Below, piece by piece: positions 1-45,915 of a stretch of DNA of 45,915 bases. A program made the position numbers and the translations under genes. The DNA lies in NCBI GenBank assembly GCA_030588745.1, contig JAUUXB010000004.1, positions 1 through 45,915 on the forward strand. Direction: 5' to 3'. Numbering within the stretch: the stretch's first letter is position 1; each line of letters opens with the position of its first letter. The DNA is from a bacterium. Lineage in GTDB: Bacteria; Patescibacteriota; Minisyncoccia; Minisyncoccales; JANBVM01. The notes beneath the pieces are model-generated. The model saw only the letters and a program-made list of their open reading frames with translations, searched no databases and had not been told where the DNA came from.

Positions 1-1
1 A

Positions 2-3000
2 ACCATCTGGAGAGGATACAACAACACAACTCCTTCAGATGGAGCTACTATAACTTCAACATTACTAACACCTTCTGATGTATTAGGTACTTATGAGGAA
101 GAAAACAATTCAGCTTCAAACCCTGAATCTGCTTTAGTTGGTCAGGACATAGAATATGACTGGGTGGTACAGAATAATGGAGCTATTGCTAACACTAGCT
201 ACTGCTTCAGAATGGTAGAGTCAGATGGAACAGTATTAACCACATACAATAATTATCCTAAAGCAAGCACTCCTTTGCCGGTCTTTGACCAAACTACGTT
301 CCGTTTCTATGACAATACTGACAATGTTCAGCCAACAACTCCTAAAGCTAATGAAAATGCCACTGCTACCGATGTTACTACTGGTGATATATTAAGAGTC
401 AGAATGTCGCTTCAGGTAAGCAGTGTTGCTCTGGCAACCTCTACTCAGGCTTTTAAACTACAATATGCTTCAACAACTGCTACCTGTGATTCAGGTCTTA
501 ACTGGTCTGATACAGGAGCAATATCAAGTGCAAGTATCTGGAGAGGATACAATAATACTACTCCTGCTGATGGAGCTAGTATTACTGCATCCTTATTAGA
601 TTCCCAGACCAATAAACTAGAGACATATGAAGAAGAAAATAATTCTTTATCTAATCCTGTTATTATTGAAATAGGTGAGAAAGGTGAGTGGGACTGGGTA
701 GTAGAGAATAATGGAGCTAGTGCTTCAACTACTTATTGTTTTAAGATGGTCAAGGCAGATGGAACCGCTTTATCTGTTTACACCCAATATCCAAAACTTG
801 TTACTGCCCTTGGTCCTGATGCAACCTCTTTTGTAAATAACACAGAAGGCAGTTTAACTGATGGCGGACGTATTGGACAACAAATTACTATTTCCGGTAT
901 CAATTTTGGTTCGTCTTGTAGTTCTCCAAATCGTAAAGTTAAGATAGGAAATTATTCTATTCCTTGCTCTGATGTTTCTTCCTGGAATTCTACCAGCATA
1001 GCCTTTACTGTTTCATCAAGTATAAATGTTTTTGGAGGAAGTAGTACTAATGGCTTAATAGTTAGAGCTAATGCTGTGGATGATTCTACACCTTTAGATT
1101 TTTATGTTTATCCTGATATTACTTCTTTAACCACACCTCAAATAACTAATGCAGCTAGAGAATATTCTTCGTCAGACAGCGATGGCATAATCACGATTAA
1201 TGGCAATAGATTTGCTGATTCAACAGGAATAATTACTGTGTTAGGAGAAAGCGCTACAGTCAATTCCTGGGCTGATACTGTTATTGCAATAAGAATTCCT
1301 ACCAGCATCAGTGATAATAGTTATACAGGCAATATTGTTCTTACTCGCTCTTCTGATAGCAAAACAGATAACTGGACCAATTTCCGCGTTCTTCCAAGAA
1401 TTACTAATCTTGATCCTAGCTCTGCTCAAGTTGGAGAATCTATTCAAATTTTAGGCGATCATTTTTGTCAAACAGGCACCTGTCCTACTGCAGGTAATCG
1501 GGCAAGTTCTAGTGATAAAATTACCATTAATGGAGTATTAGTTTCTAATGATAAGGTTTCTGCTTGGACAGATACATCAATTAGTATAGAAATTCCAGAA
1601 GGTGCTTCTTCTGGCAGCATAATCGTTCGTTCTAATGATTATGATTCCAATGGTAAAACCTTTACTTTAACAGGAGAAGAGGAGGAAGTTCCTGAGGTTA
1701 TACCTTCGCCAATTCATCCTTCAGGCGAAGCGCCGCCTGAACCCGAAGAAGAAATTCCGTCCCCTATAATTAGACAGCTTTTAATCAGAGATTTAGAAAT
1801 TAAAATTATAAATATACAAAAAAGAATATTAAGACTTCAGCAAGAGATTATACAGCTTTTACCTGAACCAGAAATTGAGGAACCGCCAATATTGCCACCA
1901 GTTCTTCCACCAGCTCCTCCGCTGATTCCTCCTTTACCAAAACCTCCTTCAATTTTAAAGCAAATAGAAAAAGAAATTATTGAAATAACTCAAGAAACAA
2001 TCAGCAAAGGAACTGAAACAGTTAAAAAGATAAGTACATTTGTAACTGATTCTTTTGAAGATCTAAGCGAGAAAACCCAGGAAGGAATAAAAGATATAAC
2101 TAAAGTTCCGCGCCAGCTTATAAAAACAGTAGATAAAGAGATTAATTCAATAGTTTTAAGGTTAAAAGGATTTACTGAGTTAACAATTAATAAATTAAAG
2201 ACAACTTGGATTTCACTTCAAGCTCCTCCAGAAGAAAAACCATTGGAAAAAGAAGTGGTTAAAGAAAGAATTATACCTAAACCTCAACCTTCTAGACCAC
2301 CTGAGGTCGTTAAAACAGACATTATTTTTATACGTAGCAGTTTTGGGAATATTGACTTGGATTTAAGTTACAAGGAAGCTCAAGTAATTGCTGGAAAAGA
2401 AATCATTGTCTTTATAAAGCCGTCTAAACCAATTTTAAAACTAGAAGGTTCTTTATTCTTTGAAAAAACTTCTCAATTAGAACCCCAGTACACTTTTTCT
2501 TTACCAGCTATATTTATTCCTAAGGTTTTTGCTAGTAGTGTTCTAGCAAAAACTTATGAGATTCAAACCCTTGTTTTTGAAGGACCTGACGCTCAAGGAT
2601 TTTGGAAGGCTGTTTTAAACATACCGCTAGTGGCAGGCGAGTATAAATTGGGAGTAGGTATTAATTTTATTGATGGAACCAAAAAAACTGTAGAAAAGGT
2701 TATTCTAGTTGATCCTGAAGGATATATATATGAAGAACTTCTTCGAGGTCAGCTCCGTATTAAAAAGGCCAAAGTTAGCTTATTTGTTTTTGACGAAACA
2801 ATTGATGATTATGTTCTTTGGGCAGCAGAACTTTATGATCAAAAAAATCCTCAAATTACTAATGAAACTGGACAGTATTCGTTCTTGGTTCCTGAAGGGA
2901 GCTATTATATAAAGGTGGAACATTCTGATTATAAAACATATCAGTCAGGATTCTTTGAAGTAAGAGAAGGACAGTCAGTTCATTCTAATATTAAAATGGA

Positions 3001-3034
3001 ATTAAAAGGCTTCTGGCAGAGAATTTTTCAATAA
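2..3034 (+). CDS. Large repeat/IPT-TIG surface protein, 5' end cut by the window
   Basis: The frame is open from base 2, so the N-terminus and any signal peptide lie outside. Two tandem units start with IWRGYNNTTP at bases 5 and 536, a period of 177 residues, each ending in a DWVV(Q/E)NNGA...YCF block. About three IPT/TIG-like beta domains follow (roughly 814-1670). Next come a Glu/Pro-rich stretch, a helical, probably coiled-coil stretch (about 1760-2220), an Ig-like part and a carboxypeptidase-regulatory-like beta domain (about 2710-3010). No C-terminal membrane helix is visible; the protein ends GFWQRIFQ. Similar modular proteins in Parcubacteria are thought to be extracellular, so adhesion or envelope structure is an inference. 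No catalytic motif was seen. Confidence 0.8.
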   Translation, partial: TIWRGYNNTTPSDGATITSTLLTPSDVLGTYEEENNSASNPESALVGQDIEYDWVVQNNGAIANTSYCFRMVESDGTVLTTYNNYPKASTPLPVFDQTTFRFYDNTDNVQPTTPKANENATATDVTTGDILRVRMSLQVSSVALATSTQAFKLQYASTTATCDSGLNWSDTGAISSASIWRGYNNTTPADGASITASLLDSQTNKLETYEEENNSLSNPVIIEIGEKGEWDWVVENNGASASTTYCFKMVKADGTALSVYTQYPKLVTALGPDATSFVNNTEGSLTDGGRIGQQITISGINFGSSCSSPNRKVKIGNYSIPCSDVSSWNSTSIAFTVSSSINVFGGSSTNGLIVRANAVDDSTPLDFYVYPDITSLTTPQITNAAREYSSSDSDGIITINGNRFADSTGIITVLGESATVNSWADTVIAIRIPTSISDNSYTGNIVLTRSSDSKTDNWTNFRVLPRITNLDPSSAQVGESIQILGDHFCQTGTCPTAGNRASSSDKITINGVLVSNDKVSAWTDTSISIEIPEGASSGSIIVRSNDYDSNGKTFTLTGEEEEVPEVIPSPIHPSGEAPPEPEEEIPSPIIRQLLIRDLEIKIINIQKRILRLQQEIIQLLPEPEIEEPPILPPVLPPAPPLIPPLPKPPSILKQIEKEIIEITQETISKGTETVKKISTFVTDSFEDLSEKTQEGIKDITKVPRQLIKTVDKEINSIVLRLKGFTELTINKLKTTWISLQAPPEEKPLEKEVVKERIIPKPQPSRPPEVVKTDIIFIRSSFGNIDLDLSYKEAQVIAGKEIIVFIKPSKPILKLEGSLFFEKTSQLEPQYTFSLPAIFIPKVFASSVLAKTYEIQTLVFEGPDAQGFWKAVLNIPLVAGEYKLGVGINFIDGTKKTVEKVILVDPEGYIYEELLRGQLRIKKAKVSLFVFDETIDDYVLWAAELYDQKNPQITNETGQYSFLVPEGSYYIKVEHSDYKTYQSGFFEVREGQSVHSNIKMELKGFWQRIFQ

Positions 3035-3066
3035 TAAACATTTCTATTTTATTGAAAACATTTTTT

Positions 3067-3075
3067 TGATAAAAT
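3067..3075 (+). promoter_or_regulatory. Extended -10 element for the small membrane protein
   Basis: TG-A-TAAAAT ends 8 bases before the ATG at 3084. Transcription would start about 2 bases before the start codon. There is no good -35 at normal spacing. Confidence 0.4.
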
Positions 3076-3083
3076 AAAATAAT

Positions 3084-3344
3084 ATGGTTTCAAAATGGAG
3101 AAAATTAGAAGTAATGTTTGAATTCCTGCTTTTTGGAATTTTAATTGGAATAACTGAAGATATTATTGCTATTAAATTAACAACAGGAGCTTCAATCACA
3201 CCAAGAATGATTGGAATAATAGTGGCAATTGCAATTCCTTTTGCAATAATAGGGGAGATAGTTGCTGACAGAGTGAACCTTGCAAGAACTTTTAAAAAAA
3301 TGTCTGATAATATGAATCACAGAAACAGGAAAAATAAAAGATAG
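3084..3344 (+). CDS. Small two-helix membrane protein
   Basis: 86 residues of unrecognised family. Two hydrophobic segments (about residues 11-31 and 43-62) are separated by a short polar turn, and the tail is basic (KKMSDNMNHRNRKNKR). A two-span hairpin protein with its tail probably in the cytoplasm is the simplest reading. It starts 50 bases after the surface protein, but an extended -10 box sits directly in front of it and a strong terminator follows, so it is probably its own transcript. No Shine-Dalgarno sequence is present. Confidence 0.65.
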   Translation: MVSKWRKLEVMFEFLLFGILIGITEDIIAIKLTTGASITPRMIGIIVAIAIPFAIIGEIVADRVNLARTFKKMSDNMNHRNRKNKR

Positions 3345-3365
3345 CTCTGTTTCCGTTTCCATTTC

Positions 3366-3387
3366 AACCGGCTTTAGCCGGTTTTTT
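3366..3387 (+). terminator. Rho-independent terminator
   Basis: The stem aaccggc/gccggtt with a 4-base loop is followed by a T run. It closes the unit holding the small membrane protein. Confidence 0.85.
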
Positions 3388-3405
3388 AATAGTTAATAAC
3401 TGCTC

Positions 3406-3434
3406 TTGACAAGATATGGTTATGGGTATATACT
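3406..3434 (+). promoter_or_regulatory. Promoter with a palindrome over the -10 box
   Basis: TTGACA (3406-3411), a 17-base spacer and TATACT (3429-3434). Bases 3421-3438 form an 18-base near-perfect palindrome (16 of 18 positions symmetric) covering the -10 box, which is where a dimeric repressor would bind. The downstream DUF134 protein is a predicted HTH protein and the obvious candidate autoregulator; that link is inferred. Confidence 0.7.
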
Positions 3435-3441
3435 CATAATA

Positions 3442-3468
3442 GGTAGTTGAATAAAAGGCCGAACTACC
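3442..3468 (+). other. 5' leader hairpin of the DUF5320/DUF134 unit
   Basis: ggtagtt (3442-3448) pairs exactly with aactacc (3462-3468) around a 13-base loop. It sits at the predicted 5' end of the transcript and may protect it from decay. Function unknown. Confidence 0.4.
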
Positions 3469-3495
3469 AAAATATCAATTAAACTTTAAATTAAC

Positions 3496-3741
3496 ATGCC
3501 AAGATTTGATGGACGAGGCCCTTTTGGTCTTGGACCAAGCACTGGCTGGGGCTGGGGACCTTGTATGGGAAGAAGATTCAGGGGTGGAGGTCGAGGAAGA
3601 GGTTATGGTTGGGGTTGTACCCCTTTTATACCAGAAATTACAAAAAAAGAAGAAAAAGAATTACTAGAAGAAGAATCAGATTTCTTAGGAGAAGAACTGA
3701 AAGCTATAAAAAAGCGCTTATCTGAACTAAAAGGTAAATAA
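3496..3741 (+). CDS. DUF5320-type Gly/Arg-rich small protein
   Basis: 81 residues. The N-terminal half is rich in Gly, Arg, Phe and Trp (it begins MPRFDGRGPFGLGP, then GWGWGPCMGRR), and the C-terminal half is a charged helix with coiled-coil character (EEKELLEEE...LKAIKKRLSELKG). This matches the DUF5320 pattern. In other genomes such genes often sit beside DUF134 and iron-molybdenum cofactor-type (NifX/NafY-like) genes. Here only DUF134 follows, after a long hairpin. A metal- or redox-related role is suggested by that known association, not by this sequence. No Shine-Dalgarno sequence. Confidence 0.75.
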   Translation: MPRFDGRGPFGLGPSTGWGWGPCMGRRFRGGGRGRGYGWGCTPFIPEITKKEEKELLEEESDFLGEELKAIKKRLSELKGK

Positions 3742-3747
3742 AAAAAA

Positions 3748-3796
3748 CAAGAAGCCCAATCCTATCTTTAAAGATAGGATTGGGTAACTCTTGTTA
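3748..3796 (+). other. Long intergenic hairpin (30-base perfect palindrome)
   Basis: Bases 3755-3784 are a perfect 30-base palindrome (half-site cccaatcctatcttt). An outer arm, aacaaga near 3748 and tcttgtt near 3790, extends the stem. No T run follows directly, so it may be an attenuator or processing site that lowers DUF134 expression relative to DUF5320. Confidence 0.6.
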
Positions 3797-3803
3797 ATAT
3801 TTT

Positions 3804-4079
3804 GTGGTAAGACCAAGACTTTGCAGAAGAATAAAGTTCAATCCTAATATTACTTATTTTAAACCTCAGGGTGTGCCAATGAGGTTTTTAAAAGTTGTTG
3901 AATTAACCACTGAAGAAGTGGAAGCTTTAAGATTAAAGAACATCAAAGATTTGAAGCAAAGTGAATGTGCAAAATTAATGAAAACATCTCAGAGCACTTT
4001 CCAAAGAATTCTCTCTTCTGCTTATAAAAAAATAAGCGAGGCTTTAATAAAAGGAAAAGCAATAAGGATAGTAAAATAG
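3804..4079 (+). CDS. DUF134 (UPF0251) predicted DNA-binding protein
   Basis: 91 residues from a GTG start at 3804, in frame with the family hallmark RPRLCRRI at the N-terminus. A sigma-like HTH follows (about residues 45-75: LKQSECAKLMKTSQSTFQRIL) and then a basic tail. Length and motif order fit the family. It likely binds DNA; the palindrome over the promoter at 3421-3438 is the best candidate site (inference). It shares a transcript with the DUF5320 gene. Confidence 0.85.
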   Translation: MVRPRLCRRIKFNPNITYFKPQGVPMRFLKVVELTTEEVEALRLKNIKDLKQSECAKLMKTSQSTFQRILSSAYKKISEALIKGKAIRIVK

Positions 4080-4092
4080 CAGTGTTTTGATA

Positions 4093-5265
4093 TTACCTAC
4101 AAACAGGTTGGCCATAAGAATAACTGCTTACAATAAGGCCACTTTGGTCTTTTAAATAAAGTGTATCATAACAATCATTAGCAACAATATTTTTACCATT
4201 CAAATAAATATGCCAGCTGTTATTTAGAAAATCCTTATCTTGCCAGTGATTCATAAAACAAGCTTGATTGTTCAGATTTTCGTTTAAGTATTCTATGCAG
4301 TCTTTATCACTTCTAACATTAACATTTTCAGAATAATCAGGGATTTCACATGTTTTAATCCTAAGGATAAACTTTTGACAGCATGGTTCTAAATGAGAAA
4401 TATCCTGCTTTATTGGTTTGGGACAGTTTTTAGAAACAGGAATAGGGAAATCAAATGAGCTTGTTAAATAACCCATACATTTATTTAAACGAAAGTTTCT
4501 ATCTCTCCCTAAAGGATTATATCCGCTTGATAAATATATTCTATCTCCTTTTCTTATAAATATATCTTGACTAGTATAGGAATTGTAATAATGGTAGTAT
4601 TTTTCTATTCCTTGAGGAATAATAATCTTTCCCTTTTTTCCTTCAATAGACCAGTTAGTAATATTAATTGTTTCATTATCTTTAATATTAGTGCTTAAAG
4701 TTATTAAAGATGGCTTAGAGGAAGATTCAATTCTAATTCTTGAAATTTTCAATTTACCAAAATAAGGAGAAGTGTTTATTTTAAAGCTTATTTGCGCTGG
4801 GCTATAATCAACAACATTTTTTGTTCTTGCTCTGACTAAAAAAGTGTACGAGCCAGCTGGTAAAATGACAGTTCTTTTTTTTGAGTATGTTTTTTTCCAA
4901 CCATTGTCAAAACCAAGAACTTTTGTTTCAAAATAGATTCTTTCTGTAATTTGCTCTGAAAGAATTTTTTCCTTAAATTCAAAAATAACTTTATTTGTAT
5001 CATTTATAGTTTGGTTTTGTTCTGGACCAGCTGTAATATATGTTTCGATTAAGTTAATAACCTGTAGAGGTTTGCTTATTGGTACAGGCGCAGTTGTTGA
5101 TGTTAAGACAGACTTTTCTTCTTTTTGTTCTATGACCTGCTCTTTTATAATTTCTGGCTGAACAACGCCTGCAGTCTGCTTTTTCACATTAAAATTTGAC
5201 CCAAAATTAATCAGGGTAGAGAAAAGAAATCCAATTATTACAATGATTGTGGTTATTATTTCCAT
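4093..5265 (-). CDS. Membrane-anchored lamin-tail-like surface protein
   Basis: 390 residues. A hydrophobic N-terminal segment (about residues 4-22) acts as signal or anchor and is followed by a Lys/Glu/Val-rich linker. A beta-sandwich resembling a fibronectin-III or Big domain (about 60-155) precedes a lamin-tail-like domain (about 165-390). The latter is recognised from LKISRIRIE, the NWSIEGKKGKIIIP strand and the DTLYLKDQSGLIVSSYSYG ending. Several cysteines (CC, plus single Cys) could form disulfides outside the cell. Its promoter lies directly in front of the ATG. An extracellular structural role is inferred. Confidence 0.75.
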   Translation of the reverse strand: MEIITTIIVIIGFLFSTLINFGSNFNVKKQTAGVVQPEIIKEQVIEQKEEKSVLTSTTAPVPISKPLQVINLIETYITAGPEQNQTINDTNKVIFEFKEKILSEQITERIYFETKVLGFDNGWKKTYSKKRTVILPAGSYTFLVRARTKNVVDYSPAQISFKINTSPYFGKLKISRIRIESSSKPSLITLSTNIKDNETINITNWSIEGKKGKIIIPQGIEKYYHYYNSYTSQDIFIRKGDRIYLSSGYNPLGRDRNFRLNKCMGYLTSSFDFPIPVSKNCPKPIKQDISHLEPCCQKFILRIKTCEIPDYSENVNVRSDKDCIEYLNENLNNQACFMNHWQDKDFLNNSWHIYLNGKNIVANDCYDTLYLKDQSGLIVSSYSYGQPVCR

Positions 5266-5273
5266 AGTTCTAT

Positions 5274-5302
5274 ATTATGTAGTAAGTTTATCTAAAAGTC
5301 AA
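5274..5302 (-). promoter_or_regulatory. Promoter for the lamin-tail protein gene
   Basis: On the minus strand: TTGACT (5302-5297), a 17-base spacer and CATAAT (5279-5274). The predicted start is about 2 bases before the ATG at 5265, so the mRNA would be leaderless. Confidence 0.6.
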
Positions 5303-5356
5303 GTTTTACCTAATTTTTATTTTTGATACCATTATTTATTAAAGATAAATTCGGAC

Positions 5357-5400
5357 TAAACCAAAAACCCTGCAAATTTTTGCAGAGTTTTTATGGTTTA
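5357..5400. terminator. Terminator hairpin, usable in both directions
   Basis: The core stem ctgcaaa/tttgcag (5370-5385) is extended by taaacc/ggttta arms with A and T runs on both sides. It closes the minus-strand CxxC gene and separates it from the lamin-tail gene. Confidence 0.75.
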
Positions 5401-5419
5401 GATCTTAACGTCTAAAGTT

Positions 5420-5590
5420 TTAAGCCCTTCTTTTTGACCAACAATCTCTGCAGTAAATTGGTCTGTCTGGTGATGGTTCAAAAGGAAGTTCTGTGATTTC
5501 TTTTTCGCAGTCAGCACACTTCCAGTTTCCTTTAACCATTTTCCGAGGAGTAAAATCTCTTGAGTCCTTTTCAAACTTGTTGAAAGCCAT
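5420..5590 (-). CDS. CxxC-x17-CxxC mini zinc-binding protein
   Basis: 56 residues beginning MAFNKFEKDSRDF. Two CxxC pairs are present: C25-x2-C28 (KCADC) and C47-x2-C50 (RPIYCRDCW), with a basic C-terminus WSKRRA. The arrangement matches the small CxxC-x17-CxxC zinc proteins common in Parcubacteria, whose function is unknown and may be nucleic-acid binding. A roughly 120-base structured leader separates it from its best promoter, and a strong terminator follows. Confidence 0.8.
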   Translation of the reverse strand: MAFNKFEKDSRDFTPRKMVKGNWKCADCEKEITELPFEPSPDRPIYCRDCWSKRRA

Positions 5591-5711
5591 ATATAATGTA
5601 AATAAACGAATTTTAAAAGCGACCTTTCGTGACTGATTAAGCCGCTTTCAGTTTATAATTAAAATCAAGACTTCTTTCGACTTATAGCCGGACCTATTAG
5701 AAATAAGCTTG
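5591..5711 (-). ncRNA. Structured leader or small RNA upstream of the CxxC gene
   Basis: Between a good minus-strand promoter and the CxxC start codon lie about 120 bases without a gene. They include an 8-bp hairpin (aaagcggc/gtcgcttt at 5648-5641 and 5623-5616, one G-U pair) with a 17-base loop, followed by a short T run. It could be a regulatory leader or a separate small RNA. No known riboswitch motif was recognised. Confidence 0.35.
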
Positions 5712-5717
5712 AGCTTT

Positions 5718-5745
5718 ATTGTAGTTGTTTTTTAAAATAAGTCAA
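5718..5745 (-). promoter_or_regulatory. Promoter upstream of the CxxC gene leader
   Basis: Minus strand: TTGACT (5745-5740), a 16-base spacer and TACAAT (5723-5718). Confidence 0.55.
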
Positions 5746-5779
5746 TGGACAGGCTTTTTTCTTTCTTTGAAAATTAAGA

Positions 5780-5785
5780 TATAAT
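5780..5785 (+). promoter_or_regulatory. -10 box for the DegV gene
   Basis: TATAAT at 5780-5785; only a weak -35 (TTTTCT) lies 17 bases upstream. The start codon is about 40-50 bases downstream. Confidence 0.35.
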
Positions 5786-5826
5786 AAAAAATTATCGCTA
5801 TTTATATTATTAATAACCAATAACTC

Positions 5827-6705
5827 ATGCTTATGAAAAAAATAGGTATTGTTGCTGAGGAGGCAATTGACTTACCTCAGGAAACAATTGAAAAATATAA
5901 AATAGGGTTGGTTCCTGTGAAACTGGACTGGCCTGATTTGGAAAATATGCCTGGGACTAATACTTTTGAAAAAATGAGAGAGCTTGAAAAAAGAAAGATT
6001 AAGAGCTTTGGTAAAACTTCACAACCCTCTCCAAAGGACTTTTTAAATGCATACAAACAGCAGTTTGAGAATTTTGAAAAAGTTCTCTGTATTACCATAA
6101 CTTCAAAACTTTCAGGAAGTCATAATTCAGCAATCCAAGCAGTAAAGTTTCTACCATCTGACCAACAAAAAAAAGTTGTTGTTATTGATTCTTTAACTGC
6201 CAGCATTGGACAGGGAATCTTAGTTTTAAAGGCAGTTGAATTCATAGAAAAACAGATGCAAATACAGGAGATAGTAAAAAAGCTTGAGCAATTGGTTCCT
6301 AAGATACATACTTTTATAATGTTTAAGGACCCGAAATATATAGAAGCAAGCGGTAGGATATCAGGAATTGGGGCTAAACTGATTAGAAATGCCGCAAAGT
6401 TTGGCATTCGTCCAGTATTAACTTTTAAAAACGGGCTGCTGGTTCCAGCAGGAATCAAGACCGGTGCAAAAGACATTCCAACTGGAATTTTTAAGACATT
6501 TCGACAAGACGTTAATAAAAGCAAACCAAAAAATGAATTAAGAGTATTGATTTCTCATGGAGATGACTTAGCTGGCGCTAAAAGGCTAAAAGAAATGATT
6601 GAAAAAAATTTTAATGCCAAAGTTTTCTCAATCACTATTATTGACAATATATTAGGAGCTTTGTGTGGGTTTGAAACATTGATTTTAGCTTGGGCAGAGA
6701 AGTAG
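5827..6705 (+). CDS. DegV family fatty-acid-binding protein
   Basis: 292 residues from ATG 5827; the ATG at 5833 (MKKIGIVAEEA) is equally possible and fits the family start better. It has the two-domain DegV layout: an N-terminal lobe with TSQPSP and the TSKLSGSHNSA loop that contacts the fatty-acid carboxylate, a VIDSLTASIGQG segment, and a C-terminal lobe ending in the LGALCGFETL region. Characterised DegV/FakB proteins present fatty acids to a kinase; no FakA-like kinase is in this window. It is monocistronic and ends in a terminator shared with the convergent gene. Confidence 0.88.
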   Translation: MLMKKIGIVAEEAIDLPQETIEKYKIGLVPVKLDWPDLENMPGTNTFEKMRELEKRKIKSFGKTSQPSPKDFLNAYKQQFENFEKVLCITITSKLSGSHNSAIQAVKFLPSDQQKKVVVIDSLTASIGQGILVLKAVEFIEKQMQIQEIVKKLEQLVPKIHTFIMFKDPKYIEASGRISGIGAKLIRNAAKFGIRPVLTFKNGLLVPAGIKTGAKDIPTGIFKTFRQDVNKSKPKNELRVLISHGDDLAGAKRLKEMIEKNFNAKVFSITIIDNILGALCGFETLILAWAEK

Positions 6706-6725
6706 TTGGATATAAAAAGTAATAT

Positions 6726-6760
6726 AAAAATCCGAAAAAAACAATATTTCGGATTTTTTT
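6726..6760. terminator. Bidirectional terminator between convergent genes
   Basis: The stem aaaaatccgaaa (6726-6737) pairs with tttcggattttt (6747-6758), with A and T runs on both sides. It serves both the DegV gene and the minus-strand repeat protein. Confidence 0.8.
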
Positions 6761-6799
6761 AAATCCAGTAAGTCCCAATTAAGAGATAATTTTTAAAAT

Positions 6800-7363
6800 T
6801 TATTTCTTAAGTGTTTCAATAATGTCTTTAGCGCCTTCAACACTGATTGTAAGAGCATCTTTAACAGCAGTTAATGTTTCATCACCAATATCTCTGGCAG
6901 CTTCTAGGGCAGCAGTGACAGCTTGCCTTGTTGCTTGGGCTGCATCTCCTCCCACTTTTTTAACTGCCTCAACTGAACCACTTACTGCTTCAACAGCAGT
7001 TTTACCAATATCAAGACCCAGTTCTTTGGCGCTGTATATTGCCTGAGATACTGCTCCTTGAACTGCCTGATCTTGTTTTCCACCAGCTTCTATAACACCA
7101 TTAATTGTTCCCATAACAATTCCTTTTATTGTACCAATTACTGAGGCACCAATATCAGCTACTCCAAATATCGCGCCCTTTACTATTGAACCAGCAACTT
7201 CAATACCCTTAGAAACCACTTCTCCGGTTCCTTTAACAAGTGTTACAGTTGTATTTTTAACAACATCAACAATAGCGCTGCCAGTATCACTGACTCCTTC
7301 CAGTCCTGCTTTTACGCCTTGTTTTACACCATTAACTAAACGAGAAATAATTGAAAAAACCAT
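6800..7363 (-). CDS. Gly/Ala-rich helical repeat protein (LEA-like)
   Basis: 187 residues of unknown family. The sequence is low in complexity, with repeated short amphipathic helices rich in Ala, Gly, Val, Lys and Glu (for example SVEAVKKVGGDAAQATRQAV) and almost no aromatic residues or cysteine. The first two thirds carry Gly-x-x-x-Gly-like hydrophobic stretches (VKGAIFGVADIGASVIGTIKG) that might contact a membrane; the last third resembles LEA or apolipoprotein-like helices. A stress-protection or membrane-surface role is only a guess. It is monocistronic and convergent with DegV. Confidence 0.65.
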   Translation of the reverse strand: MVFSIISRLVNGVKQGVKAGLEGVSDTGSAIVDVVKNTTVTLVKGTGEVVSKGIEVAGSIVKGAIFGVADIGASVIGTIKGIVMGTINGVIEAGGKQDQAVQGAVSQAIYSAKELGLDIGKTAVEAVSGSVEAVKKVGGDAAQATRQAVTAALEAARDIGDETLTAVKDALTISVEGAKDIIETLKK

Positions 7364-7452
7364 ATTATTAACTCAATTAATATCTTAACGACCTTTTCGC
7401 CTTTTAATTTTAACAAATTTAGGTAAAATTAAAATATATTTAATTTTAATGT

Positions 7453-7481
7453 TTGACAAAATAAATTATCAGACGTACAAT
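7453..7481 (+). promoter_or_regulatory. Promoter of the thiol/metal operon
   Basis: TTGACA (7453-7458), a 17-base spacer and TACAAT (7476-7481), close to consensus. The predicted start is about 12 bases before the ATG at 7500. Confidence 0.75.
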
Positions 7482-7499
7482 ATAGCATATTAATTCTAT

Positions 7500-8663
7500 A
7501 TGAAAAAACTCATTTTTGCAATCTTAGTTTTATTCTTAGTGCTTGGCAGCGCTGATTTTTCTTTGGCTCAGGACAAAGTGAGTGTTGATTTTTTCTTTAG
7601 TCAAATCTGCCCTCATTGTGCCAATGAAGAAGAATTTCTAGGGGATTTAAAGGAAAAATATCCTGATATTGAGTTTAAAAATTATGGTATTTTTGAAAGA
7701 GAAAACGTAGATTTTCTTAAAGAAATGTACAAGCAACATAATGTACCTCTTGCTGAACAAGGTTTTGTTCCAATCACTTTTATCAAAGACCGTTATTTTT
7801 TGGGTTTTGCCCAGGATATAGCAGTTGATATGGAGAATTATTTGTTGGAGATAATTGAGCAGTCATCTGGGCCTGAATCTCCAAGTGAAAGCAGAAAAAT
7901 CACACTTCCGATTATAGGAGAGATTTCTCTTGAAAACATGTCTCCAATAGTCTTGGCAATTGCGCTGGGAGCTTTAGATGGTTTTAATGCCTGTGCCATG
8001 ATTGCTTTGGGTTTTTTGCTTACTGTTTTAGTTTCAACAGGAATAAGGGAAAGAGTATTTTTAATTGGCGGAACTTTTATTTTGGTTTCAGGTATAGTAT
8101 ATTTTATTTTTATCTCAGCCTGGCTAAACTTATTCTTAGTTTTAGAGCAAATCAGATACATTACTTTATTAGTAGGAATAGTTATAATGATTTTTTCAGT
8201 ATTTTTGATTAAAGATTATTTTCATGACATAGTTTGTAAATTGTGCGAAATAGACTCTAAGAAAGACAATGTATTTGTAAGGTTTGAGAAAAAAATGTTT
8301 GCGAAAATGCAAGAAATTTCACAAGCAAAAACTTCTTTGCCCTTAATGCTTTTAGGCGTGGCTGTGGTTGCAGCTGGAGTAAATCTGGTGGAATTAGTTT
8401 GCTCTTTGGGCTTTCCTTTGGCTTTTACAAAGATGTTAACCACTTATAAGCTTAGTACTGGTTCTTATTACTTTTACCTTCTTATATATATCCTGTTCTA
8501 TATGATTGATGATTTAATAATCTTTGCTTTAGCTATCTGGACATTAAGAATAACTCAGGTTTCAGAAAAATATCTCAAAGCTATAAAACTGATTTCAGGC
8601 ATCGTGCTTTTAATCTTGAGCTTAATAATCTTATTCAAGCCAGAGCTTTTAATGCTTATTTAA
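7500..8663 (+). CDS. Thioredoxin-like domain fused to a CcdA/DsbD-like membrane domain
   Basis: 387 residues. A signal peptide (about 1-23) is followed by a thioredoxin/glutaredoxin-like domain with active site C37-P-H-C40, a linker and about six membrane helices of the DsbD/CcdA type. Candidate electron-carrying cysteines in the membrane part are C165 (GFNACAMI) and C301 (ELVCSLGF); an extra CKLC pair (C246, C249) lies between helices. It probably moves reducing equivalents from the cytoplasm to extracytoplasmic thiols. It is first in an operon with a ZIP transporter (1 base apart) and a copper-type ATPase, which suggests thiol and metal handling at the envelope. Confidence 0.82.
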   Translation: MKKLIFAILVLFLVLGSADFSLAQDKVSVDFFFSQICPHCANEEEFLGDLKEKYPDIEFKNYGIFERENVDFLKEMYKQHNVPLAEQGFVPITFIKDRYFLGFAQDIAVDMENYLLEIIEQSSGPESPSESRKITLPIIGEISLENMSPIVLAIALGALDGFNACAMIALGFLLTVLVSTGIRERVFLIGGTFILVSGIVYFIFISAWLNLFLVLEQIRYITLLVGIVIMIFSVFLIKDYFHDIVCKLCEIDSKKDNVFVRFEKKMFAKMQEISQAKTSLPLMLLGVAVVAAGVNLVELVCSLGFPLAFTKMLTTYKLSTGSYYFYLLIYILFYMIDDLIIFALAIWTLRITQVSEKYLKAIKLISGIVLLILSLIILFKPELLMLI

Positions 8664-8664
8664 A

Positions 8665-9417
8665 ATGACAGTTTTTCTAAATATAATTATTGCTACTTTT
8701 TTAATAAGTTTAGTTGCTTTTGTTGGAGCCTTAACTTTATTTTTAAAAGAAAAGTTATTAGACAAAATTCTTTTGCTTTTAGTTGCTTTTTCTGCAGGCG
8801 CTTTGATTGGGGGAGCATTTTTCCATTTGATTCCAGAGGCGCTTGAGAATGTTGGATTGGAAAATAGTTTGAACGTATTCTTGTATGTCATTTGTGGTTT
8901 TTTAACCTTTTTTATTTTAGAAAACTTTATTAAATGGCATCATTGTCATAAAAGAGAGCATTCCAAAATAATGCCATTTTCATATTTGATTTTGGTTTCT
9001 GATGCTATTCATAATTTTATTGATGGATTGATTATTGCCGCCTCTTTCGTAAGCTCATTTTCTATTGGAATAATTACAACTTTAGTAGTGGCTTTTCATG
9101 AGATTCCCCAGGAGATAGGGGATTTTGGAGTTTTAATATATGGAGGAATTAAAAAAGCAAAAGCCCTGCTTTTAAACTTTTTATCAGCCATTACTGTGGT
9201 TTTGGGTGGGGTGGTTGGCTATTTTATTTCAGGGGAAATAAGCGGTTCAATTACTTTTTTGCTGAGCTTTGCTGCTGGAGGCTTTGTTTATATTGCTTCC
9301 TCAGATTTAATTCCTGAAATTAAAACCTGTACAGTCTTAAAGAAAACAAGCAGTTATTTTTTCGTGTTTTTACTTGGAATAGGCTTAATGTTGCTTCTTA
9401 GACTGCTTCCCTTGTAG
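8665..9417 (+). CDS. ZIP family divalent metal transporter
   Basis: 250 residues and about seven to eight membrane helices. ZIP signature segments are visible: FFHLIPEALE, HNFIDGLIIA in one helix and HEIPQEIGDFG in the next, which hold the paired metal-binding His/Glu residues. A His-rich loop (WHHCHKREH) lies between. It would take up Zn or a similar divalent ion into the cytoplasm. It starts 1 base after the thioredoxin-CcdA gene stops, so translation is probably coupled. Substrate cannot be read from sequence alone. Confidence 0.9.
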   Translation: MTVFLNIIIATFLISLVAFVGALTLFLKEKLLDKILLLLVAFSAGALIGGAFFHLIPEALENVGLENSLNVFLYVICGFLTFFILENFIKWHHCHKREHSKIMPFSYLILVSDAIHNFIDGLIIAASFVSSFSIGIITTLVVAFHEIPQEIGDFGVLIYGGIKKAKALLLNFLSAITVVLGGVVGYFISGEISGSITFLLSFAAGGFVYIASSDLIPEIKTCTVLKKTSSYFFVFLLGIGLMLLLRLLPL

Positions 9418-9444
9418 GGCTTTAGAGTAAAGTAAGATATAGGT

Positions 9445-9453
9445 TGTGGATAA
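9445..9453 (+). other. DnaA-box-like 9-mer in front of the copper ATPase
   Basis: TGTGGATAA, the reverse complement of TTATCCACA, lies 3 bases before the ATG. A similar site occurs at 14889. Function is uncertain; it may be chance. Confidence 0.3.
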
Positions 9454-9456
9454 TTT

Positions 9457-11457
9457 ATGAACACAAAATGTCATAAAAACCACCATGGGCATCATAAGGA
9501 TCATCATAATCATCATAAAATGATGATGCAGGATTTTAAAAAAAGATTTTTTATTTCTTTAATTTTTACTGTTCCTGTTTTAATTTTATCTCCTTTGATA
9601 CAAGAGTTTTTTAGATTCAGTTTAAGATTTTTTACTGATAAATATTTTCTTTTTGCTTTTTCAGCTTTCATATTTTTCTATGGAGGAAAACCATTTTTAA
9701 CAGGGCTTGTTAGTGAGTTAAAAAAGAAAAATCCAGGAATGATGACTTTGATTGGTTTGGCAATTAGCGTTGCATTTTTTTACAGCAGCGCAGTTGTGTT
9801 TAGTTTAAAAGGCAAATTCTTTTTCTGGGAACTTGTAACTTTAATTGATATTATGCTTTTGGGACACTGGATTGAAATGCGCTCTGTAATAGGCGCTTCA
9901 AAAGCTTTAGAATCTTTAGCAAAGCTTTTGCCTTCTTTAGCTCATTTAGTAAAAGATAATGGGCAAATAAAAGATGTTCCTATTAAAGAATTGGTGCTTG
10001 GCAGTATTGTTTTAATAAAGCCAGGAGAAAAAATTCCTGCTGATGGAGTAGTTATTAAAGGAGAAACTTCTATAAATGAGGCAATGTTAACAGGGGAATC
10101 CATGCCAGTTAAAAAAAATGTAAAGGATTTTGTTATTGGTGGTTCTATTAATGGTCAGGGTTCAATAAAAGTAAAAGTAGAGAAAATTGGTAAAGAATCA
10201 TATATTTCTCAAGTAATAGAACTTGTTAGGAAAGCACAGGCTTCAAAGTCAAAGACACAAGATTTGGCAAATAAGGTTGCTATGTGGCTTACTATTACTT
10301 CTGTTTCTATTGGTGTTTTTACATTATTTGCCTGGATTTATCTTGCTAAAAGCTTTGTGTTTTCTTTAGAAAGAATGATAACAGTAATGGTGATTACTTG
10401 TCCTCATGCATTAGGTTTAGCAATACCTTTAGTTGTTGCTGTTTCAACCTCCTTATCAGCCCAAAACGGATTTTTAATCAGAAACAGGAATGCTTTTGAA
10501 AAAGCAAGAAATATTGATACTGTTATATTTGATAAAACAGGCACCTTAACAAAAGGTGAGTTTGGGGTGACTGATATTGTTAGTGTTTCAGGTTATTCAA
10601 AAAAAGATATTCTATTTTATGCTGCTTCTTTGGAATCAAATTCAGAACATCCAATAGCTGGAGCGATTTTAACTAAAACAAAAAAAGAGAATATTAAAAT
10701 TAACCCTGTTGACAGATTTGTTTCATATCCTGGAAAGGGAATTGATGGTATTGTTAATGGAAAACAGGTCAAAGTTATGGGCGCAAATTATTTAAAGGAA
10801 AAAAATATTAAATCAGATAGTTTACCAATCAGCAATTTATTAAGACAGGGCAAAACTCTTGTTTATGTTTTTTTGGAAAATGAGTTAATAGGCGCCATTG
10901 CTTTGTCTGATTCAATAAAACCAGAATCCAAACAAGCAATAAAGAAACTAAAAAGCATGGGTATAAAAACAATAATGCTAACTGGTGATAATAAAAAAGT
11001 GGCCCAATTAGTAGCTGATGAATTAAGTATTGATGAATTTTTTGCAGAAGTTTTACCTCACCAAAAAGTAGAAGTAGTTAAAAAAATTCAGGCTCAAAGA
11101 AACAATATTGCTATGGTAGGGGATGGAGTAAATGATGGACCAGCTTTAGTTCAAGCTGATATTGGAATAGCTATTGGTGCTGGTACTGATGTAGCTATTG
11201 AATCAGCTGACATTGTGTTGGTTAAAAATAATCTCTTGGATGTGGTTTCTGTGATTGGGTTAGCAAAAGCTACCTACTCAAAAATGAAACAAAATTTGTT
11301 CTGGGCTAGTGGCTATAATATTATTGCAATCCCTTTAGCAGCTGGTGTCTTATATAATTCAGGCATTGTTTTAAGTCCAGCTATAGGAGCTGTTTTAATG
11401 TCTTTAAGCACAGTAATAGTTGCAATAAATGCCAGATTTTTAAGATTTAAAAGTTGA
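9457..11457 (+). CDS. copB: CPH-type P1B copper-exporting ATPase (CopB-like)
   Basis: 666 residues. A His-rich N-terminal tail (about residues 4-21, several HxxH) precedes about eight membrane helices. The ion-binding motif is CPH (C315-P316-H317), as in the CopB/P1B-3 group associated with Cu(II) or Cu(I), not CPC. An actuator TGES, phosphorylation DKTGT (D359), SEHP in the nucleotide domain and GDGVNDGPAL are all present. It is the last gene of the operon with the thioredoxin-CcdA fusion and ZIP genes. Export of copper, perhaps also other metals, is the likely role. The symbol is by motif similarity. Confidence 0.87.
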   Translation: MNTKCHKNHHGHHKDHHNHHKMMMQDFKKRFFISLIFTVPVLILSPLIQEFFRFSLRFFTDKYFLFAFSAFIFFYGGKPFLTGLVSELKKKNPGMMTLIGLAISVAFFYSSAVVFSLKGKFFFWELVTLIDIMLLGHWIEMRSVIGASKALESLAKLLPSLAHLVKDNGQIKDVPIKELVLGSIVLIKPGEKIPADGVVIKGETSINEAMLTGESMPVKKNVKDFVIGGSINGQGSIKVKVEKIGKESYISQVIELVRKAQASKSKTQDLANKVAMWLTITSVSIGVFTLFAWIYLAKSFVFSLERMITVMVITCPHALGLAIPLVVAVSTSLSAQNGFLIRNRNAFEKARNIDTVIFDKTGTLTKGEFGVTDIVSVSGYSKKDILFYAASLESNSEHPIAGAILTKTKKENIKINPVDRFVSYPGKGIDGIVNGKQVKVMGANYLKEKNIKSDSLPISNLLRQGKTLVYVFLENELIGAIALSDSIKPESKQAIKKLKSMGIKTIMLTGDNKKVAQLVADELSIDEFFAEVLPHQKVEVVKKIQAQRNNIAMVGDGVNDGPALVQADIGIAIGAGTDVAIESADIVLVKNNLLDVVSVIGLAKATYSKMKQNLFWASGYNIIAIPLAAGVLYNSGIVLSPAIGAVLMSLSTVIVAINARFLRFKS

Positions 11458-11514
11458 GAAAAAAGAAAGAACGGACTTACTTGTTTTCATGGTATAGTCG
11501 CCCGTAATTTCCAC

Positions 11515-11542
11515 TTGACAATAGTTTTTAAAGCAATATCAT
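11515..11542 (+). promoter_or_regulatory. Promoter of the pyrophosphatase gene
   Basis: TTGACA (11515-11520), a 16-base spacer and TATCAT (11537-11542). Confidence 0.6.
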
Positions 11543-11574
11543 TAAATTAATCTAAGATAGACTATAAGATTAAT

Positions 11575-11596
11575 TCCGTAAGAAAACGGATTTTTT
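11575..11596 (+). other. Terminator-like leader hairpin before the pyrophosphatase
   Basis: tccgt/acgga with a 6-base loop is followed by TTTTTT, ending 7 bases before the ATG at 11604. As it lies downstream of the promoter it could act as an attenuator or translation control element. Confidence 0.5.
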
Positions 11597-11603
11597 AAAT
11601 AAT

Positions 11604-13589
11604 ATGGAAAACTTAATTCCACTCATTAGTTCTCTTTCTGCCATAGTTTTCACATTTTTTTTAATTCGAAAAATAAATAAATCCTCTTCTGGTTCTGGTA
11701 GAATGATAGAGATATCTCAGGCGATTCAGGAAGGAGCTAAGACTTTTTTAAAAAGAGAATTTAAGGTAATGGTTATAGTTTTAGCTTTGATTGCTTTAGG
11801 GTTGGGATTGATGACCAAGAGTCCTTTGAAAATCTTGATTTTTTTGAGTGGAGCAGGGGTTTCTTATTTGGCAGGCTATATAGGAATGATGGTTTCTACT
11901 CAAGCCAATGTTAGGACAACTGAGGCTACCCGGATTAGTTTTTCCAAGGGTTTTAAGATTGCTTTTTCGGCTGGGATGGTAATGGGATTTTTAGTAGTTG
12001 GTTTAGGGTTATTAGGTATTACCATAATTTGGTTTTTATTTAAAGATGTTGAACTTTTAATAAGTTTTGCTTTTGGTTCTTCTCTGGCTGCTCTTTTTTT
12101 AAGAGTAGGAGGGGGGATTTTTACTAAAAGTGCTGATATAGGAGCAGATTTGGTTGGAAAGATTGAAATCGGAATTCCAGAAGATGACATTCGAAATCCA
12201 GCTGTGATTGCTGACCAGGTTGGTGATAATGTTGGAGATATTGCTGGTATGGGTTCTGACCTTTTTGAAACTTATCTCTCATCAATCATAGCTTCCATGG
12301 TTATTGGTTGGAATATCTATGGAGTAGAGGGTGTTTTCTTGCCAATGATTTTGGCTTCAGCAGGAATTTTAAGCTCAATTGTAGGAAGCTTTTTTATTAA
12401 GGTTTCCAAAGGAATAGAAGAAGCTGAATTTAATAAACAAATAGAAGAAATCCAAAAGGCTATGGGAAAAGGAATTTTGATAGCTAATGTCTTAATGGTC
12501 ATTGCTGCTTATTTAATAATCTCTAGATTTTTTGGTCAAATTAATCTTTTTTATAGTTACTTACTGGGTTTGGGGGTCGGTTTTTTGATTGGCAAGGTTA
12601 GCGAGTACTATACTGCAGAAGACAAACCACCGGTTTTAAGTATTGCCAAAAGTTCCCAGGCCGGAGCTTCAATTTTGATTATTGAAGGACTTTCGCTTGG
12701 AATTGAAAGTATCTTTTTACCGATTTTAGGAGTGGCAGTAGCTACTGTTTTGACCTATTATTTTGGGGGTCTTTATGGAATTGCTATTGCCTCAATTGGA
12801 ATTGTGGGAGTTTTGGGAATTAATCTTTCTGCTGATTGTTATGGTCCCATTGCTGATAATGCAGCTGGAATTTCTGAAATGGCTGGTTTACCAGAAGAAG
12901 TACGTCAAAAAACAGAAGCCTTAGATGCAGTGGGCAATACCACTGCTGCTACTGGAAAAGGATTTGCTATTGGTTCAGCTGGTTTAGCTGCCTTGGCTTG
13001 GTTAGCTGTTTTTTTTCAAGCTGCTCGCCTCGAGGTAGTGAACCTTTCAAATCCTAAAGTAATTGCTGGCCTTTTTATTGGAGCCATGCTTTCATTTTTG
13101 TTTTCTTCTTTATTAATGAGAGGGGTGAGTAGGGGAGGATTAAAAACAGTCAAAGAAGTAAGAAGACAATTTAAAGAAACTCCAGGTTTAAGAGAAGGAA
13201 AGGTAAAACCTGATTATGGAAGATGTATTGACCTTATTACTAAAATATCCCTAAGGGAAATGCTTCTTCCTGGAGTTTTAATCATCTTAGTTCCAATTTT
13301 AGTTGGATTTTTATTAGGACCAGAAGGTCTGGCTGGGATTTTAGCGGGGAGTTTAATTAGTGGCTTTCCGCTTGCCCTAACCATGGCCAATGCAGGAGGA
13401 GCTTGGGATAATGCCAAAAAATATATTGAAGCTGGGAATTTAGGAGGAAAAGGATCTCCAGCCCATCAGGCAGCAGTAATTGGCGATACAGTAGGAGATC
13501 CATTTAAAGATACTTCAGGTCCGGCAATAGATATTTTGATAAAATTAATTGGTAAGGTAGCCTTGATTTTTCTTCCTCTTTTTTTGTAA
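11604..13589 (+). CDS. hppA: Membrane-bound ion-translocating pyrophosphatase
   Basis: 661 residues with about 16 membrane helices. Pyrophosphate-binding motifs are present: DQVGDNVGDIAGMGSDLFET, the DCYGPIADNAAGISEM region, and a final DTVGDPFKDTSGP. The GNTTAATGKGF segment has Ala at the position called 460 and Gly at 463, the signature of the K+-dependent class. The enzyme couples PPi hydrolysis to H+ or Na+ export; the ion cannot be decided here. A fermentative cell could use it to energise its membrane. It is monocistronic, with an attenuator-like hairpin in front and a terminator behind. Confidence 0.93.
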   Translation: MENLIPLISSLSAIVFTFFLIRKINKSSSGSGRMIEISQAIQEGAKTFLKREFKVMVIVLALIALGLGLMTKSPLKILIFLSGAGVSYLAGYIGMMVSTQANVRTTEATRISFSKGFKIAFSAGMVMGFLVVGLGLLGITIIWFLFKDVELLISFAFGSSLAALFLRVGGGIFTKSADIGADLVGKIEIGIPEDDIRNPAVIADQVGDNVGDIAGMGSDLFETYLSSIIASMVIGWNIYGVEGVFLPMILASAGILSSIVGSFFIKVSKGIEEAEFNKQIEEIQKAMGKGILIANVLMVIAAYLIISRFFGQINLFYSYLLGLGVGFLIGKVSEYYTAEDKPPVLSIAKSSQAGASILIIEGLSLGIESIFLPILGVAVATVLTYYFGGLYGIAIASIGIVGVLGINLSADCYGPIADNAAGISEMAGLPEEVRQKTEALDAVGNTTAATGKGFAIGSAGLAALAWLAVFFQAARLEVVNLSNPKVIAGLFIGAMLSFLFSSLLMRGVSRGGLKTVKEVRRQFKETPGLREGKVKPDYGRCIDLITKISLREMLLPGVLIILVPILVGFLLGPEGLAGILAGSLISGFPLALTMANAGGAWDNAKKYIEAGNLGGKGSPAHQAAVIGDTVGDPFKDTSGPAIDILIKLIGKVALIFLPLFL

Positions 13590-13635
13590 TTTAACACCGG
13601 TATACTTGTGATTTTTCCTGAAACCAAAATTAAAA

Positions 13636-13658
13636 GCCCCCAAGGGCAATTTTTTTTC
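13636..13658 (+). terminator. Terminator after the pyrophosphatase gene
   Basis: Short stem gccc/gggc with loop ccaa, then AA and a run of eight Ts. Confidence 0.6.
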
Positions 13659-13728
13659 GAGAAGAGAACCTTTTTAACAGAGAAATTTTGATAGAGATCA
13701 GGTCTCTGTCAGTTTAACTTGAATATAG

Positions 13729-13741
13729 TATAATGTATAAT
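13729..13741 (+). promoter_or_regulatory. Tandem -10 boxes for the HD-NUDIX pair
   Basis: TATAAT at 13729-13734 and again at 13736-13741; CTGTCA, 17 bases upstream of the first, may be a weak -35. The ATG follows at 13753. Confidence 0.4.
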
Positions 13742-13752
13742 ATTAAAAAAGT

Positions 13753-14307
13753 ATGAATAGAGAAACAGCTCTAAATTTATTAAAACAAAATCTTAAAAAT
13801 CAAAATCTTATTAAACATAGTTTAGCAGTAGAAGCTTCTATGAGAAGTTTAGCTGAAAGATTCAATGAAGATGTTGAAAAATGGGGTATTTGCGGATTAA
13901 TTCATGATATTGATTATGAAAAAACAGGTGGAGACGAAAACCTACACTCAAAACAAGGTGCTGACATGCTAAAGCAATTAGGTTTTGATAAAGAAATCTA
14001 TAAGGCAGTTTTAACTCATAATGAGATTCATGATATTGAACCCAAAAGCTTAATAGCAAAGGCCCTGTATTGCGTTGACCCTTTAACAGGATTGATTGTG
14101 GCTGCCACTTTGGTTTTACCTTCAAAAAAGATTAATGATTTAAGCGCTGAAAGTGTTTTAAAACGTTTTAAAGAAAAAGCTTTTGCTAAAGGAGCGAATA
14201 GAAAAATTATTCAAAAATGTGAAGAATACTTAAATTTATCTTTAGAGGAATTTGTTAGGATTACCTTAATTTCAATGCAAAAAATATCAAACGGATTAGG
14301 TTTGTAA
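13753..14307 (+). CDS. HD domain phosphohydrolase
   Basis: 184 residues, a compact HD protein. H22 (LIKHSLAVE) is the first ligand, HD lies in CGLIHDIDYEK, a third His in VLTHNEIHD, and the conserved Asp in ALYCVDPLTGL. This matches the HD family of small predicted nucleotide or phosphate-ester hydrolases (HDIG-type). The NUDIX gene starts 1 base after its stop, so both may clean up nucleotides or their derivatives. The substrate is unknown. Confidence 0.85.
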   Translation: MNRETALNLLKQNLKNQNLIKHSLAVEASMRSLAERFNEDVEKWGICGLIHDIDYEKTGGDENLHSKQGADMLKQLGFDKEIYKAVLTHNEIHDIEPKSLIAKALYCVDPLTGLIVAATLVLPSKKINDLSAESVLKRFKEKAFAKGANRKIIQKCEEYLNLSLEEFVRITLISMQKISNGLGL

Positions 14308-14308
14308 T

Positions 14309-14836
14309 ATGAAAATTGAGAAAGTTAAAGAGATTTATAAAGGAGATTTTGTTTCTTTAAAAATAATTGAAGGAAAACTTAAAGGGCAAAACATTAAAAG
14401 AGAAATTGTTGTTTTTTCTAATACAGTTTCTGTTTTGCCTTTAATTGAAAAAGACAAGATAATCTTAATTAAGCAATATCGTGCTCCAGCAGAAAAAGAA
14501 TTATGGGAGATTCCAGCTGGCAAACTAGACAAGAATGAAGATCCTGAAAAAGGAGCAAAAAGAGAATTAGAAGAGGAAACAGGCTTTAAAGCTGGAAAAC
14601 TAGAGCAAATTGCAGAGTTTTATAAATCTCCTGGTTATTGTACAGAGTATATGTATGTTTTTAGAGCTACCTTTTTGGAGAAAACCAAGCAAAGACTTGA
14701 TGACGGTGAAATTATTGATCAAGTTAAAGTTTTTAGCTTAAGTGAAGCTTTAAAAATGATAGAGAATAAAGAGATAATAGACGCTGATACTATCATTGCT
14801 TTAATGTATGAGAAAGATAGGTGTAGGCAGAAATAG
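14309..14836 (+). CDS. NUDIX hydrolase, ADP-ribose pyrophosphatase-like
   Basis: 175 residues. The NUDIX box runs from GKLDKNEDPEKGA into RELEEETGF, giving the full Gx5Ex7REUxEExGU pattern that binds Mg. Upstream, IKQYRAPAEKELWEIPAG is typical of ADP-ribose pyrophosphatases (NudF-like), as is the FYKSPGYCTEYMYVF segment after the box. It probably cleaves ADP-ribose or similar nucleoside diphosphates in the cytoplasm. It is the second gene of a two-gene unit with the HD protein. Confidence 0.88.
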   Translation: MKIEKVKEIYKGDFVSLKIIEGKLKGQNIKREIVVFSNTVSVLPLIEKDKIILIKQYRAPAEKELWEIPAGKLDKNEDPEKGAKRELEEETGFKAGKLEQIAEFYKSPGYCTEYMYVFRATFLEKTKQRLDDGEIIDQVKVFSLSEALKMIENKEIIDADTIIALMYEKDRCRQK

Positions 14837-14888
14837 GGATTAAAGGGACTTGACTATAATTTTTGCTTCATTTAAGGTAAAGTAATGT

Positions 14889-14912
14889 TGTGGATAAGTT
14901 CATTCCATGAAC
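14889..14912 (+). other. DnaA-box-like 9-mer next to a short inverted repeat
   Basis: TGTGGATAA (14889-14897) is directly followed by gttcat-tcc-atgaac (14898-14912). The context resembles the site before the copper ATPase at 9445. A protein-binding role is possible but unproven. Confidence 0.3.
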
Positions 14913-14986
14913 AAATATTCTAAAGGTCGATTTTTTTGATGCTTATTTTAAGCTCAGTTTAGACCAATTTAATTTAAACTTATTTT

Positions 14987-15148
14987 ATGGCAACAGAAGC
15001 TTACTGCGTAAAATGCAAAAAAAAGCAGGACATGCAAAATGAAAAAGAGGTTGAAATGAAAGGCAAGGGAGGCACTAAGAGAAGAGCTATGAGTGGAATC
15101 TGTCCAGAATGTGGTACAAAAATGTTTAGGATTTTAGGAAAAGCCTAA
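14987..15148 (+). CDS. DUF5679 zinc-ribbon mini-protein
   Basis: 53 residues: MATEAYCVKCKKK, a short basic beta segment, then GICPECGTKMFRILGKA. The two CxxC pairs (C7/C10 and C39/C42) form a zinc ribbon as in DUF5679, which resembles topoisomerase I C-terminal zinc fingers. A nucleic-acid-binding role is plausible. No Shine-Dalgarno sequence; two hairpins, the second a terminator, follow the stop. The roughly 140 bases upstream hold a DnaA-box-like site and a small inverted repeat but no other gene. Confidence 0.88.
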   Translation: MATEAYCVKCKKKQDMQNEKEVEMKGKGGTKRRAMSGICPECGTKMFRILGKA

Positions 15149-15160
15149 ATATTGACTCTT

Positions 15161-15181
15161 AAAGACCTTTTAGAGGTCTTT
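15161..15181 (+). other. 3' hairpin after the DUF5679 gene
   Basis: aaagacc/ggtcttt stem with a 7-base loop, just upstream of the true terminator. Confidence 0.5.
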
Positions 15182-15186
15182 CAAAG

Positions 15187-15220
15187 CACCAGCTCATTTG
15201 GGCTGGTGTTTTGTTTTTAA
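15187..15220 (+). terminator. Rho-independent terminator
   Basis: caccagc/gctggtg stem (15187-15193 with 15202-15208) followed by a TTTTGTTTTT tract. Confidence 0.85.
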
Positions 15221-15337
15221 AAAAAGAGTTAGGCGCTTTCATGCCTTTTCTAATAAGTATGTTTTGGGGGTTAAATTTTTCGAGATATGAGAAAGAAAGG
15301 AGTTTAGAGTTTTTTCCTCCCATTTTTTTATTCTCGT

Positions 15338-15346
15338 TGATATACT
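15338..15346 (+). promoter_or_regulatory. Extended -10 for the ComEC-like gene
   Basis: TG-A-TATACT ends 6 bases before the ATG at 15353; the predicted transcript would begin at or next to the start codon. Confidence 0.45.
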
Positions 15347-15352
15347 TAAAGA

Positions 15353-16213
15353 ATGGATGGAAAGTGGAAAAATCTTGTTTTTGGAATTTTAATTGTCTTA
15401 TTGTTTGGTAATATTTTTTTCTGGTCAATAGCTTATGATTTAAACCGGCCTCAATTTCTTGAGGTCAATTTTTTTGATGTAGGACAAGGTGACAGTATTT
15501 TTATTGAAACTCCAAAAGGCTATCAAATTCTAATTGACGGGGGACCTAGCTCCGCTGTTTTAGAGAAATTAGGGAATGAAATGCCTTTTTGGGATAGGGC
15601 AATTGATTTGGTGATTTTGACTCACCCAGAACATGATCATATCGCGGGCTTAATTGAAGTTTTAAAAACTTATGAAGTTAAAAATATTTTGTGGACAGGA
15701 GCATTAAAAGATACGAAAGAATTTGAAGAGTGGATAAAGTTAATTGAAGAAGAAAAAGCTGATATAACAATTGCTCAAGCAGGTCAAAGAATAATTACAC
15801 CAAGCATATTTTTTGAAATAATTTATCCTTTTGAAAATTTAGAAGGACAAAGCATTAAAAATACTAATAATACCTCAATTATTGTTCATTTAGTTTTTAA
15901 TGACAACTGTTTTCTTTTTACAGGCGATGCATACAAATCAATAGAGAGAAAAATTATCGATAAAGGGTTAAATCTTAACTGTAATGTTTTAAAAGTTGGA
16001 CATCATGGAAGCAAAAGCTCTACTTCAAAAGAATTAATGGAATCAGTTATTCCGGAACTTGCTGTAATTTCACTTGGAAAAGATAATAAATACGGTCATC
16101 CACACGCTCAAGTTTTGGATATTTTAAATGATTATGGTATAAAAGTTTTAAGAACAGATGAGATTGGTGATATAAAAATCATTTCAAACGGTCAAAACAT
16201 AAAATTATACTAA
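15353..16213 (+). CDS. Membrane-anchored ComEC-like metallo-beta-lactamase-fold protein
   Basis: 286 residues. One N-terminal membrane helix (about 8-28) is followed by a beta-lactamase fold matching the C-terminal domain of ComEC: FDVGQGDSIFIETP, a DGG metal turn, the HPEHDH ligand cluster (H91-H96), LFTGD, and a VGHHGSKSSTS motif. The multi-helix ComEC channel is absent, so this is a free-standing anchored nuclease-like domain, probably extracytoplasmic. DNA degradation is inferred from ComEC. The adenylate-kinase-like gene starts 9 bases later. Confidence 0.85.
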   Translation: MDGKWKNLVFGILIVLLFGNIFFWSIAYDLNRPQFLEVNFFDVGQGDSIFIETPKGYQILIDGGPSSAVLEKLGNEMPFWDRAIDLVILTHPEHDHIAGLIEVLKTYEVKNILWTGALKDTKEFEEWIKLIEEEKADITIAQAGQRIITPSIFFEIIYPFENLEGQSIKNTNNTSIIVHLVFNDNCFLFTGDAYKSIERKIIDKGLNLNCNVLKVGHHGSKSSTSKELMESVIPELAVISLGKDNKYGHPHAQVLDILNDYGIKVLRTDEIGDIKIISNGQNIKLY

Positions 16214-16222
16214 ATACAAATT

Positions 16223-17287
16223 ATGCAGTTTCCAGTTTTTAAAACTAAAATTAAAGGATTAGATAGAAAATTCAATCTAATAGAGCCAAAAGAACAAGAA
16301 GAATATTTTAAGGCCAAAGCAGGAAAAGAAATTGAAAAGTTAAAAGAGTTTTTAAAAGAAAATAGTTTTATTGCTTATTTTCTGGGGAAGAAAAACTCTG
16401 GCAAAGGAACTTATTCAAAAATGTTTGCTCAACTTGTTGGTCCTGGAAAAATAAAACACTTTTCAATAGGCGACATGATTAGAGGCGTAGATAAAGAACT
16501 AGCTGATAGCAAAAGGAAAAAAGAATTAATTAGTTTTTTAGAAAAAAACTACAGGGGTTCAAAAAATTTAAAAGAAATCATTTCTGTTTTGGAATCAAGA
16601 AGCACAAAAACACTTCTTCCAACAGAATTAATTTTAACTTTAATAAAAAGAGAAATAAGAAGTATTAGTAAAAAAACTCTTTTTTTAGATGGTTTTCCAA
16701 GAGGATTAGACCAGATAGATTTTTCTTTGTTTTTTAGAGACCTGATTGGCTACAGAGATGACCCAGATGTTTTCATTTTAATTGATATTCCTGAATCAGT
16801 TATTGATGAAAGAATTAAGTGGCGCAGAATGTGTCCTGAATGCAAAACTCCAAGAAACTTAAAATTATTTCCAACTTCAAAAATTACTTATGATAAAGAT
16901 AAAAAAGAATTCCGTCTTCTTTGTGATAATCCAGATTGCAAGAGTATAGTAATGGAGCCAAAAGAAGGGGATGAGTTTGGTATTGAACCGATTAAAAAAA
17001 GATTAAAAAAAGATGAAGAGCTCATTGAAAAAGCTTTATCGCTCTACGGAATTCCAAAGGTTTTACTGAGAAACTCAGTTCCAACAGATATTGCTAAAGA
17101 TTACATTGATGATTATGAAATTACTCCTGAATATGTTTTTGAGTGGGACGAAAATTCAAAAAAAGTGAAAATAAAAGAAAAAGCCTGGATTATTAAAGAT
17201 GACAAAGGAGTTGATTCTTATAGTTTATTGGCTCAGCCAGTAGCAGTGTCTTTAATCAAACAACTGGTTGAAATTTTTAATCTTTAA
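16223..17287 (+). CDS. Oversized adenylate-kinase-like enzyme with zinc lid
   Basis: 354 residues, against about 180-230 for adenylate kinase. After an N-terminal extension of about 50 residues comes a P-loop GKKNSGKGT, in which LGKKNSGK replaces the usual GxPGSGK. An NMP-binding region and DGFPRGLDQ follow. The lid carries CPEC and CDNPDC, a four-cysteine zinc site. A C-terminal extension follows. It should phosphorylate a nucleoside monophosphate, but substrate choice may differ from the standard Adk encoded at 34666. It forms a pair with the ComEC-like gene. Confidence 0.8.
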   Translation: MQFPVFKTKIKGLDRKFNLIEPKEQEEYFKAKAGKEIEKLKEFLKENSFIAYFLGKKNSGKGTYSKMFAQLVGPGKIKHFSIGDMIRGVDKELADSKRKKELISFLEKNYRGSKNLKEIISVLESRSTKTLLPTELILTLIKREIRSISKKTLFLDGFPRGLDQIDFSLFFRDLIGYRDDPDVFILIDIPESVIDERIKWRRMCPECKTPRNLKLFPTSKITYDKDKKEFRLLCDNPDCKSIVMEPKEGDEFGIEPIKKRLKKDEELIEKALSLYGIPKVLLRNSVPTDIAKDYIDDYEITPEYVFEWDENSKKVKIKEKAWIIKDDKGVDSYSLLAQPVAVSLIKQLVEIFNL

Positions 17288-17301
17288 TTTAACTGCTGGC
17301 T

Positions 17302-17331
17302 TTGACAAGAGTGTTTGGAAAAAGATAAAAT
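17302..17331 (+). promoter_or_regulatory. Promoter of the rod-shaped RNA gene
   Basis: TTGACA (17302-17307), an 18-base spacer and TAAAAT (17326-17331). The start is predicted near 17338. Confidence 0.65.
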
Positions 17332-17337
17332 GAATAA

Positions 17338-17496
17338 TGCCCTGGCTTTCTAGTTAAATCTGGTAATGATTTTACAACGGGAGCCTAAAATGATGTGTGT
17401 TCCGTGGAATGCACCTTTGGCACCCACCTGGATTTTCTCCAGAAATTTCCTAGAAAACAGGGCAACTAAAGAACCACGTCTAGGGTGGTTTTTTAG
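17338..17496 (+). ncRNA. Free-standing rod-like structured RNA, 6S-like in shape
   Basis: There is no reading frame, but a promoter lies on the left and a terminator on the right, and the next gene is convergent, so it cannot be a leader. The ends pair: gccctg (17339) with cagggc (17458), then tttctag (17347) with ctagaaa (17450). Inside, aaatctgg (17356) pairs with ccag...attt (17439-17448). Next, gggagcc (17379) pairs with ggcaccc (17419) with one mismatch, and gtgtgttcc (17395) with ggaatgcac (17406). The long interrupted rod resembles 6S RNA, which binds RNA polymerase; family assignment is uncertain. SRP and RNase P motifs were not found. Confidence 0.55.
17466..17496 (+). terminator. 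Terminator of the rod-like RNA
   Basis: ctaaagaaccac (17466-17477) pairs with gtggttttttag (17485-17496), one G-U pair, with a T run in the 3' arm. Confidence 0.75.
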
Positions 17497-17547
17497 TTAA
17501 GTTTTTATAAAGTTAAAGGTGTTTTTTTTGAGAGGATTAAATGATTT

Positions 17548-18549
17548 CTATTTTTCAAATTTTAAAAAATATTGTTTTGGTTTTAGTTCTTTTTCCAGTG
17601 TTTTAGCCCAGTTTGTATCAATGTCAGAAACTTGTTTTATTTCACCATTGTACTTGCACCAAGGATTAACAACCCTTGATTTACAAAACACCTGAGTATC
17701 GTAATTTTCGGGGTTATTACTAGCCTTGATTTTTTTGTTCATTCGTTCATAAAACAATTTTAATTGTTCGTCATCTTCTAGATGTTTTTTAATTTTTGAT
17801 AGTACATTCTTATCAGTTGTGTAAAGGTCATCTTTTGAAATATAAGCTTTTCGCAGAGCATATCTTAAACAGTCACCAACCGTTCTGAACATAATAGCAG
17901 AAGGAAGACCTGAATAATAAATTGTATTTAGCTTAAGAAATAATTCTGCATATTTTTTGGCACTTTCGAAATCCTTAAACACCCAGCTACTATTTTCTAT
18001 AATTAAATTGTCCAGAATATAATTTTTATCAACATCATTTAACTCGCCAAAAATTACAGCAGTTCTCAAAGAATAATCAATCCTGTCAGCGCATAAATCT
18101 GGCAACTCCTTTTCTTTTAGCGGAAAATTTTTATCGTTCAAAATATATTCCAAATCAAGACCATATCTTTTTATGATTTTCGGAATTTTCGTCCTTCTTA
18201 CAAAATCGTTAAAAAGATTATCTTGATGATTGTGTTCTTTTTCCGAACCGTCATCCAAAACATAATCGATGCAGTGAGAAAAAGTAGAATGGGAAACATC
18301 GTGGATCAAACCGGCTACTTGTTCTTCAAGCGTCGCGTTATATTTTCGAAGTAATAAATATACACCTAACGAATGAGCAAAACGACTGTGATCATATTTA
18401 CCAACATTAACATCTGGTTTAACCCAGAGGGGCCTGTAACCAGCTACATCTACATCTTTTAATCTTTGAAGTGAAGGAGAATTTATGAGTTCTAGGATAA
18501 TTGGTTCTGCAATCTTAAATTCTCCGTATAGACGGTCTTTGTACAACAT
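17548..18549 (-). CDS. HD superfamily phosphohydrolase (dNTPase/SAMHD1-like)
   Basis: 333 residues. The N-terminal part has SPSLQRLKDVDVAGY and HSRFAHSLGVYLL, as in the dGTPase/SAMHD1-like HD group. The metal site is read from H in HSRFAHS, HD in GLIHDVSHSTFSH, and a later Asp in LCADRIDYS. It probably cleaves nucleotide triphosphates or similar phosphate esters. It lies upstream of, and reads toward, the rod-like RNA gene on the opposite strand. No Shine-Dalgarno sequence. A role in nucleotide control is family-based. Confidence 0.83.
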   Translation of the reverse strand: MLYKDRLYGEFKIAEPIILELINSPSLQRLKDVDVAGYRPLWVKPDVNVGKYDHSRFAHSLGVYLLLRKYNATLEEQVAGLIHDVSHSTFSHCIDYVLDDGSEKEHNHQDNLFNDFVRRTKIPKIIKRYGLDLEYILNDKNFPLKEKELPDLCADRIDYSLRTAVIFGELNDVDKNYILDNLIIENSSWVFKDFESAKKYAELFLKLNTIYYSGLPSAIMFRTVGDCLRYALRKAYISKDDLYTTDKNVLSKIKKHLEDDEQLKLFYERMNKKIKASNNPENYDTQVFCKSRVVNPWCKYNGEIKQVSDIDTNWAKTLEKELKPKQYFLKFEK

Positions 18550-18579
18550 TATTATAAACTTAATGTTTAATAAATTATT

Positions 18580-18651
18580 TCGGGGCAGCGGGAGTCGGAC
18601 CCGCCATCCCGCTCACCCCAAGAGCGTATGTTGCCGCTACACCATGCCCCG
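18580..18651 (-). tRNA. tRNA-Pro (anticodon GGG)
   Basis: A full cloverleaf of 72 bases. The acceptor stem cggggca/tgccccg is perfect with discriminator A (the C1-G72, A73 proline set). The D arm is gtgt/aaca-type, the anticodon stem cgctc/gagcg with loop ttggggt gives GGG, the variable loop has 5 bases, and the T stem is gcggg/cccgc. CCA is not encoded. The T loop reads tccgact, so position 55 is C instead of the almost universal U. Confidence 0.93.
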
Positions 18652-18669
18652 GTATTTTGGCATAGAGGA

Positions 18670-18891
18670 TTATTTAACCTTAGAAAGAGATTTAATACAT
18701 TTCGTACATGCCTTTATTCTTTTTCCAGCAAATTGCTTGAATTTTTTTCTTTTTATTCCAACTGGAATAAAGACCCATTGTAAATTGGGATACTTTCTTT
18801 TTTTAGAAGTTGGATTATATTTTCCACGAAGTTTTACCAGCTTTTGAATCATTCTTGATTTTTTTGCGCAGATTATACATTCTTTTGTCAT
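18670..18891 (-). CDS. rpmB: Ribosomal protein bL28
   Basis: 73 residues from the ATG at 18891 (MTKECIICAKKS); the longer frame from 18927 would begin upstream of the predicted transcription start. L28 features: an N-terminal C-x2-C, PNLQWVFIPVGIKRKK, and a C-terminal C-x2-C (ACTKCIKSL), so a zinc-binding L28. A -10 box ends 7 bases before the ATG. A tRNA-Pro gene lies immediately downstream on the same strand. Confidence 0.9.
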   Translation of the reverse strand: MTKECIICAKKSRMIQKLVKLRGKYNPTSKKRKYPNLQWVFIPVGIKRKKFKQFAGKRIKACTKCIKSLSKVK

Positions 18892-18898
18892 ATAAATA

Positions 18899-18927
18899 AT
18901 GCTAAAATGTTTTTTAAATCTTTTCAA
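18899..18927 (-). promoter_or_regulatory. Promoter for rpmB
   Basis: Minus strand: TTGAAA (18927-18922), a 17-base spacer and TAGCAT (18904-18899). The predicted start is next to the ATG at 18891. Confidence 0.5.
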
Positions 18928-18956
18928 GTCATTAAAGAATGTGTAAAATAAATATC

Positions 18957-19580
18957 ATGGAAGGTTTAATTATTTTATTTACATTAATAGTCCTTCTTTT
19001 TTCAATTATGATCCATGAAATTGCTCATGGCAGCGTTGCTTATTACTTGGGAGACCCAACTGCAAAAGATTCTGGCAGACTGACTCTTAATCCATTGAAA
19101 CATTTGGATCCATTTGGTTCTGTTCTTTTGCCCCTGATTTTATTTTTAATAAGCGCTGGAAAGGGCCCTATTTTTGGATGGACAAAACCAGTGCCAGTTA
19201 ATCCATATAATTTTCGTGACCAAAAATGGGGAACACTTAAAGTTTCAATATCAGGCCCTTTGACAAACTTTTTAATCGCTGTGTTTTTTAGCTTAGCTGT
19301 AAGATTTCTTCCTTTAAACATTTCTTTTCTTACGCTTTTTAGCATTATTGCTTTCTATAATTTCGCCTGGGGTATATTTAACCTGGTTCCTGTGCCGCCT
19401 CTTGATGGCTATCACATTCTTTTTTCCTTATTGCCAGAAAGACTTTCAAGATTTAAAAGCTTTTTCCAGCAATACAGCCTTATTCTCCTTTTAATATTCA
19501 TATTTTTTGGTTTAAGATTAATATTTTTAGGAGCAGTGATTCTTTATTCATTGACTTCCGGACAATTGTTTGTTTTTTAA
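18957..19580 (+). CDS. M50 family (site-2 type) membrane metalloprotease
   Basis: 207 residues from the ATG at 18957 (MEGLIILF); an upstream in-frame ATG at 18939 would lie ahead of a TAAAAT -10 box at 18944. About five to six membrane helices. Zinc ligands are H20-E-x-x-H24 (HEIAH) and the distal NLVPVPPLDG Asp. GWTKPVPVNPYNF is typical of the short bacterial M50 group without a PDZ domain. It would cut substrates inside the membrane; targets unknown. Divergent from rpmB. Confidence 0.9.
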   Translation: MEGLIILFTLIVLLFSIMIHEIAHGSVAYYLGDPTAKDSGRLTLNPLKHLDPFGSVLLPLILFLISAGKGPIFGWTKPVPVNPYNFRDQKWGTLKVSISGPLTNFLIAVFFSLAVRFLPLNISFLTLFSIIAFYNFAWGIFNLVPVPPLDGYHILFSLLPERLSRFKSFFQQYSLILLLIFIFFGLRLIFLGAVILYSLTSGQLFVF

Positions 19581-19616
19581 AAAACCCGTTTTAATCAAAT
19601 AAAACAAATTAAAGGA

Positions 19617-19645
19617 TTGACTTTCATTTATTTCCTTGTTAAATT
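19617..19645 (+). promoter_or_regulatory. Promoter of the str operon
   Basis: TTGACT (19617-19622), a 17-base spacer and TAAATT (19640-19645). A small leader hairpin, aagtg/cactt (19654-19669), follows before rpsL. Confidence 0.55.
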
Positions 19646-19695
19646 TATCAGACAAGTGTTAAAGCACTTTATTGTTTTAATTTTTTGAAAAAATT

Positions 19696-20109
19696 ATGCC
19701 AACAATTCATCAGTTAGTCAAAAAAGCAAGAAAGAAACCAAAAAAGCGAAAAAAATCGTCTGTTTTTAAATTTAGTTTTAATGTTTTAAAAAACAGACCA
19801 GTAAGATATCCCTCACCATTTAAAAGAGGCGTCTGTTTAAAAGTATTTACAATGACTCCTAAAAAACCTCATTCAGCACTAAGAAAAGTTGCCAGGCTTC
19901 GTTTAACTAATGGCCAGGAAGTAACTGCCTATATTCCTGGTGAGGGTCATAATCTTCAGGAGCACTCTGTTGTAATGATAAGAGGAGCAAGAATAAAAGA
20001 TTTGCCTGGAGTAAGCTATAAGGTTGTGAGAGGAGTTTTAGATGCTAGCGGCGTAGAAGGAAGAAAACAGCAAAGATCAAAATACGGAACCAAAAGAGTA
20101 AAGAAATAA
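19696..20109 (+). CDS. rpsL: Ribosomal protein uS12
   Basis: 137 residues, full-length S12. Conserved [31 protein letters not shown] and KDLPGVSY are present. In the decoding-centre loop the usual TTTPKKPNS reads TMTPKKPHS (M53, H59), an uncommon pair of changes. The N-terminus is lysine-rich. It is first in an rpsL-rpsG-fusA unit and has no Shine-Dalgarno sequence. Confidence 0.97.
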
Positions 20110-20112
20110 AAC

Positions 20113-20583
20113 ATGGCTAGACAAAAGAAAATCAAAAGAAGAGAGCTTTTACCTGATCTTGTATACGATAATGTAGATGTTGCTAAGTTCATTAACTATA
20201 TAATGAGAAAAGGTAAAAAAACTATAGCCAGAAAAATTGTTTATGGCGCTTTTAATATTGTAAAGGAAAAAACAAAAAAAGAACCTTTAGAAATTTTTGA
20301 GCAAGCTCTAAAAAACACTAGTCCAGTGTTAGAAGTAAAGCCAAGACGAGTTGGAGGAGCAACTTATCAGATTCCAGTAGAAGTGAGAGGGAACAGAAAA
20401 TTGGCTTTAGCTATGCGCTGGATAATTCAGGCAGCTAAATCAAAAAAAGGAAAACCAATGAAAGAAAAATTAGCTGAAGAAATAATGAGCGCTGCCAGTA
20501 ATACTGGCTGGGCAGTAAAGAAAAAAGAAGATACACACAAAATGGCTGAAGCTAACCGCGCTTTTGCTCATTTTTCCTGGTAA
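20113..20583 (+). CDS. rpsG: Ribosomal protein uS7
   Basis: 156 residues, the usual size. Recognised from [11 protein letters not shown], the [19 protein letters not shown] segment, [11 protein letters not shown] and [16 protein letters not shown]-type text, and the end [12 protein letters not shown]. It binds the 3' domain of 16S rRNA. It follows rpsL by 3 bases without a Shine-Dalgarno sequence. Confidence 0.97.
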
Positions 20584-20595
20584 AACTAATGAAGT

Positions 20596-22701
20596 ATGCC
20601 TAGAAAATATCCATTAGAAAAATACAGAAACATTGGAATTATTGCTCATATTGATGCTGGTAAAACAACAACTACTGAGCGTATTTTGTATTACACAGGC
20701 ATTACTCACAAGATTGGTAGTGTTGATGAGGGAACAACTATTACTGATTGGATGGCCCAGGAAAGAGAAAGAGGAATTACAATTACCTCAGCTGCTACTA
20801 CTTGCTTTTGGATACCCAAAGATTTAGCTGAAAAAGGAGAAAAAGAATACCAAATCAATATTATTGATACTCCAGGACACATTGATTTCACAGCTGAAGT
20901 CCAAAGATCTTTAAGGGTCTTAGATGGCGGAATGGTTGTTTTTGATGGAGTGGCTGGTGTAGAACCGCAGTCAGAAACTGTTTGGCGCCAGGCTGATAAA
21001 TTCAAGGTTCCAAGGATTTGTTTTATTAATAAAATGGACAGAATGGGTGCAAATTTCTATGAGAGCTTAAATTCAATCTTGGAGAAGCTAACTCCCAATG
21101 CTGTAACACTTCAGCTGCCAATCGGTAGTGAAGAGAATTTTAAAGGAGTAATTGATTTAATAACAATGAAAGCAATTAGTTTTGAAGGAGAGTCAGGTGA
21201 AAATATTAAAGAAGAGGACATACCTGCTGAGTTGCTGGAAGAAGCTAATCAGTGGAGAGAAAAAATGGTTAAGAAGATTGCAGGAGAAGATGAAAATCTC
21301 TTGGAAAAGTACCTATCAAAGCAAGAAATTTCTATTGATGAATTAAAAAAATCTTTAAGAACTTCTACTATTAGTTACAAACTAGTGCCAGTGTTCTGTG
21401 GTTCATCTTTAAAAAACAAAGGAGTACAACTTTTACTGGATGCAGTGGTTTATTATTTACCAAGTCCAATTGATCTGCCTTCTGTTAAGGGTACTGACCC
21501 AGAAACAAATCAAATTGTTGAAAGAAAAACTGATGATAATGAACCATTTTCTGCTTTGGCTTTTAAGATTGCCACTGATCCTTATGTTGGGTCTTTAACT
21601 TACTTTAGAGTTTACTCAGGAACTTTGAAAAAGGGTTCTTATGTTTTAAATACTGCTACTGGTGATAAAGAAAGAATAAGTAGAATTTTAAGGATGCATG
21701 CTGACTCGCGTGAAGATATTGATGAGATATATGCAGGCGATATTGCTGCTACAGTTGGACTTAAAAATACCTCAACAGGTCACACTCTTTGTGATGAAAA
21801 ACACCCTGTTATATTAGAAAAAATCACTTTCCCTGAACCAGTTATTTCTATTAGAGTTGAGCCAAAAAACAAGACGGATGAGGAAAAAATGGGTGTTGCT
21901 CTTAAAAGATTGTCTGAAGAAGACCCTACTTTTACAGTAAAAACAGATCCTGATACCAGTGAAACAATTATTTCTGGAATGGGAGAGCTCCATCTTGAAA
22001 TTCTTGTTGAGAGGATGAAAAGGGAGTTTAAAGTTGAGGCAAATATTGGCAAGCCCCAGGTTGCCTATAAAGAAACAATAAGAGCACTGGCTAAGGCAGA
22101 GGGTAAGTATGTCAAGCAGTCAGGAGGAAGAGGACAATATGGTCATGTTTTAATGAGAATAGAGCCAAAAGAAAGAGGCAAGGGCTTTGAGTTTCTTAAT
22201 AAAATTAAAGGTGGAGCTATACCAAGAGAGTTTATTCCAGCAGTTGAAAAAGGTGCAAAAGAAGCAATGGAAAAGGGTATTGTAGCAGGTTATCCAATGG
22301 TTGACCTTTCAGTTATCTTATATGATGGCTCTTTTCATGAGGTTGATTCTTCTGAATTCGCTTTTAAGATTGCATCTTCTATGGCATTCCAAGAAGCAGC
22401 TAAAAAAGCAAATCCAGTGCTTTTGGAACCAATAATGAAGCTAGAAGTAGTTATTCCAATAGATTTTTTCGGTGATGTAATTGGCGACCTGTCAGCTAAA
22501 AGAGGTAAGATAAAAGAAACTAAAGACCGGTTAAATCTTAAAGTTATTGATGCTTTTGTGCCTTTATCTGAAATGTTTGGTTATGCTACAATCTTAAGAA
22601 GCTTGACTGAAGGAAGAGGAACCTTTACAATGGAGTTTGATAGTTATCAAGAAACACCTAAAAATGTAGCGCAGGAAATTATTGAGGGAAAGAAGAAATA
22701 A
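20596..22701 (+). CDS. fusA: Elongation factor G
   Basis: 701 residues. The P-loop is [15 protein letters not shown], with [14 protein letters not shown] and all five domains in normal order; RGQYGHV and domain V motifs are intact. It moves tRNAs and mRNA through the ribosome after peptide transfer. Third gene of the str unit; tuf follows after 80 bases with its own -10 box. Confidence 0.97.
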
Positions 22702-22766
22702 GCTTGATTTTAGTTCAGGTTATTGCTAAATTTAAAAAAAACTGGTATAAATAATTATTAATAAGA

Positions 22767-22772
22767 TATAAT
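22767..22772 (+). promoter_or_regulatory. -10 box directly before tuf
   Basis: TATAAT ends 9 bases before the ATG at 22782, without a clear -35. It could give a leaderless tuf transcript besides read-through from fusA. Confidence 0.4.
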
Positions 22773-22781
22773 AAATAACAT

Positions 22782-23981
22782 ATGGCCGAAAAAGAAAAAT
22801 TTATAAGAACAAAACCTCATGTCAATATTGGTACTATTGGCCATGTTGCTCATGGTAAAACTACTACTAGTGCAGCAATTTTACATGTGTCAAAGCTTAA
22901 GGGTTTAAATGCTACTGAAGCAGGAGTTGATGATTTAAACGCTGCTCCAGAGGAAAAAGCCAGGGGTTTAACTATTTCTGTTTCTCACGTTGAATTTGAA
23001 ACTGATAACAGGCACTATGCTTTAATTGACTGTCCAGGGCACGCTGACTATATTAAAAACATGATTACAGGAGCTGCTCAGATGGATGCAGGAATTTTAG
23101 TTGTTTCAGCTGTTGACGGACCAATGCCTCAAACAAGAGAACATATTCTTTTGTCAAGACAGGTGGGCTTACCTTCTTTGGTTGTGTTTATTAACAAATG
23201 TGACCAGGTTGATGACCCTGAAATTATTGATTTAGTTGAATCAGAATTAAGAGAGCTTTTAAAAAAATATGAATTCCCTGGAGATAAAATTCCAATTATT
23301 AAAGGTTCATCTTTAAAAGCCCTGAATGCTAAATCAGCTGATGATGAAGATGCAAAGCCAATTGTAGAACTTATTAAAGCTGTTGATGAATATATTAAAG
23401 AGCCTAAGCGTGAAACTGATAAGCCATTTTTAATGGCAATTGAGGATGTATTTACTATTGAGGGTCGTGGAACAGTAGCAACAGGAAGAATTGAAAGAGG
23501 AATTGTTAAACCTAACGAAGAGGTTGAGCTTATTGGTATAAGGCCAACTGTTAAAACAACAGCTGTTTCCATTGAAATGTTTAACAAGATTTTAGATGAA
23601 GGGAGAGCAGGTGATAATGTTGGAGTTTTACTTCGAGGCATTAAAAAAGAAGACACAGAAAGAGGTCAGGTTCTGGCCAAACCAGGCAGTATTACTCCGC
23701 ATAGTGAATTTGAAGGTCAGGTTTATATTTTAACAAAAGAGGAAGGAGGAAGACATACACCATTTTTCACTGGTTATAAGCCACAGTTTTATTTCAGGAC
23801 AACAGATGTTACTGGCGATGTTACTTTAGCCGAAGGTACGGAAATGGTAATGCCTGGTGATACTGTTAATCTGAAAATCAAATTAATGGCTCCTATTGCA
23901 ATGGAGGAACAGCAAAGATTTGCTATTAGGGAAGGAGGAAAGACCGTTGGAGCAGGAGTTGTCACAAAAATATCGAAGTAA
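22782..23981 (+). CDS. tuf: Elongation factor Tu with an altered P-loop
   Basis: 399 residues with three full domains. The G1 motif reads GHVAHGKT: Ala23 replaces the near-invariant Asp (E. coli D21). Switch I reads [15 protein letters not shown] instead of ARGITINTAHVEYET. The catalytic His in CPGHADY, NKCD and the GSSLKAL loop are intact. The protein delivers aminoacyl-tRNA to the ribosome, and as the only tuf in view and full length it is presumably functional. It lies between fusA and rpsJ as in the classical order. Confidence 0.96.
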
Positions 23982-24056
23982 GTTAATTCCTTAGGTTGTC
24001 AAATTGCAAAAACAATTTGGCAATTTAATTTAATAACAGCATATTAGTTCGTAAAA

Positions 24057-24398
24057 ATGCCAAAGAAAAAAACAGACACTGTAGAAACTGAGATTAAGAG
24101 CAGGCTCAGAATTAAGCTCAGAGCATATGACCATAAAGTTATTGATACTTCAGCCAAGCAAATTATTGAAATGGCCGAGCGTTATGGAACTAAAATATTG
24201 GGCCCAGTTCCTTTACCCACAGAGACTAATAAGTATACTGTTAATAGGTCCACTTTTGTTCATAAAACAAGCAGGGAACAGTTTGAAATCAGAATTCATA
24301 AAAGATTAATTGATATTTTAGAACCAAACCCAAAAGTAATTGATGCTTTAAGAAGTTTGAATTTACCAGCAGGTGTTGATGTTGAGATAAAAATGTAA
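24057..24398 (+). CDS. rpsJ: Ribosomal protein uS10
   Basis: 113 residues. The S10 core starts [16 protein letters not shown] and contains [17 protein letters not shown]-like text ([16 protein letters not shown]) and [11 protein letters not shown] at the end. There is a short N-terminal lysine-rich extension. A gap of about 160 bases with a promoter-like box and a hairpin separates it from rplC. Confidence 0.97.
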
Positions 24399-24459
24399 TG
24401 AGTTGATTAAAATTATTGAGCAGATTAAATTTTTGGGCAATTCTTTTGTAGAATAAAAA

Positions 24460-24468
24460 TGATAAAAT
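24460..24468 (+). promoter_or_regulatory. Extended -10 before rplC
   Basis: TG-A-TAAAAT; no good -35. It would make the rplC-map genes a unit separate from rpsJ. Confidence 0.4.
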
Positions 24469-24512
24469 TAAATTTTGAAAAATTATAAGTTAGTTTTAAA
24501 TAGCCAATGGTT

Positions 24513-24537
24513 GAAAACCGGGCTATGCCCGGTTTTC
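24513..24537 (+). other. Strong leader hairpin in front of rplC
   Basis: An 11-bp perfect stem (gaaaaccgggc/gcccggttttc) with loop tat ends 20 bases before the ATG at 24558. It may be an attenuator or a binding site for an operon-encoded ribosomal protein; L4 controls the S10 operon in other bacteria. Confidence 0.6.
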
Positions 24538-24557
24538 AGTTATCAGGCAAGAGATTT

Positions 24558-25151
24558 ATGAAATTTATACTGGGTTTAAAAATAGGGATGTCACAGATTT
24601 TTGATGAAAACGGAAAACACGTTCCAGTGACTTTGATTGAGGCTGGTCCTTGTGAGGTTACTCAATTAAAAACCAAAGAAAAAGATGATTATGAATCTGT
24701 TCAGATTGGCTTTTTAAAATTAAAGGATAAAAAAGTTAAGAAAAGCCAGAAAAGTAAGCCCTTCCGGTATTTGAGAGAATTTAAAGCTGATGCTTCAGAG
24801 TATAAAAAAGGACAGAAAATTGATGTTTCTTTATTTGAAGACATTAAGTCAGTGCAAGTGTCAGGTTTTTCAAAAGGAAAAGGATTTGCTGGAGGAGTCA
24901 AAAGATGGGGATTTAGAGGACAGCCAAAAACCAGAGGAGCAAAGGGTTCACTTAGATCAATAGGTTCAATAGGAGGTTCAATACCTCCACGAGTTATCAA
25001 AGGAAAGAAAATGCCTGGCAGAATGGGTTTTGAAAGAATAACAGTTAAAAACTTAGAAGTTGTTAAAATTGATAAAAAGAATAATGTTTTAATGGTAAAG
25101 GGGGCTGTGCCTGGAAGAAAAGGAACTTTGTTGGAAATCATGGTTAAGTAG
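24558..25151 (+). CDS. rplC: Ribosomal protein uL3
   Basis: 197 residues from the ATG at 24558 (MKFILGLKIGMSQIF). A longer frame from 24507 runs through the leader hairpin and is rejected. Conserved GLKIGMSQIFDENG, VSGFSKGKGFAGGVKRWGF, GSLRSIGS and KKMPGRMG are present. First gene of the long ribosomal protein operon. Confidence 0.95.
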   Translation: MKFILGLKIGMSQIFDENGKHVPVTLIEAGPCEVTQLKTKEKDDYESVQIGFLKLKDKKVKKSQKSKPFRYLREFKADASEYKKGQKIDVSLFEDIKSVQVSGFSKGKGFAGGVKRWGFRGQPKTRGAKGSLRSIGSIGGSIPPRVIKGKKMPGRMGFERITVKNLEVVKIDKKNNVLMVKGAVPGRKGTLLEIMVK

Positions 25152-25159
25152 AGATATTT

Positions 25160-25792
25160 ATGAAAGTTACAATTCACAATCAAAAAGGTGAGAAACTAAA
25201 GGAAGCTTTGCTGCCAAAGAGAATTTTTGAAGTTGAAGCAAACAATGATTTGATTCATCAGGTTGTTGTTTCCCAGATGGCTAACAGGCGAAAATCAATA
25301 GCTCACACCAAGAACAGGGGCGAGGTAAGAGGGGGAGGAAAAAAACCATGGCGGCAAAAAGGATTAGGGAGAGCAAGGCACGGGTCAATACGTTCACCAA
25401 TCTGGATAGGTGGTGGTGTAACCTTTGGTCCAAGAAAAGACAGGATTTTTAAAAAACGAATTCCCAAAAAAATGAAAAGATCAGCCCTATTTATGGTATT
25501 ATCAGCTAAGGCAAGGAATAATTTATTGATTATTTTAGATGATTTGAAGATTAGTGAGCCCAAAACACAATCAATGGTTGAAGTTTTAAATAAAGTTATT
25601 CCAAAAAAAGAAAGTTCGTTAATTGCCTTACATGAATTAAATAAAAATATAATTCTGGCAACCAAAAACATTCCTTATGCAGATACTATTCAGGCTAAAG
25701 ATTTAAATTGCTTGGATATTATGTCTTTTAAGTATCTGGTTATGCCTAAAACAAGCATTGAGGTAATAGAGAAAACATTTTTAAAGAAATAA
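25160..25792 (+). CDS. rplD: Ribosomal protein uL4
   Basis: 210 residues. Typical NRRKSIAHTKNRGEVRGGGKKPWRQKG loop (an exit-tunnel element), RIFKKRIPKKMKR and a C-terminal alpha/beta domain. It starts 8 bases after rplC. About 70 AT-rich bases separate it from rplW, which may hold a promoter. Confidence 0.95.
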   Translation: MKVTIHNQKGEKLKEALLPKRIFEVEANNDLIHQVVVSQMANRRKSIAHTKNRGEVRGGGKKPWRQKGLGRARHGSIRSPIWIGGGVTFGPRKDRIFKKRIPKKMKRSALFMVLSAKARNNLLIILDDLKISEPKTQSMVEVLNKVIPKKESSLIALHELNKNIILATKNIPYADTIQAKDLNCLDIMSFKYLVMPKTSIEVIEKTFLKK

Positions 25793-25864
25793 TTAGTAAA
25801 TAATAATTAATAATACATAAATAATTTTTTTATCATTATATCTTATTGATTATTTATTAAATCC

Positions 25865-26281
25865 ATGGCATTAAGAGATTTTTTCAGAAGAAAAAAAGAA
25901 TCAATCAAAAAGGAAGAAAAACAATTGGTTAAAAAAACTGAGGTGATTAAAAAAGAAACAGTTAAGCCCATGAAAAAGCCGGTTAAAAAAACTGATGAAG
26001 GATTAGCTTACAGTATTTTAAAAGCTCCGCATATAACGGAAAAAGCAACGGATTTAGCTAAAAATGATAGATATGTTTTTAAGGTCTATAAAAAAGCCAA
26101 TAAAACTGAAATAAAAAAAGCAGTAGAGAATTTATATAATGTAGATGTTATAAATGTAAGGATTATAAAAATGCCACCAAAGAAGAGAATTTTTAAAGGA
26201 ATAAAAGGAATAAAAAAAGGTTATAAAAAAGCAATTGTGCTTATTAAAAAAGGACAGAAAATAGAGATTCTTCCAAGATAA
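25865..26281 (+). CDS. rplW: Ribosomal protein uL23 with long basic N-terminal extension
   Basis: 138 residues against about 95-100 in most bacteria. The L23 core begins near residue 48 (YSILKAPHITEKATDL) and contains YVFKVYKKANKTEIKKAVE and VINVRI. The first 45 or so residues (ALRDFFRRKKESIKKEEKQ and onward) are lysine-rich and probably disordered. L23 lies at the tunnel exit where SRP and trigger factor dock, so the tail could touch those or rRNA (inference). Confidence 0.93.
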   Translation: MALRDFFRRKKESIKKEEKQLVKKTEVIKKETVKPMKKPVKKTDEGLAYSILKAPHITEKATDLAKNDRYVFKVYKKANKTEIKKAVENLYNVDVINVRIIKMPPKKRIFKGIKGIKKGYKKAIVLIKKGQKIEILPR

Positions 26282-26295
26282 TTTAACTTTCTAAA

Positions 26296-27096
26296 ATGAC
26301 AAGAACAAAATCACAATTTAAAAGCAAAAGATTATTGACAAAGAAAGAGCCTGAAAAAGCATTGCTTTTGACATTAAAAAGAAGAGCAGGCAGGGGAAAA
26401 TCTGGAACAATTACAGTTCGCCACAAAGGAGGAGGCGTGAAAAGACGCTACAGAATCATTGATTTTGGACAAAAGAAAATAAATCAAAAAGGAAAGGTGA
26501 TTGCTATTGAATATGACCCATACAGAACTGCTTATCTAGCTTTGATTAAATATGAGAATGCTAGCAAGACATATGTTTTAGCTCCAACTGGAATTAAAAT
26601 AAATGATGAAATTATATGTTCTGATAAGGCTGAATTGAAAAATGGAAATAGACTAAAGCTCAAAAATATTCCTATTGGCACCCAGGTTTATAATATTGAA
26701 TTGATTCAAGGCAGAGGAGGAAAAATGGTAAGGTCAGCAGGCACTTCAGCCAAAGTGTTGGCTAACGAAGGAGGTTATACTCATCTTCAAATGCCTTCTA
26801 GTGAAATCAGGAAAGTGAAAGAAGAATGTTTTGCTTCAATTGGTCAAGTTTCTCATCCAGAAAAAAGGTTTGAGAAACTGGGCAAAGCGGGAAGGAAAAG
26901 ATTAAAAGGTTGGCGTCCAACTGTCAGAGGTACAGTAATGAATCCGCCTGACCATCCTCACGGCGGAGGTACAGGGAAAAGCCCAATTGGAATGAAATAT
27001 CCCAAAACCCCTTGGGGAAAACCAGCTTTAGGAGTTAAAACAAGAAAAAAAAGATGGACAGATAAATTAATTTTAAAAAGAAGGAAAAAGAAATAA
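26296..27096 (+). CDS. rplB: Ribosomal protein uL2
   Basis: 266 residues. [30 protein letters not shown] and the peptidyl-transferase-near [19 protein letters not shown] segment with its conserved His are present. Slightly shorter than E. coli L2 at the ends. Part of the continuous operon. Confidence 0.97.
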
Positions 27097-27107
27097 AGTA
27101 TAAATTT

Positions 27108-27416
27108 ATGACAAGAAGTTTAAAAAAAGGTCCATATATTGACGACAATTTATTGAAAAAGCTTAAGAAGTTAGAGGGTGATAAAACAAAGCCAATTAAG
27201 ACTTGGTCTAGACGTTCAACTATTTCGCCTGAAATGATTGGCTATACTTTTTTAGTTCACAATGGAAAGCAGTTTATTTCAGTAAAAGTTAATGAAAACA
27301 TGATTGGCCATAAATTCGGTGAGTTTTCACCAACAACAAAATTTATAAGGCATGGTGGAAGAATGCAGAAAGAATTAGAGAAAAAAGTTAGCCAAAAGGA
27401 AACTGAAAAGAAATAG
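27108..27416 (+). CDS. rpsS: Ribosomal protein uS19
   Basis: 102 residues: [49 protein letters not shown]. The C-terminus has a short Lys/Glu extension. Binds the 16S rRNA head. Confidence 0.97.
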
Positions 27417-27432
27417 CTAATGCTAAAGAGTT

Positions 27433-27963
27433 ATGATTTCAACTGCTAAATTAAAGTATTTAAGGATTGCGCCAAGAAAAGTAAGATTAGTTGCTAGCTT
27501 GATCAGGGGAAAAACAGCCAATAAAGCTGAAAAGCTTTTATCTTTTACTAGAAAGCGTGCTGCTTTACCTATTTTAAAGCTTTTAAAACAAGCAATAGCT
27601 AATGCTAAGAATAATTTCCAGGTAGATGAAAACAATCTCTATATTTCCAAGATTATTGTTAATGAGGGAATAAAGCTTAAAAGACAGTTTCCAAGGGCTA
27701 GAGGCAGGGCTGATATAATCATGAAAAAAACTTCTCATATCACCCTTGTTTTAGATGAAATTGATAAGAGTAAGAAAAAGAAAAAAGTAAGAAAGAAAAC
27801 AAAACCAAAAATTGTAAAGGAAAAAGAATTATTAGAAGAAAAAGAAGAAGAAGAAAAAAAAGAAGTGATTGAAAAAAAGACAAGGCAGAAATTTGAGCCA
27901 GAAAAAGTTAGAGCTAAAAAAGGAAAAGGATTAAGAAGATTTTTCAGAAGAAAAGCATTCTGA
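27433..27963 (+). CDS. rplV: Ribosomal protein uL22 with long charged C-terminal tail
   Basis: 176 residues, about 60 more than usual. The L22 core (AKLKYLRIAPRKVRLVASLIRGK, KRQFPRARGRADIIMKKTSHITLVL) ends near residue 112. A Lys/Glu tail follows (KKKKVRKKTKP..., RFFRRKAF at the end). Its end resembles the start of the L23 extension (RDFFRRKK), so these appended tails may share a role or origin. Confidence 0.94.
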   Translation: MISTAKLKYLRIAPRKVRLVASLIRGKTANKAEKLLSFTRKRAALPILKLLKQAIANAKNNFQVDENNLYISKIIVNEGIKLKRQFPRARGRADIIMKKTSHITLVLDEIDKSKKKKKVRKKTKPKIVKEKELLEEKEEEEKKEVIEKKTRQKFEPEKVRAKKGKGLRRFFRRKAF

Positions 27964-28038
27964 TTAATGATTAAATGGTTAGACTTGCTGCAACTTTATT
28001 TGTATAACTAACCATAAAGCCATAAAATTATTATTAAT

Positions 28039-28749
28039 ATGTCACACAAAGTCCATCCAAAAATATTTAGAATAAGAGAAACAGAAGATTGGGAATCTCG
28101 CGGTTTTTATGAGAAAAATTTTGCCTCATATTTAGAGGAAGATTTTAAAATTAGAAAGTTTCTTGATAGTAAAATTGGCAAATTCGGTGTGGGAAGAATT
28201 GAAATTGAAAGATCTCCAGGTAAAGTAAACGTAATAATTTCTAGTTCCAGGCCAGGATTGATTATTGGAAGAGGTGGTGAGGGCATAGAAAAACTAAAAA
28301 GAGAGTTAATAATTAAAGTTTTAAGAGAAGATTTTGTTAAAAAAGATAAAGTTAAAAGCCGACAAAAGTCAGGACTAAGATTAGAAATAAGAGAGATTAA
28401 AAACCCCTGGATTCATGCTTCTTTAGTTGCTTTATGGATGGTTGGTCAGATTGAGAAAAGAATGCGCTACAGACGTGTTTTAAAACAAACCTTAGGTAAA
28501 GTAATGGCTCAGAAAGGAGTTAAGGGAGCAAGGGTTGAATTAACTGGCAGGTTAAATGGCATTGCCATTGCCAGAAAAGAATGGCTTAAACAAGGCCTTC
28601 TTCCAAGACAAACAATAAGGGCAAACATTGATTATTCCTATAAAATAGCAAAATGCTCTTATGGAGTAATAGGAGTAAAGGTTTGGATATATAAAGGAGA
28701 AAAATTTAAAGAACATGGCAATACTGCAACCCCGGAAAACAAAACATAG
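28039..28749 (+). CDS. rpsC: Ribosomal protein uS3
   Basis: 236 residues. N-terminal [13 protein letters not shown]-domain [16 protein letters not shown]-terminal [15 protein letters not shown] and [12 protein letters not shown] are all present. Its last 35 bases overlap the start of rplP in another frame. Confidence 0.96.
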
Positions 28750-29125
28750 GAAAAGATTCAAAGGAAGGTCAAAAGGAATTGCTAATAGAGGCACTGAGCT
28801 TGCTTTTGGTTCTTATGGTTTGAAAACATTAGAGGCCAGATGGATTAGTGCCAGGCAGATTGAGGCAGCCAGGCGTGCAATTATTAGACATCTTAAAAAG
28901 GGAGGTAAGCTCTGGATTAGAATTTTTCCTGACAAACCAATAACATCAAAAGGAATAGAGTTTGGAATGGGTAAAGGCAAGGGTGCTGTAAAACATTATG
29001 CCTGTGCTGTTAAGCCCGGAAGAATTATTTTTGAGTTGGAGGGGATAAAAGAAGAACTTGCTGTTAAAGCGCTGAGAACTGCAGCAGATAAATTACCAGT
29101 AAAGACTAAATTTGTGAAAAAATAA
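28715..29125 (+). CDS. rplP: Ribosomal protein uL16
   Basis: 136 residues starting [18 protein letters not shown], the standard L16 N-terminus, so the 35-base overlap with rpsC is real and not a start error. [36 protein letters not shown] are conserved. rpmC begins on the base after its stop. Confidence 0.95.
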
Positions 29126-29311
29126 ATGAAAATCACTGAAATCAGAAAAAAATCAAAATCAGAATTAGATAAATTGCTTCAAGAATCAAAAAATAAAATT
29201 CGTGCTCTGCGTTTTGATTTGGCTTCAGGAAAAGTTAAGAATGTGAGAGAGATTAGAAAAACCAAAAAAGATATTGCCAGGATATTAACCATATTAAAAA
29301 AGGAAAAATAA
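29126..29311 (+). CDS. rpmC: Ribosomal protein uL29
   Basis: 61 residues, a helical hairpin protein: MKITEIRKKSKSELDKLL, LRFDLASGKVKNVREIRKTKKDIARILT. Starts immediately after rplP stops. Confidence 0.93.
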   Translation: MKITEIRKKSKSELDKLLQESKNKIRALRFDLASGKVKNVREIRKTKKDIARILTILKKEK

Positions 29312-29359
29312 GAACCTTGCTTTCAGCAAGAACTTTGAATTTTTTAAAAATATAAAGAT

Positions 29360-29641
29360 ATGCGAAAAAGAAAATTAAAAGGAATAGTTGTTTCGGACAA
29401 AATGCAAAAAACAGTTGTAGTTAGAGTTGAACGTATAAAAGCACATCCAAAGTATAAGAAAAGGTATAAGATTAATAAGAATTATAAGGCTCATGATGAA
29501 AAACAGATTTATAAGATAGGGGACAGAGTTATTATTGAAGAATGTCGTCCGCTGAGCAAGCACAAAACATGGAGGGTAATAGAAAAAGAAACAGTTAAAA
29601 AGAAAAAAGAAGCTAAGCAAAAAGAAACTACTAAGGAATAA
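29360..29641 (+). CDS. rpsQ: Ribosomal protein uS17
   Basis: 93 residues. [48 protein letters not shown] form the OB-fold core. A Lys/Glu tail is appended at the C-terminus. Confidence 0.95.
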
Positions 29642-29646
29642 GAACT

Positions 29647-30018
29647 ATGATTCAATTACGCTCAATGGTAAAAATAGCTGATAATGCAGGAGGTAAAATA
29701 CTTCAGTGTATTCATGTTCTGGGTGGGAGCGCAAGGCGTTACGCTCGGCTTGGTGATGTTATAGTCGGAACAGTAAAGAGTGCTGATCCAAGAAAAGAGG
29801 TAAAAAAACATGATGTTTTAAGAGCAGTAATAATAAGGCAAAGAAAGGAATACAGAAGGTCTGATGGCAGCTATATTCGTTTTGATGACAATGCTTGCGT
29901 GGTTTTAGAAGGTAAGACAAAAAAACCAAAAGGAGGAAGGGTTTTTGGGCCGATGGCAAGAGAAGTGAAAGAAAAAGGTTTTACAGAAGTGGCAGCTATA
30001 GCTCAGTATTTAGTATGA
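29647..30018 (+). CDS. rplN: Ribosomal protein uL14
   Basis: 123 residues: MIQLRSMVKIADNAGGK, IHVLGGSARRYARLGDVIV, RSDGSYIRFDDNACVVL, GPMAREVKEKGF. Full length. Its stop overlaps the rplX start (ATGA). Confidence 0.97.
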   Translation: MIQLRSMVKIADNAGGKILQCIHVLGGSARRYARLGDVIVGTVKSADPRKEVKKHDVLRAVIIRQRKEYRRSDGSYIRFDDNACVVLEGKTKKPKGGRVFGPMAREVKEKGFTEVAAIAQYLV

Positions 30019-30320
30019 AGATTAAAAAAGGAGATACAGTATTAGTTGTCTTGGGTAAAAACAGAGGGAAGAAAGGTAAGATTTTAAAAGCTTTCCCTAA
30101 AGAGAGAAAGGTTTTAATTGATGGAGTGAATTTAATAAAAAAGCATCAAAAACCAAAAAAAACAGGAGAAAAGGGTCAGATTATTGAAAAACCATCCCCA
30201 ATTAATATTTCAAATGTAAAATTGATTTGTTCAAAGTGCAATAAAACAACAAGAGTAGGTTACAAGATTGTTGAGGATAAAAAATACCGCATTTGCAAGA
30301 AATGCAATAAACAAATATGA
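30015..30320 (+). CDS. rplX: Ribosomal protein uL24
   Basis: 101 residues. KOW motif KKGDTVLVVLGKNRGKKGKI, then NLIKKHQKP and a zinc-type pair CSKC...CKKC. Overlaps both neighbours by ATGA, indicating translational coupling. Confidence 0.96.
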   Translation: MKIKKGDTVLVVLGKNRGKKGKILKAFPKERKVLIDGVNLIKKHQKPKKTGEKGQIIEKPSPINISNVKLICSKCNKTTRVGYKIVEDKKYRICKKCNKQI

Positions 30321-30874
30321 TTGGTTTAAAAGAAAAATACAATACAGAGGTAATCCCTAAAATGATGGAAAAGTTTGGTTATAAGAACAGGATGGCTGTT
30401 CCCAAAATTGAAAAAGTTGTAATTAACACTGGTTTTGGAAAGATGATTGCTGGAAAGGGTTCTGATGAAAAGAAAAAGATGATCAATGCTATTTTAGAAG
30501 ATTTAACTTTGATTACTGGTCAAAAACCTGTTTTAACAAAAGCAAGAAAATCAGTTTCTGGTTTTAAGATTAGAAGAGGTATGGAAATTGGAGCAATGGT
30601 TGTTTTACGCAAGAAAATGATGTTTGATTTTTTAGAAAGATTAATAAATATAACCCTTCCTCGTTCTCGAGACTTTGAAGGGATTGACCCAAAGTCAGTG
30701 GATAAAAGCGGGAATTTAACTGTTGCAATTAAAGAGCACATTTCTTTTTTTGAAATTCTGCCCGAAAGAATAAAGAATATATTTGGTTTGGAGTTCACAG
30801 TAATAACAACAGCAAAAGATAAAGAACAAGGATTAAAGCTTCTTAGATTAATAGGTTTTCCAATTAAAAAATAA
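30317..30874 (+). CDS. rplE: Ribosomal protein uL5
   Basis: 185 residues: LKEKYNTEVIPKMMEKFGYK, TGQKPVLTKARKSVSGFKIR, ITLPRSRDFEGI, FEILPE. Full-length L5, which contacts 5S rRNA. Coupled to rplX by ATGA. Confidence 0.96.
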   Translation: MIGLKEKYNTEVIPKMMEKFGYKNRMAVPKIEKVVINTGFGKMIAGKGSDEKKKMINAILEDLTLITGQKPVLTKARKSVSGFKIRRGMEIGAMVVLRKKMMFDFLERLINITLPRSRDFEGIDPKSVDKSGNLTVAIKEHISFFEILPERIKNIFGLEFTVITTAKDKEQGLKLLRLIGFPIKK

Positions 30875-30877
30875 GTT

Positions 30878-31063
30878 ATGGCAAAAAAATCCCAAATTGC
30901 TAGAGCAAAAAAGAAACCAAAGTTTAAAACACGAATTGTTCGTAGGTGTTTTAGGTGTGGGAGAAGAAGAGCATATATGAGAAAGTTTGGTTTGTGCAGA
31001 ATTTGTTTTAGAGAAATGGCAAACAAAGGTCTAATTCCAGGAGTTACAAAAAGTAGTTGGTAA
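30878..31063 (+). CDS. rpsZ: Ribosomal protein uS14, zinc-binding short type
   Basis: 61 residues with C-x2-C...C-x2-C ([26 protein letters not shown]). The short zinc form, as in Gram-positives and thermophiles. Confidence 0.95.
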
Positions 31064-31065
31064 AT

Positions 31066-31452
31066 ATGGATCCAATAGCAGACATGTTAACATCAATAAG
31101 AAACGCTCAAGCTGTTTTAAAAGAAACAGTAGTTATTCCTTATTCTGAAATAAAGTTTGAGATTGCAAAGGTTTTAAAAAAAGAGAATTTTATTAAGGAG
31201 GTAGAAAAAAAGGGAAGAAAAACCAGAAAATCAATTGAAATAAAATTAAAGTATGAAAATAAAAAACCAGCTATATTAAGTCTTAAAAGAATTTCCAAGC
31301 CAGGCCAAAGAATTTATACTACAGCAGGGAAGATTAAAAAAGTAAGGAGTGGTTATGGTATATCAATTATTTCAACTTCTAAAGGTTTAATGACTAACAA
31401 ACAAGCTAGAAAACAAAATATAGGTGGAGAAATATTATGTGAAATATGGTAA
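31066..31452 (+). CDS. rpsH: Ribosomal protein uS8
   Basis: 128 residues from the ATG at 31066 (MDPIADMLTSIRNA). An upstream TTG frame from 31057 overlapping rpsZ is not needed. KKEGFI-like KKENFI, SKPGQRIY and GYGISIISTSKGLMTNKQARK are conserved. Confidence 0.94.
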   Translation: MDPIADMLTSIRNAQAVLKETVVIPYSEIKFEIAKVLKKENFIKEVEKKGRKTRKSIEIKLKYENKKPAILSLKRISKPGQRIYTTAGKIKKVRSGYGISIISTSKGLMTNKQARKQNIGGEILCEIW

Positions 31453-31454
31453 TT

Positions 31455-32003
31455 ATGAGCAGAATAGGTAAAAAACCAATTGAAATACCAGAAGGCGTGG
31501 ATATAAAAATTGATAAGCAGTTGATTACTGTAAAAGGTCCAAAAGGCGAGCTCTCACGTGAGTTTAGGCCTGAGATTAGAGTTAAAATAGAAGCGGGAAA
31601 AGTTTTTGTTTCAGTGAAAAGACAAACCAAACAAAGCAAGGCTTTCTGGGGATTGACACGGGCCCTTTTGGCAAACATGGTTAAAGGGGTTGTTGATGGT
31701 TATGAAAAGAAACTAGAGATTCATGGTTTAGGTTATAAGGCTAAGATGGAAGAAGAAGAACTGGTTTTATCTGTTGGTTTTACTCATTTTGTTAAAATAA
31801 AGTCGCCTAAAGGAATTAAAATCTTAGTTGAAAAAAACATTATCACTGTTTCAGGTATTGATAAGGAATTGGTTGGTTTGATTGCTTCAAAAATCAGAAA
31901 GGTAAAACCAGCTGAACCATATAAAGGAAAAGGAATTAGGTATCAAGGTGAACAAATCAGAAGAAAAGCTGGTAAGAAAGTTGTTACCACAACAGTAGAA
32001 TAA
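31455..32003 (+). CDS. rplF: Ribosomal protein uL6
   Basis: 182 residues from the ATG at 31455 ([15 protein letters not shown]), chosen because this is the family start; an in-frame ATG at 31446 lies inside rps[27 protein letters not shown] and [15 protein letters not shown] are present. Confidence 0.95.
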
Positions 32004-32014
32004 TTTTAAAAAAC

Positions 32015-32428
32015 ATGGATGCAAAAAAGAAAAGAAAACAAAGAATAAAAAGACACAAGAAAGTAAGGGGTAAGATATCTGGGACAAGTAAAAGGCCCAG
32101 GCTTTGTGTTTTTCGTTCAAACAAACATATTTATGCTCAATTGATTGATGATGAAAAAAACAAAGTGCTGGTTTCAACAAGCGATTTAAAGATTAAGGTA
32201 AAAAAGCAAAAAAACGAAAAACCTTCTTCTGCAAAGAACAAGAAAGATAAAAAAGAAAAACCTCTTTCTTCAAAATTATTAATAGCTTTTGAGGTCGGAA
32301 AAGCAATTGCTAAAAAAGCCAAAGAATTAAAGATTGAAAAGATTGTTTTTGACAGAGGAGGATATAAATATCATGGAAGAGTTAAAGCTTTAGCTGAAGG
32401 CGCTAGACAAGAAGGTTTAAAGTTTTAA
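32015..32428 (+). CDS. rplR: Ribosomal protein uL18 with a lysine-rich insertion
   Basis: 137 residues against about 117-120. The core has [32 protein letters not shown] and [23 protein letters not shown]. About 25 extra residues ([20 protein letters not shown]) sit in the surface loop after the S-T-S-D segment. L18 binds 5S rRNA. Confidence 0.94.
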
Positions 32429-32433
32429 ATAAT

Positions 32434-32904
32434 ATGCGAAGAATAATTAGAAAACATGTAAGAGTTAAGGATGAATTTGATTCAAAGCTTTTAGATTTAG
32501 CCAGGGTTTCACATACTAGAGCAGGTGGCAAAAAAATACGATTTAGGGCAGTAATGGTAGTAGGGAATAAAAAAGGAAAAGTAGGAGTGGCTAGTGCTTC
32601 TGGTCTTGATGTGGCAGCTGCTATTGGAAAGGCAACACGATTGGCAAAAAAGAAAGCAATCGAAATTCCTATTGTCAACGAGACAATTCCTCATGAAGTT
32701 TTTGCTAAATTCAGTTCAGCTAAAGTGCTTCTAAAACCCCAGAAAAAAGGAAGAGGTTTGGTGGCAGGAGGTACAGTAAGAGTGATTTGTTCTTTGGCTG
32801 GAATGAAAAACATTTCCTCCAAGGTTTTAGGAACAACAGGGAATAAACTTAATAATGCAATGGCAGTAATTAAAGCATTAAAACAATTAAAAACAAGAAA
32901 CTAA
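32434..32904 (+). CDS. rpsE: Ribosomal protein uS5
   Basis: 156 residues. VSHTRAGGKKIRFRAVMVVG, GLDVAAAIGKATRLAKK, IPHEVFAKF, GRGLVAGGTVR are conserved. rplO follows after only 12 bases: rpmD (L30), normally between them, is missing. Confidence 0.95.
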   Translation: MRRIIRKHVRVKDEFDSKLLDLARVSHTRAGGKKIRFRAVMVVGNKKGKVGVASASGLDVAAAIGKATRLAKKKAIEIPIVNETIPHEVFAKFSSAKVLLKPQKKGRGLVAGGTVRVICSLAGMKNISSKVLGTTGNKLNNAMAVIKALKQLKTRN

Positions 32905-32916
32905 CTCTGTTAATTT

Positions 32917-33348
32917 ATGCAACTTCATCAGTTAAAACCAAACCATAAGAGGAAAAAAGGAAAAAGAATTGGAAGAGGTGGAAAAAGAGGAACTTATTCC
33001 GGCAGAGGTATAAAAGGTCAGAAATCTCGTGCTGGCCGTCAGATGGTACCTTCAATCAGGCAATTGGTTAAAAAATACCCGAAATTAAGAGGGTATAGGT
33101 TTAAAATTAGAAGGCAGAAGCCAGCAGTTATTGATCTGAAGTTATTGGAGAAAAACTTTAAAAAAGGAGATTTAGTATCTCCAAACAGCTTGCTTGAAAA
33201 AAAGCTAATTAGTAGAATAAAAGGGAAAGCTCCAAAAGTTAAGATTTTAGATAGGGGAGAATTAAAAAAAGAATTAATAATTAAGAATTGCCAGGTTTCA
33301 AAATTAGCAAAAGAAAAGATTGAAAAAGCAAAAGGGATAATTAAGTAG
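32917..33348 (+). CDS. rplO: Ribosomal protein uL15
   Basis: 143 residues: MQLHQLKPNHKRKKGKRIGRG, TYSGRGIKGQKSRAG, RGYRFK. Usual length. Directly follows rpsE. Confidence 0.95.
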   Translation: MQLHQLKPNHKRKKGKRIGRGGKRGTYSGRGIKGQKSRAGRQMVPSIRQLVKKYPKLRGYRFKIRRQKPAVIDLKLLEKNFKKGDLVSPNSLLEKKLISRIKGKAPKVKILDRGELKKELIIKNCQVSKLAKEKIEKAKGIIK

Positions 33349-33375
33349 ATAGTATACAATAGACGAAATCCAAAT

Positions 33376-34653
33376 ATGTGGTACGAAAAAGTTATTCAAT
33401 TATTTAAAATAAAGGATTTGAGAAACAAGATTCTTTTTGTTTTAGGGATTTTCGCTCTTTTTAGAATAATGGCAAATATTCCAATTCCTGGCATTAATCC
33501 TGAAAACCTGAAAAGTTTTTTTGAACAATTTCAGGTTCTTGGTCTTTTAAACCTTTTTACAGGCGGTGCTTTAGAAAGACTTTCTATTGTTATGCTGGGA
33601 TTGGGTCCATATATTACTGCAACAATTATTTTGCAGCTTTTAACGATGATTTTTCCTCAGTTAGAAGAGCTTTACAAGGAGAGTGGAGAAGAGGGCAAAA
33701 AAAAGTTTGAGCAATACGGAAGGATTGTAACTGTTCCTCTAGCTGCACTTCAAGCTTTTTCAATGCTGACACTATTCTCAAAACAAGGGATCATTACAGA
33801 ACTTGGTTTTACTGCCAAGATTAGTGCTATTTTAACAATTACTGCGGGCAGCATTTTTTTAATGTGGTTGGGAGAACTCCTTTCAGAAAAAGGGATTGGT
33901 AATGGAGTGTCTCTGCTTATCTTTGCTGGAATTATTGCTGATTTTCCAAGAAATATTGGACAGATGATAGCTACTTATGAATCATCAATGCTCGCTTCTT
34001 ATTTAATATTCTTTTTAATGGCACTTTTGATTATTGCTGGTGTTGTTTTGATTAATGAGGCAAGAAGGAATATTCCTATTACATATGCTAAAAGGATTAA
34101 AGGTAGAATGGTTTATGGTGGTGCATCTACTTATCTTCCTTTAAGTGTTAATCCGGCTGGAGTAATGCCAATTATATTTGCCTTGTCAATTTTAACCTTT
34201 CCTTCAATGATTACCAGTTTTTTGAGCGGAGCAGGAGGTTTTTGGGGCAAGATATCCCAGTTTGTTGAAGGGTTTTTCAACAATACATTGGCTTATGGGC
34301 TTACTTATTTTGCCTTAGTTTTTATTTTTACATATTTTTATACTCTTATTACTTTTGAACCAAAATCAATTGCTGATAATTTAAAGAAAATGGGTGGTTT
34401 TGTTCCTGGCATTAGACCAGGTGAGTCAACTGCCAAGTTTTTAGAATTTGTTTTAAACAGGGTTTTGCCTATTGGTGCTTTATTCTTGGGTTCTATTGCT
34501 CTTATGCCAACAATTATTCAAGTAATAACAAAAATAGCTGTTTTCAGTTTTTTAGTTGGTGGAACTTCAATACTTATCTTAGTTTCTGTTGCTTTAGAAA
34601 CAATGAGAGAGATTGAAGCTCAACTGGAAATGAGAGAATACGATACGTTTTAA
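33376..34653 (+). CDS. secY: Protein translocase subunit SecY
   Basis: 425 residues and ten membrane helices. RIMANIPIPGIN, GLGPYITATIILQLL, GIGNGVSLLIFAGI, YAKRIKGRMVYGGASTYLPLSVNPAGVMP and PGIRPGE are standard SecY landmarks. It forms the Sec channel. It sits at the usual place between rplO and adk. Confidence 0.97.
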   Translation: MWYEKVIQLFKIKDLRNKILFVLGIFALFRIMANIPIPGINPENLKSFFEQFQVLGLLNLFTGGALERLSIVMLGLGPYITATIILQLLTMIFPQLEELYKESGEEGKKKFEQYGRIVTVPLAALQAFSMLTLFSKQGIITELGFTAKISAILTITAGSIFLMWLGELLSEKGIGNGVSLLIFAGIIADFPRNIGQMIATYESSMLASYLIFFLMALLIIAGVVLINEARRNIPITYAKRIKGRMVYGGASTYLPLSVNPAGVMPIIFALSILTFPSMITSFLSGAGGFWGKISQFVEGFFNNTLAYGLTYFALVFIFTYFYTLITFEPKSIADNLKKMGGFVPGIRPGESTAKFLEFVLNRVLPIGALFLGSIALMPTIIQVITKIAVFSFLVGGTSILILVSVALETMREIEAQLEMREYDTF

Positions 34654-34665
34654 AAAATTAAAAAA

Positions 34666-35355
34666 ATGAATAATAAAATAATAATTCTTTTAGGAGCGCC
34701 AGGCGCAGGAAAAGGAACACAAGCAGAACTTTTATCTGAAGAACTTGGTTTTTATCACTTTGAAACCAGCAAGATGATTCGTAAGAAATTAACAGATATA
34801 AAAGAAGGTGACTTTGAAATTGTAGATGGAAAAAAATATTCTCTTTTGGAAGAGAAGAATAAAAAAGATTCTGGGATTTTGATGAGCCCTCCTTTAATTA
34901 ATTTTTGGACAAAAGAAAAAATTAAGAAGTTGATAAAAGAAGAGCAGGGAATAATTATGAATGGTTCTCCCCGTACCTTATATGAGGGAGAAGAGTTAAT
35001 TCCATTTTTAAAAAATATTTGTGGAACTAATAACATTCAGGTTATTTTAATTGATTTAAACGAGAAAGAATCTCTTTTAAGAAATTCTCATAGAAAAACT
35101 TGTGAGCTTGTTCATCACACTATAATTTATGACAAAGAAACTGAAAAACTGACAAAATGTCCTTTTGATGGCTCAAAACTAGTTATTAGAAAAGATGATG
35201 ACCCAAAAGTAATTAAGGTGAGATTAAAACAGTACAAAGATAGAACCAGTCCTTTAATTGAATTTTTTAAAGAAGAAGAATTAAAAATTAGTAAAATAAA
35301 TGGTTCTCCCGCACCAGCTGTTGTTTTTGAAAGTATTCTAAAAGCTTTGAAATGA
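34666..35355 (+). CDS. adk: Adenylate kinase
   Basis: 229 residues. P-loop LLGAPGAGKGTQAE, MNGSPRTLYEGE (the DGFPR equivalent with N and S in place of D and F), and a lid with TCELVHHTII and KCPFDGS, a partial zinc-site pattern with Cys and His. It converts AMP and ATP to ADP. Standard secY-adk-map order; its stop overlaps the map start (ATGA). Distinct from the larger kinase at 16223. Confidence 0.9.
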   Translation: MNNKIIILLGAPGAGKGTQAELLSEELGFYHFETSKMIRKKLTDIKEGDFEIVDGKKYSLLEEKNKKDSGILMSPPLINFWTKEKIKKLIKEEQGIIMNGSPRTLYEGEELIPFLKNICGTNNIQVILIDLNEKESLLRNSHRKTCELVHHTIIYDKETEKLTKCPFDGSKLVIRKDDDPKVIKVRLKQYKDRTSPLIEFFKEEELKISKINGSPAPAVVFESILKALK

Positions 35356-36104
35356 TTCCAATAAAAACCGACGAAGAGATTAAAATAATGAGGGAAAATG
35401 GTAAGATTCTGGCCTCTATTATGAATGAATTAAAAGAAAAAGTAGGGCCAGGAATTACTACTTTACAGTTAGACAGGCTTGCTCAAAGCCTTGTTTTTAA
35501 ATATGGAGGCAAGCCATCATTTAAAAATTATGAAGGTTTTCCAGCAAGTTTGTGCACTTCAATTAACGAGCAAATTGTTCATGGTGTTCCATCTGAAAGA
35601 ACTCTAAAAGAAAAAGATATTTTATCATTGGATTTGGGATTCTTGAAAAATGGTTTTCATAGCGACATGGCCATAACAATTGGAATTGGAGAAATTGATT
35701 CTGAAGTAAACCGGCTTATTAAAGCAGCAAAAAAAGCTTTGAAACGTGGAATTAAAAAAGCAAAAATTGGAAATACTTTTGGCGACATTTCGAATACAAT
35801 TCAAAGGTTTATTGAAGGCCAGGGTTTTATTATTATAAAAGATTTATGTGGTCATGGTATTGGCAGGGATTTGCATGAGGATCCTCAGATTTTAAATTAT
35901 GGCAAGCGCCATACTGGTTTGGAAATTAAAAAAAACATGGTTTTTTGTTTAGAACCAATGTTATCAATGATAGGGGATGGAAAGATTAAAAAATCTAAAG
36001 ACGGCTCTGGTTTTGAAACAGAAAATGGTTCCTTATCAACTCATTTTGAACACACTATTGCTATTACTGAAAAAGGAGCTGAGGTATTAACTATTTTGGA
36101 ATAA
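35352..36104 (+). CDS. map: Methionine aminopeptidase type I
   Basis: 250 residues. Metal ligands are visible: D in SLDLGF and in FHSDMAI, H in GHGIGRDLHEDP, E in CLEPMLS and E in THFEHTIAIT. It removes the initiator methionine. Last gene of the operon; a terminator follows, so infA, rpmJ, rpsM, rpsK and rpoA are not continued here. Confidence 0.96.
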   Translation: MIPIKTDEEIKIMRENGKILASIMNELKEKVGPGITTLQLDRLAQSLVFKYGGKPSFKNYEGFPASLCTSINEQIVHGVPSERTLKEKDILSLDLGFLKNGFHSDMAITIGIGEIDSEVNRLIKAAKKALKRGIKKAKIGNTFGDISNTIQRFIEGQGFIIIKDLCGHGIGRDLHEDPQILNYGKRHTGLEIKKNMVFCLEPMLSMIGDGKIKKSKDGSGFETENGSLSTHFEHTIAITEKGAEVLTILE

Positions 36105-36128
36105 ACCAGCACAAACCTTTTGAATTTG

Positions 36129-36158
36129 ATGAGTGTTTCAGACACTCATTTTTATTTC
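36129..36158 (+). terminator. Terminator of the ribosomal protein operon
   Basis: atgagtgt (36129-36136) pairs with acactcat (36142-36149), followed by T-rich sequence. Confidence 0.85.
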
Positions 36159-36170
36159 TTTTTTAAATTA

Positions 36171-36179
36171 TGATAAAAT
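36171..36179 (+). promoter_or_regulatory. Extended -10 for the glycosyltransferase gene
   Basis: TG-A-TAAAAT ends 8 bases before the ATG at 36188, so the start at 36170 would lie upstream of transcription. Confidence 0.45.
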
Positions 36180-36187
36180 ATTTGAAT

Positions 36188-36919
36188 ATGCCAGAATCAT
36201 ATCTTTCAGTTATTATTCCTGCTTATAACGAAGAAAAGAAACTGCCAAAAACTTTGTCAGAGATTTATGGATATTTGAAAAAACAATCCTATGATTGGGA
36301 AATTTTAGTTATTAGTGATGGTTCAAAAGACAATACTGTTAAGGTAGTTAAGGATTTAAGTTCTCAGATCGAAAATCTAAAAGTTATTGATAATAAACAA
36401 AACAATGGCAAGGGCTATGTTGTAAAACAAGGTATGCTGGCAGCTAATGGCAAGTATCGTCTTTTTACTGATGCTGACAATTCGACTTCAATTGATCAGG
36501 TTGAAAAAATGTGGCCAGAGTTTAAAAAAGGTTTTGAAGTAATAATTGGTTCACGCGATATAGAAGGTGCTAAATTAGCTGTTCCTCAGCCTTTTTGGAG
36601 AATAATGATAGGTAATGTTTTTAACTTGTTGGTTCAGATAATGTGCGGGCTTTGGGGTATTCCAGATACCCAGTGCGGTTTTAAAGGTTTTACAAAAAAA
36701 GCTGCAGAAGATATATTTTCAAGAACTCGGATTTCGCGTTTTGCTTTTGATGCTGAAATGATGGTTATAGCTAAAAAAATGGGCTACAAAATAAAAGAAA
36801 TTCCAGTTTACTGGATTAATGATAAGAGAAGTTCTGTGAAGTTTAAAAGCATGGTTAAAATGACAATTGATTTGTTTAAAATAAGAATGAATATGATTCA
36901 GGGTATTTATGAAAAGTGA
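36188..36919 (+). CDS. Family 2 glycosyltransferase, dolichyl-phosphate-sugar-synthase-like
   Basis: 243 residues from the ATG at 36188 (MPESYLSVIIPAYNEE). GT-A fold motifs: VIIPAYNEEKKLP, VISDGSKDNT, TDADNSTS (the DxD-like site), GSRDIEGA and CGFKGFT. This fits DPM1/GtrB-type transferases that load a sugar on a lipid phosphate. No membrane helix at the C-terminus. It overlaps the GalT-like gene by 11 bases, suggesting a sugar-nucleotide and glycan module. Confidence 0.88.
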   Translation: MPESYLSVIIPAYNEEKKLPKTLSEIYGYLKKQSYDWEILVISDGSKDNTVKVVKDLSSQIENLKVIDNKQNNGKGYVVKQGMLAANGKYRLFTDADNSTSIDQVEKMWPEFKKGFEVIIGSRDIEGAKLAVPQPFWRIMIGNVFNLLVQIMCGLWGIPDTQCGFKGFTKKAAEDIFSRTRISRFAFDAEMMVIAKKMGYKIKEIPVYWINDKRSSVKFKSMVKMTIDLFKIRMNMIQGIYEK

Positions 36920-37955
36920 GAAGAAAACGAAATTTCCGTCAGAATTAAGATTTGATTTGGTTTCCAAAGACTGGGTTATTATTGCAACAGGCAGGGCAAG
37001 AAGGCCAGGTTTTTATAAAAAAAGGAAAAGAGCAAAATCTAAAGTTCTGCAAAAAGATTGCCCTTTTTATAATCTTGAAAACCAAAAAAGACCAGTTCTA
37101 GCTTACTTTAAAGGCAAAGAGGTTTTATTTAAAATTGGAGAGATTCCTAAGAAATGGACAACCATTGTTATTCCCAATAAATATCCAGCTCTTCTTCCTT
37201 ATTCAAAACTAGAGGAAAGAAAAGAAGGTAAATTTTACAAAATCATGAATGCTATTGGTTTCGCTGAACTGGTTTTAGTAAAAGACCATAAAAAACATTT
37301 TCCTCATTTTGAAACTTCTCAAATAAAAGAAGTTTTTGACGTTTACCAAAAAAGATATTTGGATTTAATGAAAAAGAAGTTTGTAAATTATATATCAATT
37401 TTTCATAATCATGGTATTGAAGCTGGCGCTTCCCAACCCCATCCTCATTCTCAAATCATTACTACTCCTTTAATTGACCTTGATTTAAGAAAAGCACTTA
37501 CAAATTCAAATAATTATTTTAAGAAAAACAAGAAATGTATTTATTGCGAAATGAACTTATGGGAACAAAAGGTTAAAAAAAGAATTGTTTTTGAAAATGA
37601 TTTATTTCTGGCAATTTGTCCTTTTGCTTCCAAAGCAGCTTTTGAGGTTATTATTTCTCCTAAAAGACATTTAGCATATTTTGAGAAAATTAATGGGGAT
37701 GAAAAAGAACAGTTGTCAGAAGCTTTTGGAAAAGTAATGAAAGCTCTTTACAGGGGTCTGTCAGATCCTGCATATAACTTTTATTTGCATACTGCTCCTT
37801 GTGATGGTAAGGATTATTCTTATTATCATTGGCACTGGACAGTACTTCCTAAAACTGCTATTCCAGCTGGCTTTGAAATAGGAACTAGAATGGAGATTTC
37901 AACAATTGAGCCGGAAAAAGCAGCAGAGTATTTAAGAGCTCAGCTCAAAAAGTGA
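36909..37955 (+). CDS. galT: Galactose-1-phosphate uridylyltransferase-like protein
   Basis: 348 residues. The active site region reads HNHGIEAGASQPHPHSQI, with the HPH triad of GalT, and a second-half HIT-like strand ends HWHWTVLPK. Cysteines DCPFY and KCIYCEM may bind zinc. It transfers a nucleotide between sugar phosphates; galactose as substrate is family-based, and other hexose phosphates or ADP-type variants are possible. Starts inside the glycosyltransferase gene; tpiA follows by 1 base. Confidence 0.82.
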   Translation: MKSEKKTKFPSELRFDLVSKDWVIIATGRARRPGFYKKRKRAKSKVLQKDCPFYNLENQKRPVLAYFKGKEVLFKIGEIPKKWTTIVIPNKYPALLPYSKLEERKEGKFYKIMNAIGFAELVLVKDHKKHFPHFETSQIKEVFDVYQKRYLDLMKKKFVNYISIFHNHGIEAGASQPHPHSQIITTPLIDLDLRKALTNSNNYFKKNKKCIYCEMNLWEQKVKKRIVFENDLFLAICPFASKAAFEVIISPKRHLAYFEKINGDEKEQLSEAFGKVMKALYRGLSDPAYNFYLHTAPCDGKDYSYYHWHWTVLPKTAIPAGFEIGTRMEISTIEPEKAAEYLRAQLKK

Positions 37956-37956
37956 C

Positions 37957-38637
37957 ATGAAGAAGTTTATTGTTGCAAACTGGAAATGTAATCCTACAAC
38001 CTTAAATCAGGCAAAAAATCTTTTTAATTCAATAAAAAAAGGCTTGGGGGCTGTTAAAAATACCAAAGTAATAATTTGTCCGCCCTTTGTTTATTTAGAA
38101 GAACTGGCTAAATTTAAAAGAACAATAAGCTTAGGTGCTCAGGATTGCTATTTTCAAGAAAAGGGTGCATTTACTGGTGAGGTTTCAGCAGCAATGCTAA
38201 AGGATTTAGGGTGTGATTATGTTATTTTGGGTCATTCTGAAAGAAGAAAGTATTTTTCTGAAACAAATGATTTGATTAATAAGAAATTAAAGTCAGCTCT
38301 AGAAAAAGGATTAAAGCCAGTTTTGTGCATTGAAAACACTTCTCAAATTAAGCAATGTTTAAAAGGTATTTTAAAACAAAAAGTAATCATAGCTTATGAG
38401 CCAATTTGGGCAATTGGCACTGGTAAGACCCCGAGTCCTGCCCAAGCTAAATCGTTTAATGTTAAAATTAAAAAACTTGTGGCTAGTAACACTATTGTTT
38501 TGTATGGAGGCAGTGTTAATGCTAAAAATGTAGAAGGTTTTATCATTAAGTCAGGGTTTGATGGTGTTTTAGTGGGCGGAGCATCCTTAAAACCAAAAGA
38601 ACTTATAAACATAGTTAAGTTTGTGGACAGAATTTAA
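37957..38637 (+). CDS. tpiA: Triosephosphate isomerase
   Basis: 226 residues, somewhat shorter than the usual 250. NWKCN with the catalytic Lys, GHSERR with the catalytic His, YEPIWAIGTG with the catalytic Glu, GGSVNAKN and GVLVGGASL are complete. It interconverts dihydroxyacetone phosphate and glyceraldehyde-3-phosphate. Last gene of the GT-galT-tpiA unit. Confidence 0.95.
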   Translation: MKKFIVANWKCNPTTLNQAKNLFNSIKKGLGAVKNTKVIICPPFVYLEELAKFKRTISLGAQDCYFQEKGAFTGEVSAAMLKDLGCDYVILGHSERRKYFSETNDLINKKLKSALEKGLKPVLCIENTSQIKQCLKGILKQKVIIAYEPIWAIGTGKTPSPAQAKSFNVKIKKLVASNTIVLYGGSVNAKNVEGFIIKSGFDGVLVGGASLKPKELINIVKFVDRI

Positions 38638-38641
38638 GGAC

Positions 38642-38671
38642 TTGATTTTTTTGATTTTTTCTTGCTATATT
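38642..38671 (+). promoter_or_regulatory. Promoter for the DUF458-alaS pair
   Basis: TTGATT (38642-38647), an 18-base spacer and TATATT (38666-38671). Confidence 0.5.
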
Positions 38672-38688
38672 AATGAATAATCAAAAAA

Positions 38689-38708
38689 AGGGGAAAACCC
38701 CTGTTTTA
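38689..38708 (+). terminator. Terminator-like hairpin after tpiA, in the leader of the next gene
   Basis: agggg/cccct stem with loop aaaa, then GTTTT. It ends tpiA transcripts and, lying after the promoter at 38642-38671, may also attenuate the next unit. Confidence 0.55.
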
Positions 38709-38716
38709 AATAGCTT

Positions 38717-39226
38717 ATGAAGAATATATCAGAAGGTTATTTTCATAATCCAAGTATTGGGAATTTAAAATTCAGTCAAGTTATTGACGAGATTTTTAAT
38801 TACATAAAATCAGAGCCAGAAAGTTTTTATGAGATTATTGTTGGCTGTGATTCTTCTTCTCAGGAGAATCCTCAGTTTCCTGTGGCAATTGTTGTTTTGA
38901 GAAAAGGTGCAGGGGGCAGGATTTTCCTTAAAAAAATCAATTATGATAATAGGAAATTTTACACCTGGAAAGAAAGAATTTTAGAAGAAGTTTTAATATC
39001 TTGTGAGTTATCTTTAGAGCTTAAAGAAGTTTTAGACAAAAGAATCAAAGAGCTTGGTAGCGGCTATAATTATGAATTCCGTTACATTCACGCTGATGTT
39101 GGAGAAAACGGGGATACAAAAGACATGATTAAAGAGGTTGTTGGCCTTATTAAAGGAAATGGCTTTGAAGCAAAAATCAAGCCTGAAGCTTATGTGGCTT
39201 CATCCGTAGCAGATAAATATACCTAA
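38717..39226 (+). CDS. DUF458 RNase-H-like protein (YkuK-like)
   Basis: 169 residues. VGCDSSSQ near residue 42 resembles the first RNase-H-fold Asp strand, VAIVVLRKG the second, and RYIHADVGENGDTKD carries further acidic residues; ASSVADKYT ends the protein. This fits the DUF458/YkuK family, a predicted RNase-H-related nuclease of unproven function. alaS starts 1 base after its stop, so co-expression with the tRNA synthetase is likely. Confidence 0.78.
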   Translation: MKNISEGYFHNPSIGNLKFSQVIDEIFNYIKSEPESFYEIIVGCDSSSQENPQFPVAIVVLRKGAGGRIFLKKINYDNRKFYTWKERILEEVLISCELSLELKEVLDKRIKELGSGYNYEFRYIHADVGENGDTKDMIKEVVGLIKGNGFEAKIKPEAYVASSVADKYT

Positions 39227-39227
39227 C

Positions 39228-41087
39228 ATGAATTCCAAAGAGATTCGGAAAAGGTATTTGGAATTTTTTAAATCTAAGAAACACGTTATTATTCCAAGCG
39301 CTTCATTGATTCCAAAAAATGATCCAACCACTCTTTTTGTTGGTTCTGGAATGCAGCCCTTAGTTCCGTATTTATTGGGTAAGAAACATCCTCAGGGCAC
39401 TCGTTTAACCAATTCTCAAAAGTCTTTTCGTACTGAAGACATAGAAGAAGTGGGTGATAACCGTCATACCACTTTTTTTGAAATGCTTGGCAATTGGTCT
39501 TTGGGTGATTATTTTAAAAAAGAGCAATTAAGCTGGTATTTTGAGTTTTTAACAAATGAGTTAAAAATTGATGCTCAAAGACTTTATGTAACAGTTTTTC
39601 GCGGGAACAAAGATATTGGTATTGATAAGGATAAGGAGTCTGTAGAAATATGGAAAAAATTGTTTACTGACGCTGGAATTGAAGCAAAAGATGTTGATTT
39701 TAGTGGAAAAAAAGGCATGCAGAATGGAAGGATTTTTTATTATGATGAAACTAAAAACTGGTGGTCTAGGTCAGGTATTCCTCAAAACATGCCAGTGGGT
39801 GAGCCAGGCGGCCCAGATAGCGAAGTTTTTTATGATTTAGGCAAAAACTTAAAGCGTCATGAAAAGTCTCAATGGAAGGATTTACCTTGTCATGTTAATT
39901 GTGACTGTGGCAGATTTGTTGAAATTGGTAATAGTGTTTTTATGGAATATGTAAAAACAGAAAAAGGCTTTGAAAAATTAAAGCAGAAAAATGTTGATTT
40001 TGGAGGGGGATTAGAAAGAACAGTTTTAGCTGTTCAGGGAAAGGATAATGTCTTTGAAACTGATTTATTTATTGATGTAATAAATGAAATCAAAAAGCTT
40101 TCAGGAGGAAAAGAATACAGAGATAATATGAAGTCATTTGAAATTATTGCTGACCATACTAGAGGCACTGTTTTTTTAGCTTCTGAGGGCATTATGCCTT
40201 CTAATACTGAGAGAGGATATATTTTAAGAAGACTAATAAGAAGAGCAATAAGGTTTGGCAAATTGATTAATATGCCTAAGAACTTTTTAGCTCCTTTGGC
40301 TAAAAAAGTTATTGAAACTTATAAGGATGTTTATGCGGAAGTAAAATCTGAAGAAAAAAATATCTTATCAATTATTCAGGACGAAGAAGAGAAATTTGAA
40401 AAAACTTTAGAAAAAGCATTTAAAGAGACCACTTCAGAGATCACTAAAAGAGGTGAATTGACCGGTGATATGGCTTTCAATTTATATGAGAGCCATGGCA
40501 TGCCTTTGGAGTTTAGTGAAGAGATAGCTGTAAAAGAAAAAGTTAAGATTTCTGATACTTTGAAAATTGATTTTAAAAAAGCAGCAGAAAAACATCGCGA
40601 CATATCTCGGGCTGGAGCTGAAAAGAAATTTGGTGGAGTTGGAAAAGAGGCTGGCTATGAAGCTACAAAGCTTCACACTGCAACTCATTTGCTTCATCAG
40701 GCTTTAAGAGAGGTTTTAGGAAATCATGTAAAACAAATGGGTTCTGATATTACTCATGAAAGATTGCGTTTTGATTTTTCTCATTCCAAGAAATTAACTG
40801 AAAATGAAATTAAAGAAGTTGAAGATTTAGTGAATAAAAAAATCAAAGAAGATTTAAAAGTTGAGAAAAAAGAAATGAATTATTCTGATGCAATTGAATC
40901 TGGCGCTTTAGCATTTTTTAAAGAAAAATATCCTGACAAAGTAACAGTTTATTCTATAACAAATTTCTCAAAAGAAATTTGTGCAGGTCCTCACGTTAAA
41001 AAAACCAGTGAATTAGGTAGTTTTAAAATTATTAAAGAAAAATCAATTGGAGCTGGAATAAGAAGGATAAGAGCGGTTATTGAATGA
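39228..41087 (+). CDS. alaS: Alanyl-tRNA synthetase, short form without C-Ala domain
   Basis: 619 residues against about 875 in E. coli. The class II catalytic core is complete (FFKSKKHVIIPSASLIP, TNSQKSFRTEDIEEVG, FFEMLGNWS, FGGGLERT). The editing domain has HTATHLLHQAL and ICAGPHV zinc ligands. It ends GAGIRRIRAVIE, right after editing; the coiled-coil and C-Ala parts are absent, as is common in CPR. A tRNA 3'-end fragment begins within a few bases of its stop codon. Confidence 0.95.
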   Translation: MNSKEIRKRYLEFFKSKKHVIIPSASLIPKNDPTTLFVGSGMQPLVPYLLGKKHPQGTRLTNSQKSFRTEDIEEVGDNRHTTFFEMLGNWSLGDYFKKEQLSWYFEFLTNELKIDAQRLYVTVFRGNKDIGIDKDKESVEIWKKLFTDAGIEAKDVDFSGKKGMQNGRIFYYDETKNWWSRSGIPQNMPVGEPGGPDSEVFYDLGKNLKRHEKSQWKDLPCHVNCDCGRFVEIGNSVFMEYVKTEKGFEKLKQKNVDFGGGLERTVLAVQGKDNVFETDLFIDVINEIKKLSGGKEYRDNMKSFEIIADHTRGTVFLASEGIMPSNTERGYILRRLIRRAIRFGKLINMPKNFLAPLAKKVIETYKDVYAEVKSEEKNILSIIQDEEEKFEKTLEKAFKETTSEITKRGELTGDMAFNLYESHGMPLEFSEEIAVKEKVKISDTLKIDFKKAAEKHRDISRAGAEKKFGGVGKEAGYEATKLHTATHLLHQALREVLGNHVKQMGSDITHERLRFDFSHSKKLTENEIKEVEDLVNKKIKEDLKVEKKEMNYSDAIESGALAFFKEKYPDKVTVYSITNFSKEICAGPHVKKTSELGSFKIIKEKSIGAGIRRIRAVIE

Positions 41088-41112
41088 GTTCGAGTCCTAC
41101 TGCCGGAGCTAA
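41088..41112 (+). other. tRNA 3'-end fragment, possible attachment-site scar
   Basis: Starting at the g of position 41090, gttcgagtcctactgccgga then gct matches tRNA positions 53-75: T loop TTCGAGT, 3' T stem cctac, 3' acceptor strand tgccgga, discriminator G as in tRNA-Asn. No 5' T-stem partner (gtagg) or tRNA body precedes it; alaS does. This is the piece integrases leave at tRNA genes. Confidence 0.5.
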
Positions 41113-41150
41113 ATTGGATAAAATTGCATGTAATTGTATATCAAGAAAAA

Positions 41151-41172
41151 TCGCCAGAAAGGCGGTTTTTTT
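41151..41172 (+). terminator. Terminator after alaS and the tRNA fragment
   Basis: cgcc/ggcg stem with loop agaaa followed by a run of seven Ts. Confidence 0.75.
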
Positions 41173-41208
41173 GTAAGGCAGGTTTGCATACACATTATGT
41201 TCTGGATA

Positions 41209-41237
41209 TTGACGATAATTTCTATATCAGCTAAAAT
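41209..41237 (+). promoter_or_regulatory. Promoter of the HTH-HEPN operon
   Basis: TTGACG (41209-41214), a 17-base spacer and TAAAAT (41232-41237). Inverted gatatt/aatatc halves (41205-41210, 41235-41240) flank it and might be an operator. Confidence 0.6.
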
Positions 41238-41241
41238 ATCT

Positions 41242-41289
41242 ATGGTCGACAATGTTAAAATTAAACTTATAGAAAAAAGACATAGATGA
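41242..41289 (+). CDS. Possible 15-residue leader peptide
   Basis: MVDNVKIKLIEKRHR, starting 5 bases after the -10 box and ending in a TGA that overlaps the ATG of the winged-helix gene (ATGA). It may start translation on a leaderless mRNA and hand ribosomes to the next gene. It could equally be chance. Confidence 0.35.
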   Translation: MVDNVKIKLIEKRHR

Positions 41290-41585
41290 ACGAAGAATTT
41301 ATAAAAGAAATAATAGCTTTAAAGTCTGTTCTTAGTCAAGTTTTAGCTCTCTATAAGCTGACACATGCAGATCAGATAAAAGCTGCTAAAAAGAAAGTGT
41401 TAGCTGGTGGACCCAGAAGAAAAGTCTATGATTTATGTGATGGTAAAAAGGGAGTTACAGAGATTGCAAAAATCCTTAAAGTTAGACAACCGACAGTCAC
41501 TCATCACTTAATAACACTTTCTGAATTGGGGTTTATAACAAGTGAGACTAGAAAAGGGAAAAAATATTTTTTCAAATTAATTTAA
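41286..41585 (+). CDS. Winged-helix regulator, gene 1 of HTH-HEPN operon
   Basis: 99 residues. A hydrophobic N-terminal helix (LKSVLSQVLALYKL) is followed by a linker and a winged HTH in the last 50 residues (KGVTEIAKILKVRQPTVTHHL, then the wing LGFITSETRKGKKYFFKLI). This is ArsR/MarR-like in style, without metal-binding cysteines. It is the promoter-proximal gene of four tightly spaced genes and a likely autoregulator (inference). Confidence 0.7.
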   Translation: MNEEFIKEIIALKSVLSQVLALYKLTHADQIKAAKKKVLAGGPRRKVYDLCDGKKGVTEIAKILKVRQPTVTHHLITLSELGFITSETRKGKKYFFKLI

Positions 41586-41600
41586 AGACAAAATAATAAC

Positions 41601-41855
41601 ATGCCCTCAAACAAAAAAACACAAGATATTACAAAGAGATTAGATGTAATCATTAAGTTTTTATTAATTTTCCTTACTCAAGATAAGACAAAAAGATCAA
41701 AACCAACCTTAACTGAGTTAATTGATGAATTTAGACAATTAGGTTTTCAGAACCAAGAAATTGCACCATTACTAGGAAAAACCAATAAACAAATATCAGA
41801 CTTATTCTCTCTTAGCAAAAAAAGAAAGAAGAAGGAGACTAAAAAGAAAAAGTAA
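41601..41855 (+). CDS. Small HTH protein, gene 2 of HTH-HEPN operon
   Basis: 84 residues. A hydrophobic helix (RLDVIIKFLLIFL) is followed by a sigma-4-like HTH (LIDEFRQLGFQNQEIAPLLGKTNKQISDLFSL) and a very basic end (KKRKKKETKKKK). It shares the layout hydrophobic helix plus HTH with genes 1 and 3, so the three may be paralogues or partners. Family not recognised. Confidence 0.65.
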   Translation: MPSNKKTQDITKRLDVIIKFLLIFLTQDKTKRSKPTLTELIDEFRQLGFQNQEIAPLLGKTNKQISDLFSLSKKRKKKETKKKK

Positions 41856-41856
41856 G

Positions 41857-42036
41857 ATGAAAAAACAACAGAAAAAAGAATCTAAAACGGAGGAAATCAT
41901 AGATTTACTGAAAAAGCTTTTGATTGTTGAGTTTAGTAGAGCTGGTATGACCCAACGTGAGATACGGAAGATAGTTGGCACAGATATTAATATGGTGAAT
42001 AAAATTGCTAAATGTTTGAAGAAGAAACAAAATTAG
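41857..42036 (+). CDS. Very small HTH protein, gene 3 of HTH-HEPN operon
   Basis: 59 residues: a charged start, hydrophobic helix IIDLLKKLLIVEF, then HTH SRAGMTQREIRKIVGTDINM, then a basic end CLKKKQN. It starts 1 base after gene 2 and the next gene starts 1 base after it. The regular spacing and shared layout with genes 1 and 2 support it as a real gene. Confidence 0.65.
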   Translation: MKKQQKKESKTEEIIDLLKKLLIVEFSRAGMTQREIRKIVGTDINMVNKIAKCLKKKQN

Positions 42037-42037
42037 T

Positions 42038-42829
42038 ATGGCGATAGAAGATATTAACATTTTAAAAAATAATTGCGAAGAATATGCCCAGACAGCTGGC
42101 AAAAGTGTTGAAATATTAAAAAATGCAAACGGGAAAAATCATTACACAAAAATTGCTAAGATCGTCGGAATTCATCAAACAACAGTAAGCGGTCTCCTTA
42201 AAAAAGCCGAAAGGTTAGGATTGGCTAAAAGAACACAACTCGGGGTTTATAAGAAAACTGCTGGTATTTTGAGTTACATGCCCCCAAAAAGCAAAGTTAG
42301 GAAAAAATCTACGAAAACGGTATCAGCTATTATCAAAAAACTAACTAGAAACAAAAAAGCTAAAATTAAAAGTTCTATTTCTCCCGACTTTCTTATCCTC
42401 AATAGAATAGAAGCGAATATGTTGAAAATGGCAAAAGCGTATCAGCACCTATATGCCGTGGAAAATTCATTAAGGGAACTGATTAGAAAAGTACTAATAT
42501 CGAAAGTTGATTGGTGGAAAAATTACATTCCCAGTAGTATACAAAAAGTTGTTGAGGACACTATTAAGAAAACGCCTTATGATGCATTAAAAAGGAAGGA
42601 TCAGCTTGAATATACTCACCTAGGACAGCTTAAAGAGATTATTATCAATAAGAAGAACTGGAATGATTTTCTTCCGTATCTAAACGAGAAGGACAAGAGT
42701 TCTTTCGCGGTCACAATCGATAAAGCAATTCCTTCCAGGAATGCCATTGGTCATTGTATTCCACTTAAATCAAAAGATTTAAAAGTTGTCGACGTAAGGT
42801 TTGAGGATATTTTAAAAATGATAAAATGA
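42038..42829 (+). CDS. HTH plus Swt1-like HEPN domain protein, gene 4
   Basis: 263 residues. An N-terminal HTH (about 36-70: HYTKIAKIVGIHQTTVSGLLKK) and a Lys-rich linker lead to a C-terminal HEPN domain of the Swt1 type (about 118-263; ENSLRELIRKVL, YTHLGQLKEIIINKKNW). The HEPN nuclease motif R-x4-H is present as RNAIGH (residues 234-239). HEPN proteins of this kind often cleave RNA in toxin-antitoxin or phage-defence systems. With three small HTH genes in front, a regulated RNase toxin is the best reading (inference). Confidence 0.75.
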   Translation: MAIEDINILKNNCEEYAQTAGKSVEILKNANGKNHYTKIAKIVGIHQTTVSGLLKKAERLGLAKRTQLGVYKKTAGILSYMPPKSKVRKKSTKTVSAIIKKLTRNKKAKIKSSISPDFLILNRIEANMLKMAKAYQHLYAVENSLRELIRKVLISKVDWWKNYIPSSIQKVVEDTIKKTPYDALKRKDQLEYTHLGQLKEIIINKKNWNDFLPYLNEKDKSSFAVTIDKAIPSRNAIGHCIPLKSKDLKVVDVRFEDILKMIK

Positions 42830-42982
42830 GTCATAAGTTTGTAACAACGGCAAACTACAGTCGCTCAAAATTCGATATGAAACAGATTCTAACATCATCC
42901 AGCTGACAATAAAATCGGTACTTTAGCTCCAAAATTATCAAAAAACCAAGTTCTAATATTGTACCATCCCCGGAGCCGCCCG

Positions 42983-43013
42983 CCCCGAGAGATTTTCTCG
43001 GGGTTGACTTTTT
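42983..43013 (+). terminator. Terminator after the HTH-HEPN operon
   Basis: ccccgaga (42983-42990) pairs with tctcgggg (42996-43003), followed by TTGACTTTTTT. A GC-rich stretch upstream (42968-42982) is out of character with the region. Confidence 0.75.
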
Positions 43014-43031
43014 TATTGAGTTTGTTAAAGT
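43004..43031 (+). promoter_or_regulatory. Possible promoter for the binding-protein gene
   Basis: TTGACT (43004-43009), a 16-base spacer and TAAAGT (43026-43031), overlapping the preceding terminator tail. Confidence 0.35.
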
Positions 43032-43068
43032 ACTTTAGTCAAGGAGGAAATGTTCTTTGACAAAAAGA

Positions 43069-43075
43069 AAAGGAG
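43069..43075 (+). promoter_or_regulatory. Shine-Dalgarno site, unusual for this region
   Basis: AAAGGAG about 10 bases before the ATG at 43085; a second purine-rich AAGGAGG lies at 43041. Native genes in the window lack such motifs. Confidence 0.6.
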
Positions 43076-43084
43076 TGATGTGAA

Positions 43085-43786
43085 ATGCAGAAAACAAAAG
43101 AGAAGATGCATGTTTATTCCTCAGGTGCCACAGCGCCACCCTTAAAAAGAGCTACAAAAGTTTTCAGAGATAAATTTGGGGCAGAATTTGAGTTCACAAC
43201 TGGTCGAGCCGAGGAACTTGTACAAAAGATTCTTAAAACCGAGCATGGGGACATCTTACAGTGTGGAGCGGAGTTTCTGCTTGACGACGCCGAGTGGAAG
43301 GAACTCATAATCAAAGGAAGTAGGAGAAGTGTCGGTCTCCGCCGTTCAGTCATTATCGTACAAAAAGGGAATCCCAAGGATATCAAATCCCTTGAAGATA
43401 TTATGAGAGAAGGAATGAGAGTCGGCATATCTATAAGCGGTTGCTTAGTAGGTGTCTGGGATGACATATGTAGTAAAGCAGGAATCACAAGGGGCTTACT
43501 GAAGAACATTACCAATCTAGCGGATGGGTGCGGGGATGTGATGGCACTGATCCATAAAGGGAAAGTAGACGCCATCTTCGGCTGGAATGCCTTCGAGCAT
43601 ATCTGGCCAAAAACCTCGGAGGCCATAGAATTTCCAAGAGAGTTGCAAGTATTTAGAAGTACGGGCATAGGAATCCTCAAGTATTCGGACCATAGACAAC
43701 TTGCCAGCAGATTTCTTGATTTTCTCGTATCCGAAGAAGGAAAAAGAATCTACAAAGATTATGGCTGGGTATATGGGTCTGGTTGA
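43085..43786 (+). CDS. Orphan molybdate/tungstate-type substrate-binding protein, probably acquired
   Basis: 233 residues with the periplasmic-binding fold of the ModA/WtpA type: HVYSSGATAPPLKRATKVF, TTGRAEELVQKI, DILQCGAEF, the hinge strand RRSVIIVQKGNP, DGCGDVMALIHKGKVDAIFGW and FLVSEEGKRIYKDYGWV. There is no signal peptide or lipobox, no permease or ATPase nearby, and codon use is visibly richer in G and C than in its neighbours. A Shine-Dalgarno motif precedes it. It may be a cytoplasmic anion sensor or a captured transport gene without partners. Confidence 0.72.
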   Translation: MQKTKEKMHVYSSGATAPPLKRATKVFRDKFGAEFEFTTGRAEELVQKILKTEHGDILQCGAEFLLDDAEWKELIIKGSRRSVGLRRSVIIVQKGNPKDIKSLEDIMREGMRVGISISGCLVGVWDDICSKAGITRGLLKNITNLADGCGDVMALIHKGKVDAIFGWNAFEHIWPKTSEAIEFPRELQVFRSTGIGILKYSDHRQLASRFLDFLVSEEGKRIYKDYGWVYGSG

Positions 43787-43825
43787 GGCAACCAGGGGAA
43801 AGTTCAAGCTCAAGTTGGGATAAGG

Positions 43826-43912
43826 ATGAAAAGAATAAAGATGTTCATCCATGAATTTAGGCTTGGGATTTTTAAGTTTAGTTCAAAACCAATACCTATT
43901 TCACGATATTGA
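43826..43912 (+). pseudogene. 28-codon ORF, perhaps the cut-off start of a lost gene
   Basis: MKRIKMFIHEFRLGIFKF and ten more residues, 39 bases after the binding-protein gene, then TGA. It has a purine-rich GGATAAGG in front. Possibly the start of a permease or other partner gene that has decayed; no family can be assigned. Confidence 0.25.
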
Positions 43913-43940
43913 GGTTTAGGAAATTTAAATTAGTAAATTA

Positions 43941-43967
43941 ACCCCGTTTTTTAGGGGCTTTTTTATT
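43941..43967 (+). terminator. Terminator after the acquired binding-protein region
   Basis: cccc/gggg stem with an 8-base loop, then a T run. The stem is short, so only moderate support. Confidence 0.5.
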
Positions 43968-44024
43968 TAAATAAAGCCAAGATGTATAGACCCACAAGAC
44001 ACCTTGTGTTCGATATCATAGATT

Positions 44025-44095
44025 GGGCGATGGTAATTAATAATCTCTTAGAAAGAAGCTAAACAGGTTCGAACATCGTCCCGCCAGGGGAGCTG
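44025..44095 (+). other. tRNA-like fragment in a gene-free stretch
   Basis: gggcgat (44025-44031) can pair with atcgtcc (44075-44081), and an intact TTCGAAC T-loop-like motif lies at 44068-44074. The piece between is too short for a tRNA and no anticodon arm is seen. It may be a decayed tRNA or tmRNA end. The gap 43787-44205 otherwise holds a 28-codon ORF and two terminators. Confidence 0.25.
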
Positions 44096-44105
44096 AGATC
44101 AGTAA

Positions 44106-44127
44106 ATTGCCCTTGAGGCGGTTTTTT
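44106..44127 (+). terminator. Terminator after the tRNA-like fragment
   Basis: attgcc/ggcggt stem (with G-U pairs), loop cttga, then TTTTTT. Confidence 0.55.
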
Positions 44128-44217
44128 AGTAACTTGAAAAAAATATAAATTTCAGATAAAATTCATTAAGAATATTAAAAATTTAATAAGTGAATTAGAA
44201 AAGAGGTGGACATATTT

Positions 44218-44622
44218 TTGAAAAATGGATTAAAATTCACGCCTGTGTTCAGGTTTTTAGAGAAAGAAAAGAAAGAGAAGGATAAACATTGGAAAAGAGT
44301 AAATGAACAGTTCATTAAAAATCATTTTTTACCTGATTTACTAAAGAAAAGACAGATGAGCCCTATTGAACAAATTACTTCTACAAAGTGCTTAAAGTGC
44401 GAAATATATAGATTAGTTTCAGTGGAGTTGGTTGAAAATAAAAATTGGAAGATAAGATGTAACTACTGCGGATTTAAAATTACAATCAGATTCAAAAAAG
44501 GAAGATGGAAATTAGTTAACAATAATAATGATTATGCTACTCGGTATTCTACGAAGGAACAAAAAAAAATGAAAAAACTTGCAAGCCGTAGTATAAGAAA
44601 ATGGCTTAAAATTTATTGGTGA
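44218..44622 (+). CDS. Zinc-ribbon hypothetical protein
   Basis: 134 residues from a TTG at 44218, chosen because GAGGTGG lies about 8 bases before it; a GTG at 44206 in the same frame would overlap that motif. The protein is basic and has one zinc ribbon, CLKC...CNYCG, near its middle (about residues 58-83), flanked by Lys-rich helices and a KKLASRSIRKWLKIYW end. Nucleic-acid binding is plausible. Family not recognised. Its stop codon is inside the terminator stem. Confidence 0.55.
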   Translation: MKNGLKFTPVFRFLEKEKKEKDKHWKRVNEQFIKNHFLPDLLKKRQMSPIEQITSTKCLKCEIYRLVSVELVENKNWKIRCNYCGFKITIRFKKGRWKLVNNNNDYATRYSTKEQKKMKKLASRSIRKWLKIYW

Positions 44623-44656
44623 GACTTATAGTCTCATTTTTTTATACTACGGCTTG
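44582..44656 (+). repeat. 14-bp perfect inverted repeat around the gene end
   Basis: caagccgtagtata (44582-44595) and its exact reverse complement (44643-44656) bracket the terminator. The RNA end would fold into a large closed structure. Confidence 0.7.
44620..44643 (+). terminator. Terminator overlapping the stop codon
   Basis: tgagact (44620-44626) pairs with agtctca (44630-44636), loop tat, then seven Ts. The stop TGA forms the first stem bases. Confidence 0.8.
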
Positions 44657-44709
44657 ATTTCTTTTGTAATTATGATAAAACAGAACCACAACAAAGGATA
44701 TGATTAAGA

Positions 44710-44883
44710 ATGACAAAAAGTATGAAAGATAAGAAAATAACCAAGGAAGAGTTGGAGGAGCAAGGTTGGGACTATATTCTAACCTTTGGATATTCTCTTA
44801 AGCTCTTTAAAAAAGGGAAGAAAGGTATCTTTTGGGATTCTGAAACCAAAAAAGTCACACATGAGTTCTTATGGCAAACATAA
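44710..44883 (+). CDS. 57-residue hypothetical protein
   Basis: MTKSMKDKKITKEELEEQGW, then aromatic beta-like segments (YILTFGYSLKLFKKGKKGIFW) and HEFLWQT. Unknown family. A TGATAAAAC -10-like box sits about 30 bases upstream and a terminator follows, which supports a real gene. Charge pattern and size resemble small host-interaction or phage-type proteins, but nothing specific can be said. Confidence 0.5.
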   Translation: MTKSMKDKKITKEELEEQGWDYILTFGYSLKLFKKGKKGIFWDSETKKVTHEFLWQT

Positions 44884-44885
44884 GA

Positions 44886-44922
44886 AAGGGGTAGTGTATT
44901 AAAACCTACCCTTTATTTTTTT
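44886..44922 (+). terminator. Terminator after the 57-residue gene
   Basis: aaggggtag region (44886-44894) pairs with ctaccctt (44906-44914), followed by a T tract. Confidence 0.7.
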
Positions 44923-45002
44923 GTGATAAAATTAAAAAAAGAATTTACGAAAAAAATAGAGTTGACCCCATTTATATTTTGCCAAACTATTATTATAAAA
45001 GC

Positions 45003-45030
45003 TTGACAAATTTTATGAATAGTGTATAAT
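45003..45030 (+). promoter_or_regulatory. Consensus promoter of the 60-residue gene
   Basis: TTGACA (45003-45008), a 16-base spacer and TGTATAAT with a perfect -10 at 45025-45030. The start is predicted at or next to the ATG at 45038, so a leaderless mRNA. It is the strongest promoter match in the window. Confidence 0.8.
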
Positions 45031-45037
45031 TATAATC

Positions 45038-45220
45038 ATGACAGATAAAGAGACGATCGAGGAACAAAGGAAAAAAGCACTGGATGCTCTCCCGGACAAA
45101 TTCTGGGAAGAGTACACCGCTCTTTCCAAAAAACTTCTTGAGGCTGAAGAAAGAAATCAACCTCAAGAGATGAAAAGGATTGTTGCAGAAATGCAACAGC
45201 TCCTTCCTAAATACGAATAA
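45038..45220 (+). CDS. 60-residue helical hypothetical protein
   Basis: MTDKETIEEQRKKALDALPD, then FWEEYTALSKKLLEAEERNQ and a second helix ending QQLLPKYE. Two acidic amphipathic helices, probably a helical hairpin or coiled coil. Unknown family. A consensus promoter in front and a terminator behind suggest a well expressed single gene. Confidence 0.6.
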   Translation: MTDKETIEEQRKKALDALPDKFWEEYTALSKKLLEAEERNQPQEMKRIVAEMQQLLPKYE

Positions 45221-45224
45221 ATTT

Positions 45225-45252
45225 AGGGAGAATTTTTCTTCCCTCTTTTTTT
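45225..45252 (+). terminator. Terminator after the 60-residue gene
   Basis: aggga/tccct stem with an AT-rich loop, then C and seven Ts. Confidence 0.65.
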
Positions 45253-45289
45253 AAGTCCATAATTTGATTGTGGTTTTGAAAAGGACAAG

Positions 45290-45320
45290 AACTGCCTCAA
45301 AAAGGTAGTTTTTGTTTTAG
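45290..45320 (+). terminator. Second terminator-like hairpin in the gap
   Basis: aactgcct (45290-45297) pairs with aggtagtt (45303-45310), one G-U pair, then TTTGTTTT. Confidence 0.6.
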
Positions 45321-45376
45321 CTGGCTAAATTTGGAATATTAACCTTTTCTTTGTTCACAGTCCTAATTCTAATAAC

Positions 45377-45410
45377 GTCTGTTCCTCGAAGTCAGGATAG
45401 ACTTTTTGTT
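45377..45410 (+). terminator. Third terminator-like hairpin before the surface protein
   Basis: gtct...tcct pairs with agga...agac (45377-45402), then TTTTTGTT. With the hairpin at 45290 it could bracket a small RNA; no gene is visible between. Confidence 0.45.
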
Positions 45411-45499
45411 GCTATTGATAGTTATAGTATTTATATAAACAAGGCGTTTAGATGACGAAGTTTTTTTTATTTCATCTTTTCAAACACAAAAGATTTCTA

Positions 45500-45505
45500 T
45501 ATAAT
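45500..45505 (+). promoter_or_regulatory. -10 box of the last gene
   Basis: TATAAT, 6 bases before the ATG at 45512; -35 candidate TTTTCA at 45477-45482. A leaderless start is likely. Confidence 0.45.
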
Positions 45506-45511
45506 AACCTA

Positions 45512-45915
45512 ATGACTAAAAAAATATTTGATATCATACCTCCAGAGAAGGTAGAGAAGGATAAAAAACCAGTTGTTAAAACCTTTAAGGAAAAGATTTC
45601 TGAACAAGAAGTTATTGAAGAGATAAAGAAAAAGGCTAAAGCCATAGTTGCTGGTGAAAAGATTGAAAAAAAAGGTTTTAAGGTGGGCTGGGTCATTGTT
45701 CCTCTTTTTTTAGTATTGCTTATTTTTCTTGCTTTTCAGATGTCAAAAGCTGAAATTGAGATATGTCCTAAAACAGAATTAATTACCCTTGAAACAAAAT
45801 TAACGATAGATTCGAATACTGATGAAATTGATTTGTCTTATAAAATCATTCCTGCTTATGTTTTTGAAGCCCAAAAAAGTCTTTATGAAGAATTTGACTC
45901 AACGGGTAAAACCTT
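45512..45915 (+). CDS. Membrane-anchored surface protein (baseplate-J-like family), 3' end cut
   Basis: 134 visible residues, open at the window end. About 65 charged, helical cytoplasmic residues (MTKKIFDIIPPEKVEKDKKP onward) are followed by one membrane helix (about 70-87, VGWVIVPLFLVLLIFLAF) and then an outside beta region (AEIEICPKTELITLETKL). The layout resembles large CPR proteins often annotated as baseplate J/gp47-like. An envelope role is inferred; the domain that would decide lies outside. Confidence 0.6.
   Translation, partial: MTKKIFDIIPPEKVEKDKKPVVKTFKEKISEQEVIEEIKKKAKAIVAGEKIEKKGFKVGWVIVPLFLVLLIFLAFQMSKAEIEICPKTELITLETKLTIDSNTDEIDLSYKIIPAYVFEAQKSLYEEFDSTGKT

Follow-up and report, generated by a model that had tools for sequence, protein, structure and literature searches.

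Several described bacterial systems come close to the locus reported here. PD-Lambda-3 is a phage defense of Escherichia coli that was found experimentally. The CPR/Patescibacteria account for much of bacterial diversity, and little is known of their conflict systems. In type II toxin-antitoxin systems, one antitoxin is paired with one toxin, and the small DNA-binding (HTH) gene is placed directly upstream of the gene with the toxin domain. HTH-type antitoxins swap among unrelated toxins, and in the Panacea/PanAT and NetFlax systems, which consist of two genes with one antitoxin, the small regulator or antitoxin is kept while unrelated toxins, including membrane toxins, are exchanged (PMC10440598). 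According to the passages on HTH, Swt1 and Ymh of a survey of the HEPN superfamily, its members are recognized by an R-x4-6-H motif, in which the arginine is followed by a polar residue, and by a second motif, Ex3[KR]; the same passages tie the HEPN and Ymh families to restriction-modification operons and conflict and contain no strings of small HTH genes (PMC3710099).

Here we describe an operon of four genes within a stretch of 45,915 nucleotides (the window), which represents contig C18 of a 626-kb MAG (G000) from an ultra-small (CPR) bacterium. As in type II toxin-antitoxin systems, small HTH genes directly precede a toxin-domain gene at this and related loci, with gaps of −20 to +22 bp; however, there are two to five of them per operon instead of one antitoxin and one toxin. 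With Panacea/PanAT and NetFlax, these loci share the retention of small regulators in front of exchanged, unrelated effectors, but their HTH proteins differ from each other within a string and the effectors carry a shared adaptor domain on the toxin side. The Pfam matches included no Panacea model. The R-x4-H and Ex3R motifs and the association with restriction-modification genes are features in common with the Swt1-like and Ymh HEPN families, as described in the passages named above. The Ymh-type effector of one related locus (G173) matches PD-Lambda-3_B of PADLOC (E 1e-6), but the partner genes are others and the C-terminal domain alone is in common. A candidate system of PADLOC, PDC-M34, is matched through its component PDC-M34B by the HEPN part of the effector in the window (E 1e-22) and in the relatives from G022, G172 and G356 (E 6e-36, 7e-29 and 4e-37, respectively), whereas the string loci lack PDC-M34A and have small HTH genes in its place. 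As PDC-M34A matched none of the small proteins scanned at string loci, a filing of the locus under PDC-M34 was rejected. True pairs of PDC-M34A and PDC-M34B occur in G022 (contig C17, L021) and in G099 (contig C5, L022); G022 thus has both PDC-M34 and the small-HTH version.

Searches of the small-HTH string against PADLOC, Pfam, NCBIfam and PHROGs returned nothing informative, and our searches of the open-access literature turned up neither small-HTH strings with these effectors nor, in CPR bacteria, the cassette arrays reported below. An earlier note on the window, made from its sequence, had matched the gene set to no known system, and it is indeed described in none of the libraries searched. 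The effector domains are known; the small-HTH string as a shared module is apparently undescribed.

A four-gene operon between a tRNA scar and a cassette site

The operon is located 3' of alaS on the plus strand and comprises four genes encoding proteins of 99, 84, 59 and 263 aa. Their coordinates and spacings (15, 1 and 1 bp) agree with the four-gene operon, with genes 1-15 bases apart, that had been proposed. Directly behind the alaS stop codon, a 3'-end fragment of a tRNA-Asn (41,088-41,109, plus strand) marks the left cassette edge. It equals, with one difference, the 3' end of the intact tRNA-Asn gene at 7,538-7,610 of contig C23 of the same genome (L075), and the integration scar that the earlier note had suspected here is therefore real. 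The scar is present behind alaS in G000 and in the same-genus genome G001 and absent from the same-family genomes G002 and G004, where the gene next to alaS appears to be the ancestral one. G000 and G001 carry different cargo behind the scar. The right cassette edge is formed by a cassette-array site, CAAGTTCTAATATTGTACCATCCCCGGAGC, at 42,947-42,976 on the plus strand (27.3 bits to the site matrix), and a weaker copy of the site occurs at 42,883 (17.5 bits). A 46-bp stretch ending at the site at 42,947-42,976 is found, with 96% identity, behind the operon in G022.

A single promoter and a closing terminator had also been proposed. A candidate sigma-70-like promoter (TTGACG-17-TAAAAT, 10 of 12 consensus bases) can be placed at 41,209-41,237 on the plus strand; it falls within DNA 83% identical to G022, but the pattern as such is no commoner than chance (11 found versus 12.5 expected). 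The terminator-like hairpin exists as well (42,982-43,004, plus strand), but is located 150 bp after the operon, directly behind the cassette-array site.

Gene 1 (41,286-41,585, plus strand) encodes a winged-HTH protein with an ArsR-type fold, which matches PF01022 above the cut-off (E 5.4e-9, 36.2 bits, cut-off 22). Against the NCBIfam metalloregulator model NF033788 it scored 37.0 bits, below the cut-off of 55. It is 89% identical to its counterpart in G022, with a dN/dS of 0.06, and is related to the first gene of a second copy of the system in G000 (contig C24). Gene 2 (41,601-41,855, plus strand) codes for a small HTH protein with an ortholog in G022 (68% identity, dN/dS 0.33) and matches our small-HTH profile with an E of 5e-23, its own protein being part of the training set. 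These values for genes 1 and 2, together with the recurrence of the operon, show that it is more than a chance arrangement. Gene 3 (41,857-42,036, plus strand) encodes a small HTH protein of a recurring subtype (..AG[LM]TQ.[QE]IR.I[VL]G.D...VN.I.K..K). It is nearest to one particular member each of the strings in G022, G195 and G173 (Z 32, 24 and 23) and aligns with these and with a member of the G267 string. In single-sequence scans against Pfam and NCBIfam, the short HTH proteins of genes 2 and 3 gave weak matches only. The earlier note had seen one layout, a hydrophobic helix followed by an HTH, in all three proteins; this holds for genes 2 and 3, while gene 1 is a winged HTH. The N-terminal helices of the window proteins are amphipathic at most: their maximum 19-residue Kyte-Doolittle values of 0.96-1.36 rule out transmembrane helices.

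Gene 4 (42,038-42,829, plus strand) encodes the 263-aa effector, with an N-terminal wHTH (residues about 22-75) and a C-terminal HEPN domain (about 125-262). The R-x4-H motif is formed by the codons of R234-N-A-I-G-H239 (42,737-42,754, plus strand), whose arginine precedes a polar residue; none of the aligned HEPN-effector relatives deviates at R234 or H239, and the second motif is present as the pair E142/R146, invariant across the HEPN set. Taken alone, gene 4 stays below the Pfam cut-off for HEPN_Swt1 (19.0 bits, cut-off 27.5); its relatives in G022, G172 and G356 exceed the curated cut-off for HEPN_Swt1, and so does the copy on C24 of G000, to which gene 4 is 43-44% identical, for HEPN_SAV2148. 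An AlphaFold2 model computed from single-sequence input is mostly helical, but its mean pLDDT of 39.8 is too low to bear on the fold; solved structures searched with the HEPN profile gave no match. Judged by its sequence, gene 4 encodes a HEPN protein with an intact active-site motif, in line with the earlier proposal, and a putative RNase. The same HEPN family was also observed within open frames of about 700-830 aa (L028, L029 and L030 in G052, G071 and G098), which by eye, at the one locus read, appear to be fusions to a DUF262/ParB-like domain.

Strings of small HTH genes recur with different effectors

The gene arrangement is found within the order and in the wider phylum. Small-HTH strings organized as tight operons were detected at 13 loci in 12 Patescibacteria genomes, including the second copy in G000. 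Each string comprises two to five small HTH genes of about 52-99 aa. The lack of a conserved neighborhood in related genomes had been named in the earlier note as a refutation of its proposal; the neighborhood proved to be conserved. Given the second copy and the other string loci, a one-off gene set is ruled out, and recurrence together with purifying selection shows that the four ORFs are real genes rather than chance or non-coding frames.

HEPN effectors follow the strings in the window (99-84-59 aa, then 263 aa), on C24 of G000 (97-74-73-83, then 258 aa), on C6 of G022 (99-78-57-59, then 264 aa) and on C8 of G172 (75-71-68-57, then 261 aa). A wHTH-AlbA_2 protein takes this place on C22 of G084 (73-71-68-56, then 264 aa) and on C3 of G356 (71-68-62-75, then 263 aa), the latter being succeeded by a HEPN protein of 277 aa and a further gene of 57 aa. 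Ymh-type effectors are encoded on C10 of G173 (80-56-57-77, then 238 aa) and C9 of G267 (77-64-72-77, then 231 aa). On C1 of G577 (80-71-52), the string is followed by a 149-aa protein consisting of the adaptor and a one-helix membrane part, and on C1 of G263 (79-56) by an adaptor/membrane protein of 132 aa. The effector on C8 of G301 (71-67-57) has 301 aa and is followed by a 63-aa gene and a NucS-type nuclease of 308 aa; the one on C13 of G530 (57-62-55-76) has 295 aa, is 39% identical to the G301 effector and is followed by a 56-aa gene. The thirteenth string, on C34 of G195, runs into the contig end. An effector gene directly follows the string at all 12 loci with a readable downstream side, and the gene gaps lie between −20 and +22 bp in 12 of 12 readable operons; to judge by these gap sizes, the genes of string and effector are probably co-translated. 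The second copy in G000 (L012) represents a copy of the whole system (44% identical) on a contig of 4,051 bp, and could derive from another organism, the estimated contamination of the MAG being 5%.

When the small-HTH profile was scanned against the roughly 6,700 ORFs of all fetched loci, matches of up to 100 aa were confined to string loci, apart from a single isolated protein in G308. For 25 of the 27 small HTH proteins compared, the closest match comes from another string rather than from their own. Therefore, each string is a set of old, distinct subtypes and not the product of recent tandem duplication. The distinct subtypes would be compatible with a mixed complex as well as with separate roles.

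Behind the strings, five types of effector occur: Swt1/SAV2148-type HEPN, Ymh-type HEPN, SLFN AlbA_2, a short one-helix membrane protein and a nuclease-like protein. HEPN_Swt1, HEPN_SAV2148, SLFN_AlbA_2 and Hypoth_Ymh were assigned above Pfam cut-offs; the 301- and 295-aa effectors of G301 and G530 matched no Pfam family, and their designation as nuclease-like was made by eye. The exchange can be traced at the DNA level. Between the window and G022, identity is 83% from the promoter to the end of gene 3, and the two diverge at the start of the next gene. In G022 this is a fourth small HTH gene, followed by the gene for a HEPN protein that does not align with that of the window at the DNA level. 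Similarly, G172 and G084 share 94% DNA identity through four HTH genes, and the match stops at the effector gene, which encodes a HEPN protein in G172 and an AlbA_2 protein in G084. The HEPN, Ymh and membrane effectors have a homologous N-terminal adaptor of about 70 aa in common: models trained with one effector class left out recovered the left-out class at E values of 3e-16 to 5e-7. In the effector of the window, in that of C24 and in the AlbA_2 effectors, a wHTH is found in the adaptor's place. The three HTH partners with one HEPN effector of the earlier note thus describe the window, but are too narrow for the system, in which the string has two to five members and the effector is exchangeable.

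Patchy distribution and defense neighbors

With the HEPN protein detected in 7 of 196 relatives, and not in G001 of the same genus, the gene set is rare and patchy; small-HTH matches occurred in 2 of 49 genomes of another class. The G195 string adjoins complete type II restriction-modification genes (NgoFVII-type nuclease, C5-methylase and Vsr), as does the G577 string (TdeIII-type nuclease and C5-methylase), and the G173 string adjoins a DNA methylase. A defense neighbor is visible at some string loci, not all. No relative turned up in the phage, plasmid and viral-contig sets, which hold few CPR elements; searches of viral contigs with the small HTH proteins are included in this result. The HEPN protein gave no match in genome-contig and viral-contig collections, a result of little weight due to poor search patterns; an alignment across all HEPN types was too divergent for pattern search.

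A candidate modular conflict system

We propose to read the locus as one variant of a conflict system in Patescibacteria that is mobile and modular and similar to toxin-antitoxin or abortive-infection systems, and would give this reading a probability of roughly 0.6. Such a system is suggested by how the genes are laid out, by the exchange of toxin-like effectors and by a distribution that is both patchy and mobile. The data show conserved strings, effector exchange, an adaptor shared by otherwise unrelated effector domains, patchiness, horizontal spread and, at some loci, restriction-modification neighbors. By analogy, the exchange of toxin types behind an HTH string would be the usual look of defense and toxin-antitoxin systems. 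In the mechanism we envisage, several different small HTH proteins would make up a control module that is co-translated with a toxic effector at the operon end. On DNA, the small HTH proteins may assemble into a mixed complex, which would repress the operon and keep the effector inactive through the latter's N-terminal wHTH or adaptor domain. An invading phage or plasmid might then disturb or titrate the HTH complex, upon which the freed HEPN RNase would cut RNA via R234/H239 and growth would stop, as in toxin-antitoxin or abortive-infection systems. Against this reading, three to five HTH partners are unusual for a toxin-antitoxin system, a defense neighbor is not visible at every locus, and the phage, plasmid and viral-contig sets, in which CPR elements are few, gave no relatives.

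A different role for the small HTH proteins, which we regard as doubtful, would be that of sensors that bind foreign DNA features or RNA polymerase complexes and then recruit and activate the effector on the invader. The recurrence across loci of the different HTH subtypes of each string would fit such a role, as would the restriction-modification neighbors and the fusion of the adaptor or wHTH to effectors of unrelated activity, membrane proteins included, as in effector-recruiting defense systems. However, the operons begin with the small HTH genes and end with the effector gene, at distances from overlap to a few bp, which is the gene order of repressor/antitoxin-toxin operons. Repression and neutralization by a small-HTH complex is favored, with the sensor or recruiter role as the main rival. 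Two further explanations were considered. That serial HTH regulators control a housekeeping, RNA-processing HEPN RNase in an ordinary regulatory operon would agree with the HTH nature of all small proteins and the strong purifying selection on gene 1 (dN/dS 0.06), but appears improbable, as the effector is exchanged for AlbA_2, Ymh, membrane or nuclease-like proteins behind the same kind of string, is missing from G001 and most relatives and is located in a mobile cassette. If anything still less probable is that the operon belongs to an integrative element or phage as regulatory cargo, its HTH proteins serving transfer or lysogeny: although the tRNA-Asn scar and the cassette site at the operon edges, a tyrosine recombinase near the G084 locus and a long candidate resolvase-like ORF beside G301 point in this direction, no phage, conjugation or replication genes were recognized among the ORFs near the examined loci, the cassettes hold single operons, viral, phage and plasmid collections gave no matches, and the effector classes are toxin-like.

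It is conceivable, and put forward tentatively, that the loci represent a new class of immune system: different small HTH proteins, joined in a combinatorial set, would serve as a multi-part switch or sensor for any effector bearing the wHTH or adaptor that belongs to it, and would spread between genomes on tRNA-anchored cassettes without an integron integrase. The principle of promiscuous antitoxins would be extended by a control module that is built from several distinct HTH proteins and takes five or more effector types. G172 and G084, whose shared HTH string is followed by a HEPN and an AlbA_2 effector, respectively, provide a directly testable pair, and the small-HTH strings and the adaptor domain may serve as markers for finding unknown effectors.

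tRNA-associated gene-cassette arrays

As a finding separate from the string system, the operon is one unit of a tRNA-associated, integron-like gene-cassette array, and these arrays are possibly a larger finding than the operon itself. The 30-bp site at 42,947-42,976 belongs to an array-forming family, AAACAGGTTCTAACaTCGTCCAncccCGgAGc, whose conserved 30-34 bp end like a tRNA 3' end (Parcubacteria; window 41,088-45,915, L062-L075 and L094-L120). A matrix trained on other loci detected 62 further sites on 27 independent contigs, all 62 on the strand of the first site; the reversed sequence gave none, and a few of the contigs come from genomes also used in training. The sites are directly repeated between single-gene units, as expected of an array, and may recombine. 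Sites and tRNA genes, the latter often Asn or Gln, are on one strand in all 17 loci that have both, and by eye a terminator-like hairpin comes after many of the array sites. Named contigs with these sites belong to Parcubacteria, Colwellbacteria, Moraniibacteriota, Nomurabacteria, Nealsonbacteria and Zambryskibacteria or to MAGs labeled only Patescibacteria or bacterium.

The arrays resemble integron cassette arrays in their direct repeat sites of one orientation, with about one gene or operon between them and variable cargo at one place. They differ from integrons in that the integrase IntI (TIGR02249) has no match above the cut-off among 243 genomes of the order and that the site shows, by eye, no recognized attC form, which rules out a classical integron. 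One Xer-type recombinase is the only integrase-family match in G000, and likewise in the single-contig genome G004. The array site was not found at the strings of G172, G084 and G356, and the string system is therefore not tied to the arrays. At L176 in G084, direct repeats, GTGCGACATTTAATAGGYGA, flank the AlbA_2 operon next to a gene for an Xer-type tyrosine recombinase, which may point to a second mode of mobility.

The next cassette of the window (42,977-44,093) encodes an SBP_bac_11 (ModA-like) solute-binding protein (43,085-43,786) without evident signal peptide and ends at a strong array site at 44,064 (41.8 bits). In G001 (L013), with the same tRNA-Asn scar, the different cassette 300 bp behind alaS holds an ORF of about 42 aa with CxxC pairs, zinc-ribbon-like by eye, behind which come another gene and, at +1352, a second site. 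A site subtype, CCAAGTTCTAATATTGTACCATCCCCGGAGC (L074 at about 4,297, L117 at about 5,399), was observed unchanged behind the HEPN operons in two genomes and also in two further arrays. Finally, an exact array site occurs at 14,707-14,725, near the end of a contig classed as viral (L121, IMGVR_UViG_3300009529_003397).
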